DNA of 48,251 bases, from positions 1 through 48,251 of the forward strand of contig QKHZ01000102.1 in NCBI GenBank assembly GCA_003249795.1, given 5' to 3'. This document shows positions 1 to 48,251 of the stretch, piece by piece. Source of the DNA: a bacterium. Lineage in GTDB: Bacteria > Planctomycetota > SZUA-567. Numbering within the stretch: the first letter of the stretch is position 1; every line of letters starts with the position of its first letter. A model generated the notes under the pieces. That model was not told the origin of the DNA. It saw nothing but the letters and a program-made list of their open reading frames with translations, and did no database searches. The position numbers and the translations under genes were made by a program.

Positions 1-1
1 T

Positions 2-1339
2 GACCGGATGGAGAAATCCGACATCGTGATCCTCACCGGGCATGGGGATATGGACACGGCGGTGGAGGCGTTGCGTTTAGGGGCGTATGACTTTTTAAGC
101 AAGCCGATTAACGCGCAGGAGCTGATGGCGGTTGTCGAACGTGCTGCAGAGCACCAGTCGCTGCTGAGCGAAAACCGCGACCTGACAGTAAATTTTGAAA
201 ACGAAGTGCGTGCAGCAACACAAGTCTTTCATCGTGACTTGATGGAACTACGCAGCCGTGTACGCAAAGCAGCCGGAATAGGCAAGATCGTAACTCTAAG
301 CAAAACGATGCGCGAGGTGTTGGAGCAGACGCGGCAGTATCATGACAACCCTGAAGTGCCGGTACTGATCGAAGGCGAGACCGGAACAGGAAAAGAGATT
401 ATCGCACGCCTGATCCATTTCGGCGAAAACGGCTCGGACGCACCGCTGGTTGATTTAAACTGCTCAGCCATCGCGCGCGAACTGTTTGATAGTGAACTGT
501 TCGGATATGAACGCGGCGCGTTTACGGGTGGTGCGCAAGGTGGAGCTGCCGGGAAGTTGGAAGTCGCCGGAAATGGCACGCTGCTGCTGGATGAAGTCGG
601 TGAAATTCCCCTGCATCTGCAGCCGAAGCTCTTGCGGGTCTTGCAGGAGAGAACGTATTATCGCGTCGGCGGAACGCGCAAGCGTCCGTTTGAGGCACGG
701 ATCATCTGCGCGACTAACCGCAATCTTGAAACAATGGTCGAGGAAGGGACGTTCCGGCGGGATCTGTACCATCGCCTTGCCGTCGGGCATATCAAGGTTC
801 CGCCGCTGCGTAAGCGTACAGAAGAGATTGGTCCCTTGGCGCAATTGTTTCTGGAGAGGGAGTCAAAGCGCAAGAAGAAATCGTTTGAGCGGGTTTCGAC
901 TGACGCGATGGATCTGCTGACAAGTTACAAGTGGCCGGGTAATGTCCGTGAGCTTGAAAATGCAATCGAGCGCGCGGTGCTTGTAGGTGAGGGGACGGTC
1001 TTGCAGCTGTCGCATCTGGACTTTTTGCAGGCGCGGGTGATTGCAGACCAGACGCGAAATGGTGAGACTTATGCTGGAAGCGGTCAGTCGCTTTCTGGTC
1101 AAGCCGCTTCAGAAACAGAGCAGGAATCCGCAACGCTGGCGGAGAATCATTGGCAGGAGTTATCACTGCCGGATGAGGGACTGGATATCGAAAAATTATA
1201 CAGTGCAATTGTGGAAAAAGCGCTGCACAAGTTTGACGGCAATAAAAGCAAAACCGCCGACTATCTGGGCATCAGCCGCTTTGCCCTCAAGCGTCGGTTG
1301 GAAAAAATGCCGGAGACCGGCAAGAAGGAGGATGAATGA
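2..1339 (+). CDS. sigma-54-dependent NtrC-family response regulator (5' end outside window)
   Basis: A two-component transcription activator that would open sigma-54 promoters by ATP hydrolysis. The reading frame is open to the first base, so the start lies upstream; the first visible residues are the second half of a receiver domain (VILTGHGD, then the LSKPI lysine motif). A linker follows, then the AAA+ domain: Walker A GETGTGKE about 123-130 (counting from the Met at base 8), the sigma-54 contact loop GAFTGG at 170-175, Walker B LLLDEVGE at 192-199. The C-terminus (about 412-437) is a Fis-type helix-turn-helix (NKSKTADYLGIS). The contact loop reads GAFTGG rather than the usual GAFTGA. The gene ends in an ATGA overlap with the next gene, so the two are probably co-translated. 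The phosphorylated Asp and the partner kinase are not visible here. Confidence 0.93.
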   Translation, partial: DRMEKSDIVILTGHGDMDTAVEALRLGAYDFLSKPINAQELMAVVERAAEHQSLLSENRDLTVNFENEVRAATQVFHRDLMELRSRVRKAAGIGKIVTLSKTMREVLEQTRQYHDNPEVPVLIEGETGTGKEIIARLIHFGENGSDAPLVDLNCSAIARELFDSELFGYERGAFTGGAQGGAAGKLEVAGNGTLLLDEVGEIPLHLQPKLLRVLQERTYYRVGGTRKRPFEARIICATNRNLETMVEEGTFRRDLYHRLAVGHIKVPPLRKRTEEIGPLAQLFLERESKRKKKSFERVSTDAMDLLTSYKWPGNVRELENAIERAVLVGEGTVLQLSHLDFLQARVIADQTRNGETYAGSGQSLSGQAASETEQESATLAENHWQELSLPDEGLDIEKLYSAIVEKALHKFDGNKSKTADYLGISRFALKRRLEKMPETGKKEDE

Positions 1340-2583
1340 ACGTGGCTGGTAGACAAGCGCGTTTTTTGACGCTGACCAATGTGTTGTTGCTTGCGGCCGG
1401 AGTGTTTTTCAGCGGATGTTTTGGCACGACCTTCCGGATCGATCAGGCCAATGTCCTGCCGGATGAGAAAACGTATGAAGAACTGAAACCGGTCGGGAAA
1501 AAGAAAACCTACGCCGGCGAAGACAAGATCAAGCGCTATCTGGGAAGCTCCGGAAAATTGTTCTGCCAGTACGGAACAAGCAATATCTATGTCCGTGATT
1601 ATGAAATGGGCAGTTCCAAGCAAACGCTGACGGTTGAGATCTATACACTCAAAAGCGATAAAAACGCCGCCGGATTGTTTCACTATCACCGCGGTCGGAT
1701 TCTGCGCAATCAGGGCACGCCTGTCGACGCCGGTGTGGAAGGGGTTGTCGACACCTTCCGTGGCGGCAGAAATCTGTATTTTTACAAGCAGTTGACCTTT
1801 GTGAAAATCATCTACACCGGCAGCAAACCTGTGCCGGATTTGGTGCCGCTGGCAAAGTCGATTGCCAACGACATCTCCGGTGACAATTCGCCGCCGACCG
1901 GTGTTGAGCACCTGAATGTGGAAGGCGTTGACGCGGCTTCATGGAAGGTGTCGCCCGGGTATGTGTTTAACTATGAATTCCTGTCGACCGGGATTTTTGC
2001 GAAGGCACCCGGTGCCGGGCCTGTAGCGGAGGTATTTATCATAGGTTGTTTTGATGAGGGCGAAGCCAAACGCAGCGGGTCGGACTATCGTCTGTTTCTT
2101 CAGTTGAACGGCAAGGACTATACGATCAAGCACAAGAATTTCTCGCGGGTTGTCTGGTGGGGACAGGACCCAAAACAGGGGCGTGTGATCTGCACGGTAC
2201 AGGACGAATTTCTGGTCGGGATTTTGCGCCCACAAACATATGAGACGGGTGAAGTGGTTCTCGACAGGATCGCTGACCATATTAAGGACGCGCCGCGTCT
2301 GCGCCGTCAGGAACGGAAAAAAGAAAAGGAAGAGGAACGAAACCGCAAGCGGGAGGAAGAAGCCGCAGCGGGTTCCAATAATTTAGGTAGTTCTGATGTT
2401 CCGGCAACTTCGAAGACGGTTAAGTCCGCAGAGGACGCGCATCAATTCAGCGTGACGATGCCTTCATCCGAATCGGCGGAATCATCGTCAGAAGAAAAAG
2501 AAAAAACAGAACCGGCAACGCCGTCAAACGGTAGCTCAGAGTCGAAATCAACACGCGATCTTTTACCGCCTCCTCCGCAATGA
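1336..2583 (+). CDS. DUF6599-like lipoprotein with charged C-terminal tail
   Basis: Predicted lipoprotein of 415 residues. The start is set by a strong GAAGGAGG just upstream and the 4-base ATGA overlap with the preceding regulator. An N-terminal hydrophobic stretch (about 13-27) ends in FSGC, a plausible lipobox, so the mature protein would be lipid-anchored outside the cytoplasm. Residues about 40-190 resemble the DUF6599 family (LGSSGKLFCQYG, then VEIYTLKSDKNAAGLF and later a GGRNLYFYKQLTFVKI strand); a second half of similar composition follows. The last 90 residues are a highly charged low-complexity tail (KK/EE/RR, then Ser/Glu/Pro rich). No catalytic motif is recognised. Overlap with the sigma-54 activator suggests shared regulation. 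Assignment to DUF6599 is from memory of the pattern. Confidence 0.8.
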   Translation: MNVAGRQARFLTLTNVLLLAAGVFFSGCFGTTFRIDQANVLPDEKTYEELKPVGKKKTYAGEDKIKRYLGSSGKLFCQYGTSNIYVRDYEMGSSKQTLTVEIYTLKSDKNAAGLFHYHRGRILRNQGTPVDAGVEGVVDTFRGGRNLYFYKQLTFVKIIYTGSKPVPDLVPLAKSIANDISGDNSPPTGVEHLNVEGVDAASWKVSPGYVFNYEFLSTGIFAKAPGAGPVAEVFIIGCFDEGEAKRSGSDYRLFLQLNGKDYTIKHKNFSRVVWWGQDPKQGRVICTVQDEFLVGILRPQTYETGEVVLDRIADHIKDAPRLRRQERKKEKEEERNRKREEEAAAGSNNLGSSDVPATSKTVKSAEDAHQFSVTMPSSESAESSSEEKEKTEPATPSNGSSESKSTRDLLPPPPQ

Positions 2584-2622
2584 AGACGAACGAGCGGTCT
2601 CATTTTTACAAATCAAACGAAA

Positions 2623-2657
2623 GAGCCGGAGAATAACTTCCCCGGTTCATTTATTTT
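2623..2657. terminator. bidirectional hairpin between convergent genes
   Basis: Arms GAGCCGG (2623-2629) and CCGGTTC (2642-2648) pair with one G-U; a T-rich tail follows on the plus side and an A-rich stretch precedes it, so it could end transcription from both the lipoprotein gene and the kinase gene. Confidence 0.45.
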
Positions 2658-2718
2658 GAGCATTTAATAAAATGGATTACAGATATCGCTCTATCACGTG
2701 CTCTGTGAGACAATCATA

Positions 2719-4224
2719 TTAGAATGATTCATGATTCTGCAGCGACGGGAACTGCCGTAATGCAGACAACAGGTCTTCAGGACGGAACGGTTTGAGCAGG
2801 ACTTCGATTTGTTCCGACCGCTGTGGTTTTTCCTGCTCTGATGAGTAGAGGAAAACCAAAGGGGCTGCGGTTTTGCGCTGCAAAGTTCCAGCCAGTTCAT
2901 CGCCCATCATGGGGCTGCGCAGAAGATCGACAATTACAGCGTCATATCGTCTTGCAGTCTGCAGGGCATTGAATAGTTCGTCGATATTGCCAACCTGCTC
3001 GGAAATAACCTCCTCCGCAAGCAAGACTTGTTGCAGCGCGCGTTGTGTCTCGGGAGAATCAACTGCCAGCAGGATCGACAGGCCTGTGCGGAATGTGGTA
3101 TTGTGTTCCGGTTCATCTTCGGTTTTTTCAGCCAGAATCGGCAGGCGGATCTGGACAGTTGTACCGACGTTGAGTTCGGATTCAATCAGCATCCTGCCGC
3201 CGAAATCACGCACGAGCCGGTCAACCGCGGCAAGGCTGAGGCCGACACCGACATCCTGTTTTGTTGTATAAAACGGATCACGGATATGGGCAAGGATTTC
3301 CGGAGCCATCCCGCGGCCGGTATCACGGATTTCGATGATCGCTTCATTGTCCTCGACATGGCCGCTGAGATAGGCCCGCCCACCGGTTCCGCGCATGGAT
3401 TCGCGCGCGTTGGACAAGACCTGCAGCATGGCCTGAATCAGCTGGAACTCGTCGGCCATGGTCTGTACCTGATTGAGTCCGGCGAAATCACAGACAAGGG
3501 TGACACCGTGTTTTAAAGCGGCGGCGTCAAACATCGCCAGTGCGCCGAAGACGACGTTACGCAGAATAACGGGGCGCTTTGTGATGTGATAATCACCGGC
3601 AAGCATGATCAGTTGTCGCGCCAGTTCACACATCCGCTCCTGCACAAGTTCCAGATTGCGCAGGTGGGAAAGCGTCTGGCGATTGGTGATTCCGTCACGG
3701 GTCAGGTGTAGGAAACCGAGACCTGCGGTCAGAAGGTTATTGAAATTGTGGGCAACTCCGAGAACGAAGGTCTGGATAAAGTCAGACTTCTCCTGTTCCT
3801 GCTTTGCACGGAGTTGCTTCGTTTCCCGCTTTGCCGCAGTGCGCAGGCGAAGGTGCATCAATATCCGTGCGCGAAGTTCTTCGACAATAAATGGCTTGTG
3901 CAGGAAATCGACGGCTCCCGCTTTAAACCCGTTGATCCGGAGTTGAACATCATTGCGCGAAGAAGTCAGAAAAACAAGGGTGTCAATGGCCTGTTCTCCC
4001 TGAACGAGTTCCTGACAGACTTGCAGCCCTTCATCGGGAATTTCCGGATCGAGGTCGAGGATAATCAAGTCAGGACGGTGGCGCAGTGCTTCATCGATGC
4101 CTTCAGCGCAGGAGCCGGTTTCAAGAACATAGCACCCGAGTGGCGAGATGGCTTTACTGATGATATGACGAAACGGCGCTTCCGGGTCAATGACAAGAAC
4201 TGTCTGCCCCAGATCGGCATCCAT
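2719..4224 (-). CDS. soluble hybrid protein: receiver - histidine kinase - receiver
   Basis: Two-component signalling protein of 501 residues with no membrane segment. The start at 4224 is chosen over an in-frame ATG 54 bases upstream because GAGGGGGAAG lies just before it and the receiver begins 8 residues later. N-terminal receiver: candidate phospho-acceptor D57 in ILDLD, K110 in LHKPF. A short coiled coil leads to the dimerisation helix with the H-box VAHNFNN (His159). The ATPase domain shows the N-box (LSNARESM), G1 DTGRGMAPE, F-box DPFYTTK and G2 GVGLSLAAVDRLV. The C-terminal domain is a second, weaker receiver (DAVIVDL, LLKPFRPED). The first receiver lacks the usual consecutive acidic pair (VIDPEA). 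The output partner is not adjacent, although a sigma-54 response regulator lies convergent to it. Confidence 0.9.
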   Translation of the reverse strand: MDADLGQTVLVIDPEAPFRHIISKAISPLGCYVLETGSCAEGIDEALRHRPDLIILDLDPEIPDEGLQVCQELVQGEQAIDTLVFLTSSRNDVQLRINGFKAGAVDFLHKPFIVEELRARILMHLRLRTAAKRETKQLRAKQEQEKSDFIQTFVLGVAHNFNNLLTAGLGFLHLTRDGITNRQTLSHLRNLELVQERMCELARQLIMLAGDYHITKRPVILRNVVFGALAMFDAAALKHGVTLVCDFAGLNQVQTMADEFQLIQAMLQVLSNARESMRGTGGRAYLSGHVEDNEAIIEIRDTGRGMAPEILAHIRDPFYTTKQDVGVGLSLAAVDRLVRDFGGRMLIESELNVGTTVQIRLPILAEKTEDEPEHNTTFRTGLSILLAVDSPETQRALQQVLLAEEVISEQVGNIDELFNALQTARRYDAVIVDLLRSPMMGDELAGTLQRKTAAPLVFLYSSEQEKPQRSEQIEVLLKPFRPEDLLSALRQFPSLQNHESF

Positions 4225-4364
4225 ATTGTCTTCCCCCTCTGTTAGAAAATGATTCTTTTCCACAGTATTGCCAGACAATAATTAAGTATGGCCGATTTCA
4301 CAAGACATGCAAGCCAAATCACGGGGTTTTATATACTCATTATGTATTTCCAAATGGGGTGTAA

Positions 4365-4396
4365 TAAAAAACGGCAAGAGAAATTTTCTCCTGCCG
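4365..4396 (-). terminator. Rho-independent terminator of the Ala/Pro-linker protein gene
   Basis: On the minus strand a near-perfect hairpin (4396-4372; arms CGGCAGGAGAAA and TTTCTCTTGCCG) is followed directly by a run of six T, about 100 bases past the stop codon at 4499. It insulates the downstream kinase gene. Confidence 0.8.
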
Positions 4397-4498
4397 CTTG
4401 AGTGATTTAGATTGAGTCAAAAACCCGTATTTTCCTGTCCGGTTTCTGCACGAGAGTATAAATAAAAAATTCAGGCAGATTAACGCGAATGAAAAATA

Positions 4499-5191
4499 TC
4501 ACGCGCTGACGATCCGCGTCACTTCTTCGCGGGTGATATCACTCCAGTCGCGACGGCGCAATGATGCTGCAACAAACGCTTCGTCTTTATAACGGGTAAA
4601 GAGCTGGCGGATCATCTCAGTACGGACTTCCGCTTCGGGAATTCCGGAAGCGCGGGCAACGGCTTCAGTACGGTTTTCATTTGCTGCCAGACTTTCAGCA
4701 ACAACCTTTGTCAGCTGCTCCGCAGAAACTCCAGGTCGTTCAATCTCCAGGTCTTCCGCTTCTTCTGCTTCCATCTCGAGGTCTTCTGCCACTTGCGGTG
4801 CAGGCGCTGGAGCGGGTGCTGGGGCTGGCGCTACAGCAGTAGCTGCGGCAACCGGAGCGGGTCTTGCAGCCGGAGCCGGTTGTGAGGGTTGGGCGGGTGC
4901 ATTACCTTCCGGCACAGCCTTTGACAGTTCTTTTGGATCAGCCGGTGAGCCGTGGACGTAGGAGCCGTCTTCACCGAAGAGGTCAAGCGTCCGGACAAAT
5001 GACCGGGCCTCTTCTGCATTACGGAGGTTAAAGGCCGTGACAGCCTTGATCCCGCCGTTAGGAACCTGTTTGATATCGGCGCCGATCAGACGCAGTTCGT
5101 TAAACGGCAAGCGTGCGCATTCGCCATAGGTGAAGGTGATGGCGACTTCAAACGTACCGCCGCGTTTATCGGTAATGACAACTTTGCTCAT
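4499..5191 (-). CDS. hypothetical two-domain protein with Ala/Pro linker
   Basis: Unrecognised protein of 230 residues. The start at 5191 (MSKVVITDKRGG) is supported by AAAGGAG seven bases upstream; an in-frame start 78 bases further up has no such site. Residues 1-95 form a compact mixed domain rich in short beta-like stretches. Residues 98-134 are an Ala/Pro linker with repeated AP pairs, and 137-153 an acidic stretch in which DLEMEAEEAE is echoed by DLEIE. Residues 155-230 look alpha-helical (ending in TREEVTRIV). No signal peptide or membrane helix is seen, so it is probably cytoplasmic. Ala/Pro linkers of this kind usually join two independently folding domains. It is transcribed alone, with its own terminator. 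No function is proposed. Confidence 0.82.
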   Translation of the reverse strand: MSKVVITDKRGGTFEVAITFTYGECARLPFNELRLIGADIKQVPNGGIKAVTAFNLRNAEEARSFVRTLDLFGEDGSYVHGSPADPKELSKAVPEGNAPAQPSQPAPAARPAPVAAATAVAPAPAPAPAPAPQVAEDLEMEAEEAEDLEIERPGVSAEQLTKVVAESLAANENRTEAVARASGIPEAEVRTEMIRQLFTRYKDEAFVAASLRRRDWSDITREEVTRIVSA

Positions 5192-5598
5192 GCGCGCTCC
5201 TTTATTATGGTTGTGGCAAAAGCTTCTGCCACGTCTGATTTTGACAAGGTCTGCAGCCCCGAAGGACACAGCCGTAAGAACAGATTTGTATAAAATAATA
5301 ATAACGATTCTGTTTCTGTTAATGATCGGGATTTACCGCATAAAAGTCAAGCCCTGCACGCATTTCACTTTCAGGGAATTTTCGCAGCAAAATTTGCGTA
5401 TATCTCCGGGTTTAGGCTGATTTCAAGGCATTACCTGAGTCTTTACACAGAGTTAGCGGGAAAAAATGATCGAAAAGCGGGACAGAAGTCGCTTGAAAAA
5501 TCGAAACATTTGGCTAGAATCATTCGTTCTGACCGGTGCTTATGTCGATAGCGGCATATCGTGGGCTCGGAAGACAGCAATTCTGATCAGGAAAAAGC
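5192..5598. other. intergenic region between divergent genes
   Basis: About 400 bases without a convincing gene. The left half should hold the minus-strand promoter of the 230-aa protein (an AT-rich TTATACA stretch lies near 5290); the right half holds the tRNA-Thr promoter listed separately. No riboswitch or RNA gene recognised. Confidence 0.5.
5493..5520 (+). promoter_or_regulatory. sigma-70-type promoter of tRNA-Thr
   Basis: TTGAAA at 5493-5498 and TAGAAT at 5515-5520, separated by 16 bases, about 80 bases ahead of the tRNA. Box quality and spacing are good; the leader would be about 70 bases. Confidence 0.45.
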
Positions 5599-5674
5599 GC
5601 CAACGTGGCTCAGTTGGTAGAGCAGCGCTTTCGTAAAGCGCAGGTCGCCGGTTCGAGTCCGGCCGTTGGCTCCA
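5599..5674 (+). tRNA. tRNA-Thr (anticodon CGT)
   Basis: Complete cloverleaf of 76 bases including encoded CCA. Acceptor arms GCCAACG and CGTTGGC, D-arm GCTC/GAGC, anticodon stem GCGCT/AGCGC around loop TTCGTAA (anticodon CGT, reads ACG), T-arm GCCGG/CCGGC with TTCGAGT, discriminator T, then CCA. A strong terminator follows 11 bases later. Confidence 0.96.
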
Positions 5675-5684
5675 GAGATACAGG

Positions 5685-5717
5685 CGCAACCCGGAGACGG
5701 GTTGCGTTTTTTGTTTT
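5685..5717 (+). terminator. Rho-independent terminator after tRNA-Thr
   Basis: Perfect 9-bp stem CGCAACCCG (5685-5693) / CGGGTTGCG (5698-5706) with a GAGA tetraloop, followed by six T, one G and four T. Confidence 0.9.
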
Positions 5718-5954
5718 GCCGCTGGCGGGTTCATGCTAAACTCTCTTTGAAAATTTTCTTGTCCACCTTGCAGGCGGCTGGTTGCCGCAAACATTAACGC
5801 AAAAGAAGCAGCATTTGTTTTAACGACAATGTCCGCCGCGCAAGTAGACAATGCGATGAGAATTTTAAAGAAGTAATCGTCAGGAAAACGAATGCGATTT
5901 CATGACCGCGCTGCGGCAAGCAAAAAAACGGCAAACAAAAATAGGAGGTGGGTA

Positions 5955-6758
5955 ATGAGCTTTCTGGATCTTGAAAATAAAACCGTTCTCATTGCAGGTG
6001 TGGCGAATAAAAAAAGTGTCGCGTCCCACATCGCCGGCGTTTTATTGGATGAAGGCGCAAAGCTTATTTTGACGGTAAAAGATGAAACGCATCAGAAACA
6101 GGCGGCAAAGCTGTTTCCGCAGGCAGAGACATTCTTGTGTGATGTGGAGAAACAGGAAGAGATCGAATCCTTTGCCGAGCAGATCAAATCACGCGGGATA
6201 ATACTGAACGGTTTTGTGCATTCACTCGCGTTTGCCAACTACTCGCGCGGTCTTGTGCCGTTTCATGAAACGGTGCGCGAAGATTTTTTGCAGGCGGTGA
6301 ATATCTCATGTTTTTCGCTGACGGCGATGACGGGTGCGCTGAAAGAGTCGTTTGCAGATGACGCGTCTGTGGTGACGATCTCGATCAGTACGACCAGCAT
6401 GGCATCGGAGAGTTACGGCTACATGGCTCCGATCAAGGCGGCTCTGGATTCGTCGGTGTGTTTTCTTGCGAAGAGTTTTTCGGCATTCTCTCGCGTGCGG
6501 TTTAACGCAGTTTGTGCGGGACTGCTCAAGACCAGCGCGTCTGCGGGAATCCCCGGGTATGTCGACAATTATCTGTATGCGGAAAAAGCGACGTTGCGCA
6601 AAGAGTCGCTGAAGACCGAAGAAGTGGCCAATGCCGCCGTATTTTTATTAAGTTCACGCGCAAGCGGAATCAACACCCAGCGCATCGTGATTGACGCAGG
6701 CATGTCGACCAATTATTTTGACCGCGAGATCGTGCAGGCTGCGATGCGGATGGATTGA
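5955..6758 (+). CDS. fabI: enoyl-ACP reductase, FabI-like short-chain dehydrogenase
   Basis: Predicted to reduce enoyl-ACP to acyl-ACP with NAD(P)H in the last step of the fatty-acid elongation cycle; 267 residues, the usual FabI size. The start at 5955 is set by AGGAGG upstream; the frame is open further up but without a ribosome site. Nucleotide-binding signature GVANKKSVA (15-23) is the FabI form rather than the classical SDR TGxxxGxG, and FVHSLAFA (87-94) matches the FabI VHS motif. The catalytic Tyr-x6-Lys is Y154...K161. The second conserved Tyr of FabI, normally ten residues before the first, is not present (that region reads TISISTTSM). The C-terminus is also atypical. Monocistronic with its own terminator. 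Divergent FabI is preferred; another SDR is possible. Confidence 0.78.
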
Positions 6759-6802
6759 TCTGTTTTGCATGAATTGGCGATAGTAATAATAAAAACTGTG
6801 TG

Positions 6803-6832
6803 AGCCTCTGCAGAGATGCAGGGGCTTTTTTA
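6803..6832 (+). terminator. Rho-independent terminator after fabI-like gene
   Basis: Stem AGCCTCTGCA (6803-6812) / TGCAGGGGCT (6817-6826) with GAGA loop and a T6-7 tail. Confidence 0.88.
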
Positions 6833-7095
6833 TCAGGTGATTTCTTGTGTGTGCGGACAGTTACAGATTCTGCAAGTTCGGACAAAATAAGATGAATAGC
6901 AGAAATCGTGTTACGCCGAAAAAAATAAACTGTAAGCAGTGACGGACTGCGCTTTATGATAAGCATATACGTTGATAAATCTTTCGGGCAAAACGTGTAA
7001 CTTGAAAATAAAGCATGAAGCAAACGTGATCCAACACATAACGTTGGCAATGAGTTGCTGCACCCATTATACCCAAAGTTGAAAAGAAGTTTCAT
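6833..7095. other. AT-rich intergenic stretch
   Basis: No gene, RNA or insertion-sequence end recognised between the fabI-like terminator and the next start. Composition is more AT-rich than the flanks and matches the following small gene, suggesting both arrived together. It presumably holds that gene's promoter. Confidence 0.4.
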
Positions 7096-7470
7096 ATGAT
7101 GCCAAATTTTATAACGACCACATTTTACGCAATAGCTCCTGATGGGAGTAATATTGATTTGGAAATACAAATCAATGTACCCCAAAAGAACAACAAAGGA
7201 GATTATATCACAAAAATCAATCTTTCTGGAAACAGACCACCTAGCTTAGACCTTGATTGTGATGTAACAGGAGGAGATCCAATTCAATCCTTATTAATTG
7301 CTATAGGGTTTGTTAAAAATCGTTTACAGATTTTTGAACAAAAGGGAGGACAATTGTTTGTTAATTCTCTCCGCACAGAGGAATCTCAATATAGTGCTGA
7401 TATCTGGATTATGCCAGACCAAGTTCCATTTGGCGTTTCTGATAAAGTGAAACACCTGTTGCAAGACTGA
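7096..7470 (+). CDS. small AT-rich protein, possibly DUF6968-like
   Basis: Protein of 124 residues without signal peptide or membrane helix. The first half is a run of predicted beta strands (FYAIAPDGSNIDLEIQINVP), followed by SLDLDCDVTGGDPIQSLLIAIGFVKNRL about 50-77 (quoted here only as the segment limits: a DP-Q-L-A helix motif), then a strand and a short acidic C-terminus. The beta sheet followed by a D-x-x-QSL-L-A helix is reminiscent of DUF6968-type immunity-like or phage-associated small proteins; this is a weak guess. The ribosome site (GAAAAGAAG) is poor. The base composition is clearly lower in GC than metE and fabI, pointing to recent acquisition. Confidence 0.6.
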   Translation: MMPNFITTTFYAIAPDGSNIDLEIQINVPQKNNKGDYITKINLSGNRPPSLDLDCDVTGGDPIQSLLIAIGFVKNRLQIFEQKGGQLFVNSLRTEESQYSADIWIMPDQVPFGVSDKVKHLLQD

Positions 7471-7516
7471 GCTGCATGAGAGCTGAAAAAACCAGCGCTT
7501 GTGTAAAGGAGGGATC

Positions 7517-7567
7517 ATGGCTTTCAGCGTATCGTTCAGGTCGCCTGAAGACAGTTTCCTTTCTTGA
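7517..7567 (+). CDS. possible 16-codon leader ORF upstream of metE
   Basis: ATG at 7517 stands 3 bases after AAAGGAGGGATC, one of the best ribosome sites in the region, but the frame closes after 16 codons (MAFSVSFRSPEDSFLS). It could be a regulatory leader or the stub of a decayed gene. There is no Met run, so classical methionine attenuation is unlikely. Confidence 0.25.
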   Translation: MAFSVSFRSPEDSFLS

Positions 7568-7665
7568 CCAGGAAATTGAATGAGGGGAATTATTTCACCA
7601 TCTTGTAAGGAACTTTTCAATCTTTAATTCGCCTGATGCAAAAAACAGCGGAAAAAGGAGTTATC

Positions 7666-9987
7666 ATGATAACACATACATTAGGGTTTCCCCGGATTGG
7701 TAAGCACCGTGAGTTGAAAAAAGCCGTAGAGGCATATTGGAAAAAAACGATTTCGGAAAATGAATTGCAACAGACCGCGGCTGAACTGCGCAAACAACAC
7801 TGGCAGTGGCAAAAGGAAGCAGGGCTTGACCTGATTCCTGTCGGTGATTTTTCATTTTATGATTCGATGCTCGATATGATCGCAACGTTAGGCGCATTGC
7901 CGTCACGGTTTGGCAGCTCCGGTGAGAATGGCGTCGGGCTTGAGCAGTTGTTCAGGATGGCACGCGGCGGCGCGGAACATGCGGCCGGTTGTTCCTGCGG
8001 CTGCAGTGCGAGACCCGCATCAGCGATGGAGATGACAAAGTGGTTTGATACGAATTATCATTACATTGTTCCCGAACTGGATAGCGATCAGACATTCCGG
8101 TTGTCGTCAGACAAACTGGTCAAAGAGTTGACTGAGGCAAAAGGCGTAGGAGTTTTGGCAGAATCGGCGAAAGCAGTCATGCCGGGGCCGATTACGTTTT
8201 TGAGTTTGGCCAAAGGTGAGAACCGCTGGAAACATGCCGACGAGATCGCCGGTGTGTATGCGAATTTGCTGGAAAGTTGCGCAGGCTTGTGCGGATGGGT
8301 GCAGTTGGATGAACCGGTGCTGGTGACGGATCTTGAGGCGGAGGCGCAAGCGGCGTTTCTGCCAGTCTATGCACGGATTGCCGAAGCGGCAAAACGCGTC
8401 GGGATCAAGTTGATGGTTGCCACCTATTTTGGGGCTCTGAATGATAACGCGGAATTAGCGTGCAAGTTGCCGGTCGACGGTCTTCATATCGATCTTTGCC
8501 GCGGCGCGGATCAACTGGATAATCTTTTGCAGATGATTCCGGATGCGATGGTGCTTTCACTCGGTTTGGTTGATGGGCGTAATATCTGGCGCGCGCGGAT
8601 TGATGACGCTGCGGTGACGGTGAAAAAAGCAGTGGCTCGGTTGGGTGAGGAGCGCGTTTGGATCGGTTCGTCCTGTTCGTTGCAGCATGTGCCGGTGGAT
8701 TTGGAAGAAGAGAAAAAACTTGACCCGACGATCCGTTCATGGATGGCGTACGCAAAACAGAAATGCCGTGAAATCAAGTTGGTTGCTGACGCAGCAGGCG
8801 GATACGCAGATGAAGAAGAACTTGCCCAAAATCGCGCCGCACATAGAAGCCGCGCAACGCATGAAGCGGTTGTCTGTCAAGCGGTGCGAGACAGGATCGC
8901 AGCGGTTACGCCGGAGATGGCAAAACGCGCGTCGGCGTATCCTGAGCGAAAAAAGGCGCAGCAGTCGTGGCTAAAACTGCCATTGCTTCCGACGACGACG
9001 ATCGGGTCTTTTCCGCAGACAGCGGAGCTTCGCAAAACCCGCAGCAAATTCCGTAGCGGTGAATTGAGCGCGGCGCAGTATGACGACGAGTTAAAAACCT
9101 ATATCGATGACGTTATCGCAAAACAGGAAACATTGGGGCTTGATGTCTTTGTCCACGGCGAGCCGGAGCGGACAGACATGGTTGAGTACTTCGGCATGCA
9201 GATGGATGGATTTTGTTTTACTGAAAACGGATGGGTGCAGAGCTACGGCAGCCGCTGCGTGAAGCCGCCGGTCATTTACGGTGACGTGTCGCGTCCGAAA
9301 CCGATGACGGTTGATTGGATCAAATATGCGGAGTCAAAAACAAAGAAGCCGATGAAAGGGATGTTGACCGGGCCGGTTACAATTTTATGCTGGAGCTTTG
9401 TGCGCGATGACTTGACACGGGAAGAGGTCTGCAGGCAGCTGGCGCTTGCGGTGCGGGATGAAGTCGCTGATCTTGCTGAGGCCGGCATTAAAATGATCCA
9501 GATTGACGAAGCGGCACTACGGGAAGGATTGCCGCTGCGGAAAAACGAATGGAATGCATATCTGTCGTGGGCGGTCGAGAGTTTTCGGATTGCAACCAGT
9601 GGGATCGGTAATGACGTACAGATTCATACGCACATGTGTTACAGCGAGTTCAACCAGATTGCCGAGTGGATCGCGAAGATGGATGCGGATGTGATCAGTA
9701 TCGAAGCCAGCCGCAGCAAGATGGAGCTGCTTGACGCGTTCAAGGAGTTTGCGTATCCGAATGAGATCGGCCCCGGCGTGTATGACATCCACAGCCCTCG
9801 TGTGCCGTCAGTGGAGGAGATGGTGCAACTTCTTGAGAAGGCACTGGAAGTGATTCCACCGGAGCGGTTGTGGGTCAATCCTGACTGCGGGTTAAAGACG
9901 CGTGCGTGGCCGGAGACGCTGGAGAGTCTGAAAAATATGGTTGTGGCAGCCGCACAGGTTCGTGAGAGGCTCAGCGTTTGCAAATAG
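7666..9987 (+). CDS. metE: cobalamin-independent methionine synthase MetE
   Basis: Transfers the methyl group of 5-methyltetrahydropteroyl-triglutamate to homocysteine, making methionine without B12; cytoplasmic zinc enzyme. The start at 7666 (MITHTLGFPRIG) has AAAAAGGAG before it. The two-barrel family is clear: N-terminal GFPRIG, MTKWFDTNYHYIVPE about 122-136, and the C-terminal zinc site H656-x-C658 (HTHMCYSEF), E680 and C741 (NPDCGLKTR). These correspond to E. coli H641, C643, E665 and C726, a constant offset of 15, so the extra residues lie N-terminal to the catalytic barrel. Part of the extra length is a loop at about 102-118 with C109, C111 and C113 (CSCGCS). Length 773 versus 753 in E. 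coli. No SAM or B12 riboswitch was recognised upstream. Confidence 0.97.
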   Translation: MITHTLGFPRIGKHRELKKAVEAYWKKTISENELQQTAAELRKQHWQWQKEAGLDLIPVGDFSFYDSMLDMIATLGALPSRFGSSGENGVGLEQLFRMARGGAEHAAGCSCGCSARPASAMEMTKWFDTNYHYIVPELDSDQTFRLSSDKLVKELTEAKGVGVLAESAKAVMPGPITFLSLAKGENRWKHADEIAGVYANLLESCAGLCGWVQLDEPVLVTDLEAEAQAAFLPVYARIAEAAKRVGIKLMVATYFGALNDNAELACKLPVDGLHIDLCRGADQLDNLLQMIPDAMVLSLGLVDGRNIWRARIDDAAVTVKKAVARLGEERVWIGSSCSLQHVPVDLEEEKKLDPTIRSWMAYAKQKCREIKLVADAAGGYADEEELAQNRAAHRSRATHEAVVCQAVRDRIAAVTPEMAKRASAYPERKKAQQSWLKLPLLPTTTIGSFPQTAELRKTRSKFRSGELSAAQYDDELKTYIDDVIAKQETLGLDVFVHGEPERTDMVEYFGMQMDGFCFTENGWVQSYGSRCVKPPVIYGDVSRPKPMTVDWIKYAESKTKKPMKGMLTGPVTILCWSFVRDDLTREEVCRQLALAVRDEVADLAEAGIKMIQIDEAALREGLPLRKNEWNAYLSWAVESFRIATSGIGNDVQIHTHMCYSEFNQIAEWIAKMDADVISIEASRSKMELLDAFKEFAYPNEIGPGVYDIHSPRVPSVEEMVQLLEKALEVIPPERLWVNPDCGLKTRAWPETLESLKNMVVAAAQVRERLSVCK

Positions 9988-10057
9988 TTCGCAATCAGAA
10001 GAGATAAAAATGTATCGGCGATGGGAAGTGTGTCAGGGCAGGGATCAGTCGGTACGA

Positions 10058-10092
10058 AAAGGGTTTCCCGAAGTTCGGGAAACCCTTTGTTT
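10058..10092. terminator. strong bidirectional terminator
   Basis: Near-perfect inverted repeat: AAAGGGTTTCCCGAA (10058-10072) against TTCGGGAAACCCTTT (10074-10088), between the convergent metE and zinc-ribbon coiled-coil genes. Confidence 0.85.
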
Positions 10093-10117
10093 ATGAATGG
10101 ATCTGTTTTGTCAAAAA

Positions 10118-12394
10118 TCAGTTGCCTGCACCCGGAAGCGGCGGAAGGCAGACGCGGAAACGAGCCACCGGACTTTCGTTTTTCACCGGTTCGACCTTTG
10201 GCGTATTCGTTGCCATTGCGGTTTGCACGGCAGATATTTCGACTTCATTTTTCGGCAAGCTGGCAGGTTTACAGGCTGCGATTTCTTCTTGAGCTACCGG
10301 TTCATTTTTACTTGGGCTGAGTGCCTGAACGTCTTGAGCCGGTGAGGATGTTTGAACTGCAGTAGGTTGTGTTTGAGCCTGAGCCTGTGCGGTTGTGGAT
10401 TCGCTGCCGATTCGTTTTGACCCGCGGCTAATGCGGATGTCAAGGCTGCTGAGAACACCCCAGAGGATGCAGCCGATAATCAAAACGACAATGAACGGGA
10501 ACGCGGATTTTTTGGCCGACCAGCGGTGGCGTAGGCGAACCGGTTGCGGTTGCACAGGCTGTTCAGTTGACGGTGCCTGTTGCGCTTGTGTTTCGGCGAT
10601 GTCCGATTCTTCCTGCAGTTGCTGCACGGCAACGACCTGCGGATTATTTGCTACCGCTTTACGGATCATCGCCTGTTCAGCAGAGACTTCTTCGGCATGC
10701 TGGATCTGGCGCGTGGTATGAACCGAGCTGACCAGCCGCGCTGCCGGGAGGATTGGTTGCGCAATCTCTTCTTCCTCAATCAACCGAGCGCGTTCAAACT
10801 CCGACTTCTGTTTGGCAGCAGTTGCGGCTTCAGCGTTCTGAGCGGCTTGGCGTGAGAGGCGTTCGCGCTCCTGACGGATGGTCTGGATTTCGCTTTCGGC
10901 TTCGTCCAGTTCAAGACGTGCTTGGCGAGCCTGTTCGAGTGCTGTATTCAGAACAGTCGTCATCTGCGATTTTGCGTCCTGATTGTGTTTCAGTTCATCC
11001 TGAAGGACTTCGAGTTCTTCGCGCAGTCGGCGGTTGTCTTTGATACTCTTCTGCAACTCTTCGATTGCTCGGTCTTTTTTCGCGCGCGTTCCCTGCAATT
11101 CGCCTTGTAATTCTGCGATACGGGTGGCGTCTTTTTCGCGGTTCTGCTTAAGCAGTTCAAGCTCTTTCATGAGTTGTGTTTTGGCAGACAGGTGTTGCGC
11201 TTCGGTTGTGATCAGCGTGTTCTGTTGTTTCTTCTGCTCGTCTTTAGCGAGTTCTATCTGGCTTTGCAGACCCAACAGTTCCGTTTCATGCGTCCGTTCG
11301 CGCTGGCGGAGAGCGTCTTGTGTTTTTTCCAGTTTTTCGCGCTCAGCGGCGAGTTCTTTCTGCAGTGCCGCAAATTCATCGCGGATGCGGGCGGCGTCTG
11401 ACTGTGACTGCGCCATCTCTGCTTTCAGGCGGTTTGCACTGACATTCATTTGCGCGTCGCGTGCGCAGGCATTGCTTTCCATCTCCTGCATGTCGGCCTG
11501 CGCTTTTTTCAGGCGAGCGCGGACGTCGCGAAGTTCAGCGGCCAGTTTGGATTTTTCTTCTTCAACGCGGCTGATTTCAGTTCCGGCGCGAGCGCGTTCG
11601 TCTTCAAGCTGTTTCTGAAATTCCTGTTCAAGGTTCTGCACGTTTTGCTTTTGGCGCGAGAGTGAGTTTTTCAGTTCCTGAATCTGCCGGCGGGCGTCGT
11701 CAACGTCTTCTAGCGCACGCAGCAGGTTCTGCTGAACCTGGTCGCGCTCATCGGCGGCAAGCCGTGCGCGTTCTTCTTGCTTTTCGCAGAGTTCGGCGAG
11801 GTGGATCGTATCCGCCCGCAGTTCTTCGAGATCTTTATGTTCGCGGCATTTTTCTCGTTCAAGTTTATACGCGAGTTCTTCCGCGCGCAGTTTCGATTTG
11901 TTTGACAGTTCCAGCGCATAGTCGCGCTCGGCGACCAGATCATCGCGGTCTTTATCCAGAGTATTCACCCGGTCCTGCCAGTAAGTCAGCGTCACTTCCG
12001 CATGGCGCAGGCAGCGGCGGGCTTCGTCCAGTTCGTGACGGATGTCGTTGACTTCGCGGCGGGCGGTGTCGACGGCGTCTTTCAGCGAGAAGTCGATAAC
12101 GTGGTTTTTCTGCATCTGTTCCTCCGCGACAGCTTCGGCACGACTGACGGCAGACTCGGCTTGTTCAGCGGCAAAACCGATAGCGTCGTCGGCGACACGG
12201 ATCTCTTCGAAGATCGCGCTTTCCAGAACGATGGAGCTATCGTCTTCCAAATCGATGACATCACTCTCCGAGTCCAGACTTTTTTCAGACGAAGGGATGC
12301 GGAAAATTCTCTCACACTGTTTGCAGCGTGCTTTTTTCCCCGCCAGTTCTTCCGAAAACTCGAATTCCTTGCCGCATTCGCAAGTGTAGTTCAT
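10118..12394 (-). CDS. zinc-ribbon, long coiled-coil, single-pass membrane protein
   Basis: Protein of 758 residues with an unusual layout. Residues 1-33 form a zinc ribbon (CEC near 5-7, CKQC near 24-27) of the type common in planctomycete-group proteins. Residues about 50-90 are acidic. From about 95 to 560 there is almost uninterrupted heptad-rich coiled coil (E/R/K/Q/L), then a Gln-rich linker. One membrane helix lies at about 632-651 (FPFIVVLIIGCILWGVLSSL), followed by a 105-residue Gln/Thr/Pro/Ser-rich tail. The basic residues before the helix (SAKK) put the zinc ribbon and coiled coil in the cytoplasm and the tail outside. It may act as a scaffold or a filament anchored at the membrane; no enzymatic domain is visible. 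It stands alone, more than 300 bases from the next gene upstream. Confidence 0.88.
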   Translation of the reverse strand: MNYTCECGKEFEFSEELAGKKARCKQCERIFRIPSSEKSLDSESDVIDLEDDSSIVLESAIFEEIRVADDAIGFAAEQAESAVSRAEAVAEEQMQKNHVIDFSLKDAVDTARREVNDIRHELDEARRCLRHAEVTLTYWQDRVNTLDKDRDDLVAERDYALELSNKSKLRAEELAYKLEREKCREHKDLEELRADTIHLAELCEKQEERARLAADERDQVQQNLLRALEDVDDARRQIQELKNSLSRQKQNVQNLEQEFQKQLEDERARAGTEISRVEEEKSKLAAELRDVRARLKKAQADMQEMESNACARDAQMNVSANRLKAEMAQSQSDAARIRDEFAALQKELAAEREKLEKTQDALRQRERTHETELLGLQSQIELAKDEQKKQQNTLITTEAQHLSAKTQLMKELELLKQNREKDATRIAELQGELQGTRAKKDRAIEELQKSIKDNRRLREELEVLQDELKHNQDAKSQMTTVLNTALEQARQARLELDEAESEIQTIRQERERLSRQAAQNAEAATAAKQKSEFERARLIEEEEIAQPILPAARLVSSVHTTRQIQHAEEVSAEQAMIRKAVANNPQVVAVQQLQEESDIAETQAQQAPSTEQPVQPQPVRLRHRWSAKKSAFPFIVVLIIGCILWGVLSSLDIRISRGSKRIGSESTTAQAQAQTQPTAVQTSSPAQDVQALSPSKNEPVAQEEIAACKPASLPKNEVEISAVQTAMATNTPKVEPVKNESPVARFRVCLPPLPGAGN

Positions 12395-12709
12395 CGCTGA
12401 TCCCTCTCTGCCATTTGTCTGCCGGTTTTTCGTATTTCCGGCGCTCCATCAAGACAAGCCCACGGTAGAACTTGTGGCTTTTCAATGTTATCGGCCGTAA
12501 TTGGGGTCAATCTTTAATGAATCTACAAATACTACTCCTTGATAAATATGGAGTTGTGCGATTTAAACGAAAAAAGTTGAAAAGATTGGCAGGGAAAACC
12601 CAGTCGATGCGGAAAATATTATCGGATGTTGCGGAATTGTAAGATGAAGGAGCCAAAGGGTCATGGAGTCACGGAATCAAGCCGGGCGATTAATGCGATG
12701 AAAAGAAAA
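12395..12709. other. intergenic region
   Basis: About 315 bases upstream of the coiled-coil gene on its strand. It contains a small hairpin (ACTCC...GGAGT near 12533-12553) but no recognised gene or RNA. The promoter of the coiled-coil gene should lie here. Confidence 0.45.
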
Positions 12710-13603
12710 TCAAGCGCGGGCTGTCCACCAGATCTTGAGGCCGTCGTAGGCGGGCGCCATCGATTCGGGCAATTCCTGACACAGGCGCTCGTGGATAAAG
12801 TCGTGATTCATGTGGGTGAAGTAGGTTTGCTCCGCACCGATTCGTCGGGCGGCGTCGATCGCGGCGTCCAGATGAAAATGGGTGGAGTGCGGCAGGTAGC
12901 GCACCGCGTCGACGATCAGGGTTTTCAGTCCTTTTAATAAGGAAAAGGTTTCGTCCGGAATTTTGCTGACATCGGAGATGTAGGCGCAGTCGCCGAAGCG
13001 GTAGCCGTAAATCGGCAAGATTCCGTGCATCACAGGCAGCGGCGTTACGCGCAAGCCGAACAAGTCGAAATCGTTTTCAACCGGATAGAGATCAACTTTC
13101 GGCAGTCCCCCGCCTTTCTGGATCGACTCCCAGATATACGCGTAGTGCTTGCGTATCCACTCCAGCGCGTTGGGTGGGCCATAAATCGGAATCGAAATCT
13201 TGTGCAGAAAGCAGAAAGGGCGAACGTCGTCGAGGCCGTGGATATGGTCGGCGTGGTTGTGGGTCACGAGTACCGCGTCCAGCCGCATGATCTTTTCGCG
13301 CAGCAGTTGCAGACGGAACTCCGGCGTCGTATCGATCACGGCGGTACGCGCGATCTGTTCGGGTTGATCGGGCTGGTTAAGCGAATCGTTTTCAGCGGAA
13401 GCGTCAGGAATCGGTTCATGCCATTGCATAAGAACACTCGAGCGCATCCGGTTGTCACGCGGATCGGTCGAGCGGCACGCCGGACATGAACAGCCGACCA
13501 TCGGAACGCCGACGCTGGTACCGGTTCCAAGAAATGTCAGCGTACCGTGGATTGCGGCGGTTACGTTGGAGTGGTGGTTTGTGTCTGCCGAACCGGTTGT
13601 CAT
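12710..13603 (-). CDS. PhnP-like metallo-beta-lactamase-fold phosphodiesterase
   Basis: Metal-dependent hydrolase of 297 residues. It has the PhnP-type N-terminus GTGTSVGVPMVGC with structural zinc cysteines C38, C40 and C43 (GCSCPAC), then the metal site H115-N-H117-A-D119-H120, and later VMHG, ISDVS and THMNHDF blocks that supply further ligands. PhnP itself hydrolyses phosphoribosyl 1,2-cyclic phosphate; family members also act on other cyclic phosphodiesters, and no other phn gene is nearby, so the substrate is open. Residues about 62-85 are a polar insert not typical of the family. The gene is 33 bases downstream of the NAD(P)HX epimerase gene and likely cotranscribed with it and pyrK. 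Confidence 0.88.
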   Translation of the reverse strand: MTTGSADTNHHSNVTAAIHGTLTFLGTGTSVGVPMVGCSCPACRSTDPRDNRMRSSVLMQWHEPIPDASAENDSLNQPDQPEQIARTAVIDTTPEFRLQLLREKIMRLDAVLVTHNHADHIHGLDDVRPFCFLHKISIPIYGPPNALEWIRKHYAYIWESIQKGGGLPKVDLYPVENDFDLFGLRVTPLPVMHGILPIYGYRFGDCAYISDVSKIPDETFSLLKGLKTLIVDAVRYLPHSTHFHLDAAIDAARRIGAEQTYFTHMNHDFIHERLCQELPESMAPAYDGLKIWWTARA

Positions 13604-13636
13604 GATTGCGCCTGATATATTCCGTCTTGATTCCGT

Positions 13637-14833
13637 TTATTTGAGAACGTCTTTGATAATTTCATTCGGACAGCCGATCGAGGCAAGAAACAGTTTTCCG
13701 CATGAGTCCGGATTTTTAAGCAGCCCTGTTTTGACTGCGGCGAAGGTGACTGTTCTGTCTGCGCGGATACTGATGCCCATCGTCTGGCCGCTGTCGCCGT
13801 TTATGCCGCTGGGGATGTCGAGCGCAAGCACCGGTATGCCGGCCTCATTGACTGCATCAATCACCTCTGCGACATTTCCTTCAACAGTTCGCGTCAGGCC
13901 GGTTCCGAAAATTCCGTCAATAACCAAAGCGAATGCGGGTAGAAGTTCAGGCAGATTGAGTTCGTTAATATTTACTGGCGTCATACCGCTGGCGCGTAAA
14001 AGCGCGAGGTTTGCCGCTGCATCTGCCGAGAGGGTTTCCGCATTTCCGCAAAAGGCGACGGTGACCGCGTATCCGCGACGGCATAAACCGCGAGCCATCG
14101 CCAAACCATCTCCGCCATTGTTGCCGGTTCCGGCGAGGATCAGGATTTTTGTTTCGCTGTTTGCTGGTTGGTGATTTTGATCAAGAAAATCGCACGCGCA
14201 TACAACTGCGCCGGTTGCGGCATTTTCCATTAACAGGACGCCGCTGAGGTTATATTCATTCATTGCAGTTTCATCGATTTTGCGCACAGCAGCAACAGAC
14301 AATGCATCCGCTTTTTCGCCATTGGGTAACGATCCGTCGGAATGAACTGCTTGGACAAAGGGATTGTTTTGAATTGAAAATCCGTCCCATTGTTCCGAGT
14401 GCAAGGGATTTAAAAACTCTGACGCGCTGATAAGAGAACTGCCGCCGGTAGTGAACCCAGCGCCGTATGCGGAGCCATCGATCACAATGCCGGTATTTGC
14501 TGCTGCGCTTGCGGCTATTCCAGTCATCACACTGGCTGCCGGAGTTTGGAGAATCGGCAGATCCATAAATCCGACGACTTCAAGAGCCTGTGCAAAGACA
14601 TCGAGCGTATGGGCGTTATAGTCATCCAAAACAATCTGCACCTGCACGCCGCAGTTAGACAGGTGACGCGCCGCGCACAATCCCGCTGCACCGGGAAGGC
14701 CGGTTGCCGCTTTGACAGAAACGGGCGGGATCGGAGTTGCAGACGTGCGCCGCAGAACCGACAGCGCGATTGCCCGTCCGGCGCGTTCTGCCTGCAGCGA
14801 CTGGGGAAGTTCAGGTGAAGTGAAATTCACCAC
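13637..14833 (-). CDS. nnrE: NAD(P)H-hydrate epimerase with a second, degenerate YjeF_N-like half
   Basis: The C-terminal half (about 181-398) is a normal YjeF_N epimerase, which repairs damaged NAD(P)HX by interconverting its epimers: GNNGGDGLAMARGL at 237-250, DGIFGTGL at 307-313, LDIPSGINGD at 338-347. The N-terminal half (about 20-150) repeats the layout in worn form: GLPGAAGLCAARHL at 45-58 in place of the GNNGGDG loop, then IVIDGSAYGAG at 116-126 in place of the DGIFGTG block. The two landmarks are offset by 192 and about 190 residues, as expected for a duplication. The ADP-dependent dehydratase domain, often fused C-terminally, is absent. The start is GTG at 14833, overlapping the end of pyrK by 7 bases, so translation is probably coupled. 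Confidence 0.88.
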   Translation of the reverse strand: MVNFTSPELPQSLQAERAGRAIALSVLRRTSATPIPPVSVKAATGLPGAAGLCAARHLSNCGVQVQIVLDDYNAHTLDVFAQALEVVGFMDLPILQTPAASVMTGIAASAAANTGIVIDGSAYGAGFTTGGSSLISASEFLNPLHSEQWDGFSIQNNPFVQAVHSDGSLPNGEKADALSVAAVRKIDETAMNEYNLSGVLLMENAATGAVVCACDFLDQNHQPANSETKILILAGTGNNGGDGLAMARGLCRRGYAVTVAFCGNAETLSADAAANLALLRASGMTPVNINELNLPELLPAFALVIDGIFGTGLTRTVEGNVAEVIDAVNEAGIPVLALDIPSGINGDSGQTMGISIRADRTVTFAAVKTGLLKNPDSCGKLFLASIGCPNEIIKDVLK

Positions 14834-15633
14834 ACCAGTTCCTTTGCATCAAAGACGGGGCCGTCTTTGCAGACTCGTTTGAAGACAAATCCGTCTTCGT
14901 TTTCCGCGGCGATTTTGGTGACGCAGCCCATGCACGCGCCGAAGCCGCACGCCATCCGCTCTTCCAGGCTTACTTGGCAACTGTAACCTTGTGCGACGCA
15001 ATATTGCGACAGGTTTCGCAGCATCGGTGCAGGACCGCATGCGAAAAAGTTCGGTGCAGGGGTTGCGCCGTCTTTGGTCAGAATCGATTCGACCGCAGCA
15101 ACGGAGTGGCCGTGAAAACCGGCGGAGCCGTCGTCTGTAGCCAGAAGCAGTTTATCCGACGCCTTTTGGAACGCGGTCTTTTCCAAAAGAAGGTCTTTAC
15201 TGCGTGCGCCGAGAACGGTGTGGACATGAACGCCTTTTTCGCGCAGAACTTTCGCTAGAAACAGCAGGCTCGGAGCCCCGCATCCGCCGCCGACCAGAAT
15301 CGCACGACTGCCTTTTCGCGGAAGCGTATAGCCGTTTCCGAGGGGCCCGAGGATAGAAACTTCCGATCCCTTTTTCAGATTCATTATGTGTTTCGTGCCT
15401 TCGCCAACGACGGCGTACAGAAAGCTGAATCCATTTTCATCGGCGTCGCTGGCTGCAAACGGTCGGCGCAAAAGCGGCATGTTGACTTCTGGATGAATGC
15501 GGAACTGGAAAAACTGTCCCGGCTTGAAGCGGCTGCCGATTGCCGGACACGACAGCGTCATTTTATAAAACCCGGATGCTGCGGGTTTGTTTGACAGGAC
15601 GGTTGCGGTTTCATCAAGAATACGTTTTGCCAT
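14827..15633 (-). CDS. pyrK: dihydroorotate dehydrogenase electron-transfer subunit PyrK
   Basis: Iron-sulfur flavoprotein that passes electrons from PyrD to NAD in pyrimidine synthesis. The start at 15633 (MAKRILDETA) has GAAGGA upstream; the open frame 69 bases further up is not supported. A ferredoxin-reductase-like FAD domain has RRPF at 56-59 and GEGTK near 77-81; the NAD domain starts at GGGCGAPSL (115-123); the [2Fe-2S] cysteines are C229, C234, C237 and C255 (MACGFGACMGC...VCKDGP), and the chain ends in the typical FDAKELVW. Length 268, normal for PyrK. The pyrD partner is not in the window. It heads a minus-strand run with the epimerase and the metallo-hydrolase. Confidence 0.93.
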   Translation of the reverse strand: MAKRILDETATVLSNKPAASGFYKMTLSCPAIGSRFKPGQFFQFRIHPEVNMPLLRRPFAASDADENGFSFLYAVVGEGTKHIMNLKKGSEVSILGPLGNGYTLPRKGSRAILVGGGCGAPSLLFLAKVLREKGVHVHTVLGARSKDLLLEKTAFQKASDKLLLATDDGSAGFHGHSVAAVESILTKDGATPAPNFFACGPAPMLRNLSQYCVAQGYSCQVSLEERMACGFGACMGCVTKIAAENEDGFVFKRVCKDGPVFDAKELVW

Positions 15634-16103
15634 TGCGGTTCCTTCGTGCTTTCCTGTTTTCTGTTCAAGCTGTATGCTGCCATGTTCATCTCGTGCATTC
15701 ACCGAGTCATCAATTTATCGAAATGCAGATGTAGGTTTTACCAGAAACCGGCGACAAGGGGAAGAACTCTCCGGTTACTGCATGGTTTCTCTCTCTGAAA
15801 AATCGCTTCGAATAGTCAAAACATTATCGGACGCAAGCCAGGATTTTTGCCGGTATGTTTGTTGGAAAAACCTGCACTGGGGAATATCCCCACACAGCCG
15901 GTGTTGTGTCGCGGTCGTCGCTCAAAATTCGCATCTATTTTATTATCAATAGTTTAAAAGATTTATCTGGGAAAAAGAAAAATGGTACAGGCGTTGTAAA
16001 AGTAGAGGCGTCAGAACGGTACCGAAAGAGCGTGAGACAGAAGTCAGCAAAATCACAAAAACAAGAGCCGGCAATAGGCCAGCCATAGACAGGAGGAATC
16101 ACA
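15634..16103. other. intergenic region between divergent genes
   Basis: About 470 bases. It contains a small palindrome TGGGGAATATCCCCA near 15880-15895 and an AT-rich stretch near 15940-15965. Short open frames here lack ribosome sites. It should hold the promoters of pyrK (minus) and of the exported coiled-coil gene (plus). No RNA gene recognised. Confidence 0.45.
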
Positions 16104-16805
16104 ATGCGTAAACAATGGACAACACTTGCCGCAGCACTCGTAGCAGCAGTATTATTCGCAGGCAGCGCCTGTGCCGAAACAGATGATACGGTCACAACAG
16201 AATCAACAAGTCAGAGTGGTAACAATTCTGAAGCCTGTCAGGCCAGACAGCAGAAAATGCAGCAGCTTCGTGCGCAACATGAGGCAATGCGTGAAAAAGC
16301 GCAGGCGGCAATGCAGGAGCATCGCAAGCAGCAGCAGGAAGAAGACAAGGCATTTCGTGAAACGTTGAAAGAAATGAGTCCGCAAGACGCCGTCAGTGCG
16401 ATCAAGAAACACCGCGCCGAACAGAATGCGGAAAACAAGGAGTTTTTCCAGAAGCAATATCAGACCCGGATCGCGGATGTCAAAAGCCAGGATATTCCGG
16501 ATGAAATGAAGGAGAAGATTCTGGCGAAAATGGCAGAGATGTACACAAAAGTTACAGAGAAGCATGAATCGGCTTATCAGGAGCTGGTCAGCACGCTCGA
16601 TACGCTCAGCCAGAAAGAAGACCTGACGGCAAACGATATTCAATCCGCGCTCAAAGATCTTGCGCAGAAACATAAACAGCAGATGCAGGCAAACCGCCAG
16701 CAACGCGAACAGAATAAAGAACAGCGCCAGCAAAGACGCAGGCAGGGCCGCTCTTCAACAGATGATTCGGACGGGGCGGCAACAGTCACAACGCCGGTGG
16801 ATTGA
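16104..16805 (+). CDS. exported Gln/Lys/Glu-rich coiled-coil protein
   Basis: Protein of 233 residues with a classical signal peptide (MRKQWTTLAAALVAAVLFAGSACA, cleavage after ACA at about residue 24), so periplasmic. The mature part is almost all helical: a Gln-rich coiled coil (about 45-95) with repeated Q-x-x-H/K patterns, then helices with PDEMKEKILAKMAEMY, a Leu/Asp helix, and a very basic Gln/Arg tail ending in a short acidic stretch. AGGAGG precedes the start. Small helical periplasmic proteins such as Spy or CpxP have a broadly similar character, but the LTxxQ repeats of that family are not seen. Function unknown. It has its own terminator and lies directly upstream of 6S RNA. Confidence 0.85.
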   Translation: MRKQWTTLAAALVAAVLFAGSACAETDDTVTTESTSQSGNNSEACQARQQKMQQLRAQHEAMREKAQAAMQEHRKQQQEEDKAFRETLKEMSPQDAVSAIKKHRAEQNAENKEFFQKQYQTRIADVKSQDIPDEMKEKILAKMAEMYTKVTEKHESAYQELVSTLDTLSQKEDLTANDIQSALKDLAQKHKQQMQANRQQREQNKEQRQQRRRQGRSSTDDSDGAATVTTPVD

Positions 16806-16855
16806 AGAGTAACGGAAAAGTGAATACAAAACACGATCAGTCGATCCGCTAGGCA

Positions 16856-16890
16856 AGAGCCTGTCGATAATCCGGCAGGCTCTGTTTTTT
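16856..16890 (+). terminator. terminator of the exported coiled-coil gene
   Basis: Stem AGAGCCTG (16856-16863) / CAGGCTCT (16876-16883), then G and T6. Confidence 0.85.
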
Positions 16891-16989
16891 CGGAAAATTT
16901 GTCATGAAAATTTCGAAGAGAAAGGCACACCGGTGAAATAAAGAGAAGTGTTTTTTCGATGAGAGGTGGATGATTTTTTCAGACGCATC

Positions 16990-17018
16990 TTGCCATCCGG
17001 CGAAGTTGGGAGTAAAGT
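16990..17018 (+). promoter_or_regulatory. sigma-70-type promoter of 6S RNA
   Basis: TTGCCA at 16990-16995 and TAAAGT at 17013-17018 with an ideal 17-base spacer; the predicted start 7-9 bases downstream coincides with the 5' end of the 6S closing stem. Confidence 0.72.
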
Positions 17019-17026
17019 AACTGTTA

Positions 17027-17209
17027 GATCTCTGCCATGTCCGAGACGGGAGCCATGCTTTCTTGAACCGTTTCACATTGCGCGGGGGATCATTATTGCC
17101 TGTGGCTGTCAAGCCACGTCCTTAGTGGACGGCATAAGCCGGCATGCGGTCCCCACTTGAGCCCATCGGGTTCAAAAGAAAACCTCCCTGCGGCATTGAG
17201 GCGGAGATC
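17027..17209 (+). ncRNA. ssrS: 6S RNA
   Basis: Global regulator that binds the housekeeping RNA polymerase by mimicking an open promoter. The 183-base length matches the typical 184 bases. The ends pair over 10 bp: GATCTCTGCC (17027-17036) with GGCGGAGATC (17200-17209), one G-U. The interior shows the family features: a C-rich right side (GCGGTCCCCACTTGAGCCC) and left-side GCGGGGGATC around a large central bubble, and GGCATGCGGTCC resembling the conserved GCATGCTCGGTCC of E. coli 6S, with a GGTTCAA segment before the 3' stem. A matched promoter lies upstream and a terminator 16 bases downstream. It stands next to a TPR gene rather than the ygfA gene seen in proteobacteria. Recognised by pattern, not by covariance search. 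Confidence 0.85.
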
Positions 17210-17224
17210 GTTTTTTGAGATTCA

Positions 17225-17249
17225 CGCCCGGGTCTCGGGCGTTTTTTTT
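17225..17249 (+). terminator. terminator of 6S RNA
   Basis: Stem CGCCCG (17225-17230) / CGGGCG (17236-17241), loop GGTCT, followed by T8. Confidence 0.9.
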
Positions 17250-17306
17250 ATGTGTGCAGTGTTTCGTTTGAGTTTCTGCTGACGGGAAAATGGAGCCAGG
17301 TTTACG

Positions 17307-17753
17307 ATGGGGATTTATTATCTCAGGCTGGGTCCGCGCGATGAAAACCGCTTTGCCGCTTTGCCGCAGGAAGAGCAGGAAACGCTGGCATTCAAAGTTG
17401 ATTTTTTCCTGAACATCCTGCAGAAACGTCCACTGCAACCTGAGGCGCTGCGCGCGGCGGCTGACGCGCTGACAACGCTTGGGTATTATGAAGACGGCTT
17501 GCAGATCGACCAGCGTCTGGCGCGGTTATTTCCGGATGACGAGACGGTGCAGTACAACCTTGCCTGCAGCTACGCGTTGACAAACAAGCCGGAAGAAGCG
17601 TTTATCACATTACAGGCGGCTGTTGATCTCGGCTATGATGACGCCAGTTGCATGCGTAATGATCCGGATCTGCAAAGCCTCAAAAACGACCCGCGTTTCC
17701 GGCAGATTCTGCAACAATGCCGTTCTGCTACCAAACAAGTCAATGTTGAATGA
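17307..17753 (+). CDS. small tetratricopeptide-repeat protein
   Basis: Protein of 148 residues without signal peptide. Residues about 35-110 make two TPR-like helix pairs (PLQPEALRAAADALTTLGYY..., then DDETVQYNLACSYALTNKPEEAF). The end carries the RNDPDLQSLKNDPRFRQIL motif often found after TPRs. Such proteins are usually protein-interaction adaptors; no partner is apparent. GGAG lies upstream at a slightly long distance. It sits between 6S RNA and the convergent nanA gene, ending 11 bases from it. Confidence 0.85.
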   Translation: MGIYYLRLGPRDENRFAALPQEEQETLAFKVDFFLNILQKRPLQPEALRAAADALTTLGYYEDGLQIDQRLARLFPDDETVQYNLACSYALTNKPEEAFITLQAAVDLGYDDASCMRNDPDLQSLKNDPRFRQILQQCRSATKQVNVE

Positions 17754-17764
17754 CGTAACAGATT

Positions 17765-18679
17765 CTATCGGCACTGATATTCTGAAAAGCCGATCGCTTC
17801 AAGCGCTGTCGTAATCTTCTGTGTAATTTCTCCGGATGGTGTCAGTAGCGGCAAACGCACACCGCCGCAGTCGATGCCGATCATTTTCATCGCGACTTTC
17901 TGGGCAGCAATCGGATGAGCGCCGTGGCGGAACAGTTCGCGGATCATCGTGTGTGATTTCTGCTGCAGTTTGTTCGCTCCGTCAACATCGCCTGCGTGAA
18001 AGCGCTCAATAATGCCGGTATATAAAGGTGCGGCGAAGTTGTAGGTACTGCCAACCGCGCCGCGTGCACCGGCGATCATGGAACTCAGAAGCATTTCATC
18101 ACGTCCGAACAGCATATCGTATTTTCTGCCGTCATAGACCAGGCACTGTGAAAAATCCATCAGGTTTTCATCTGTGTATTTGATTCCGGCGAAGTTTTTG
18201 CAGCGGCTTGCGAGCGTTTCGATCAGATCGATCATGGCAAACGTAGCGCCTGTCATCATCGGCATGTGATAATAGTATACAGGAAGCTCAGGCACAACCG
18301 AAACGGCGTCAACAAAGTAGTCAGCAAGAGCTGCAACGCTGACAGCTTTGTGATAACTCGGTGCAATCAGCCCGGCCGCGGCTGCCCCGTTTTGTTGAGC
18401 GTGTTTGAGCAGGCGTTTGACATCCGGCAAGGCGTTTGTTCCGACGTGGACGATGACAGTCATTGCGGAAGGCGATTCTTTAATCCACGCCTCGGCCAGT
18501 GTCATGCGCTCGGCCAGATCCATCGATTGTCCTTCTCCGTTACTGCCGCAGACAAAAACACCGCGCACGCCGTTTCGCGCCAGCATTTCCGCATAAGGTC
18601 CGACCATAGGCAAATTAAGATTTCCGTTGTTATCAAACGGGGTAAACGGTGCAGCAACAAGTCCTTCAATTTTATTCAT
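17765..18679 (-). CDS. nanA: N-acetylneuraminate lyase
   Basis: Aldolase of the DapA/NanA barrel family that would split sialic acid into N-acetylmannosamine and pyruvate in the cytoplasm. The 304-residue length is typical. The pyruvate-binding loop GSNGEG is at 45-50, the Schiff-base lysine is K167 in GIKYTDENL, and the catalytic tyrosine Y137 sits in YYYHMP, which resembles the sialate-lyase form better than dihydrodipicolinate synthase. It is the last gene of a minus-strand operon, 48 bases after the sialidase and headed by a GntR regulator, which supports the sialic-acid role. ManNAc kinase and epimerase (nanK, nanE) and a transporter are not in the window. Confidence 0.9.
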   Translation of the reverse strand: MNKIEGLVAAPFTPFDNNGNLNLPMVGPYAEMLARNGVRGVFVCGSNGEGQSMDLAERMTLAEAWIKESPSAMTVIVHVGTNALPDVKRLLKHAQQNGAAAAGLIAPSYHKAVSVAALADYFVDAVSVVPELPVYYYHMPMMTGATFAMIDLIETLASRCKNFAGIKYTDENLMDFSQCLVYDGRKYDMLFGRDEMLLSSMIAGARGAVGSTYNFAAPLYTGIIERFHAGDVDGANKLQQKSHTMIRELFRHGAHPIAAQKVAMKMIGIDCGGVRLPLLTPSGEITQKITTALEAIGFSEYQCR

Positions 18680-18727
18680 CTTTATCTCGCTTCATAGGTT
18701 TGTCAGTTTGAAAATGTCTTCTAAGTT

Positions 18728-19780
18728 TTAAAGAAGAAAATCGGATAGTTGAACCGAATAGCCCCGGATCTGGCCTTTGTCCATGTGGTCGTCGACGATG
18801 TAGTTGACGATATAGATTTCGCCGTCGTCAAACTGTACCCATCCGGAGTATCCTGTGTCACTTTTTGACGAGCGGTCGAAGTCGATCGGAAGAATCCGTG
18901 CTGACGATTCATTCCGCGCCTGTGCCAGGACTGACTCGTCATTGGTCAAAGCGGCAAACAGGTTTTGTGTCCAGGAACCGAGCCAGCCTTTACCGCCCTG
19001 CATGTAGCGGTAGGTGATCAGAATCCGCCCGTCCTGCAATTTTCCGCTAACCGGTCGATGGCAACCGTTGAGCGGAAAGTCGATAATTTCGCCCCACGTC
19101 TCTCCGTTGTCGTTTGAAATCGTTTTTTTGCAGTCCCAGCCTTTGCCGGAATTTTCGCGCATGAAAGCGACGAGCGTTTTGTCGTTGACAGGAAGAATCG
19201 AGACTTCGCAGAGGTTCAGCCCTTCTTGTTTGCCGACGGTAATCTGCTTGCTCCATGTTTTTCCGTGATCGTCGGAGTAATGAAGAAACTGGGTCAGGTA
19301 TCCGTCTTCAGGATAATGGGCGGAAATGATCCAGCGTCCGCAGTCAAGTTCGAGCAGTTTGTCCGGAACAATACCCATCAGCGGTGTCGGCATCGGTTCA
19401 GACCAGCTTGCACCATCGTCTTCAGAAAAATAAAGAAACGTCTGTGAGTGTTCAGCGCCTGTTTTTTCGCTGCCTGCCGGACATTTGTCAACAAGCATGC
19501 AAAGGCGTCCGTCTTTAAGCTGGACGATGCGCGCGCAATTATAATAGTAATCCAGTCCTCGTGTGCTTTCTGTGATAGGCGTTGCATTACTCCACGTGCG
19601 TCCGCGGTCGGTTGATGTTGTCATCATGATGCGTGTATAGTCGCGGTTGCCGTGATGGGTGCATTCGCTGAAAACGCAGACCAGTTTGCCGGATTTCGTC
19701 AGCGCGATATCAGGCCAGGCCTGATAAAATTCGGGACTTTTGCTGATCGGGAATTTTAGAAGCATCGGTAACCTTTTCAT
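18728..19780 (-). CDS. sialidase-family protein, six-bladed propeller, no signal peptide
   Basis: Predicted exo-sialidase or related BNR-propeller hydrolase, 350 residues. Four Asp boxes are visible: STDRGRTWS (56-64), SEDDGASWS (119-127), SDDHGKTWS (169-177), SNDNGETWG (222-230), at the spacing of consecutive blades. Candidate active-site arginines lie in RDYTR, MREN and HRPVSG, and a GYSGWVQF block closes the last blade. The classical FRIP motif is not obvious (the region reads FYQAWPDIA). No secretion signal is seen from either possible start (19780, or 19765 which is better spaced from AAAAGG), implying a cytoplasmic enzyme acting on imported sialosides. It lies between the GntR regulator and nanA. 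Whether it is a true sialidase or a relative acting on another acidic sugar cannot be settled from sequence alone. Confidence 0.86.
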   Translation of the reverse strand: MKRLPMLLKFPISKSPEFYQAWPDIALTKSGKLVCVFSECTHHGNRDYTRIMMTTSTDRGRTWSNATPITESTRGLDYYYNCARIVQLKDGRLCMLVDKCPAGSEKTGAEHSQTFLYFSEDDGASWSEPMPTPLMGIVPDKLLELDCGRWIISAHYPEDGYLTQFLHYSDDHGKTWSKQITVGKQEGLNLCEVSILPVNDKTLVAFMRENSGKGWDCKKTISNDNGETWGEIIDFPLNGCHRPVSGKLQDGRILITYRYMQGGKGWLGSWTQNLFAALTNDESVLAQARNESSARILPIDFDRSSKSDTGYSGWVQFDDGEIYIVNYIVDDHMDKGQIRGYSVQLSDFLL

Positions 19781-19845
19781 TCAGAAGAAGAAATGATAGA
19801 CGGATTAGTGAAATGAAATCAAACGGGATCGTGCTGAATGCTACC

Positions 19846-20475
19846 TTATGGTTTGTTGAACTTTGCAAAAAGAGGTTCACGCGATTGCCGCAGGTGTTTG
19901 CTCATGCGCTCTGTTGCTTGTGCAGCAGTTTTTGCTTGCAGAAGATCATTCAGTAATGTCTGGTGCGCGTCGGCCGGTGCTGAGGATCGCAGATCAAGCA
20001 GGTGCAGTTCGTCAAACATCAGATTCAGGCAGATCCGTTTGTACTGGACGCTGAGCGCTTCGATTCCCGCAGCGTCGATGATTGCCTGATGAAATTTTCG
20101 GTCTGCGTCTTTTCGGGCTTTACTGTTGGCGCGGTCGGCAGCTTTTGCCAGTTTCAGCAATTCATCTTTATATGCCATTAAATTCGGGAAAAGCAGACGG
20201 ACCGCTTCGGTCTCCAGCGCTTCGCGCATAACCAGACCCTCATATAAACTGCGGGCGTTATTGGCTCTGAGCATCGTGCCTTTTCGCGGGATACTGACGA
20301 CAAAGCCGTCTTGCTCAAGCCGCTGCAGGGCTTCGGCAACAGGGGCGATGCTGACGCCAAGCTCTTTGGCGATACTGCGGCGGTCGAACATCGTTCCGGG
20401 TTGGGTGCTGCCGTCGATAAAGCGCGCTAGCAGCTGTTCGTAAACGGATTGTGATAACGAAGCGGCCGAGTCCAT
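19846..20475 (-). CDS. GntR/FadR-family transcription regulator of the sialic-acid operon
   Basis: Regulator of 209 residues: an N-terminal winged helix (about 8-72; DRRSIAKELGVSIAPVAEALQ is the recognition region and RKGTML the wing) followed by an all-helical FCD-type ligand domain (EGLVMREALETEAVRL, then DRKFHQAIIDAAG). Family members repress catabolic genes and release DNA on binding the substrate or an intermediate. It is first in the minus-strand operon with the sialidase and nanA (gaps of 65 and 48 bases), so the likely ligand is sialic acid or an amino-sugar derivative. A perfect palindrome stands 16 bases before its start. E. coli NanR also belongs to this family. Confidence 0.9.
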   Translation of the reverse strand: MDSAASLSQSVYEQLLARFIDGSTQPGTMFDRRSIAKELGVSIAPVAEALQRLEQDGFVVSIPRKGTMLRANNARSLYEGLVMREALETEAVRLLFPNLMAYKDELLKLAKAADRANSKARKDADRKFHQAIIDAAGIEALSVQYKRICLNLMFDELHLLDLRSSAPADAHQTLLNDLLQAKTAAQATERMSKHLRQSREPLFAKFNKP

Positions 20476-20491
20476 CGCGGGTTCCTTTTCT

Positions 20492-20503
20492 GTGATATAT
20501 CAC
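20492..20503. promoter_or_regulatory. candidate operator of the sialic-acid operon
   Basis: Perfect 12-base palindrome GTGATATATCAC, 16 bases upstream of the GntR start codon and inside the only sizeable upstream region of the operon. FadR-type GntR regulators often bind short AT-centred palindromes; binding here is inferred. Confidence 0.5.
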
Positions 20504-20690
20504 TAGGAATATTACAACAGGGATTCCGTTGCGCAACTGAATCTTTTAAAATTTATGAAAATAAAATGATTTCCTGTACGACTTGGCAAACCCGTCGGCA
20601 GAATATCCGGTAATTGACGCAAAACCAGTGAAATGTCAGTGAACGAAGAAAGAATATTTAACCCTTGTTTCCTGGATTACCGTTAAGAAT

Positions 20691-21011
20691 TTATAAATCT
20701 TTCTCACATTCAAAAAAGGGTTCGATACTCAATATCGCATGGACGCCAAAGATCCAGACAAGAAGACGAACGCGGAATTTTCCGTTTTCCGGATGGATGC
20801 AAAAAAGTTCAACAAAAGTATATTCGGTCTTAATCCCGCTGTCAGTGAATGCAGGTTTTAATTTCCATTGCGAAGGTGTGAGACTATGCTTGATGCAGAA
20901 CCTGCGCCCAAGCCAAACGTACCATAGTTCAAGCAAACAGTGGATCCACCACAGAAGAGGAATCGTAATCACACAGCAAATAATGAAAAGAATGAGAGAA
21001 ATGTTGTGCAT
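20691..21011 (-). CDS. small hypothetical membrane protein
   Basis: Unrecognised protein of about 106 residues. From the Met chosen here it opens with a long hydrophobic stretch (ISLILFIICCVITIPLLWWI, and on to LELWYVWL), then a polar middle, and a second weaker hydrophobic segment (VRLLVWIFGVHAILSI). The start is uncertain: ATG at 21050 and TTG at 21053 are in frame but lack ribosome sites; at 21011 a weak GAG precedes. It lies 80 bases downstream of the SpoU methyltransferase on the same strand and may end that operon. The AT content is above the neighbourhood. Confidence 0.5.
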   Translation of the reverse strand: MHNISLILFIICCVITIPLLWWIHCLLELWYVWLGRRFCIKHSLTPSQWKLKPAFTDSGIKTEYTFVELFCIHPENGKFRVRLLVWIFGVHAILSIEPFFECEKDL

Positions 21012-21091
21012 GTGATCTCGTGCGAGAAGCAACTGTCTATGGAACAACATCAATCAAAATTTGAGCGCGTGTACATATAAAATTTAGCAGA

Positions 21092-21889
21092 TTAATCAGT
21101 CCATCCAGAACTTGCCGTATAAAGCAGGATTCCGGCGGCGACGGCGACGTTTAGGCTTTCAGGATGTCCTTGCATCGGGATTTTGACAACCTGGGTTGCG
21201 TTTTTCAGAAAATGTTCGGGGATGCCCATGCCTTCTGCGCCGACACAAACGGCAACGGGTGGGGTATAGTTGGCGGTTTTATAGCTGGTCGCATTGGGTA
21301 CGGCGTCGCTTGCGATAATATTCAATTTCGCGCCGACTGCAAGCTTCAGAAAATCGACCTCATCCAGATTTACGCACGGTAAACGGAAGGCGCTTCCCAT
21401 TGATGCGCGCAGGAATTTAGGGTTGGCGCAGTCTGCACCGTTTACGACGACCATACCGGTTGCGCCAGCGGCCTCTGCAACACGGGAGATTGCGCCGGCG
21501 TTTGACGGATCCTGAATCCCGACGGCGACAGCAAGTTTTGAAGTGGCAGAGAAGAGTGCGTCAGAAGCGAGTGATTCTTTACAAAAACCGTCAAGCGGCA
21601 AGACGGCGGCGATACCTTCAGGGCTTTTCAGTTGCGAAAATTTTCCGAAACAGTCTTCGGTCATCTCTTGAACTGTGATCCCTTTTTGATTTGCATGGGA
21701 AAAAAGTTCGGGTGCGCGTTTTATGCCGGACGGCGTCAGGATCAGCATTAGAGGCTTACTCCAGCGAAGTGCTTCTTCCGTAATTTTCAGTCCTTCAACA
21801 AATGTCCTGCCGACAGTCCGGCGTCCCTTTGACTGAGCGAGTGTGGACATTTCTTTGACAAGCGGATTGGTTCTGCTGCTGATCTGCAT
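21092..21889 (-). CDS. SpoU/TrmH-family RNA 2'-O-ribose methyltransferase
   Basis: SAM-dependent methyltransferase with the trefoil-knot fold, 265 residues. An N-terminal substrate-binding domain (about 1-105) with GRTFVEGLKI is followed by the SPOUT core: motif 1 DPSNAGAISRVAEAAG (N130, R136), motif 2 VGAEGMGIP (216-224) and motif 3 IPMQGHPESLNVAVAAGI (237-254; N247 region). The layout matches the RlmB/TsnR-type enzymes acting on 23S rRNA, but whether the target is rRNA or tRNA cannot be told. It lies 40 bases downstream of bioD on the same strand. Confidence 0.92.
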   Translation of the reverse strand: MQISSRTNPLVKEMSTLAQSKGRRTVGRTFVEGLKITEEALRWSKPLMLILTPSGIKRAPELFSHANQKGITVQEMTEDCFGKFSQLKSPEGIAAVLPLDGFCKESLASDALFSATSKLAVAVGIQDPSNAGAISRVAEAAGATGMVVVNGADCANPKFLRASMGSAFRLPCVNLDEVDFLKLAVGAKLNIIASDAVPNATSYKTANYTPPVAVCVGAEGMGIPEHFLKNATQVVKIPMQGHPESLNVAVAAGILLYTASSGWTD

Positions 21890-21929
21890 CGTATGGTTTA
21901 TCCTGTGTGCAATGGGCTGAAAATGAAAG

Positions 21930-22682
21930 TTACCGGTTTTTCAGACGAAGCCATTCGGGAACGGAAATGTGTCGCATGATTTTTTCAAGCGAAGCCGATG
22001 CCTGATGAATCCGTTTTTCATCCGAGTCAGCCGGACAAAACGGAACTGTTCCCCATACAGGAATATCGGTTGCGTGCGTCAGTGCTTCTTCATTTGTTTG
22101 CGCCGCCAGATCCGGACGCGACGTACGGTTTAAAATAATTCCCAGCAAAGGAATGTTTCGGCTTTGCAACGCTTCAACCGTAAGCAGCGCGTGGTTAATG
22201 CATCCGAGTCGGTCGGCAGTAACAATCACCGCAGGGATATCCAGATCTTTGGCAAGATCAGAAATCGTATAGCGGTCCGAGAGCGGGCACAGCGCTCCGC
22301 CAACGCCTTCAACAAGAACGCGATCAAAAGTTTTCAGTTGTTCCTGAAATGCGGGAAGAACTTTTTTCCGGATAATTTCAGGAGAGAGCGGATTTTTATC
22401 AAGACGTGCTGCCATGTGCGGACTGAGCGGGGCTTTCAGTGCGATCGGGGTGATCTGTTCTGCCGATAGGCCGCTGTCTTCAGCGCCTGCTGCGTGAAGA
22501 AGCAGCTTCGTGTCTTCACTGATCTTCCCGGGTTCGACACCACTGGCAACAGGTTTCATTACACCAGTACGGTAGCCGAGGCGGATCAGATGCAGCGCCA
22601 GCGCGGCGGTAATCACAGACTTTCCTGCATCAGTATCGGTGCCTGTGATAAAAATACCGCGTGCGGGTTCAGAGACTGGCAT
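21930..22682 (-). CDS. bioD: dethiobiotin synthetase BioD
   Basis: Makes dethiobiotin from 7,8-diaminopelargonate, CO2 and ATP, the next-to-last step of biotin synthesis. The start at 22682 (MPVSEPARG) follows GGAG at a 5-base distance; the GTG six bases up would overlap that site. Walker A is GTDTDAGKS (14-22), followed by VMKPVASG, VEGVGGALCPL and later ILNRTS, all BioD blocks; 250 residues. The C-terminal PVWGTVPF is also typical. No other biotin gene is in the window. It is divergent from miaB and likely cotranscribed with the SpoU methyltransferase. Confidence 0.93.
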   Translation of the reverse strand: MPVSEPARGIFITGTDTDAGKSVITAALALHLIRLGYRTGVMKPVASGVEPGKISEDTKLLLHAAGAEDSGLSAEQITPIALKAPLSPHMAARLDKNPLSPEIIRKKVLPAFQEQLKTFDRVLVEGVGGALCPLSDRYTISDLAKDLDIPAVIVTADRLGCINHALLTVEALQSRNIPLLGIILNRTSRPDLAAQTNEEALTHATDIPVWGTVPFCPADSDEKRIHQASASLEKIMRHISVPEWLRLKNR

Positions 22683-22856
22683 AAACACTCCGGATTAAAA
22701 AACGGTTGCCTGCATCAGCAGAGCGGCAAAACAACAGATCTGAAAACGACGCTTGCAAAGGCGGTATCAGTATCGTATCCTGATCAGTCTTTGAATCAAG
22801 AAGATTTGCGGATTCCGGGTTGTACAGAGAGTTCGTGACAAGAGTGGAGATAACGG

Positions 22857-24182
22857 TTGAAATTCATAATTCATACATTCGGCTGCCAGATGAACAAACT
22901 CGATAGCGAGTTGGTTGCTGAGGCTCTGACGGCTGCGGGCTGGAAGATGACCGCGGATGAAAACGAAGCCGATGCGATTTTATATAATACCTGCTCAGTG
23001 CGCGACAATGCCGAGCAGCGGGTTCTTGCGCGGATCATGCAGCTGAAGCCGGTGAAAAAGCAACGCCCTGGACTGGTTATCGGGCTGATGGGATGCTTTG
23101 CCCAGCGGATGGGTGCAAAACTGTTTGATCAGCTTCCGCATCTTGACCTTGTATGCGGCACGCGCAAATTTCCGCAAATCGCCGCGCTTCTTGAATCGGC
23201 TCGGTCTGGGCCGGTCGTGGCTATTGAAGAGGAAACGCTGGTTGCGCCGGGAACGCTTGATGCGCACGGCCGCAGTCTGCACGACGGGATGCAGGCGTAT
23301 ATTTCGATCATGCGCGGTTGCAATAATTTCTGCACCTACTGCATTGTCCCGTATGTGCGCGGGCGCGAGGAGAGCCGCCCTGAAGACGCGATTGTCACAG
23401 AAGCGCGCACGCTTGTTGAAAAAGGCGCGAAGGAGATTATTCTTCTCGGGCAGAATGTCGACGCGTACGGAAAAGATATCAACTCGTCGCTTGCGAAACT
23501 GTTATATCGCGTACATGAGGAGGTTGAAGGAATTGTCCGTATCCGGTTTGTCACCAGCCACCCGCGCGATATTACCGAAGACCTGGTGCGTGCGATGAAC
23601 GATCTGCCGAAGGTGGCGAATTATCTGCATATGCCTGCGCAGTCAGGATCAACGCGGATGCTCAAGGCGATGAACCGTGGCTATACGCGCGAGGAGTATG
23701 ACCGGAAGCTGGAGATGGTATATCGTCTCGCTCCAACGGCGCTGATTGCCAGTGACTTTATCGTCGGCTTTCCGACAGAGACAGATGCGGAGTTTCAGAC
23801 TTCGGTGGAGTTGGTCAGGCAGGCGCGTTTTCAAAACAGTTTTGTGTTTAAATACTCGCCGCGTCCCGGAACTGTCGCAGAGAGAACCATGCCGGATGAT
23901 GTTCCGGAGGAAGTAAAACTTGCGCGGAATCACGAATTACTTGCCGCACAGGAAGAGGTCAAGATCAAGCGGACAGAAGAGTTGATCGACAGCGTTCAGG
24001 AGATTCTGGTCGAAGGCGTGTCACCGCGCAATGCCGAGAAGATGCTGGGGAGGACGGCGTCAAATCTGATCTGTGTATATGACCGTACAGTTCATGCTGA
24101 CAATGAAATTGGAACCCTGCAGCGGATCAGGGTCGACCGCGCGACACCACTGACATTGTTCGGCAGTAAAGTTGAAGCATAA
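22857..24182 (+). CDS. miaB: tRNA-2-methylthio-N6-dimethylallyladenosine synthase MiaB
   Basis: Radical-SAM methylthiotransferase that modifies A37 of tRNAs reading UNN codons. The 441-residue chain shows the three domains: an N-terminal UPF0004 domain with the auxiliary cluster cysteines C10, C46 and C80, the radical-SAM CxxxCxxC at C155, C159 and C162 (GCNNFCTYC), and a C-terminal TRAM domain (VEGVSPRNAEKMLGR and on). The start codon is TTG at 22857, supported by GGAGA at a 6-base distance; no ATG lies nearby. The tRNA-Arg gene follows 92 bases downstream with its own promoter. Confidence 0.96.
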   Translation: MKFIIHTFGCQMNKLDSELVAEALTAAGWKMTADENEADAILYNTCSVRDNAEQRVLARIMQLKPVKKQRPGLVIGLMGCFAQRMGAKLFDQLPHLDLVCGTRKFPQIAALLESARSGPVVAIEEETLVAPGTLDAHGRSLHDGMQAYISIMRGCNNFCTYCIVPYVRGREESRPEDAIVTEARTLVEKGAKEIILLGQNVDAYGKDINSSLAKLLYRVHEEVEGIVRIRFVTSHPRDITEDLVRAMNDLPKVANYLHMPAQSGSTRMLKAMNRGYTREEYDRKLEMVYRLAPTALIASDFIVGFPTETDAEFQTSVELVRQARFQNSFVFKYSPRPGTVAERTMPDDVPEEVKLARNHELLAAQEEVKIKRTEELIDSVQEILVEGVSPRNAEKMLGRTASNLICVYDRTVHADNEIGTLQRIRVDRATPLTLFGSKVEA

Positions 24183-24219
24183 GCGGCTGTCCGCGTTGTT
24201 TTCAACTGCGGTAAAACTC

Positions 24220-24247
24220 TTGACAAACGAAGAGCGGTCGGTACTCT
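24220..24247 (+). promoter_or_regulatory. promoter of tRNA-Arg
   Basis: Consensus TTGACA at 24220-24225, a 16-base spacer, and TACTCT at 24242-24247; the tRNA begins 28 bases later. Confidence 0.5.
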
Positions 24248-24263
24248 CGTGTATCTGCAAAGA

Positions 24264-25145
24264 TCAAATCACAGGCGCCTGTAGCTCAGTTGGATAGAGC
24301 ACGGGATTTCTAATCCCGCGGTCAGAGGTTCGAGCCCTCTCAGGCGCGCCACTTGCAAAGCCCGAAAAACCCTGTATTTTACGGGCTTTTTCATTATTCC
24401 CCTCATTCTCAGACGGTTCATTTATTTTGCCGCTTATTGTGCCAAAAGCTGCCGTTTTTTGACGTTTTTGGCCTTGTAAACGGCCTTGCAAATCGCCTTG
24501 TGTTTCAAGGGTGATTTCATCGGCGTTCATCGTTCCTGTTTTTCGCTCTTGCAGATCAACATCCGGAAACGCTGGCAGTTTATTGACTGACTCTCGCATT
24601 GAGTCTATGCCGATATGGGTATAAAACTTCATGGTCATCTCGACGGTGGAGTGACGCATTAACCGTTGTGCCATTTGAGGCAGAACACCTGACTTTGCAA
24701 GGTTCGTGCAGAACGCGTGACGCAGGCTATGAAAATCAAGTACCCGTCCTGCATCGTCTTCAATCGGGATTCCTGCAGCTTCAAGGTCAGCGTGGATCAT
24801 TGCCGAACCGCGTCCTTTGTGGAGTCCGGCAAAGGCTGGTGCGGTTGGTAGTGCCGGATTTTCCTTGAAGAAATCGCTCAGAACCAACGCCATATCCGCA
24901 GGGATAGGCAAGACAGCCCCGCGTCGCGCCTTTTCGTTATGGGCTTGTATTTGCACTGTAGCGGCATTCAAGTCCGACAAGGCGAAGTCCAGCCGCTGCA
25001 GCGTCCGCGTTTCATTAAACCGCAATCCTGTCGCTAAAATGGTGCGATACAGGATAGCCCGGGAATGTCCGGACAGTCCAAAAGCATGAACACCATTTTC
25101 AGTGGCAATCCGCGCCCTTGCATTAACATGGGCATACTGTGTCAA
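24264..25145 (-). CDS. tyrosine recombinase (integrase), catalytic domain only, probably decayed
   Basis: Integrase-type site-specific recombinase. The catalytic fold is complete: R42 (GLRFNE), K72 (NEKARRG), H139-x-x-R142 (HSLRH), H165 and the nucleophile Y175 (KFYTH). What is missing is everything before it. The frame is closed by TAA at 25191-25193 and opens only at a TTG without a ribosome site, so the arm- and core-binding domains (normally about 150 residues) are gone. The last 25-30 residues (RARTSDRGIRNPVLYPTEL...) are merely the complement of tRNA-Arg and its terminator, so the natural C-terminus probably lies earlier. Its position, pointing into a tRNA, is that of an element that integrated at the tRNA. 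Likely a pseudogene or a non-autonomous remnant. Confidence 0.75.
   Translation of the reverse strand: MTQYAHVNARARIATENGVHAFGLSGHSRAILYRTILATGLRFNETRTLQRLDFALSDLNAATVQIQAHNEKARRGAVLPIPADMALVLSDFFKENPALPTAPAFAGLHKGRGSAMIHADLEAAGIPIEDDAGRVLDFHSLRHAFCTNLAKSGVLPQMAQRLMRHSTVEMTMKFYTHIGIDSMRESVNKLPAFPDVDLQERKTGTMNADEITLETQGDLQGRLQGQKRQKTAAFGTISGKINEPSENEGNNEKARKIQGFSGFASGAPERARTSDRGIRNPVLYPTELQAPVI
24275..24351 (+). tRNA. tRNA-Arg (anticodon TCT)
   Basis: Complete 77-base cloverleaf with encoded CCA: acceptor GCGCCTG/CAGGCGC, D-arm GCTC/GAGC, anticodon stem CGGGA/TCCCG around TTTCTAA (anticodon TCT at 24309-24311, reads AGA), T-arm GAGGG/CCCTC with TTCGAGC, discriminator G. It is the likely integration site of the element to its right. 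Confidence 0.96.
24357..24391 (+). terminator. terminator of tRNA-Arg
   Basis: Stem AAAGCCCG (24357-24364) / CGGGCTTT (24382-24389) with T tail; it lies inside the nominal 3' end of the integrase frame. Confidence 0.75.
24482..24501. repeat. left copy of 20-base repeat
   Basis: GGCCTTGCAAATCGCCTTGT, same orientation as the right copy at 27996-28015 with one mismatch. It is inside the integrase frame and part of a local tandem array with GGCCTTGTAAAC just to its left. Confidence 0.6.
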
Positions 25146-25179
25146 TGACGTTTTGTGATACCCGGGTATTTGCGAACTG

Positions 25180-25198
25180 TTGCATAAACTTTATGCAA
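25180..25198. repeat. 19-base palindrome upstream of the integrase
   Basis: TTGCATAAACTTTATGCAA: 9-bp arms around one central base, immediately upstream of the truncated integrase frame and overlapping its closing stop codon. It could be a regulator or recombinase binding site. Confidence 0.55.
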
Positions 25199-25454
25199 AC
25201 TTGCTGGAGTGTGGTCAGGATAGGGTAAATCGCTTGTCTGTCCCCCCCCTCCGCGTCGAAGAACATCTATTTTCTGACGCCGTATCTGTTTGTATTTCTA
25301 GCAGATTTCGCACTCTTTTGCGTTATATTTGCAATATGACATTTATTCGCAACCGCATTGACGATTTTTGACTTACGGGAAAATTAAGCGGCGATTAGCA
25401 TATTTGCTGTAGCGAATAGCATCCTGTAATTTAATCATTTCAGAGGATGGAATA

Positions 25455-25682
25455 ATGCCGGAAGTATATGGTATTTTTTCGGCACACACACGAACCCCGG
25501 GCCTTCTTTGTGCATCTTCAAAAGAGGGCTTTCTCGATCGGCTGATCTACCAAACTAAGCAGACGACATTCGTCCCGTGGTTTATTAATCACATTCACAG
25601 GCAAAACCTTGACGGCATTTTTTATCCGCATACGATAATCAAGGGCACTCTAATCAATCATTTGGTTCGGAGATCGTCATGA
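25455..25682 (+). CDS. small hypothetical protein of the tRNA-Arg element
   Basis: Protein of 75 residues. AGAGGATGG lies about 8 bases before the ATG, a credible ribosome site. The sequence is soluble, with a short N-terminal strand and a helix-rich middle with several His, Phe and Ile (FINHIHRQNLDGIFYPH). No family recognised. It is the first of five plus-strand small genes behind the integrase. Confidence 0.45.
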   Translation: MPEVYGIFSAHTRTPGLLCASSKEGFLDRLIYQTKQTTFVPWFINHIHRQNLDGIFYPHTIIKGTLINHLVRRSS

Positions 25683-25830
25683 TAGGCACATTCATAAAAA
25701 TTCGGTTTTCTACAGGCGCAATCAAAATCTATACACTTGCTATTGTCATCCAAAACCTTTGTGCAGAAACAAACGATATGGCTGTAGAATACATATTGAG
25801 ATGTATCTGAAATCAGTAACAGGAGCACAA

Positions 25831-26274
25831 GTGAAAATCATACTCTACACCGAAGGGAAGATGCCGGTCAATATGACTGCCCTTGAATTTTCGCGGTACT
25901 GTCTTGCCCTCGGATCAGGAACGCTTGCCGAGACGTTCGAGTCTTTAGAAGTCTCATACGGCGATAGTACGGATGAGATGATACCCGCCACTATTACGAG
26001 CATAACAGATCTACTGACAGATGAATATATTGATTTGGTTGAAGATGAAGATGCAGCGGTCAGCGCGTCTGCAAATGCCCGTGCCTGCAAGGTTGCACAA
26101 CAAGAGATGCTTGACGATCCAATGATGCCTCTACGAGCGCTGTGGCGCGCACGCGGCCATCAAGGGCATGAGGAAGAGGCTACGCTACTGGATATGGTCG
26201 ATACCGCACCACGTACAGGCGCGGAATGTGATGATCTGATTGATCGTTGGGAAAAAGAATGGATGAACAGATAA
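25831..26274 (+). CDS. hypothetical acidic protein of the tRNA-Arg element
   Basis: Unrecognised soluble protein of 147 residues. The GTG start at 25831 is chosen because AGGAG stands 6 bases before it; the open frame extends to 25759 without such a site. It opens with a beta-type stretch (VKIILYTEGKMPV), then a helix, a strongly acidic middle (TDEYIDLVEDEDAA), and ends with a helical DDLIDRWEKEW motif. There is no membrane helix. Composition and neighbours suggest phage- or satellite-type cargo. No function is proposed. Confidence 0.6.
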   Translation: MKIILYTEGKMPVNMTALEFSRYCLALGSGTLAETFESLEVSYGDSTDEMIPATITSITDLLTDEYIDLVEDEDAAVSASANARACKVAQQEMLDDPMMPLRALWRARGHQGHEEEATLLDMVDTAPRTGAECDDLIDRWEKEWMNR

Positions 26275-26335
26275 GGTTAAATAATCGAATATCGCCACAG
26301 CGACAAGAAGCATGCACCAACGGAGGCTCTTTCAA

Positions 26336-26482
26336 ATGAAAACGAAATTTAGCAACTCGCATCTTCATTTTCACGGAAAGGCAGGATCAGATTCAGTAAA
26401 AAAGCAAAAGACCACTCATCGGCAACGACGGGCGAAGCGCGGTACGCACCAAGATAAGTACGCAAGGATGAAAGGGCAGTAA
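26336..26482 (+). CDS. 48-residue basic protein
   Basis: Short frame with a good ribosome site (CGGAGG, 9 bases before the ATG). The product is rich in Lys, Arg, His and Gln (KKQKTTHRQRRAKRGTHQDK) with no hydrophobic core, as in small nucleic-acid-binding peptides. Its TAA overlaps the next ATG by one base (TAATG), which couples translation of the two genes and argues that it is real. No family recognised. Confidence 0.5.
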   Translation: MKTKFSNSHLHFHGKAGSDSVKKQKTTHRQRRAKRGTHQDKYARMKGQ

Positions 26483-27420
26483 TGACACTGGATGAATTAA
26501 AGGCATGGCGCGCCGATCATGGGCTTTTCCAACAGGAGACGAGGGCGGTCATTATGACGATACGTAATCCCATTGTCTTTGGCCTGATTGGCACGATATT
26601 TTTAGTCCTTACGTCTTGCTGCTCTCATAAGCAGCAAGCACCGATGACCCCTACCATAATCGTCCCTCATCATACAGAGATTGTAGAGGTATGCAGTCGT
26701 GTCGCGCGAGGTGCTCAAATGGCACTAAACGATGATGACTGGCCTTCATCAACACTGGAACTTCGCTGCATCACATACTCCTTTGAGGGGGCAGAACGGT
26801 TGATAACCGTTGACTTTTGCGGCACTCAAAAGCACGAGGTTGTCTGGCACGGGCTGAGATTTTGTATTCAGGATGGCATGTTAGTACAACGACCGCCTCG
26901 ATGGCGGACAATTTCGAAGTTTGCTGACGCAATGATTTTCCAACTCAACGAAGCAGTAAAAAAGGCTACAGCCGAAACGAATTGTGTCGCCATGTATTCT
27001 TGGCCAGTTGCCAACAGACCCCATAAATGGGTAAGGAAACAAGGGGACTGTTTACTGGCCCTATATCGGTCTGCTGTCAGAGAAAATCTAAATAACGCAG
27101 AACAGGTCATGGTCGAAGTGAGTGAGATTAGATACGAAACATGGTTCAGGGAGAAACATTCGAATATATTTATCAGCTTCGAAGGAAATTTCCGGGGCAA
27201 AAAAGGGCTTCAATTTGAGATTAAGTTGACTTTTGAAAACGGTCAGTTTCTCTTCTGCCAACGAGTGCTTCCCGGTTGCGGGAGCGAAGAGAAGAACATT
27301 GTAGATCAAATCGAAGCGGCACTAGATATTGCCATCCACGAATGGTTGAAGAGGGTTGCCTCGGATCCTAATTTCGGAGGATCTCAGAAGGTGGATGACT
27401 GGGACTCAGAGCCTAACTAG
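26482..27420 (+). CDS. hypothetical lipoprotein with HTH-like N-terminal stub
   Basis: Frame of 312 codons that joins two unlike parts. Residues 1-20 (MTLDELKAWRADHGLFQQET) read like the first helices of an XRE-type DNA-binding protein. From the internal Met25 (base 26554) there is a signal peptide ending in LVLTSC, a convincing lipobox, then an unrecognised domain of about 260 residues with several Cys and paired Trp. The real lipoprotein could start at 26554, where GAGGG lies upstream; alternatively the ATG at 26482 is used by coupling to the preceding small gene and the signal is internal. No enzyme motif is seen. Confidence 0.6.
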   Translation: MTLDELKAWRADHGLFQQETRAVIMTIRNPIVFGLIGTIFLVLTSCCSHKQQAPMTPTIIVPHHTEIVEVCSRVARGAQMALNDDDWPSSTLELRCITYSFEGAERLITVDFCGTQKHEVVWHGLRFCIQDGMLVQRPPRWRTISKFADAMIFQLNEAVKKATAETNCVAMYSWPVANRPHKWVRKQGDCLLALYRSAVRENLNNAEQVMVEVSEIRYETWFREKHSNIFISFEGNFRGKKGLQFEIKLTFENGQFLFCQRVLPGCGSEEKNIVDQIEAALDIAIHEWLKRVASDPNFGGSQKVDDWDSEPN

Positions 27421-27513
27421 CAACTGCACCTTGGCTAATGGGTCACAAGTTGATTAATACCTTCAAGAAACGGAAATGATTAAATCCACATACATGATAA
27501 CCAAAATGAGACC

Positions 27514-27795
27514 ATGCGAATGAACAAAAAACTTGAAGCAAGCCGCAAACAGGCAAGCAAGGAATTGCGAGAAGACGCAATCGCCGGAAAATACCCTCAT
27601 AAGAAAATCCATGGCTATGACGTATACTTTGAAGGAAACGACAAAGAGGGGTGGAATTGTTTTTGTCCAACTCTTCTTGGCTGTTGTTCCGCTGGCGATA
27701 CTCTTACCTCTTGTAAAAACAATATGGCTGAAGCGATTGAAATGCATCTTGAAGGTATGGCCGAAGACGGCTTGGAGATTCCACCAAAAGATTAG
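27514..27795 (+). CDS. HicB-like antitoxin-fold protein, no HicA beside it
   Basis: Protein of 93 residues. Residues about 34-93 match the HicB partial RNase H-like fold: a strand pair (GYDVYFEGNDKEGWNCFCP), the LLGCCSAGDTLTSCKNNMAEAI helix region and the LEGMAEDGLEIPP end typical of HicB. A basic 30-residue helix precedes it. HicB normally neutralises the HicA mRNA interferase encoded immediately next to it; no HicA-like 60-residue frame with the catalytic His is seen on either side, so this is an orphan or serves another role. It is the last gene of the tRNA-Arg element. Confidence 0.65.
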   Translation: MRMNKKLEASRKQASKELREDAIAGKYPHKKIHGYDVYFEGNDKEGWNCFCPTLLGCCSAGDTLTSCKNNMAEAIEMHLEGMAEDGLEIPPKD

Positions 27796-27995
27796 CCTGA
27801 AACGAGCCAATGCGCAAGTAATCTCCGGACGATTTCGGCTTTTTTTCAGGGTCAGGAGCAGACTCAAAATATCACGAATCAGGGATGCAATATCATCCGG
27901 CTTAGAGTCGGGAGGATGGGCTTGTTGTGCATTGCCAGTCGCATTCGTCTGCTTGTCTTATTGAGTTACTACGGGAGTCGTATTCTAACGTATTT

Positions 27996-28015
27996 GGCCT
28001 TGTAAATCGCCTTGT
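27996..28015. repeat. right copy of 20-base repeat
   Basis: GGCCTTGTAAATCGCCTTGT, 19 of 20 identical to 24482-24501; it also matches the neighbouring GGCCTTGTAAA, as if derived from that tandem array by a deletion. On the minus strand it again reads QGDLQGQ, in frame with a stop shortly after, so it looks like the stub of a second integrase copy. Confidence 0.55.
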
Positions 28016-28041
28016 AATTTTTCAGGATCACACAACAACAG

Positions 28042-28548
28042 TCAAGGCTGTTGATCTGGATATTCAAGAAACTCAGGATATTTATAAATTTTTCCGTCAT
28101 GGCAATACAAAGACTTTTCCGGTTGCAACGTCAATAAAAAGGGCTTAAGGGAAATCATAATCCATTCGGTTTTATCATAAATAGATTCTGTTCTGACATT
28201 AACTTTGCGATCTGAAGGAAACACGATAATCCCTTGAACATAGCGCGCAGTCAATTCTTTTCCTGAATTCATATTGGGGTGCGAAAGGACTAAGTACTGA
28301 GTATGGGGATTTGGATAGCGCGTATAGAAATCTTTTAAAAATTGATGGAACTTTTTCTCAAGATTATCAGACTCGTTTTCATCAAAGGATTTCATTAAAT
28401 AGGTTTCAAATTTCTGTTTCGCCTTCTCAATCGCTTCTGAGACTTCTAGTGTTTTAGGACGGCTTTTTTCAAAAGCAATCATATGATAAAGAATAAATAG
28501 AATGAAAACACAGGCTAGTACGGCGATGCATCCTCCCACGGTTTTCAT
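28042..28548 (-). CDS. hypothetical membrane-anchored protein
   Basis: Protein of 168 residues. One hydrophobic helix at about 8-24 (IAVLACVFILFILYHMIAF) acts as signal anchor, followed by a helical segment (VSEAIEKAKQKFETYL) and a beta-rich domain with several Tyr and His residues. No family recognised. Its ATG overlaps the stop of the SGNH hydrolase by four bases (ATGA), so the two are translated together; the domain would face the periplasm. Composition is more AT-rich than the hydrolase. Confidence 0.65.
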   Translation of the reverse strand: MKTVGGCIAVLACVFILFILYHMIAFEKSRPKTLEVSEAIEKAKQKFETYLMKSFDENESDNLEKKFHQFLKDFYTRYPNPHTQYLVLSHPNMNSGKELTARYVQGIIVFPSDRKVNVRTESIYDKTEWIMISLKPFLLTLQPEKSLYCHDGKIYKYPEFLEYPDQQP

Positions 28549-29228
28549 AGTAAACTCCGGTCAATATGATTGATGTTATCAATCGGCAAAAATAGTTGCA
28601 TACCTTCAAGCCAGCGACGGGCGATTTGCTCATACAGTTCATAGGCCGGATGCACGCCGTCTTCTTTGACATCAGCCAACGATTTGACGACCGGATATTG
28701 GTCGACAAAATCAATCGGTTCACCGGCAGCATTTCGCTTTATTACAACGTCTTTCAGCATCTGGTTGAATTGCGGCACACGCTGGCGCACGTCTTCCGGA
28801 ATGGTTGCGCCCCACGGTTTCAGACCCGGCTCAATCGGCAGGATCGATGCGACCAGTATTTTCAGCATCGGGAGTATCAGTCTGCATTTTGCAATCAGTG
28901 TCTGCATCTGTCCGCACGATACTTCTGGATCGGAGAAATACAGGTCATTTGTGCCGACCATGAGCAGCAGGAAATCCGGTGTATATTTTTTAAGTGTGAC
29001 GGAAATCTCGCTGGAGATTCCCCATGTGTCAGAACGATTGCCGACAATCAGGTGATTGATTGAGAATCCGGGATATCCTTCGTGGTTGCCGAATTCGTTC
29101 TGTGCGCCGACAAAGACAGCGTCAACGCCGGCGTCTTGAAGCATTTTCGCTAAAAAACCGCGATAGCCGCCTTTATCGCCCCACGTGATTGAATCGCCCA
29201 TGCACATGATTTTAACCGGATCAGCCAC
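28545..29228 (-). CDS. SGNH/GDSL-family hydrolase
   Basis: Esterase or lipase of the SGNH fold, 227 residues. Block I MCMGDSITWG carries the nucleophile S13; block III GTND has N94 and D95; block V DGVHP supplies D190 and H193. It has no signal peptide, so it is cytoplasmic or exported by other means. It starts at GTG 29228 with AAGGAAG upstream. Family members with this short layout often remove acetyl groups from sugars; neighbouring glycan-type genes fit that, but the substrate is unknown. It is cotranslated with the downstream membrane-anchored protein. Confidence 0.9.
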   Translation of the reverse strand: MADPVKIMCMGDSITWGDKGGYRGFLAKMLQDAGVDAVFVGAQNEFGNHEGYPGFSINHLIVGNRSDTWGISSEISVTLKKYTPDFLLLMVGTNDLYFSDPEVSCGQMQTLIAKCRLILPMLKILVASILPIEPGLKPWGATIPEDVRQRVPQFNQMLKDVVIKRNAAGEPIDFVDQYPVVKSLADVKEDGVHPAYELYEQIARRWLEGMQLFLPIDNINHIDRSLL

Positions 29229-29323
29229 GTATTCTTCCTTTTGAATGCACGATCAATGTAATGTCATGAGTTTGACGCAACATTATATAAATTTCAAGTT
29301 TTCTGGCAAATAGATCCATTCAC

Positions 29324-29353
29324 AAAAAAGGCACCCCTAAACAGGATGCCTTT
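29324..29353 (-). terminator. terminator of the 807-aa protein gene
   Basis: On the minus strand AAAGGCA (29353-29347) pairs with TGCCTTT (29333-29327) and is followed by a T run, 23-50 bases past the stop codon. Confidence 0.7.
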
Positions 29354-29375
29354 CCAAAAGATGAAAAGATAAAAA

Positions 29376-31799
29376 TCAGCTGCGGGTGACCCAAAGGTGG
29401 GAGAAAAAGCCAGGGGCGCCTTTTTCAGCCACCCAGTCATACAGTCGCGCCTTTTCCATCGGATTGATCCACACGCCGATCGAATCCCACTGCATGCAAA
29501 GCTCCGGCAGTTCCACAGAGCACAGCGCACGCGGATCCCACCGGCCTTCGACGCCAACCGGCACGACCCAGTTCGGTGCCAGACAGATATCCATCCGCTT
29601 CAGTGAATCGGCATCGTATACATGGATACGCTGGACAAGGTCGCGCGCTTCTGCATCAAAGGCATGAATATGTAGCATGTGCTTACCGCTCTTGCCTTTG
29701 AGACCTTTCAGACAAATGTTCAGGTGACGCCACATGACCCAGCCGCCGATGCCCCAGTCCCACGCTTGCGGATAGTCAGCTGCAAGCTCCTGAAAATCAT
29801 ATCCGTCTGCGCATTCGATATTGTCAAAACAGTGGCCGAGGGTTTTGGTGATGCTGCCGCCGTGGGGAAGGAAGAGTCCCGGATGGACTTCGATCACGGT
29901 TTGGCCTGCTTCGGGGCGCTGCTGTTTAAACCATGTGTTCATCTTTTCTTTTTCACAAAGTCCTGCGGCTTGGCCTACGGCCAGATCCCAGCGGCTCTTA
30001 TCAGTCAACGGGCCGAAGGTCTGGTAACCCGGTGTCGGAACTTTCGTGTCTGGGGCGATTTTGCGGATCACATCTGACGTTTTTCGGCGCAGAATGGTTT
30101 CAGCTTCTTCCACGCCTTCAACAATAAGCTGGTCTGCAGTAACACCCCACAGGCGATGCCAGCAGGCGAGTTTGGTGCTGTCAAATGAAAGTGCGACAGG
30201 TTCAGTTCCGACAGTTTTGCCGTCATTGGTATAATTCGTTCCGCACAGGCTTTCAAGTCGCGCAACCGGTCGGGCATTCAGCGACTGGGGCGAATCGAGA
30301 ACTGGGTCATAAACGGGTGGATTGACTTTAACCTGTACGGTAAACGCGTCCGGCACTTGCGAAGCCAGAACCGTGAATGGCTGTTCTTCAAAGAAAAAAG
30401 TTTCCGCTGCCAGAAGCTCGGACCAGCGGCGTGTGCAGGATAGGCCTGTTTCTGTTGCAGTCACGGTTAACTCAAGCGCGCTTTCTCCTGCCGGAATTTT
30501 TCCTTCAGCCATGACCGCGCCGCCGGTGCCTGCCGGATGCGGAACGGTCTTGAATGCCCAGCCGTCAGTGCCGCTGATGGTAAACGTGCCCTTGCCCAAG
30601 CCAAGAGCGCCCCACAACATCAGTTTCACCTTGCGTTCTGCGCCGCTGTTTTTGATCGTTGCGATAGTTTTGACATTGCCGTTGTCTTCTGTTGTCTGAA
30701 GGGATACGGTACAGTCGGAGAAGTCGGTTGATTCTGGTGCTGATCCGTCAGGCTTGAATGCTGGGTAGTCCCATGTTTTTTCATAATCATACAGCCGCCG
30801 CGGCAAAGCGTCCGGTGCCTGCCAGATGGTCTGGTTATTCAGGCTTTCGTCGACGATGACATCGGGATAGATGCCGGCGCGGTTACCGACGTGGAATCCC
30901 GGCATCTCGCCGCGCCAGTATGTAACCTGCCTGCACAGGCCGTCATGTTTGCGGCTGATTTCGGCCCACTGTTGTCCTGAGCCGACTTCGAGTTTGCCTT
31001 CGCGTTTGCGCGCAGCTAACCATTCAAGGGCGCGGCGGTTGTGGTCGTAACATTTTTCAGTGAAAAAGAACTGGAGGTTGATCTGGAAAAATTTGCTTTC
31101 GCCTGTCAGTTCTGTCTGGTCAATCCAGTCTTGTGCAATCGACAGAAATGGGATCGGTTGCTGGGTTGGCTCCAAGCTGCGGTCTGCGGCTAGAGCGTTG
31201 AGCGGGCACCACGGGCCTTCACTCCAGTGCGAGAGGCAGACCATCGGGTTGCGAAGTTCCATGCTCATGATCATCAGCGGATCAGAGCGTTTCTCCGGAT
31301 TTTCTGGTTTGCGGAAATCTTCGTCACTGACAAAGTATGGCGCAAGCGGGGAGCCGTAGTGTGCGATACTCCAGCCGCCGTCTTCGATCACAGTCGGTGC
31401 GCAGAAGCCGAGGATGAATTTGACGCCGAGCTTGCGGCAGGCTGCAACGAAGGTGTTACCGGGGGTGTAGGTGTTGACGGCGGTCATCTCTCCCATACCG
31501 AGAGCTTCATATCTGTTTTTTGCGATGGTGATGAGCCGGATGCATTCGTCTTCGCTGTAGCGCCACCAGTTGGAGTCACGGCAGTTTTCCGGATCGATCT
31601 GTTGCGGGTAGATGGTCGGCGCGACGATCCCGCCGGCGTCTTTGATTTTCTTCAGCCACGCGGTATGGCGCTCAAGCTGGGCGAAAGAGGCGCAGGTGTC
31701 GCACACAAGCCCGAGGCCGAGAAGGAAGGAAACCTCTTTGGGCAGATTGTCGCCGGTCTGGTCGAACTGGGCGTAGATATTGCAGAAGGTCGTACTCAT
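29376..31799 (-). CDS. large uncharacterised protein, probably glycan-related
   Basis: Protein of 807 residues. The start at 31799 (MSTTFCNIYAQFDQTG) follows AAGGAT at 6 bases; the frame is open further upstream without support. Residues about 1-340 alternate strand and helix in barrel fashion and resemble carbohydrate-active barrels of the polysaccharide-deacetylase type (DAGGIVAPTIYPQQ, TPGNTFVAACRKLGVKFILGF, and conserved-looking Trp/Glu/His). About 380-560 look like beta-sandwich domains, and the C-terminal 200 residues form a Trp-rich domain. No signal peptide. No CAZy family is assigned from memory. It lies between the SGNH hydrolase and an AraC regulator on the same strand and has its own terminator. 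Confidence 0.8.
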   Translation of the reverse strand: MSTTFCNIYAQFDQTGDNLPKEVSFLLGLGLVCDTCASFAQLERHTAWLKKIKDAGGIVAPTIYPQQIDPENCRDSNWWRYSEDECIRLITIAKNRYEALGMGEMTAVNTYTPGNTFVAACRKLGVKFILGFCAPTVIEDGGWSIAHYGSPLAPYFVSDEDFRKPENPEKRSDPLMIMSMELRNPMVCLSHWSEGPWCPLNALAADRSLEPTQQPIPFLSIAQDWIDQTELTGESKFFQINLQFFFTEKCYDHNRRALEWLAARKREGKLEVGSGQQWAEISRKHDGLCRQVTYWRGEMPGFHVGNRAGIYPDVIVDESLNNQTIWQAPDALPRRLYDYEKTWDYPAFKPDGSAPESTDFSDCTVSLQTTEDNGNVKTIATIKNSGAERKVKLMLWGALGLGKGTFTISGTDGWAFKTVPHPAGTGGAVMAEGKIPAGESALELTVTATETGLSCTRRWSELLAAETFFFEEQPFTVLASQVPDAFTVQVKVNPPVYDPVLDSPQSLNARPVARLESLCGTNYTNDGKTVGTEPVALSFDSTKLACWHRLWGVTADQLIVEGVEEAETILRRKTSDVIRKIAPDTKVPTPGYQTFGPLTDKSRWDLAVGQAAGLCEKEKMNTWFKQQRPEAGQTVIEVHPGLFLPHGGSITKTLGHCFDNIECADGYDFQELAADYPQAWDWGIGGWVMWRHLNICLKGLKGKSGKHMLHIHAFDAEARDLVQRIHVYDADSLKRMDICLAPNWVVPVGVEGRWDPRALCSVELPELCMQWDSIGVWINPMEKARLYDWVAEKGAPGFFSHLWVTRS

Positions 31800-32040
31800 G
31801 GGATCCTTTCCATAGCTTTTAATGTGGATGGCTTTTGGCGCGTGTCGTTTCGGAAGACGAAAACTGTCTCTGTAGTATACAAGCCTGCGCTGTCTGTCGC
31901 ACGGATCAGGCTGGGTTATTTTCACGAATAAATCACGTATTTTGCATGGAAATAGATAGATTTTTTCATTATGTCACAGACATGTTTCTTTTTGGGTGAC
32001 AATCAGTGAAATCCTGCTGGTTTAAGTTCGGTTCGGAAAA

Positions 32041-32889
32041 TCAGAAACTGTTTTTCTGTTGGCGGAATTCTTTGGGCGAGATTCCGGCGCAGCGTTTAAA
32101 CCAGCGGCAGAAGTTTGTGAGTTGTCTGAAATCTGCGCCAGCGGCGATCTGTTTTAGCGGCCGGTCGCTTGTGAGCAGGGTCTGGACAATCTGCCGAAAC
32201 AGAAAATCCTCATGCACCTGTTTCGGGCTTCGTCCCAGATGCTGCATAAACAGCCGGTCAATCTGCACTCGTCCGAGTCCGGTAGTTTCTGTGATTTGCT
32301 CATAAGGAATCTGCGTGAAGTAAACCGGCCTCTCCAGAATCCGCAGCGCCTGCACGACGCGTTTGTCATGCGAGACCGGCTGCGTCGGGGTGAAACCATC
32401 GCGCATGAGTGTCTGGCAAAAAGCGGAAAACCAAGCCCATTTCTTTTCCTGAAACGAGAGCTGACGCGCGAGGGTATCGTCTTCTGCAGGACCGGCAAGA
32501 CGGGAGAGCTCGTCGCTTGCCCGCGTCAGTTCTGTCCACTGCAAAACCGGTCGAACCAGAACATGGTCAAGCAGAAACAGGGGGATGTGTCCGCTCCAGC
32601 CGATCCAGAAATGCGCCGACCAGATGATGGCCTCTCCCTGAAAAAAATGGCTGCGGCGAAAGTCTGCCGGAATCAGCAGCCAGTGGCCAGGGGTCGCATT
32701 TGTTGCGACTCCGTTCTGGTCAGTGACGGTGACAGAGCCCGAGTCGATGCGCCAGATTACATAAAGCGGGATCTTGTCGGCGCTGATTCTGCTACCGGCG
32801 CTGCCGTGATAAAACATGGACAGATTGCATTCCAATGACGACCAGCGGGAAGATTTCAGATGTGTCAAATCAGGGTTGGTAGTCTTCAT
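32041..32889 (-). CDS. AraC-family transcription regulator
   Basis: Regulator of 282 residues: an N-terminal cupin-like sensor (about 20-120, with PGHWLLIPADFRRSHFF) and a C-terminal pair of helix-turn-helices (about 180-280; TGLGRVQIDRLFMQHLGRSPKQ and ADFRQLTNFCRWFKRCAGISPKEFR). The start has GAGGGG six bases upstream. Family members usually activate sugar-use genes in response to the sugar. It is divergent from the FAD oxidoreductase (175-base shared region) and upstream of the 807-aa protein gene on its own strand, so either or both may be its targets. Confidence 0.92.
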   Translation of the reverse strand: MKTTNPDLTHLKSSRWSSLECNLSMFYHGSAGSRISADKIPLYVIWRIDSGSVTVTDQNGVATNATPGHWLLIPADFRRSHFFQGEAIIWSAHFWIGWSGHIPLFLLDHVLVRPVLQWTELTRASDELSRLAGPAEDDTLARQLSFQEKKWAWFSAFCQTLMRDGFTPTQPVSHDKRVVQALRILERPVYFTQIPYEQITETTGLGRVQIDRLFMQHLGRSPKQVHEDFLFRQIVQTLLTSDRPLKQIAAGADFRQLTNFCRWFKRCAGISPKEFRQQKNSF

Positions 32890-33064
32890 GAAATCCCCTC
32901 ATATGCCGTGTGAACAGTTCTTATTTGTGGCCAAATGACAAATATTGATCACTTTATGATAAAGATCGGATCATGATAGTATTTGCTAAATACCCAGTAT
33001 ATTGCATATTAAAACTACAGGCAAGAGTTATAATCGTAGATACCAATGAAAGAGGATGATCGTT

Positions 33065-36043
33065 ATGAAAACTGAAATCCCTGTTGCGTTTGAAACCGAT
33101 GTTCTGATTGTCGGCGGCTCGTGTGCGGCAGTAAGTGCGGCGCTGGAAGCCAGAAAATCCGGGACGCGGGTCATGTGCATCAGTGCGTATTCGTATCTCG
33201 GTGAAGATATTGCCGCGACAATGCGGTATCACGCATGTGAATCTTTAACGCAAACAGCAGCTGCGGGTTTTGAACAGAGCGTTTGGAATACGGTGGCGAC
33301 ACTGTATACAGGAAATCGTTTATCGCCTCGCAATCTGAAATACACATTGGAAAAGGCGCTGCTGGATGCAAACGTGCAATTTCTGTTTATGTGCCGTCCG
33401 TATGCACTATTGCGCGATGGCAACGGAAAGACCGCGGGGCTGGTCATGGCAAACCGCTCAGGTCTTCAGGCGATTTCTGCGAAGGTTATTATTGATGCGA
33501 CCGAACGTGCACTCGTCGGTCGGATGAGTGGTGCGGAGTTTCTGCCATTCAAACCAAGTGAGGTTGCAGTCTCGCAAGTTGTGATCGGTGCCGCGCCGGA
33601 GGAAGACGATTTGTCAGGATTGAACCAGGTGGAAGTGAAAGAATTGCCTGCTGTTCAGAATGGCCGTGAAGGATATCCGGCGTGGGAAGTAATGGCAAAG
33701 GCGCAGATTAAAGACGCGCATCCGGATACGCTTGCGCGTGCCGAGGCAGAGATGCGTACGAAGACGTGGCATCCGGCGCAGGTGCTTTTGATAGACAAGT
33801 GCCTGATGCTTTTACCTGACCGGTTGAAAGCAGGGGCAACGGTCGACGCATGGACATCAGCCGAAAAAATCAATCTTGAGGCATTTAAAGTTTCCGGACA
33901 ATCGCTATATATCATGGGCGCTTCGGCGTCTGTTTCTGACAGTGTAGCGGTAGAATTGATGAAACCGGTGAATGCAATTGGTATTGGCAAACGCATCGGA
34001 CAGGCCGCAGCAAATGATGCGAAGTCGCCAGCCCGTATTGAGCCGCTGACAGCTTTCAATGCATCGAATGTGTCGTCAAAGTCGTCAGCGCAAAAAACAG
34101 TTTCGCTTGAAAAAGGATTGTCGATCTGCCGCAAAGACCAGTCATACCGTTATCAGGAGAAGAAAATGATCACGGTAGATCTGGACGGGTTGCTGCCGAT
34201 GGAAGAAATGGATCTTGATGTTGTTGTTGTCGGTGGCGGTACAGGCGGCGCTCCTGCGGCGGTGTCGGCAGCACGTGCCGGAGGCAAAACAGTTCTATTG
34301 GAAAACCTGTTCCAACTCGGCGGCATCATGACTGAAGGCAGGATTGCATCATATTATTATGGAAACAAAGATGGCGATCGCTGGGTTGGATTTTCCAACG
34401 AAGTCGATGAAGGCGTCTATGCAATGGGGCCGAATCCAGAATATACGATTGAATCGTCAAAGTGGAATACCGAATGGAAAAAAGAGTGGTATCTGAAAGA
34501 GGCGCACATGGCCGGAGTCGGCATCTGGTTCGGTTCGCTGTGTGTGGCGACGGTGATGGACGGAAGCCGCGTTGCAGGTGTCGTCGCATCGACTCCGAAC
34601 GGGTTGGTGCTGCTGCGTGCCGGATGTGTGGTTGACTCGACCGGTTGTGCGGATGTCGTCGCGTCTGCTGGCGGGCCGACAGTGATTCACGCGAAAGACC
34701 ATATGGCGGTGCAGGGAACAGGTCTTTCACCAGTTAACCCAGAGCGGCATTATTACAATACTGATTATTTGTTTGTGGATGACACCGATCCGCTGGATGT
34801 GACTTATTCATTTGTACTCGCGCATGCGAAGTTTGAAAACGAGTTTGATATCTCGCAGATTGTCAACTCGCGCGAACGCCGCCAGATCATCGGGGAGTTC
34901 ACGCTCGACCCGCTTGATTTTCTGGCAAACCGGACGTATCCGGATACGGTCGTGACAATGTGCAGCAACTTCGATTCACATGGCTTTACGATCCATCCCG
35001 TGTTTATCGCGCGTGCGCCAGATCATGACAAGTTGGTTGCAGATGTGCCGTACCGCTGTCTGATTGCTCAGGAGCTGGACGGGGTGCTTGCGACAGGTCT
35101 TGGTATCAGCGCGCATCGTGACGCGCTACCGCTGATCCGGATGCAGCCGGATGTGCAGAATCAGGGATACGCAGCCGGTCTTGCTGCGGTGATGAGTGCA
35201 AAACTTGGAGGACATGTCCGTGAGATCGATATGGCTGTGCTGCAAAAAGCGCTGCAGGAGAAAGGGATTCTGAAAGCCGAAACTGTCGGCGGGCATGACA
35301 ACTTTCCGCTGCCGAAAGAGACGGTTGAGAAATCGGTACAGTCGGAGCTGACGGCGATCCTTGATGTTGCGGTTGTGATGGGAAATGCCAACGAGTCGGT
35401 GCCGCTGATGAAGGCTGCACTGAACAGTGCTACTGGAGCGCGCCGCGTGAAGCTTGCGGTGTGTCTGGGATTGTTGGCAGAGAACGCAGGCGTTGATATT
35501 CTGATCGAGACGGTTCAGACCACGCCGTGGGACAAAGGCTGGCACTATACCGGAATGGGGCAGTATGGGTTTACGCTGAGCCCGCTGGATGCGGCGATCG
35601 TCGCGCTCAGTCGAACAAAAAGCAAAAAAGCATCAGCCGTACTGCTGACGAAATTGAAAACGCTCAGCACCATGCACGAGTTTTCCCATATCCGCGCGAT
35701 GGCGATGGCATTTGAAGAGATGCCGGATAAAAAGGCGGCCGCTGTGTTTGCAAATCTGCTCCGGCAGGACGGGATGGCAGGACATGCGCGCGCGTTTATG
35801 AAACAGGCGACTGAGAATATTATTCCGAGCGAGACGGACACGACCATTCGCAATCATGAATTGAAAGAGATTTTTCTGGCGCGCGGGATGGTCGCGTGCG
35901 GCGACGATGCAGGCCTTGGCGAGTCAACGCTGCAGGCGTATGCAAACGATACCCGCAGCCTCTACGCACGCCATGCGCGGGCCGTGCTGACAAAAGCCGG
36001 TGCCGCAAAGAACACAAAGCCGGAGCTTGTCGCCGCGGTTTAG
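33065..36043 (+). CDS. tandem FAD-dependent oxidoreductase with helical-repeat tail
   Basis: Protein of 992 residues. The start at 33065 follows AGAGG at 9 bases; the ATG at 33056 overlaps that site. It contains two FAD-binding Rossmann openings: DVLIVGGSCAAVSAALEARKSG (11-32) and, near 383-405, DVVVVGGGTGGAPAAVSAARAG followed by LFQLGGIMTEG. The second half is the standard FAD_oxidored (pfam12831) form; the first lacks the LGGM-type motif and looks degenerate. From about 750 to the end are Ala/Leu helices in HEAT-like pairs. No signal peptide. Proteins of this type are numerous in Lentisphaerota and are thought to oxidise sugar derivatives; the substrate is unknown. Divergent from the AraC gene. 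Confidence 0.85.
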   Translation: MKTEIPVAFETDVLIVGGSCAAVSAALEARKSGTRVMCISAYSYLGEDIAATMRYHACESLTQTAAAGFEQSVWNTVATLYTGNRLSPRNLKYTLEKALLDANVQFLFMCRPYALLRDGNGKTAGLVMANRSGLQAISAKVIIDATERALVGRMSGAEFLPFKPSEVAVSQVVIGAAPEEDDLSGLNQVEVKELPAVQNGREGYPAWEVMAKAQIKDAHPDTLARAEAEMRTKTWHPAQVLLIDKCLMLLPDRLKAGATVDAWTSAEKINLEAFKVSGQSLYIMGASASVSDSVAVELMKPVNAIGIGKRIGQAAANDAKSPARIEPLTAFNASNVSSKSSAQKTVSLEKGLSICRKDQSYRYQEKKMITVDLDGLLPMEEMDLDVVVVGGGTGGAPAAVSAARAGGKTVLLENLFQLGGIMTEGRIASYYYGNKDGDRWVGFSNEVDEGVYAMGPNPEYTIESSKWNTEWKKEWYLKEAHMAGVGIWFGSLCVATVMDGSRVAGVVASTPNGLVLLRAGCVVDSTGCADVVASAGGPTVIHAKDHMAVQGTGLSPVNPERHYYNTDYLFVDDTDPLDVTYSFVLAHAKFENEFDISQIVNSRERRQIIGEFTLDPLDFLANRTYPDTVVTMCSNFDSHGFTIHPVFIARAPDHDKLVADVPYRCLIAQELDGVLATGLGISAHRDALPLIRMQPDVQNQGYAAGLAAVMSAKLGGHVREIDMAVLQKALQEKGILKAETVGGHDNFPLPKETVEKSVQSELTAILDVAVVMGNANESVPLMKAALNSATGARRVKLAVCLGLLAENAGVDILIETVQTTPWDKGWHYTGMGQYGFTLSPLDAAIVALSRTKSKKASAVLLTKLKTLSTMHEFSHIRAMAMAFEEMPDKKAAAVFANLLRQDGMAGHARAFMKQATENIIPSETDTTIRNHELKEIFLARGMVACGDDAGLGESTLQAYANDTRSLYARHARAVLTKAGAAKNTKPELVAAV

Positions 36044-36072
36044 TTCATCCAAAATACAAGTTAAACCCAAAA

Positions 36073-36106
36073 GCGCTGTTGTCAATAAACTGGCAGCAGC
36101 GTTTTT
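36073..36106 (+). terminator. terminator of the FAD oxidoreductase
   Basis: Stem GCGCTGTTG (36073-36081) / CAGCAGCGT (36094-36102, two G-U pairs) with a 12-base loop and a T5 tail. Confidence 0.65.
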
Positions 36107-36215
36107 CTTGGAAATCACACAGGATAAATGAACCGCTGGAAGATTATTTCGTTTATAAAAAAAGAAGCATAAATAAGCGGACAAAGGCTTATGAATTCAT
36201 ATTAAAGGCATGATG

Positions 36216-37006
36216 ATGAAATTATTCCAAAAGTTTGCACTCATCATTTGTATATTGTCATTTATATTCATTGCATCGTCATGTGCAGGTACGCAATCGA
36301 TTTCAAAACCTGAATTGAAACTATCTGAATTGGTTGAGCCGACGGTAAAAGCACTAAAACTCTGGTTAGAACAGCAAAAAGAATCTAACGAGAGGGAAAC
36401 AGTTTTTTTGTACCGGTGTGACACATTAACTAATGAGCCTGTCATGAACGGGCAAGATTCATGTCGCATAGGCCATTGGGGATTTTTTTTATCAATCATG
36501 ATTTGATAGCTCGTTATGTTTGTATGCATTTGCATATCATTTCTCCTGAAAAAAGCTATATTACCGGTGTTCGTGTTGATGTGGAGTTGACAGTTTCTTC
36601 TGATGGTTCTGTAAAGGTTGCTGATTGGGATATTATCCAAATGATCGGAATAAATAAACGTCCATTATCAGTGGACCTGATTGAGTCAGCTACAACTGCG
36701 ATGAAAAATCTGTTTGAACAGGAAAAAAGCAAGCTCGAAGTTGATGTTCCATTTCTTTATGAAAATGACAGTCTTGCTGCCGAACCGATCATTCGAAATG
36801 AATATAATGTTGATGTTGGATATTGGTCTTTTGTCAGAAACTATAATTTGTTGACAGCAACGCTTACTCATGACAATGTGGAACCCGCCAATGCTGAAAC
36901 AGGCAACAGTGTGAATCCGATAACGGTGAAGTTTTCAATTGATTCTCACGATGTATTGAAAATTAAAAGTGTGAAAACAAACAACATATTTATAAAGTTG
37001 AAATGA
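36216..37006 (+). pseudogene. two-repeat lipoprotein interrupted by a frameshift at a T8 run
   Basis: The first frame (from 36216, AAAGG seven bases upstream) encodes a lipoprotein signal ending in IASSC and the start of a domain; it breaks at T8 (36483-36490) and stops at the TGA at 36504-36506. The frame continuing from the same point runs to 37006. The parts belong together because each holds one copy of the same unit: VFLYRCDTLTNEP...GHWGF before the break aligns with PFLYENDSLAAEP...GYWSF in the second part, and the rest of the first unit (VRVDVELTVSSDGSVKVADWD) is only in the second frame. One extra T would restore a single protein of about 264 residues. The break site reads T TTT TTA, a canonical minus-1 slippery heptamer, so translational frameshifting is a further possibility besides mutation or a base-calling error. 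Function unknown. Confidence 0.7.
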
Positions 37007-37026
37007 TATTGGTTTTCTTATGTCGT

Positions 37027-38121
37027 TTATAATCCTGCAATTTCCGGCGGTTCAGGTAGCGGAGTTTCGTCTTTGTCAAGAAGCCGCGGGGAAATCGGTG
37101 TCAGTCCCGGTTTAATACTCTCGCCTGCGCGTTGTCGGCGCAGCAAGTCGAGCGCAGCTTCCGCCATCTTCTGATAATCAACCTCGATCCGTACAAACGG
37201 CGGCGCAAACGGCAACCCCTGATTCGTCAGCGCAATGATCCGGTCCGACAAAATTCCTTTCAGCGCAGATGCCGCATCAACCGCCAGATAGTCATCCGAG
37301 ATGTAAACCCCGTCACACTCGCGTGCAATCACGGAAAAACAGCCGGGATCGGTTTCGAATGAATAGACCTTGCATCTGATCGGATCCGCAAGGCGTGAGA
37401 GTTTGACAACTGCGTTTCTTGCCGGTTTGACCCCCGGGTGCACTGCCCCACGGTTAAGAATTCCGATCTTCTTGCATCCGCGACTGACAAGAAGCCGCAC
37501 CGCCAGACTCACCGCTTTCTCGTGATCAATATCGATGCAGAACATATCCGGGTTTTGGTGACCCAGAAAAACATAAGGACAGCCGCGCTTACGGATCTCA
37601 TGTTGAACGGCTCCGCTTGCCGGAACCACCAGAAACATCCCAGTCAACTCCGGATCAAGAAATGTCTGCCGCACGAGTTGCAACGGATTTTCCGCCAGCG
37701 TCAGGTTCACCTTGTCTGAAACTGCAACCCGAAGCCGTTTTAAAAATATGCCCTCACGTGTCAGGCAGTCGTTCAGGTTTTCAATCAGAAAATGATAAAA
37801 CGGGTGGCGCACAAGAGTGGCGTCGCTCATGTCATAAAAGAGCGGATACGTGTCTGCGCTGGCAAGTGTGGCGGGGTGCTGCAGCAGCGCCCGCGCGTTT
37901 TCGGTGACAAAGGTTCCGCGGCCGACTTCCCGCAAGAGCAGCCCGTCTTTGGCAAGCTGCCGGAACGCAAGTTCGGCCACTTTTTTACTGGCATCGTAAT
38001 GGGCGGCGATTTCGCGCATGGGAGCAAGCCTTGATCCGGGCAATAACCTCCCTGCGCGGATCTTCTCACGGATCGCGTCGGCAATCAGGATATTTTTTGG
38101 TTTCCCTGCAGTATAATCCAT
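37027..38121 (-). CDS. GntR-type regulator with LacI-like sensor domain
   Basis: Transcription regulator of 364 residues. A winged helix (about 8-75; SRLAPMREIAAHYDASKKVAELAFRQL and the wing GRGTFV) is fused to a periplasmic-binding-protein-like domain (about 90-340; GMFLVVPASG, PYVFLGHQ, IDIDHEKAVSLAVRLLVSRGCKKIGIL, and later DGVYISDDYLAV). This fusion, as in AraR, senses sugars and is common in Lentisphaerota. No strong ribosome site precedes the ATG; the region before it is AT-rich and holds a direct repeat ATATTTGA-TAG-ATATTTGA. The target genes are not evident; the lipoprotein gene 200 bases away is divergent. Confidence 0.88.
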   Translation of the reverse strand: MDYTAGKPKNILIADAIREKIRAGRLLPGSRLAPMREIAAHYDASKKVAELAFRQLAKDGLLLREVGRGTFVTENARALLQHPATLASADTYPLFYDMSDATLVRHPFYHFLIENLNDCLTREGIFLKRLRVAVSDKVNLTLAENPLQLVRQTFLDPELTGMFLVVPASGAVQHEIRKRGCPYVFLGHQNPDMFCIDIDHEKAVSLAVRLLVSRGCKKIGILNRGAVHPGVKPARNAVVKLSRLADPIRCKVYSFETDPGCFSVIARECDGVYISDDYLAVDAASALKGILSDRIIALTNQGLPFAPPFVRIEVDYQKMAEAALDLLRRQRAGESIKPGLTPISPRLLDKDETPLPEPPEIAGL

Positions 38122-38324
38122 TCAAATATCTATCAAATATAAGTTTATAATAATAGATCAGTTTAGTGACAAATGGAGACAAAGGCAACTGTTTTTTGGG
38201 AAAACCTGTCGGTTTGATGTCTACAGACAAAAAAACTTGTTCTTGCCTTACAGGCAGTGTAAACTTGTCGACTTCTATGCACTATGAGTATGGCAAAACC
38301 TGATTTCAGTGGAGTTGATCTTCT

Positions 38325-39278
38325 ATGAAAGTATTCAAGTGGACACTTTTGTTTGTAATGACCGCGCTTCTGACAGCCGGATGTGAGGATGTCAGTCGGC
38401 AGGGGGAGACGGCAGGGGAAACGGTGAACAAGGTGCTTGCACGGCGTGCGACGCTCAGCAGTATGCAGGCAACGGGGACGATGCGGATTACCGATCCGGT
38501 CAATCAGTTTTTTCTCGGGGTGAATATCGATGTCGTCGCGCAGAAACCGGCGCAGCTGCGGATTGTTGCCGACAAACTCGGCGGACGGATTCAGGCGTTT
38601 GACATCGTTGTTGTTGACGACGATATCCTGTTTTATATTCCTCGCAAAAAAGTGTTGTTTCAAGGAAAGCTTTCTGAGCTGACGCAAAGCAAACGCAATA
38701 TTTCAATCGAACCGTCCGAGATCCTGAGCCACTTGCTGCAGGATACGGAGATTCTGGCAGGACGCGCGTGGAAGAAGGTCGAGTCCCCGAGCGGTGTGGC
38801 CAGTATTGTCGGTGAGAGCCTGCGGTTTTTGCGGATGCAGAAAACGATCTGGTTTGAAGAGATCCACAATGAAGGCGAAGGCTTTTTCCGGATGCTGGTT
38901 GATACCAAGACCAACGACCTGCTGACGCTGCAGAAGATCGATTCAAAAGGCGAACTCATGTATGAAGAGTCGTATAGCCTGTACGAATCAGTCAGGCAGG
39001 GAAAAGTGTTTCCGTACAAGATGCTGCTGAGCTGGCCGTCTGAGCAGAAGACCATCGCCGTCCGGATCAAGAAGCTGAAGGTCAACCGCCGGATTGATCC
39101 TTCGAAGTTCGCGTTGGAAGTGGATGAAAATGTCCGCACCAAATCGATTCTTGATGCCAAGATTGAAGGCGACAAAGAAAGTGCAGACAAGGTGGAAGCC
39201 GAACAGATCGGTAAGGCAGGTGACGAAAAGCCTGCGCAGGACGTAAGCACAAAGCCGTTATCTGCCGCACACGAATAA
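38325..39278 (+). CDS. LolA-fold (DUF4292-like) lipoprotein
   Basis: Lipoprotein of 317 residues with a signal peptide ending in LLTAGC (Cys20), so anchored in the envelope. Residues about 40-270 alternate beta strands in the pattern of the half-barrel shared by LolA, LolB and DUF4292 (LSSMQATGTMRIT, AQLRIVADKLGGRIQAFDIVVVDDDILFYIPR and on), a fold that holds acyl chains. The last 40 residues are a charged tail. GGAG precedes the start at about 9 bases. It lies 85 bases upstream of an RND exporter and 3 kb upstream of another LolA-like protein, which suggests a shared lipid-shuttling task; this is inferred from fold and order. Confidence 0.8.
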   Translation: MKVFKWTLLFVMTALLTAGCEDVSRQGETAGETVNKVLARRATLSSMQATGTMRITDPVNQFFLGVNIDVVAQKPAQLRIVADKLGGRIQAFDIVVVDDDILFYIPRKKVLFQGKLSELTQSKRNISIEPSEILSHLLQDTEILAGRAWKKVESPSGVASIVGESLRFLRMQKTIWFEEIHNEGEGFFRMLVDTKTNDLLTLQKIDSKGELMYEESYSLYESVRQGKVFPYKMLLSWPSEQKTIAVRIKKLKVNRRIDPSKFALEVDENVRTKSILDAKIEGDKESADKVEAEQIGKAGDEKPAQDVSTKPLSAAHE

Positions 39279-39362
39279 CAATAACCGTTTGATGACAAAT
39301 GAATCCGCTCTCCTTCTTTGAGGGCGCGACTTGGAATTGCACAACAACGAAAAGGATCTGCC

Positions 39363-42185
39363 TTGAAACGAGAAAAAGTTCTCCGCGGGATTGCCCACAT
39401 TGCCTGTCGGCATCATAAACTGGTTTTGCTGACTGCTGTCATTTTAACGGTGCTGGCGATATTGCCGATCGGCAGGGGGATGCATAAGTCGTTTGACGTT
39501 TCAAAGATGTTGCCGCAGGACATTCCGGCTGCGCAAGCGTTTACGCGTGCGATTACGGACTTTGGTTCTGCTGACGACGCGGTTGTTGTGTTCAAGTTGC
39601 ATGAGCAGACAAGTGAAGCAGTTGAAGCGGCTGGCAAAGTTGCTGACGGCGCGGTCAAAACGCTACTTGAAAACCCGAATGTCGAGAGCGCTTTCTGCCG
39701 GATGTTTACCGATGAAGAGCGCGACTATTTTTTAAAAACCGTATTGCCTCACCGTGGATTATTGCTTCTGGATGACGAGCATCTGGATGCTGTGAAGAAA
39801 AAACTGGAACCTGATCAGATTGAAAAATCGGTTCGCCGTACCGCGCGCAAGCTCAAAGGGACGGTCACATCCGGCAAGACCAGTGAACTGGCGGCTCTCA
39901 ACGTCGTCGGCCTTGCGTCGATCTTTGAGGAAGGGCTGAAGGAAATCATCGGAAGTTCTGACGACAAGATCAGTAACAGCGGGTATCTGGTAGACAAGAA
40001 TCGCACGATGATGCTGATCATCATCCAACCGCGCAAGCCTGCGCAGGATGTGATCTTCAGCGAAACGGTCATGGCTGACATTGCAGCTGCAGTGGACGCC
40101 GAGTTGGAGAAAACGCCGGAAGCTGCCAAAAAGCTGTTTTATGTTGAATATGGGGGCGGTTACGAAATTGCCAAGACTTACGATCATAAAGTCAACTCGA
40201 CTCTGATGGGAACGGTAACGACCAGCGTGATCGCAGTGATTCTGCTGTTTGGTTATTTTTTCCGCCGGTACGGGGTGTTGTTCTATATCGGGATTCCGCT
40301 GGTAATGATCGTCGCGTGGACGGCAGGACTCGGGTGGCTGATCTTCGGGCAACTGAATATTGTCTCGTGCGGATTTGCGGCTGTTCTGGTAGGTCTGGGT
40401 GTGGACTATGCGGTTCATATTTACAACCGCTATGTGGAAGAACGCTCGACCGGTGAAAATGTATATGACTCATTCTCTGCAAGCCTTGCGCATACGGGCT
40501 GGGGCGTCATCATCGGGATGGTCACGACGTGTTTCGCGTTTCTGGCGCTGAATGCCGCCGAGTTTTCACAGCTGGCCGAATTCGGATTTCTGGCGGGGAT
40601 GGGGATTGCAATGTCGGTTCCGGGGATGCTGTTTATCCTTCCGGCACTGATTGCGTGGCGCAACAGTTATAAGCCTGAAAATATTCGTGTGCTGCGTCCG
40701 ACCACATTTTTCCTGCCTGAACTCGCTGGCTTTATGGAAAAGCACCGGCGCAAATCTTTCGGCATTACATTATTAATCACGTTTGCCTGTGGCGGGGTTT
40801 TGCTGCTGCGTCCGGAACCGATTCACTTTGACCCGTCGCTGGACAGCCTTCGTCCACAGGAGAGGGTGTTTGAACTGAATGGTGAGATCGCCCGCGCGTT
40901 CAGCAACCGCAATCCGAACAAACTCTATCTTCTGGCATATGGCGAAAGTGAAGAGGAAGCGTTGGATGAAGCGGCGCGGCTGGTGAAAGGGTGTAAGAAG
41001 CTGGTAGAAAACGGTGACCTTGAGGGCTACAACTCACCGATGCAGTATCTGCCCGCGCCTTCGATGCAGAAGAGCCGGTTGGAACAATTGCGTTCAATCG
41101 ATTTTGACGAGGCGTTAACGACCCTGCGCGAATCGATTGCAAGTCAGGGTCTGCAGGAAGAAGCGTTTTCATTTACTATCGACCTGCTCAAACAGCACCA
41201 GGAATTGCTGAAGACCGGCGGTGTTGTTTTGGCGACTGATTTTGACGGAACGCCGATCTGGCGGTTTCTCAAGCGTCTGGTTGCACCGCATCGTGAACGG
41301 TATGACTTGAAGTTTGCATTCCCGCCTGAGAGCGCATTTCCGCTGGAGCTGGCAGAAGACGCGAAAAACCGTGATGATGAAGTGGTCGCAAAAGCCGGTG
41401 ACGTGCTGAGCCAGGACGATGTGCGCAAGCTGATTGATCCTGCTCTGCCGCATATGAAGCAAGTTCGCCGGATTCTGGTCAAAGCGCGCGGTTGGACAGT
41501 GAAGACCAATATCTATCTGCCGACGATGAAGAGCAGTAAGGTCGGTGCGTTGAAGATCGACAGCGAATGGATGCAGCGGGTTCGTCAGACGCTTGAGCTG
41601 AAAGAAAAAGCGGATGTCAATGCTCCGGGTGTCGGCGCGTATATCACCGGCGTATCAATCCTGACGCACGAGCTTGCCGATGTTGTAAAAGCGGATTTCT
41701 GGAACATTTCGGTCTGGGTTTTCCTGATCTCCATGTGCGTACTCGCCTGCTTCTATTGGCGGCATCCGGTTCGGGTCGTGTACTGTGCGCTTCCTGTCAG
41801 CTTGGGATTGTTGGTACTGTTCGGGGTGATGAGCGCGTTTCACATTGATTTTAACTTTGTCAATATCCTGTCTGTGCCGATCATCATCGGCCTCGGTATT
41901 GACAACGGCATCCATCTGGTCAACCGCTTCTTTGAAGGCGACCGGAAAATCCGCCCGATGATTGTCGACACGGGCCGCGCGCTGATGATTACGTCACTGA
42001 CGAGTATGGCCGGTTTCGGTTCGCTTGCCATCAGCGGCTACGAAGGCATTACCAGCATGGGGATTCTGTGCGTTTTGGCTTTGGCGACGACATTGTTCTC
42101 AAGCTTGTTCATGATGCCGGCGATTGTCTCGACATTTTCACCGGTGGAAGAAAAGCCGAAGAGCCACGAATCCGACCAAGACTAG
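39363..42185 (+). CDS. RND/MMPL-family exporter
   Basis: Inner-membrane transporter of 940 residues driven by the proton gradient. The start is TTG at 39363, with AAAGGA six bases upstream; an earlier TTG at 39318 lacks a site. The chain has the duplicated RND layout: TM1 (LVLLTAVILTVLAILPI), a large periplasmic loop, a TM2-TM6 bundle (GTVTTSVIAVILLFGYFF through AMSVPGMLFILPALIAW), then TM7, a second loop and TM8-TM12. Each half contains the GLGVDYAVHI or GLGIDNGIHL motif with acidic residues of the relay. It resembles COG1033 exporters (HpnN and the MmpL-like group) that handle lipids. The flanking LolA-fold genes fit lipid or lipoprotein cargo. Confidence 0.92.
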   Translation: MKREKVLRGIAHIACRHHKLVLLTAVILTVLAILPIGRGMHKSFDVSKMLPQDIPAAQAFTRAITDFGSADDAVVVFKLHEQTSEAVEAAGKVADGAVKTLLENPNVESAFCRMFTDEERDYFLKTVLPHRGLLLLDDEHLDAVKKKLEPDQIEKSVRRTARKLKGTVTSGKTSELAALNVVGLASIFEEGLKEIIGSSDDKISNSGYLVDKNRTMMLIIIQPRKPAQDVIFSETVMADIAAAVDAELEKTPEAAKKLFYVEYGGGYEIAKTYDHKVNSTLMGTVTTSVIAVILLFGYFFRRYGVLFYIGIPLVMIVAWTAGLGWLIFGQLNIVSCGFAAVLVGLGVDYAVHIYNRYVEERSTGENVYDSFSASLAHTGWGVIIGMVTTCFAFLALNAAEFSQLAEFGFLAGMGIAMSVPGMLFILPALIAWRNSYKPENIRVLRPTTFFLPELAGFMEKHRRKSFGITLLITFACGGVLLLRPEPIHFDPSLDSLRPQERVFELNGEIARAFSNRNPNKLYLLAYGESEEEALDEAARLVKGCKKLVENGDLEGYNSPMQYLPAPSMQKSRLEQLRSIDFDEALTTLRESIASQGLQEEAFSFTIDLLKQHQELLKTGGVVLATDFDGTPIWRFLKRLVAPHRERYDLKFAFPPESAFPLELAEDAKNRDDEVVAKAGDVLSQDDVRKLIDPALPHMKQVRRILVKARGWTVKTNIYLPTMKSSKVGALKIDSEWMQRVRQTLELKEKADVNAPGVGAYITGVSILTHELADVVKADFWNISVWVFLISMCVLACFYWRHPVRVVYCALPVSLGLLVLFGVMSAFHIDFNFVNILSVPIIIGLGIDNGIHLVNRFFEGDRKIRPMIVDTGRALMITSLTSMAGFGSLAISGYEGITSMGILCVLALATTLFSSLFMMPAIVSTFSPVEEKPKSHESDQD

Positions 42186-42435
42186 GCAGCGGGTCGCCGC
42201 TGACAATTTCGCGGTAATATCGGAGGCTTGTTTGTCGTGGGCGTGTGTGATATGATAAGCTGGTACGGTCGGATATGTAAAATTGGGAAATGAAACGGTG
42301 CGCAGCACAAGGGCTTTTCGGGCAATCGTGACAAAGAATATGGTGACGTTGTGCCGGAGAGCCAGCACGGTTGTCTAGCGAAACGATTACAAAGAAAATC
42401 AAAAACAGACTAAGATAAAAAGAGGAGCAAATCAG

Positions 42436-43323
42436 ATGACAATGCGGAAGTGGATCGTAGCCGGTTGTTTGGTATTGACCGGATTGTTTGCAACGGCGGC
42501 GGCGGCCGAGATCGAGGGCAAACCTCTCAGCGTGCCGGAGCAGAAGAAAGCGCTCGATGACATCTTTAGCAAACAGATGAAAATCCGCTGGCTTGAGGCG
42601 ATGGTGTTTACCAAGAAAAGCGGCGGAATGCTCAAAGGCGAATCCGAAAGCTACGGCATGCTTAAAGCGGAAGTACCGAACCTGATCTGGTTTGAAGACC
42701 GTGGCGACCCGAAAGAAAAACTGTCGTCGGATATGAGTTCGGTGATGTTGTTGGACGGGCAATTTCTGTGGGAACTTTTCCCAAAGATCGATGACGAACC
42801 ACGTGAAGCGGAACGCCGTCCGTGGGCGATTGCCGCAGAAGAAGGCCGTGGTCTGAGTCTGGCGTCGCTGCTTCTGGGGCGCGATGTTCACACAGCTGAC
42901 GAGTTGTACGAAGAGTTTGACGTGAAGGGCGGTTTTTCCGGCGAAGGCGCTGAGGCGACATACCACTTCATCCTCAATCAGAAAAATCAGGATGATGAGA
43001 ACAGCAAGAAGCGGATGCTGGAGATCTGGGTGCGTCCTGGAGCGTCGCTGCCGTGGAAGGTGCGCTCGACCAAACGCGTGCGGGTGGTTACTCCGGGCGC
43101 AAAACCCGGCAATGACTACCGCGAGTCAGTTGAGGAACGGATTCTTGAGCAGGTTAAAACAGATCAGGAAGGACTCGCCCGTTTTCCGGTCGAGACGTTT
43201 GTGTTCCCGCTCAGCCCTGACATGCTTGTGCTGGATCCCAACGGCGACGAGATTGATCACGGCAAACTGAAAAAAGATCTGGTCGATATCCGCAAGCGTT
43301 TAGTCAGTGACCGGAAAGAATAG
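42436..43323 (+). CDS. LolA-like outer-membrane lipoprotein-sorting protein
   Basis: Periplasmic protein of 295 residues. GAGGAG precedes the ATG; a signal peptide (MRKWIVAGCLVLTGLFATAAAAE) is cleaved after the AAAA stretch. The mature part follows the COG2834 pattern: an N-terminal helix (LDDIFSKQMKIRWLEA), paired strands (AEVPNLIWFED, SSVMLLDGQFLWELFP), and a late FVFPLSPDMLVLDP segment. COG2834 proteins are commonly encoded beside COG1033 RND exporters, as here. The 250-base gap to the exporter holds no recognised element and no strong terminator, so cotranscription is plausible. A terminator follows it. Confidence 0.83.
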   Translation: MTMRKWIVAGCLVLTGLFATAAAAEIEGKPLSVPEQKKALDDIFSKQMKIRWLEAMVFTKKSGGMLKGESESYGMLKAEVPNLIWFEDRGDPKEKLSSDMSSVMLLDGQFLWELFPKIDDEPREAERRPWAIAAEEGRGLSLASLLLGRDVHTADELYEEFDVKGGFSGEGAEATYHFILNQKNQDDENSKKRMLEIWVRPGASLPWKVRSTKRVRVVTPGAKPGNDYRESVEERILEQVKTDQEGLARFPVETFVFPLSPDMLVLDPNGDEIDHGKLKKDLVDIRKRLVSDRKE

Positions 43324-43334
43324 AATCACTGAAG

Positions 43335-43359
43335 CCCGCCTGTAACAGGGCGGGTTTTA
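43335..43359 (+). terminator. terminator of the LolA-like gene
   Basis: CCCGCCTG (43335-43342) pairs with CAGGGCGGG (43346-43354), with one bulged base, followed by TTTT. Confidence 0.7.
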
Positions 43360-43407
43360 TGTATGCGGTGGCAAGTGCAGCCAGTTGCCGGATAAAGGAA
43401 TGTTCTC

Positions 43408-44481
43408 GTGCCGAGAAAGAAACTGCTACGTTCCAGGCTGAAATCATTGTCACAGGGAAAAGCTTTGCGCGAGCGCCTTGTGTGGCCGCTTCTTGCGTTT
43501 GTAGCGTTTTACCTGTTCGGTATCTTGGGTTATTATTTTATTGGCCTGATGACTGAATCGCCCTTGGCCTCATTGCGGCACAGTATATATCAGAGTGCGA
43601 TTGTCCTGACCAGTGTCGGATTGCAGGATATCCTGAACTCGAACGATACATGGGTCGGTTCGATTTTTACAGTGATCCTTTCGTTTCTCGGCCTGAGTGT
43701 GATGGTGTATGCTCTCTCGACGATTACAGCGTTTATTGTCGGCGGTGAGTTGCGAGATTTTCTGGAGGCAAGGCGCATGGAAAAACGCATTGAAGACATG
43801 CAGGACCATTTTCTCATCTGTGGCGGTGGCGAGACCGGCCAGTATGTGGCTGAAGAAATGCTTGCGACTGATCAACCGTTTGTCCTGATTGAAATTGATC
43901 CGGATCGTGCTACCAAACTGCGCGAGATCGGTGACTTCTGCTATCTGGTGGCTGACGCCTCAGACGATACGGTTTTGCAGGATGCGGGCATTGAGCGCGC
44001 GCGCGGTCTGATCTCGGCGCTGTCTGCCGACAAGGATAATTTGCTGACAGTTATCACCGCACGGCAGATGAATCCGGGGCTGCGGATTGTCAGTCGGTGC
44101 GTGCAGATGGAAAACGAACGCAAGTTGCGCAAGGCGGGGGCGAATGCGGTTGTGTCTCCGAACATGATCGGCGGTCGCCGGATGGCCAATGTTTTGACGC
44201 GACCGGGCGTTGTGACGTTTATGGACGAGCTGATGCGTGACAACAGCGCGATCCGGTTTGAAAATGTCCGCATTGCGCCGGGACACGCGCTTGAGAACAA
44301 AACACTTGCCGAAGCGAATTTCCATGCCATCGCTGATGTCAATATCATTGCCACGCGCGAGCCGGGACAAACCAATTACCAATACAACCCTCGTGGCAAT
44401 CTGATCCTGACCGCAGGCATTACGCTGATCGCGATCGGCCTTCCTGCAGAAATCACGAAGCTGCGTGAATATCTCAGTTAG
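43408..44481 (+). CDS. two-TM potassium-channel-like protein with RCK domain
   Basis: Channel subunit of 357 residues, MthK-like: TM1 (about 25-47), pore helix and filter, TM2 (about 84-112), then a cytoplasmic RCK domain with the Rossmann motif ICGGGETGQYVAEE (137-150) and a C-terminal RCK_C domain. The filter region reads T68-S-V-G-L-Q-D74 instead of TVGYGD, so K+ selectivity is uncertain. The GTG start at 43408 has AAAGGA 8 bases upstream. It overlaps pabB by 17 bases, an odd pairing for unrelated functions that suggests a shared transcript. Confidence 0.88.
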   Translation: MPRKKLLRSRLKSLSQGKALRERLVWPLLAFVAFYLFGILGYYFIGLMTESPLASLRHSIYQSAIVLTSVGLQDILNSNDTWVGSIFTVILSFLGLSVMVYALSTITAFIVGGELRDFLEARRMEKRIEDMQDHFLICGGGETGQYVAEEMLATDQPFVLIEIDPDRATKLREIGDFCYLVADASDDTVLQDAGIERARGLISALSADKDNLLTVITARQMNPGLRIVSRCVQMENERKLRKAGANAVVSPNMIGGRRMANVLTRPGVVTFMDELMRDNSAIRFENVRIAPGHALENKTLAEANFHAIADVNIIATREPGQTNYQYNPRGNLILTAGITLIAIGLPAEITKLREYLS

Positions 44482-45862
44482 TTCAATTCCGAAAGTGTTG
44501 TCGATTCTTGATCATCCCGGCTGTGATGCACTCGGGGCATATCGTCATGTTATTCATGAAAATCCACTGTTGCTGCATTCATCGGTGACAACCGGCCAGC
44601 GGTGGAGTGTACTGTGTCTGAACCCGCTTTCTTCAGTCACCGTCAATTTGTCAGAAGCCGGAAGCAATCCGTTTGCGCGCCTATGCAAAACGATCAAAAT
44701 GCAGAATGAGAAATTTTGTTTAACTGGTGGCGAGGACAATCATCTGTATCCGGGCTGGTTCGGGTTTCTGTCATATGATCTTGGTAAGTTTTCCGAGGAA
44801 AGCCTTGCTTCACTCCGAATAGATCCGGATTTTCCACTGGCTGAATTTACGCTGTACGGCGTGACGCTTGTGTATGACAATGAGAAAAAAACATGGAGCG
44901 GGTTTTGCTTAAACATCCCGCAGATTCCGGCTGCAGAAGAACTGCTGCAAAAATTGTTGCACAGGCTCAGGCAATCGGCACCAACAGAAAATGATGTCGT
45001 AACGACTACGTGTCCAAAAACAGAATGCTCGTCCCGTTCATATCAGGAAATGGTGAAAAAGGCGCTGGCGTATATTGAACAGGGCGATGTCTATCAAGTA
45101 TGTCTGTCGCGGCGGTATGAAGCGCGATTTACAGGAAGCGGATGCATGCTTGCACATCAGCTGTTGTCACAAACGCCGGCGGCGTATGGTGCGATTGTTC
45201 CGGTGTCAAACGGCAGAAAGTTAATCTCAACGAGTCCGGAACTGTTTTTACAAAAACGGGGTCGGATGGTTCAGACAAAACCGATTAAAGGAACACGGCC
45301 GCGGGCAGTCGATGCAGAAGAAGATAAACGGTTGCACGAAGAGTTGTCCGCATGTGAAAAAGAGCGTGCGGAACTTGCGATGATTACCGATCTTTTGCGC
45401 AACGATTTGTCGAAGGTTTGTACGTATGGAAGCGTGCAGGTTAAAGCCGCGCGCGTACTGGAAACCTATCCGCATGTAAGGCATGCGTTCAGTGTGGTTG
45501 CTGGGGTGTTGCGTCAGGAAAACGATTGGGAAGATCTGCTTCGGGCTACTTTCCCAGGCGGAAGCATTACCGGAGCACCGAAGATCAGGGCGATGCAGAT
45601 TATTGGTGAACTGGAAGGGAATGCGCGTGGGCCGTATTGCGGGTCGATCGGACGGATTGGTTTGGGTGCTGATCCGAATCTGGATTTGAATATTGCAATA
45701 AGGACGGTGCGGATTGAGGGTCAGTCGTTATTGTTTGATGTCGGCAGCGGCATCGTCGCTGACAGCGATCCGGCAGCAGAAGACGCTGAGACAATACACA
45801 AAGCGCGCGGGATTTTTCATGCACTTGGACATGAGGTGAGTTATGACACAGATCTGGTTTGA
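44465..45862 (+). CDS. pabB: aminodeoxychorismate synthase component I (PabB)
   Basis: Chorismate-using enzyme that forms 4-amino-4-deoxychorismate for folate synthesis, 465 residues. An N-terminal PabB/TrpE domain (YPGWFGFLSYDLG, 95-107) precedes the catalytic chorismate-binding domain. K275 in TKPIKGTRPR is the lysine that distinguishes PabB and its allies from anthranilate synthase; ELAMITDLLRNDLSKV, FPGGSITGAPK and GSIGRIG follow in the standard order. The start is GTG at 44465, inside the end of the channel gene, with no clear ribosome site, so translation is likely coupled. The next gene is pabC. The glutaminase partner PabA is not in the window. Confidence 0.93.
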   Translation: MNISVSSIPKVLSILDHPGCDALGAYRHVIHENPLLLHSSVTTGQRWSVLCLNPLSSVTVNLSEAGSNPFARLCKTIKMQNEKFCLTGGEDNHLYPGWFGFLSYDLGKFSEESLASLRIDPDFPLAEFTLYGVTLVYDNEKKTWSGFCLNIPQIPAAEELLQKLLHRLRQSAPTENDVVTTTCPKTECSSRSYQEMVKKALAYIEQGDVYQVCLSRRYEARFTGSGCMLAHQLLSQTPAAYGAIVPVSNGRKLISTSPELFLQKRGRMVQTKPIKGTRPRAVDAEEDKRLHEELSACEKERAELAMITDLLRNDLSKVCTYGSVQVKAARVLETYPHVRHAFSVVAGVLRQENDWEDLLRATFPGGSITGAPKIRAMQIIGELEGNARGPYCGSIGRIGLGADPNLDLNIAIRTVRIEGQSLLFDVGSGIVADSDPAAEDAETIHKARGIFHALGHEVSYDTDLV

Positions 45863-46682
45863 TGGACAGATTGTTGACCAAGCGAGTCCGGTGATCAGTG
45901 CGGATAATTCTGCATTGCAATTTGGCGAATCGGTGTTTACGACGATCCGGTGTTATGACAGCAAACCGTTTCAGTTGGATCAACATTGCCGTCGCTTGCT
46001 GGTGACGCTGGAAAGCGGCATGTTGCCGTTTCAATTTGAGGTAAGGAAAACTGAAATTAAAAACGCGATCAGTCAATTATTGCAGGCGAATAAAAAAACG
46101 AACGCGATTGTTCGGCTCACAATTTTCAGTGAAAAAGGACGTGCGGTCATGATGATCAGCTGTCGACCGGTAACGGTGACAGAGGCACAGCAATGTGAAG
46201 GCGTTTCTATTTTCGTGTCATCGCTGAAGCGCGACGGCGAAGGGCAGACCGCGCGCTATAAAACCGGATCGTATCTGGAAAATCACTTCGTACGTCGTGA
46301 AGCGGAAAATGCCGGTGCGTATGAGGGTTTGATTTTATCGACTGAGGACGATGTGCTTGAGGGTGCGTACACGAATCTTTTTATGATCAAAGACGGTGCT
46401 GTCGTGACGCCGCCGCTTACGAAGAATTTACTTCCAGGAATTGCGAGAGATCTCGTGTTGGAATGCTGCAATGAAAAGCATTTTCCGGTCGAACAACGTC
46501 CTGTAAAAAATGATGAGTTGAAAAATGCGGACGAGTTATTTTTGACAAATTGTCATATCGAAATTCTACCGGTGTGTAAGCTGATTACTAAAGGTAGTAC
46601 GGTATACAAAACAACTGGAGTTCTGACACAGAAATTGATCGGTGCATATCGGGACAGAGTCAGAGAATTTTTGAAAAGATAA
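45843..46682 (+). CDS. pabC: aminodeoxychorismate lyase (PabC), class-IV aminotransferase
   Basis: PLP enzyme that releases pyruvate from aminodeoxychorismate to give 4-aminobenzoate; 279 residues. The class IV markers are the PLP lysine K140 in ARYKTGSYLEN, EGLILSTEDDVLEGAYTNLF and LPGIARDLVLE. The fold alone cannot exclude a branched-chain or D-amino-acid aminotransferase, but the 20-base overlap with pabB makes PabC the best reading. It ends one base before the convergent oligopeptide ATPase gene. Confidence 0.9.
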   Translation: MTQIWFDGQIVDQASPVISADNSALQFGESVFTTIRCYDSKPFQLDQHCRRLLVTLESGMLPFQFEVRKTEIKNAISQLLQANKKTNAIVRLTIFSEKGRAVMMISCRPVTVTEAQQCEGVSIFVSSLKRDGEGQTARYKTGSYLENHFVRREAENAGAYEGLILSTEDDVLEGAYTNLFMIKDGAVVTPPLTKNLLPGIARDLVLECCNEKHFPVEQRPVKNDELKNADELFLTNCHIEILPVCKLITKGSTVYKTTGVLTQKLIGAYRDRVREFLKR

Positions 46683-47705
46683 TTACGCGTACAGAACACA
46701 TTGCACGCGGCGTCCGGATTCGGGTGTGCAGACGGGAATGATTCCGCTGCGGCATTTGTCACAGGCAACCGGACACCGCGGATGGAATCGGCAACCTGCT
46801 GGCGGCCTGTCCGCACGCGGAACATCGCCTGTCAGCGCTTGCCGCTTTTTTATTCCACCTGAATCCGAATCGATCTGCGGAATCGCAGACAAAAGCGCTT
46901 TGGTATACGGATGCAGCGGGTTTTCAAACAGCGCGTCGGTATCGGCCTCTTCAACGAGTTGTCCCAGATACATCACTCCGACGCGGTGGCTGATGTGTCG
47001 AACAACCGACAGATCATGCGAGATAAAGAGATATGCGATATTTCTGGTCTGTTGCAATTCCTGCAGAAGATTGATTACCTGTGCCTGAATCGAAACGTCA
47101 AGCGCACTGACGGCTTCGTCGCAGACAATAAACTTTGGTGCAAGCGCAAGCGCGCGTGCGATCCCGATCCGCTGGCGTTGCCCACCGGAGAATTCATGTG
47201 GATAGCGGAAGGCATATTCACCGGCAAGCCCTACGGTTTTTAAAAGTTCGGCAACGCGGTCGTCCTGCTCCGTACGCGAACCGATGTTGTGAACACGCAA
47301 GCCTTCTGCAATAATATCGCGTACACTCATGCGCGGATTCAGGCTGCTGTACGGGTCTTGAAAAATAATCTGCATATCGCGTCGCGCAGTCCGGAGTGCT
47401 TGCCCATGCAGGGAAAACACGTCTTGTCCGTCAAACAGGACGCTACCGGATGTGGGTTCAATCAGTCGCAGCATCGTTCTGCCGGTTGTTGTTTTTCCGC
47501 AGCCGGATTCGCCGACAAGCGCGTAAGTCGACGCGGGCATTACGGTAAAGCTGACGCCGTCGACAGCATGAACCTGCCCGACCTGCTGGCTGAAAACGCC
47601 TTTGCGGATCGGAAAATATTTTACCAGATCCCTGACTGTAATCAGTGGTTGCTGTTGCATTGTGCCGGAAGATGGAGCGGCGATGGTATCGGCTTCTGCA
47701 CTCAT
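46683..47705 (-). CDS. oppF: oligopeptide/dipeptide ABC transporter ATPase (OppF/DppF type)
   Basis: Cytoplasmic ATPase of a peptide or nickel-type importer, 340 residues. Walker [10 protein letters not shown] (65-73), Q-loop [12 protein letters not shown], signature [15 protein letters not shown], Walker [11 protein letters not shown] and the switch FISHDLSVV are all intact. The C-terminal oligopeptide-transporter domain with [12 protein letters not shown] and the Cys-rich RCPVACDKC end is typical of the OppD/OppF pair, which may bind an iron-sulfur cluster there. Its start overlaps the stop of the upstream ATPase gene (ATGA), so the pair is cotranslated. Substrate not determinable. Confidence 0.93.
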
Positions 47706-48251
47706 GCCGTTCCTTTCTTTGAGAGGATGTCGGAAGCTCTGGCATGGTGGCAGGCACAGCGGTGCGCGGCGGTTTTATCGGCAGGCTGTTCGAATGTTTG
47801 ATTCGTTGCAGGCTCCGTTTTGCATGTGAATTTTTTCTCTTCCAGAACGGGGCAATTCGTCCGGCAGATTTCAGAAGTTTTCCGGCAGCGCGGATGAAAA
47901 CGGCAGCCCGAAGGATACACTGACGGCGGCGGAACAAAGCCGGGGATTGCCGCCAGTTTTTTTCTCTCGCCGCTCATGCGCGGGATGCTGGCAAGTAATC
48001 CCTGTGTGTACGGATGAAGCGGGCAAAGTAAAAGATCGCCAGTTTTCCCTGTTTCGACAATTCGTCCGGCATACATGACGCAAGCCCTGTGAGCAACTTC
48101 AGCGATCACCCCGAGATCATGTGTGATAAACAGCATCGCCATATTGTGCGACTGCTGCAGATTGTAGAGTAGTTCAAGAATCTGTGCCTGCACGGTCACG
48201 TCAAGAGCGGTGGTCGGTTCGTCCGCAATCAGCAGTTTCGGGCGGCATACC
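47702..48251 (-). CDS. oppD: oligopeptide/dipeptide ABC transporter ATPase (OppD/DppD type), 5' part outside window
   Basis: C-terminal part of the second ATPase of the same importer. The frame is open to the last base: the first visible residues are the Walker B region ([22 protein letters not shown]), then the switch histidine in FITHDLGV, the [12 protein letters not shown] block and cysteines of the C-terminal oligopeptide domain ([15 protein letters not shown]). The Walker A and signature motifs lie beyond the window. It overlaps the OppF-type gene by four bases. Permease and binding-protein genes are presumably upstream. Confidence 0.9.

Follow-up and report, generated by a model that had tools for sequence, protein, structure and literature searches.

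NAXE contains one YjeF_N domain per chain, and AIBP dimerises. The YjeF_N domain of Edc3 is described as forming a strong dimer (PMC6778109). According to PMC5938422, epimerase and dehydratase are fused in 97% of the 1,248 genomes that have both genes. The same source reports that NAD(P)HX epimers equilibrate spontaneously, with a half-time of 40 min, and its authors argue for a moonlighting function of the epimerase. The need for the epimerase and its possible second function are a matter of debate (PMC5938422).

The window analysed here, a stretch of 48,251 nucleotides of planctomycete DNA, encodes on its reverse strand (13637-14833) a protein of 398 amino acids with two YjeF_N domains: residues ~176-398 form an intact one (NAD(P)HX epimerase), and ahead of it, at residues ~8-165, lies a degenerate one. 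As far as these searches show, this tandem is a new architecture of a known family, conserved across a class. Searches of an open-access library gave no paper on a tandem YjeF_N protein, as judged by title and the start of the abstract.

Organisation of the tandem YjeF_N gene

The gene starts with GTG at 14833, while a second GTG at 14830 provides an alternative start that would yield 397 residues; the sequence AAGGA at 14840-14844 lies 6 and 9 nucleotides ahead of the two candidate codons. All features of the window given below are on the reverse strand. The open reading frame and its landmarks lie where an earlier note on this DNA, made from the letters alone, had placed them. In the N half they are GLPGAAGLCAARHL (residues 45-58; 14660-14701), which is the remnant of the GNNGGDG loop together with the helix that follows it, and IVIDGSAYGAG (residues 116-126; 14456-14488), which aligns as the counterpart of VIDGIFGTG; in the C half they are GNNGGDG (residues 237-243; 14105-14125) and DGIFGTG (residues 306-312). 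The near-constant offset between the halves that the note had proposed is exactly 192 residues for the pair R56/R248, as it stated, and measures 187 for E16/E203 and D119/D306, against its figure of about 190. The degenerate domain is likewise present, extending from residue ~8 to 165 rather than from 20 to 170. An assembly artefact or a frame-shift fusion behind the tandem is ruled out, since the tandem recurs in 21 genomes.

The C-terminal epimerase domain

The catalytic C-terminal YjeF_N domain occupies residues 176-398 (13640-14308; PF03853 match at 13724-14233). Taken alone, the C half scores 160.6 bits against PF03853 (cut-off 24.9) and 143.2 bits against TIGR00197 (cut-off 88.6), and a PF03853 scan of the whole protein matched both halves, the C half at 160.9 bits and the N half at 27.8 bits. 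Comparison of the C half with TM0922 gave an E-value of 1.2e-31 in sequence and, for the structural model, a Z-score of 31.5 and rmsd of 1.5 over 205 residues with 37% identity. Residues G237, N238, N239, G241, D242, D306, D339 and K368 are invariant in the 18 C halves aligned, and positions 240 and 243 of the loop vary only between G and A; in the window the GNNGGDG loop is intact. In the DIPSG motif (residues 339-343; 13805-13819), D339 aligns with D147 of TM0922 (chain index 159 minus a 12-residue offset to author numbering), described as the invariant Asp (PMC4059234). K368 (13730-13732), a Lys in 18/18 C halves, is by its position the probable counterpart of K192 in E. coli YjeF, a conserved Lys whose change is reported to lower epimerase activity by 95% or more (PMC5938422). 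By family and residue criteria, the C half belongs with ordinary NAD(P)HX epimerase domains and is predicted to be active.

The N-terminal domain is a degenerate YjeF_N domain

The degenerate N-terminal domain, as cut for profile construction, covers residues 8-172 (14318-14812), with a PF03853 match over residues 15-120 (14474-14791). The N half of the window alone scores 28.6 bits against PF03853 (E-value of 1.7e-6), above the curated cut-off of 24.9, and in the Pfam scan no family besides YjeF_N passed its own cut-off for either the N half or the whole protein. When 18 N halves were scanned singly, 10 matched PF03853 at E ≤ 0.1, and two other Pfam families each matched one member. A profile of the 18 N halves aligned to a profile of the 18 C halves with 95.6% probability and an E-value of 1.1e-8. 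The direct pairwise similarity of the two halves of the window is, taken alone, modest: their local alignment reaches a score of 57, whereas shuffled sequences average 33.5 (SD 5.7) and attain that score in 6 of 2000 cases. Against the sequences of solved structures, the N-half profile gave a weak match to 1jzt (YjeF_N; E-value of 0.00074) and one to AIBP (0.086), with a histone demethylase ranking between the two (0.027, ~30 residues).

The N half was predicted and searched alone because comparison of the whole model ranked alanine dehydrogenase-type domains best for this half. Residues 1-175 in isolation, modelled from 5 alignment rows against 11 for the full model, form a Rossmann domain (pLDDT of 70.3, pTM of 0.72). 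The nine best VIA-align matches of this model are all YjeF_N structures (Z-scores of 14.7-11.6 and rmsd of 2.9-4.0 over 133-151 residues) and comprise AIBP, four TM0922 entries, yeast YNL200c, an H. pylori protein and two Edc3 entries. The best single match is 2dg2 (NAXE/AIBP, chain of 233 residues; Z-score of 14.7 and rmsd of 3.8 over 150 residues), and the first match after the YjeF_N entries is alanine dehydrogenase (Z-score of 10.2 and rmsd of 2.6 over 118 residues). Foldseek concurs with this ranking for the first four ranks. The N half is thus predicted to be Rossmann-like, as the earlier note had anticipated, with YjeF_N Z-scores of 11.6-14.7 versus at most 10.2 for all other listed chains.

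The two-domain model has a pTM of 0.90 and a mean pLDDT of 89.1, a mean that is carried by the C half. Within it, ten-residue blocks of the N half have mean pLDDT values from 52 to 96, averaging ~81 (70.3 alone), and the blocks around residues 71-80, 101-110 and 121-130 stay weak, with means of 52-68; a strand is present at residues 116-120. The gain in confidence over the isolated model is weak evidence of packing, because the fall on isolation peaks at the cut end (residues 151-175) and the isolated model was built from fewer rows.

Pfam, profile-profile and isolated-model evidence agree that the protein carries a second copy of YjeF_N, which upholds the central claim of the note, and the homology of the N half to the YjeF_N domain is well supported by sequence profiles and by the predicted fold. 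Chance likeness of the halves is ruled out by the Pfam cut-off, the profile-profile match, the shuffles and the matches of the isolated model.

Residues lost and retained in the N half

The GNNGGDG loop is present in none of the 18 N halves. At the catalytic Asp position, D is found in 4/18, and the catalytic Lys position falls outside the shared columns, so fewer than 60% of N halves have any residue there. The N half is apparently catalytically dead; the loop is gone from 18/18 N halves and catalytic Asp and Lys are unconserved, in agreement with its description as inactivated-looking.

Other positions are strongly conserved. In the segment E16 to R20 (14774-14788), E16, the counterpart of E203, is E in 17/18 N halves, and R20 is R in 18/18, a new residue at a position where C halves mostly have V, Y or I. 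R56, the counterpart of R248, is also R in 18/18, and the invariance of R20 and R56 covers rows from six families. W149 (14387-14389) is Trp in 11/18 N halves; these 11 are the members of the order to which the window belongs, and the remaining seven are gapped in that column. The counterparts of the loop glycines are retained in 6/18 (first Gly), 11/18 (second) and 16/18 (third), and the loops of deep-branching N halves resemble GxGxxGA (GPGPTGA in L075, GRGAAGA in L073). A group within the window's own family (L064 and L066-L071) has a shortened degenerate domain, of 99 residues in L071, in which R20, R56 and W149 are kept.

Distribution of the tandem

YjeF_N is carried by 22 of the 29 sampled genomes of the window's class. 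The N-half profile finds the tandem in 21 of these 22, so that the architecture recurs in related genomes, a point the note had left to be checked. Three of the 21 were absent from the profile itself and match it with E-values of 1.3e-23, 3.9e-31 and 7.7e-21. Of the 21 genomes found with the N-half profile, 9 show the second copy with PF03853; single-domain searches can therefore miss degenerate partners. The two halves share an open frame in 20 of the 21 tandem genomes; in the remaining genome, G015, the N half is read in a different frame next to a run of N, probably an assembly gap. The one exception in the class is G026 (locus L081), whose single-domain YjeF_N groups with an outside planctomycete sequence (S_L020; 98/92) and may, because of this grouping, be a replacement by transfer. 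The seven class genomes without any YjeF_N hit (G002, G004, G009, G011, G014, G016 and G027) are 61-92% complete; both sampled members of genus g5 are among them, one with a completeness of 92%. In a search of named relative genomes, the tandem was recognisable at 4 of 11 loci (DeMMO6_1, SZUA-421, Zod_Metabat.533 and Nc350_bin156); an earlier scan of named genomes with the single protein as query had found no relatives.

No same-frame tandem was found outside the class by PF03853 over 392 Planctomycetota genomes (the 29 class genomes included). Thirteen outside-class genomes with two PF03853 matches were rejected as candidates, the matches being one domain split into two or lying in separate places. 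The N-half profile is the better test for the tandem, because PF03853 misses many degenerate copies even within the class. Run over 294 genomes, class included, with up to 12 candidates scored per genome, it matched 160 at E ≤ 0.01. Outside the class, four genomes had two matches, none of them in one frame. In 10/10 outside genomes checked, which include the strongest outside matches and the four with two matches, the best match falls on an ordinary YjeF_N domain, and G044 and G064 have a few weaker matches (E-value of 6e-4 or worse) away from the YjeF_N domain. The profile score alone separates the groups imperfectly, since the strongest outside match (G093, E-value of 1.3e-14) narrowly outscores the weakest of the tandem proteins (G012, 4.3e-14, with a shortened N half); position in the protein does separate them. 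Within the sampled Planctomycetota, the tandem is restricted to one class.

Origin and rate of evolution

A 54-row tree built on 129 shared columns puts all 18 N halves together behind a single branch (99/97). Among the N halves, and again among the C halves, 11 genomes separate from the other 7, and these are the same genomes in both cases. Such a pattern fits one event that predates the divergence of the sampled class, after which the two halves were inherited together. The N halves sit on long branches, apart from all C halves and single-domain rows, and the AU test (p of 0.419) allows one clade of C halves without establishing it. With N branches of this length, and with some long branches joining, self-duplication and fusion with an older paralog both fit the tree. 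The tandem duplication proposed in the note therefore stands as regards a homologous second copy, while a copy of the protein's own domain and an older paralog fit the tree alike. N-half paths are a median of 3.2 times longer than the matching C-half paths; the median is taken over 151 of the 153 pairs, after leaving out the two whose C path was ≤ 0.2.

Genomic context

Directly upstream is a gene for a PyrK-type FAD/2Fe-2S protein (14827-15702), which overlaps the YjeF start with its stop codon, and directly downstream, 33 nucleotides beyond the YjeF gene end, begins a gene for a metallo-beta-lactamase-fold hydrolase (12710-13603; Pfam/NCBIfam and tblastn). From their spacing, the three genes look like one transcription unit. 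A tblastn search over 20 relative loci found a pyrK relative in nine (close upstream in eight and ~2 kb away in L073) and a metallo-beta-lactamase relative in seven; both neighbours occur together in the window and in L062, L074, L076, L078, L079 and L080 (families f1, f5 and f6). The neighbourhood looks old, since the nine pyrK loci span families f1, f3, f4, f5 and f6. In the window's own family, the pyrK neighbour is absent from the examined stretch in eight of the ten located members (window included). The window's genome carries pyrD on a different contig.

The earlier note was right that a dehydratase domain is missing from the tandem gene, but a PF01256 protein is encoded elsewhere in the same genome, by a separate gene on another contig (G000:C77:17896-18657). 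In this phylum, having no fused dehydratase seems to be the usual state. All five family f5 tandem proteins (L074-L078) have a hydrophobic segment ahead of the N half, with a best 19-residue hydropathy of 2.7-3.2, versus at most 1.9 in the other 16 proteins; such a helix before the degenerate domain suggests membrane anchoring.

Several other genes of the window were noted. Next to the YjeF operon, 10118-12394 encodes a 758-residue protein for which no Pfam family passes its cut-off; visual inspection suggests a zinc-ribbon at its N terminus, then a long coiled coil, and a hydrophobic segment at the C terminus. At 17765-19780 a DHDPS-family gene, whose best NCBIfam model is N-acetylneuraminate lyase, below cut-off, adjoins a BNR-repeat (sialidase-like) gene, possibly a pair for sialic acid use. 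An open reading frame of 849 residues at 29376-31925 has no Pfam match at E ≤ 0.01.

Possible roles of the degenerate domain

Retention of the pairing throughout the class suggests that it is probably useful, and we give about an even chance to the dead N half serving as a covalent structural partner that replaces one subunit of a YjeF_N dimer. The N half would pack on the C half as a covalent pseudo-subunit, in place of one protomer of the YjeF_N homodimer, and one polypeptide would form an asymmetric dimer with a single active site. The dead half would support the live one, epimerisation would be carried out by the C half and the separate PF01256 dehydratase would complete NAD(P)HX repair; in family f5, membrane tethering of the enzyme would be added by the hydrophobic helix that precedes the N half. 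Consistent with such a partnership are the pTM of 0.90 of the two-domain model, the rise in N-half pLDDT from 70.3 alone to ~81 within it, the use of YjeF_N as dimerisation domain in Edc3 (PMC6778109), and the retention of the tandem in 21/22 YjeF_N-bearing class genomes with R20 and R56 in 18/18 and E16 in 17/18 N halves. However, pTM and pLDDT are indirect, and truncation alone could cause the fall at residues 151-175; two C halves might form a dimer all the same, and G026 has a single-domain enzyme within the class, though maybe as a replacement. The shrunken N half of one group and an approximately threefold faster evolution would also fit slow decay. A reading in which the N half has lost all function and is slowly decaying after a duplication would be in line with the rate, these deletions and the recognition by Pfam of just 10/18 N halves at E ≤ 0.1. 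It nonetheless has a small probability, given in-frame retention in 20/22 YjeF_N-bearing class genomes, with a 21st beside a run of N, and the invariance of two Arg residues across rows drawn from six families.

Unlikely, in our estimate, is a regulatory or ligand-sensing domain in which the Gly-rich loop with E16, R20 and R56 would bind a nucleotide or metabolite and tune the C half. The GxGxxGA-like loops of the deep branches (L075 and L073), the new invariant R20 close to the retained E16, and the report that Edc3, a YjeF_N protein with another role, binds NAD-related compounds (PMC4059234) argue for it, while the uneven retention of the loop glycines (6/18, 11/18 and 16/18) and the loss of much of the domain from the shortest members argue against. 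A tether or docking module that would place the epimerase beside the PyrK flavoprotein or the membrane is distinctly unlikely: a pyrK relative lies close upstream in 8/20 relative loci, with a ninth ~2 kb off, and overlaps the gene in the window, and all five f5 proteins examined have the hydrophobic helix ahead of the N half, yet 8/10 located members of the window's family are without a pyrK neighbour in the examined stretch and 0/10 have the helix, and gene order alone does not demonstrate contact. Sensing and docking may also be taken together, the dead domain acting as an NAD(P)(H) or metabolite sensor, or as a docking module, that would couple the epimerase to its PyrK neighbour or, in one family, to the membrane; we regard this as quite unlikely, and were it true, NAD(P)H would be repaired where it is used and a pseudoenzyme-enzyme tandem would operate class-wide in metabolite repair. 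It is very improbable that the N half is an unrelated Rossmann domain merely resembling YjeF_N. The whole-model comparison did match it to the NAD domains of alanine dehydrogenase and transhydrogenase (Z-scores of 10-11), and the rmsd to alanine dehydrogenase (2.6 over 118 residues) is lower than to YjeF_N (2.9-4.0 over 133-151 residues), but the isolated model ranks nine YjeF_N entries first by Z-score (11.6-14.7 versus at most 10.2) and the sequence profiles also point to YjeF_N, which together contradict such an origin. The lineage, having long kept a dead copy joined to the live one, offers a natural experiment for asking whether pairing is required for YjeF_N function.

Comparison with known YjeF_N proteins

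The single-domain YjeF_N proteins of other Planctomycetota share the catalytic domain of the tandem protein, in frames of mostly ~214-300 amino acids among the matches listed, and differ from it in that the degenerate N-terminal copy was not found there. The C-terminal YjeF_N domain of Edc3 offers a parallel in its dimerisation role, as described in PMC6778109. Unlike the tandem protein, Edc3 acts in eukaryotic mRNA decapping and also contains an LSm domain and a disordered stretch, and it is reported to keep the invariant Asp as D443 (PMC4059234), whereas the tandem N halves do not conserve the Asp. NAXE/AIBP resembles the tandem protein as a standalone epimerase domain without a fused dehydratase, and it is also the best match of the isolated N half. 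TM0922, a bifunctional NAD(P)HX epimerase-dehydratase (Nnr), has the same domain as the C half, with the catalytic Asp aligned. YjeF_N is the sole domain over cut-off in the tandem protein, which sets it apart from a bifunctional Nnr: where Nnr fuses YjeF_N to a dehydratase, the tandem protein fuses YjeF_N to an apparently dead YjeF_N.
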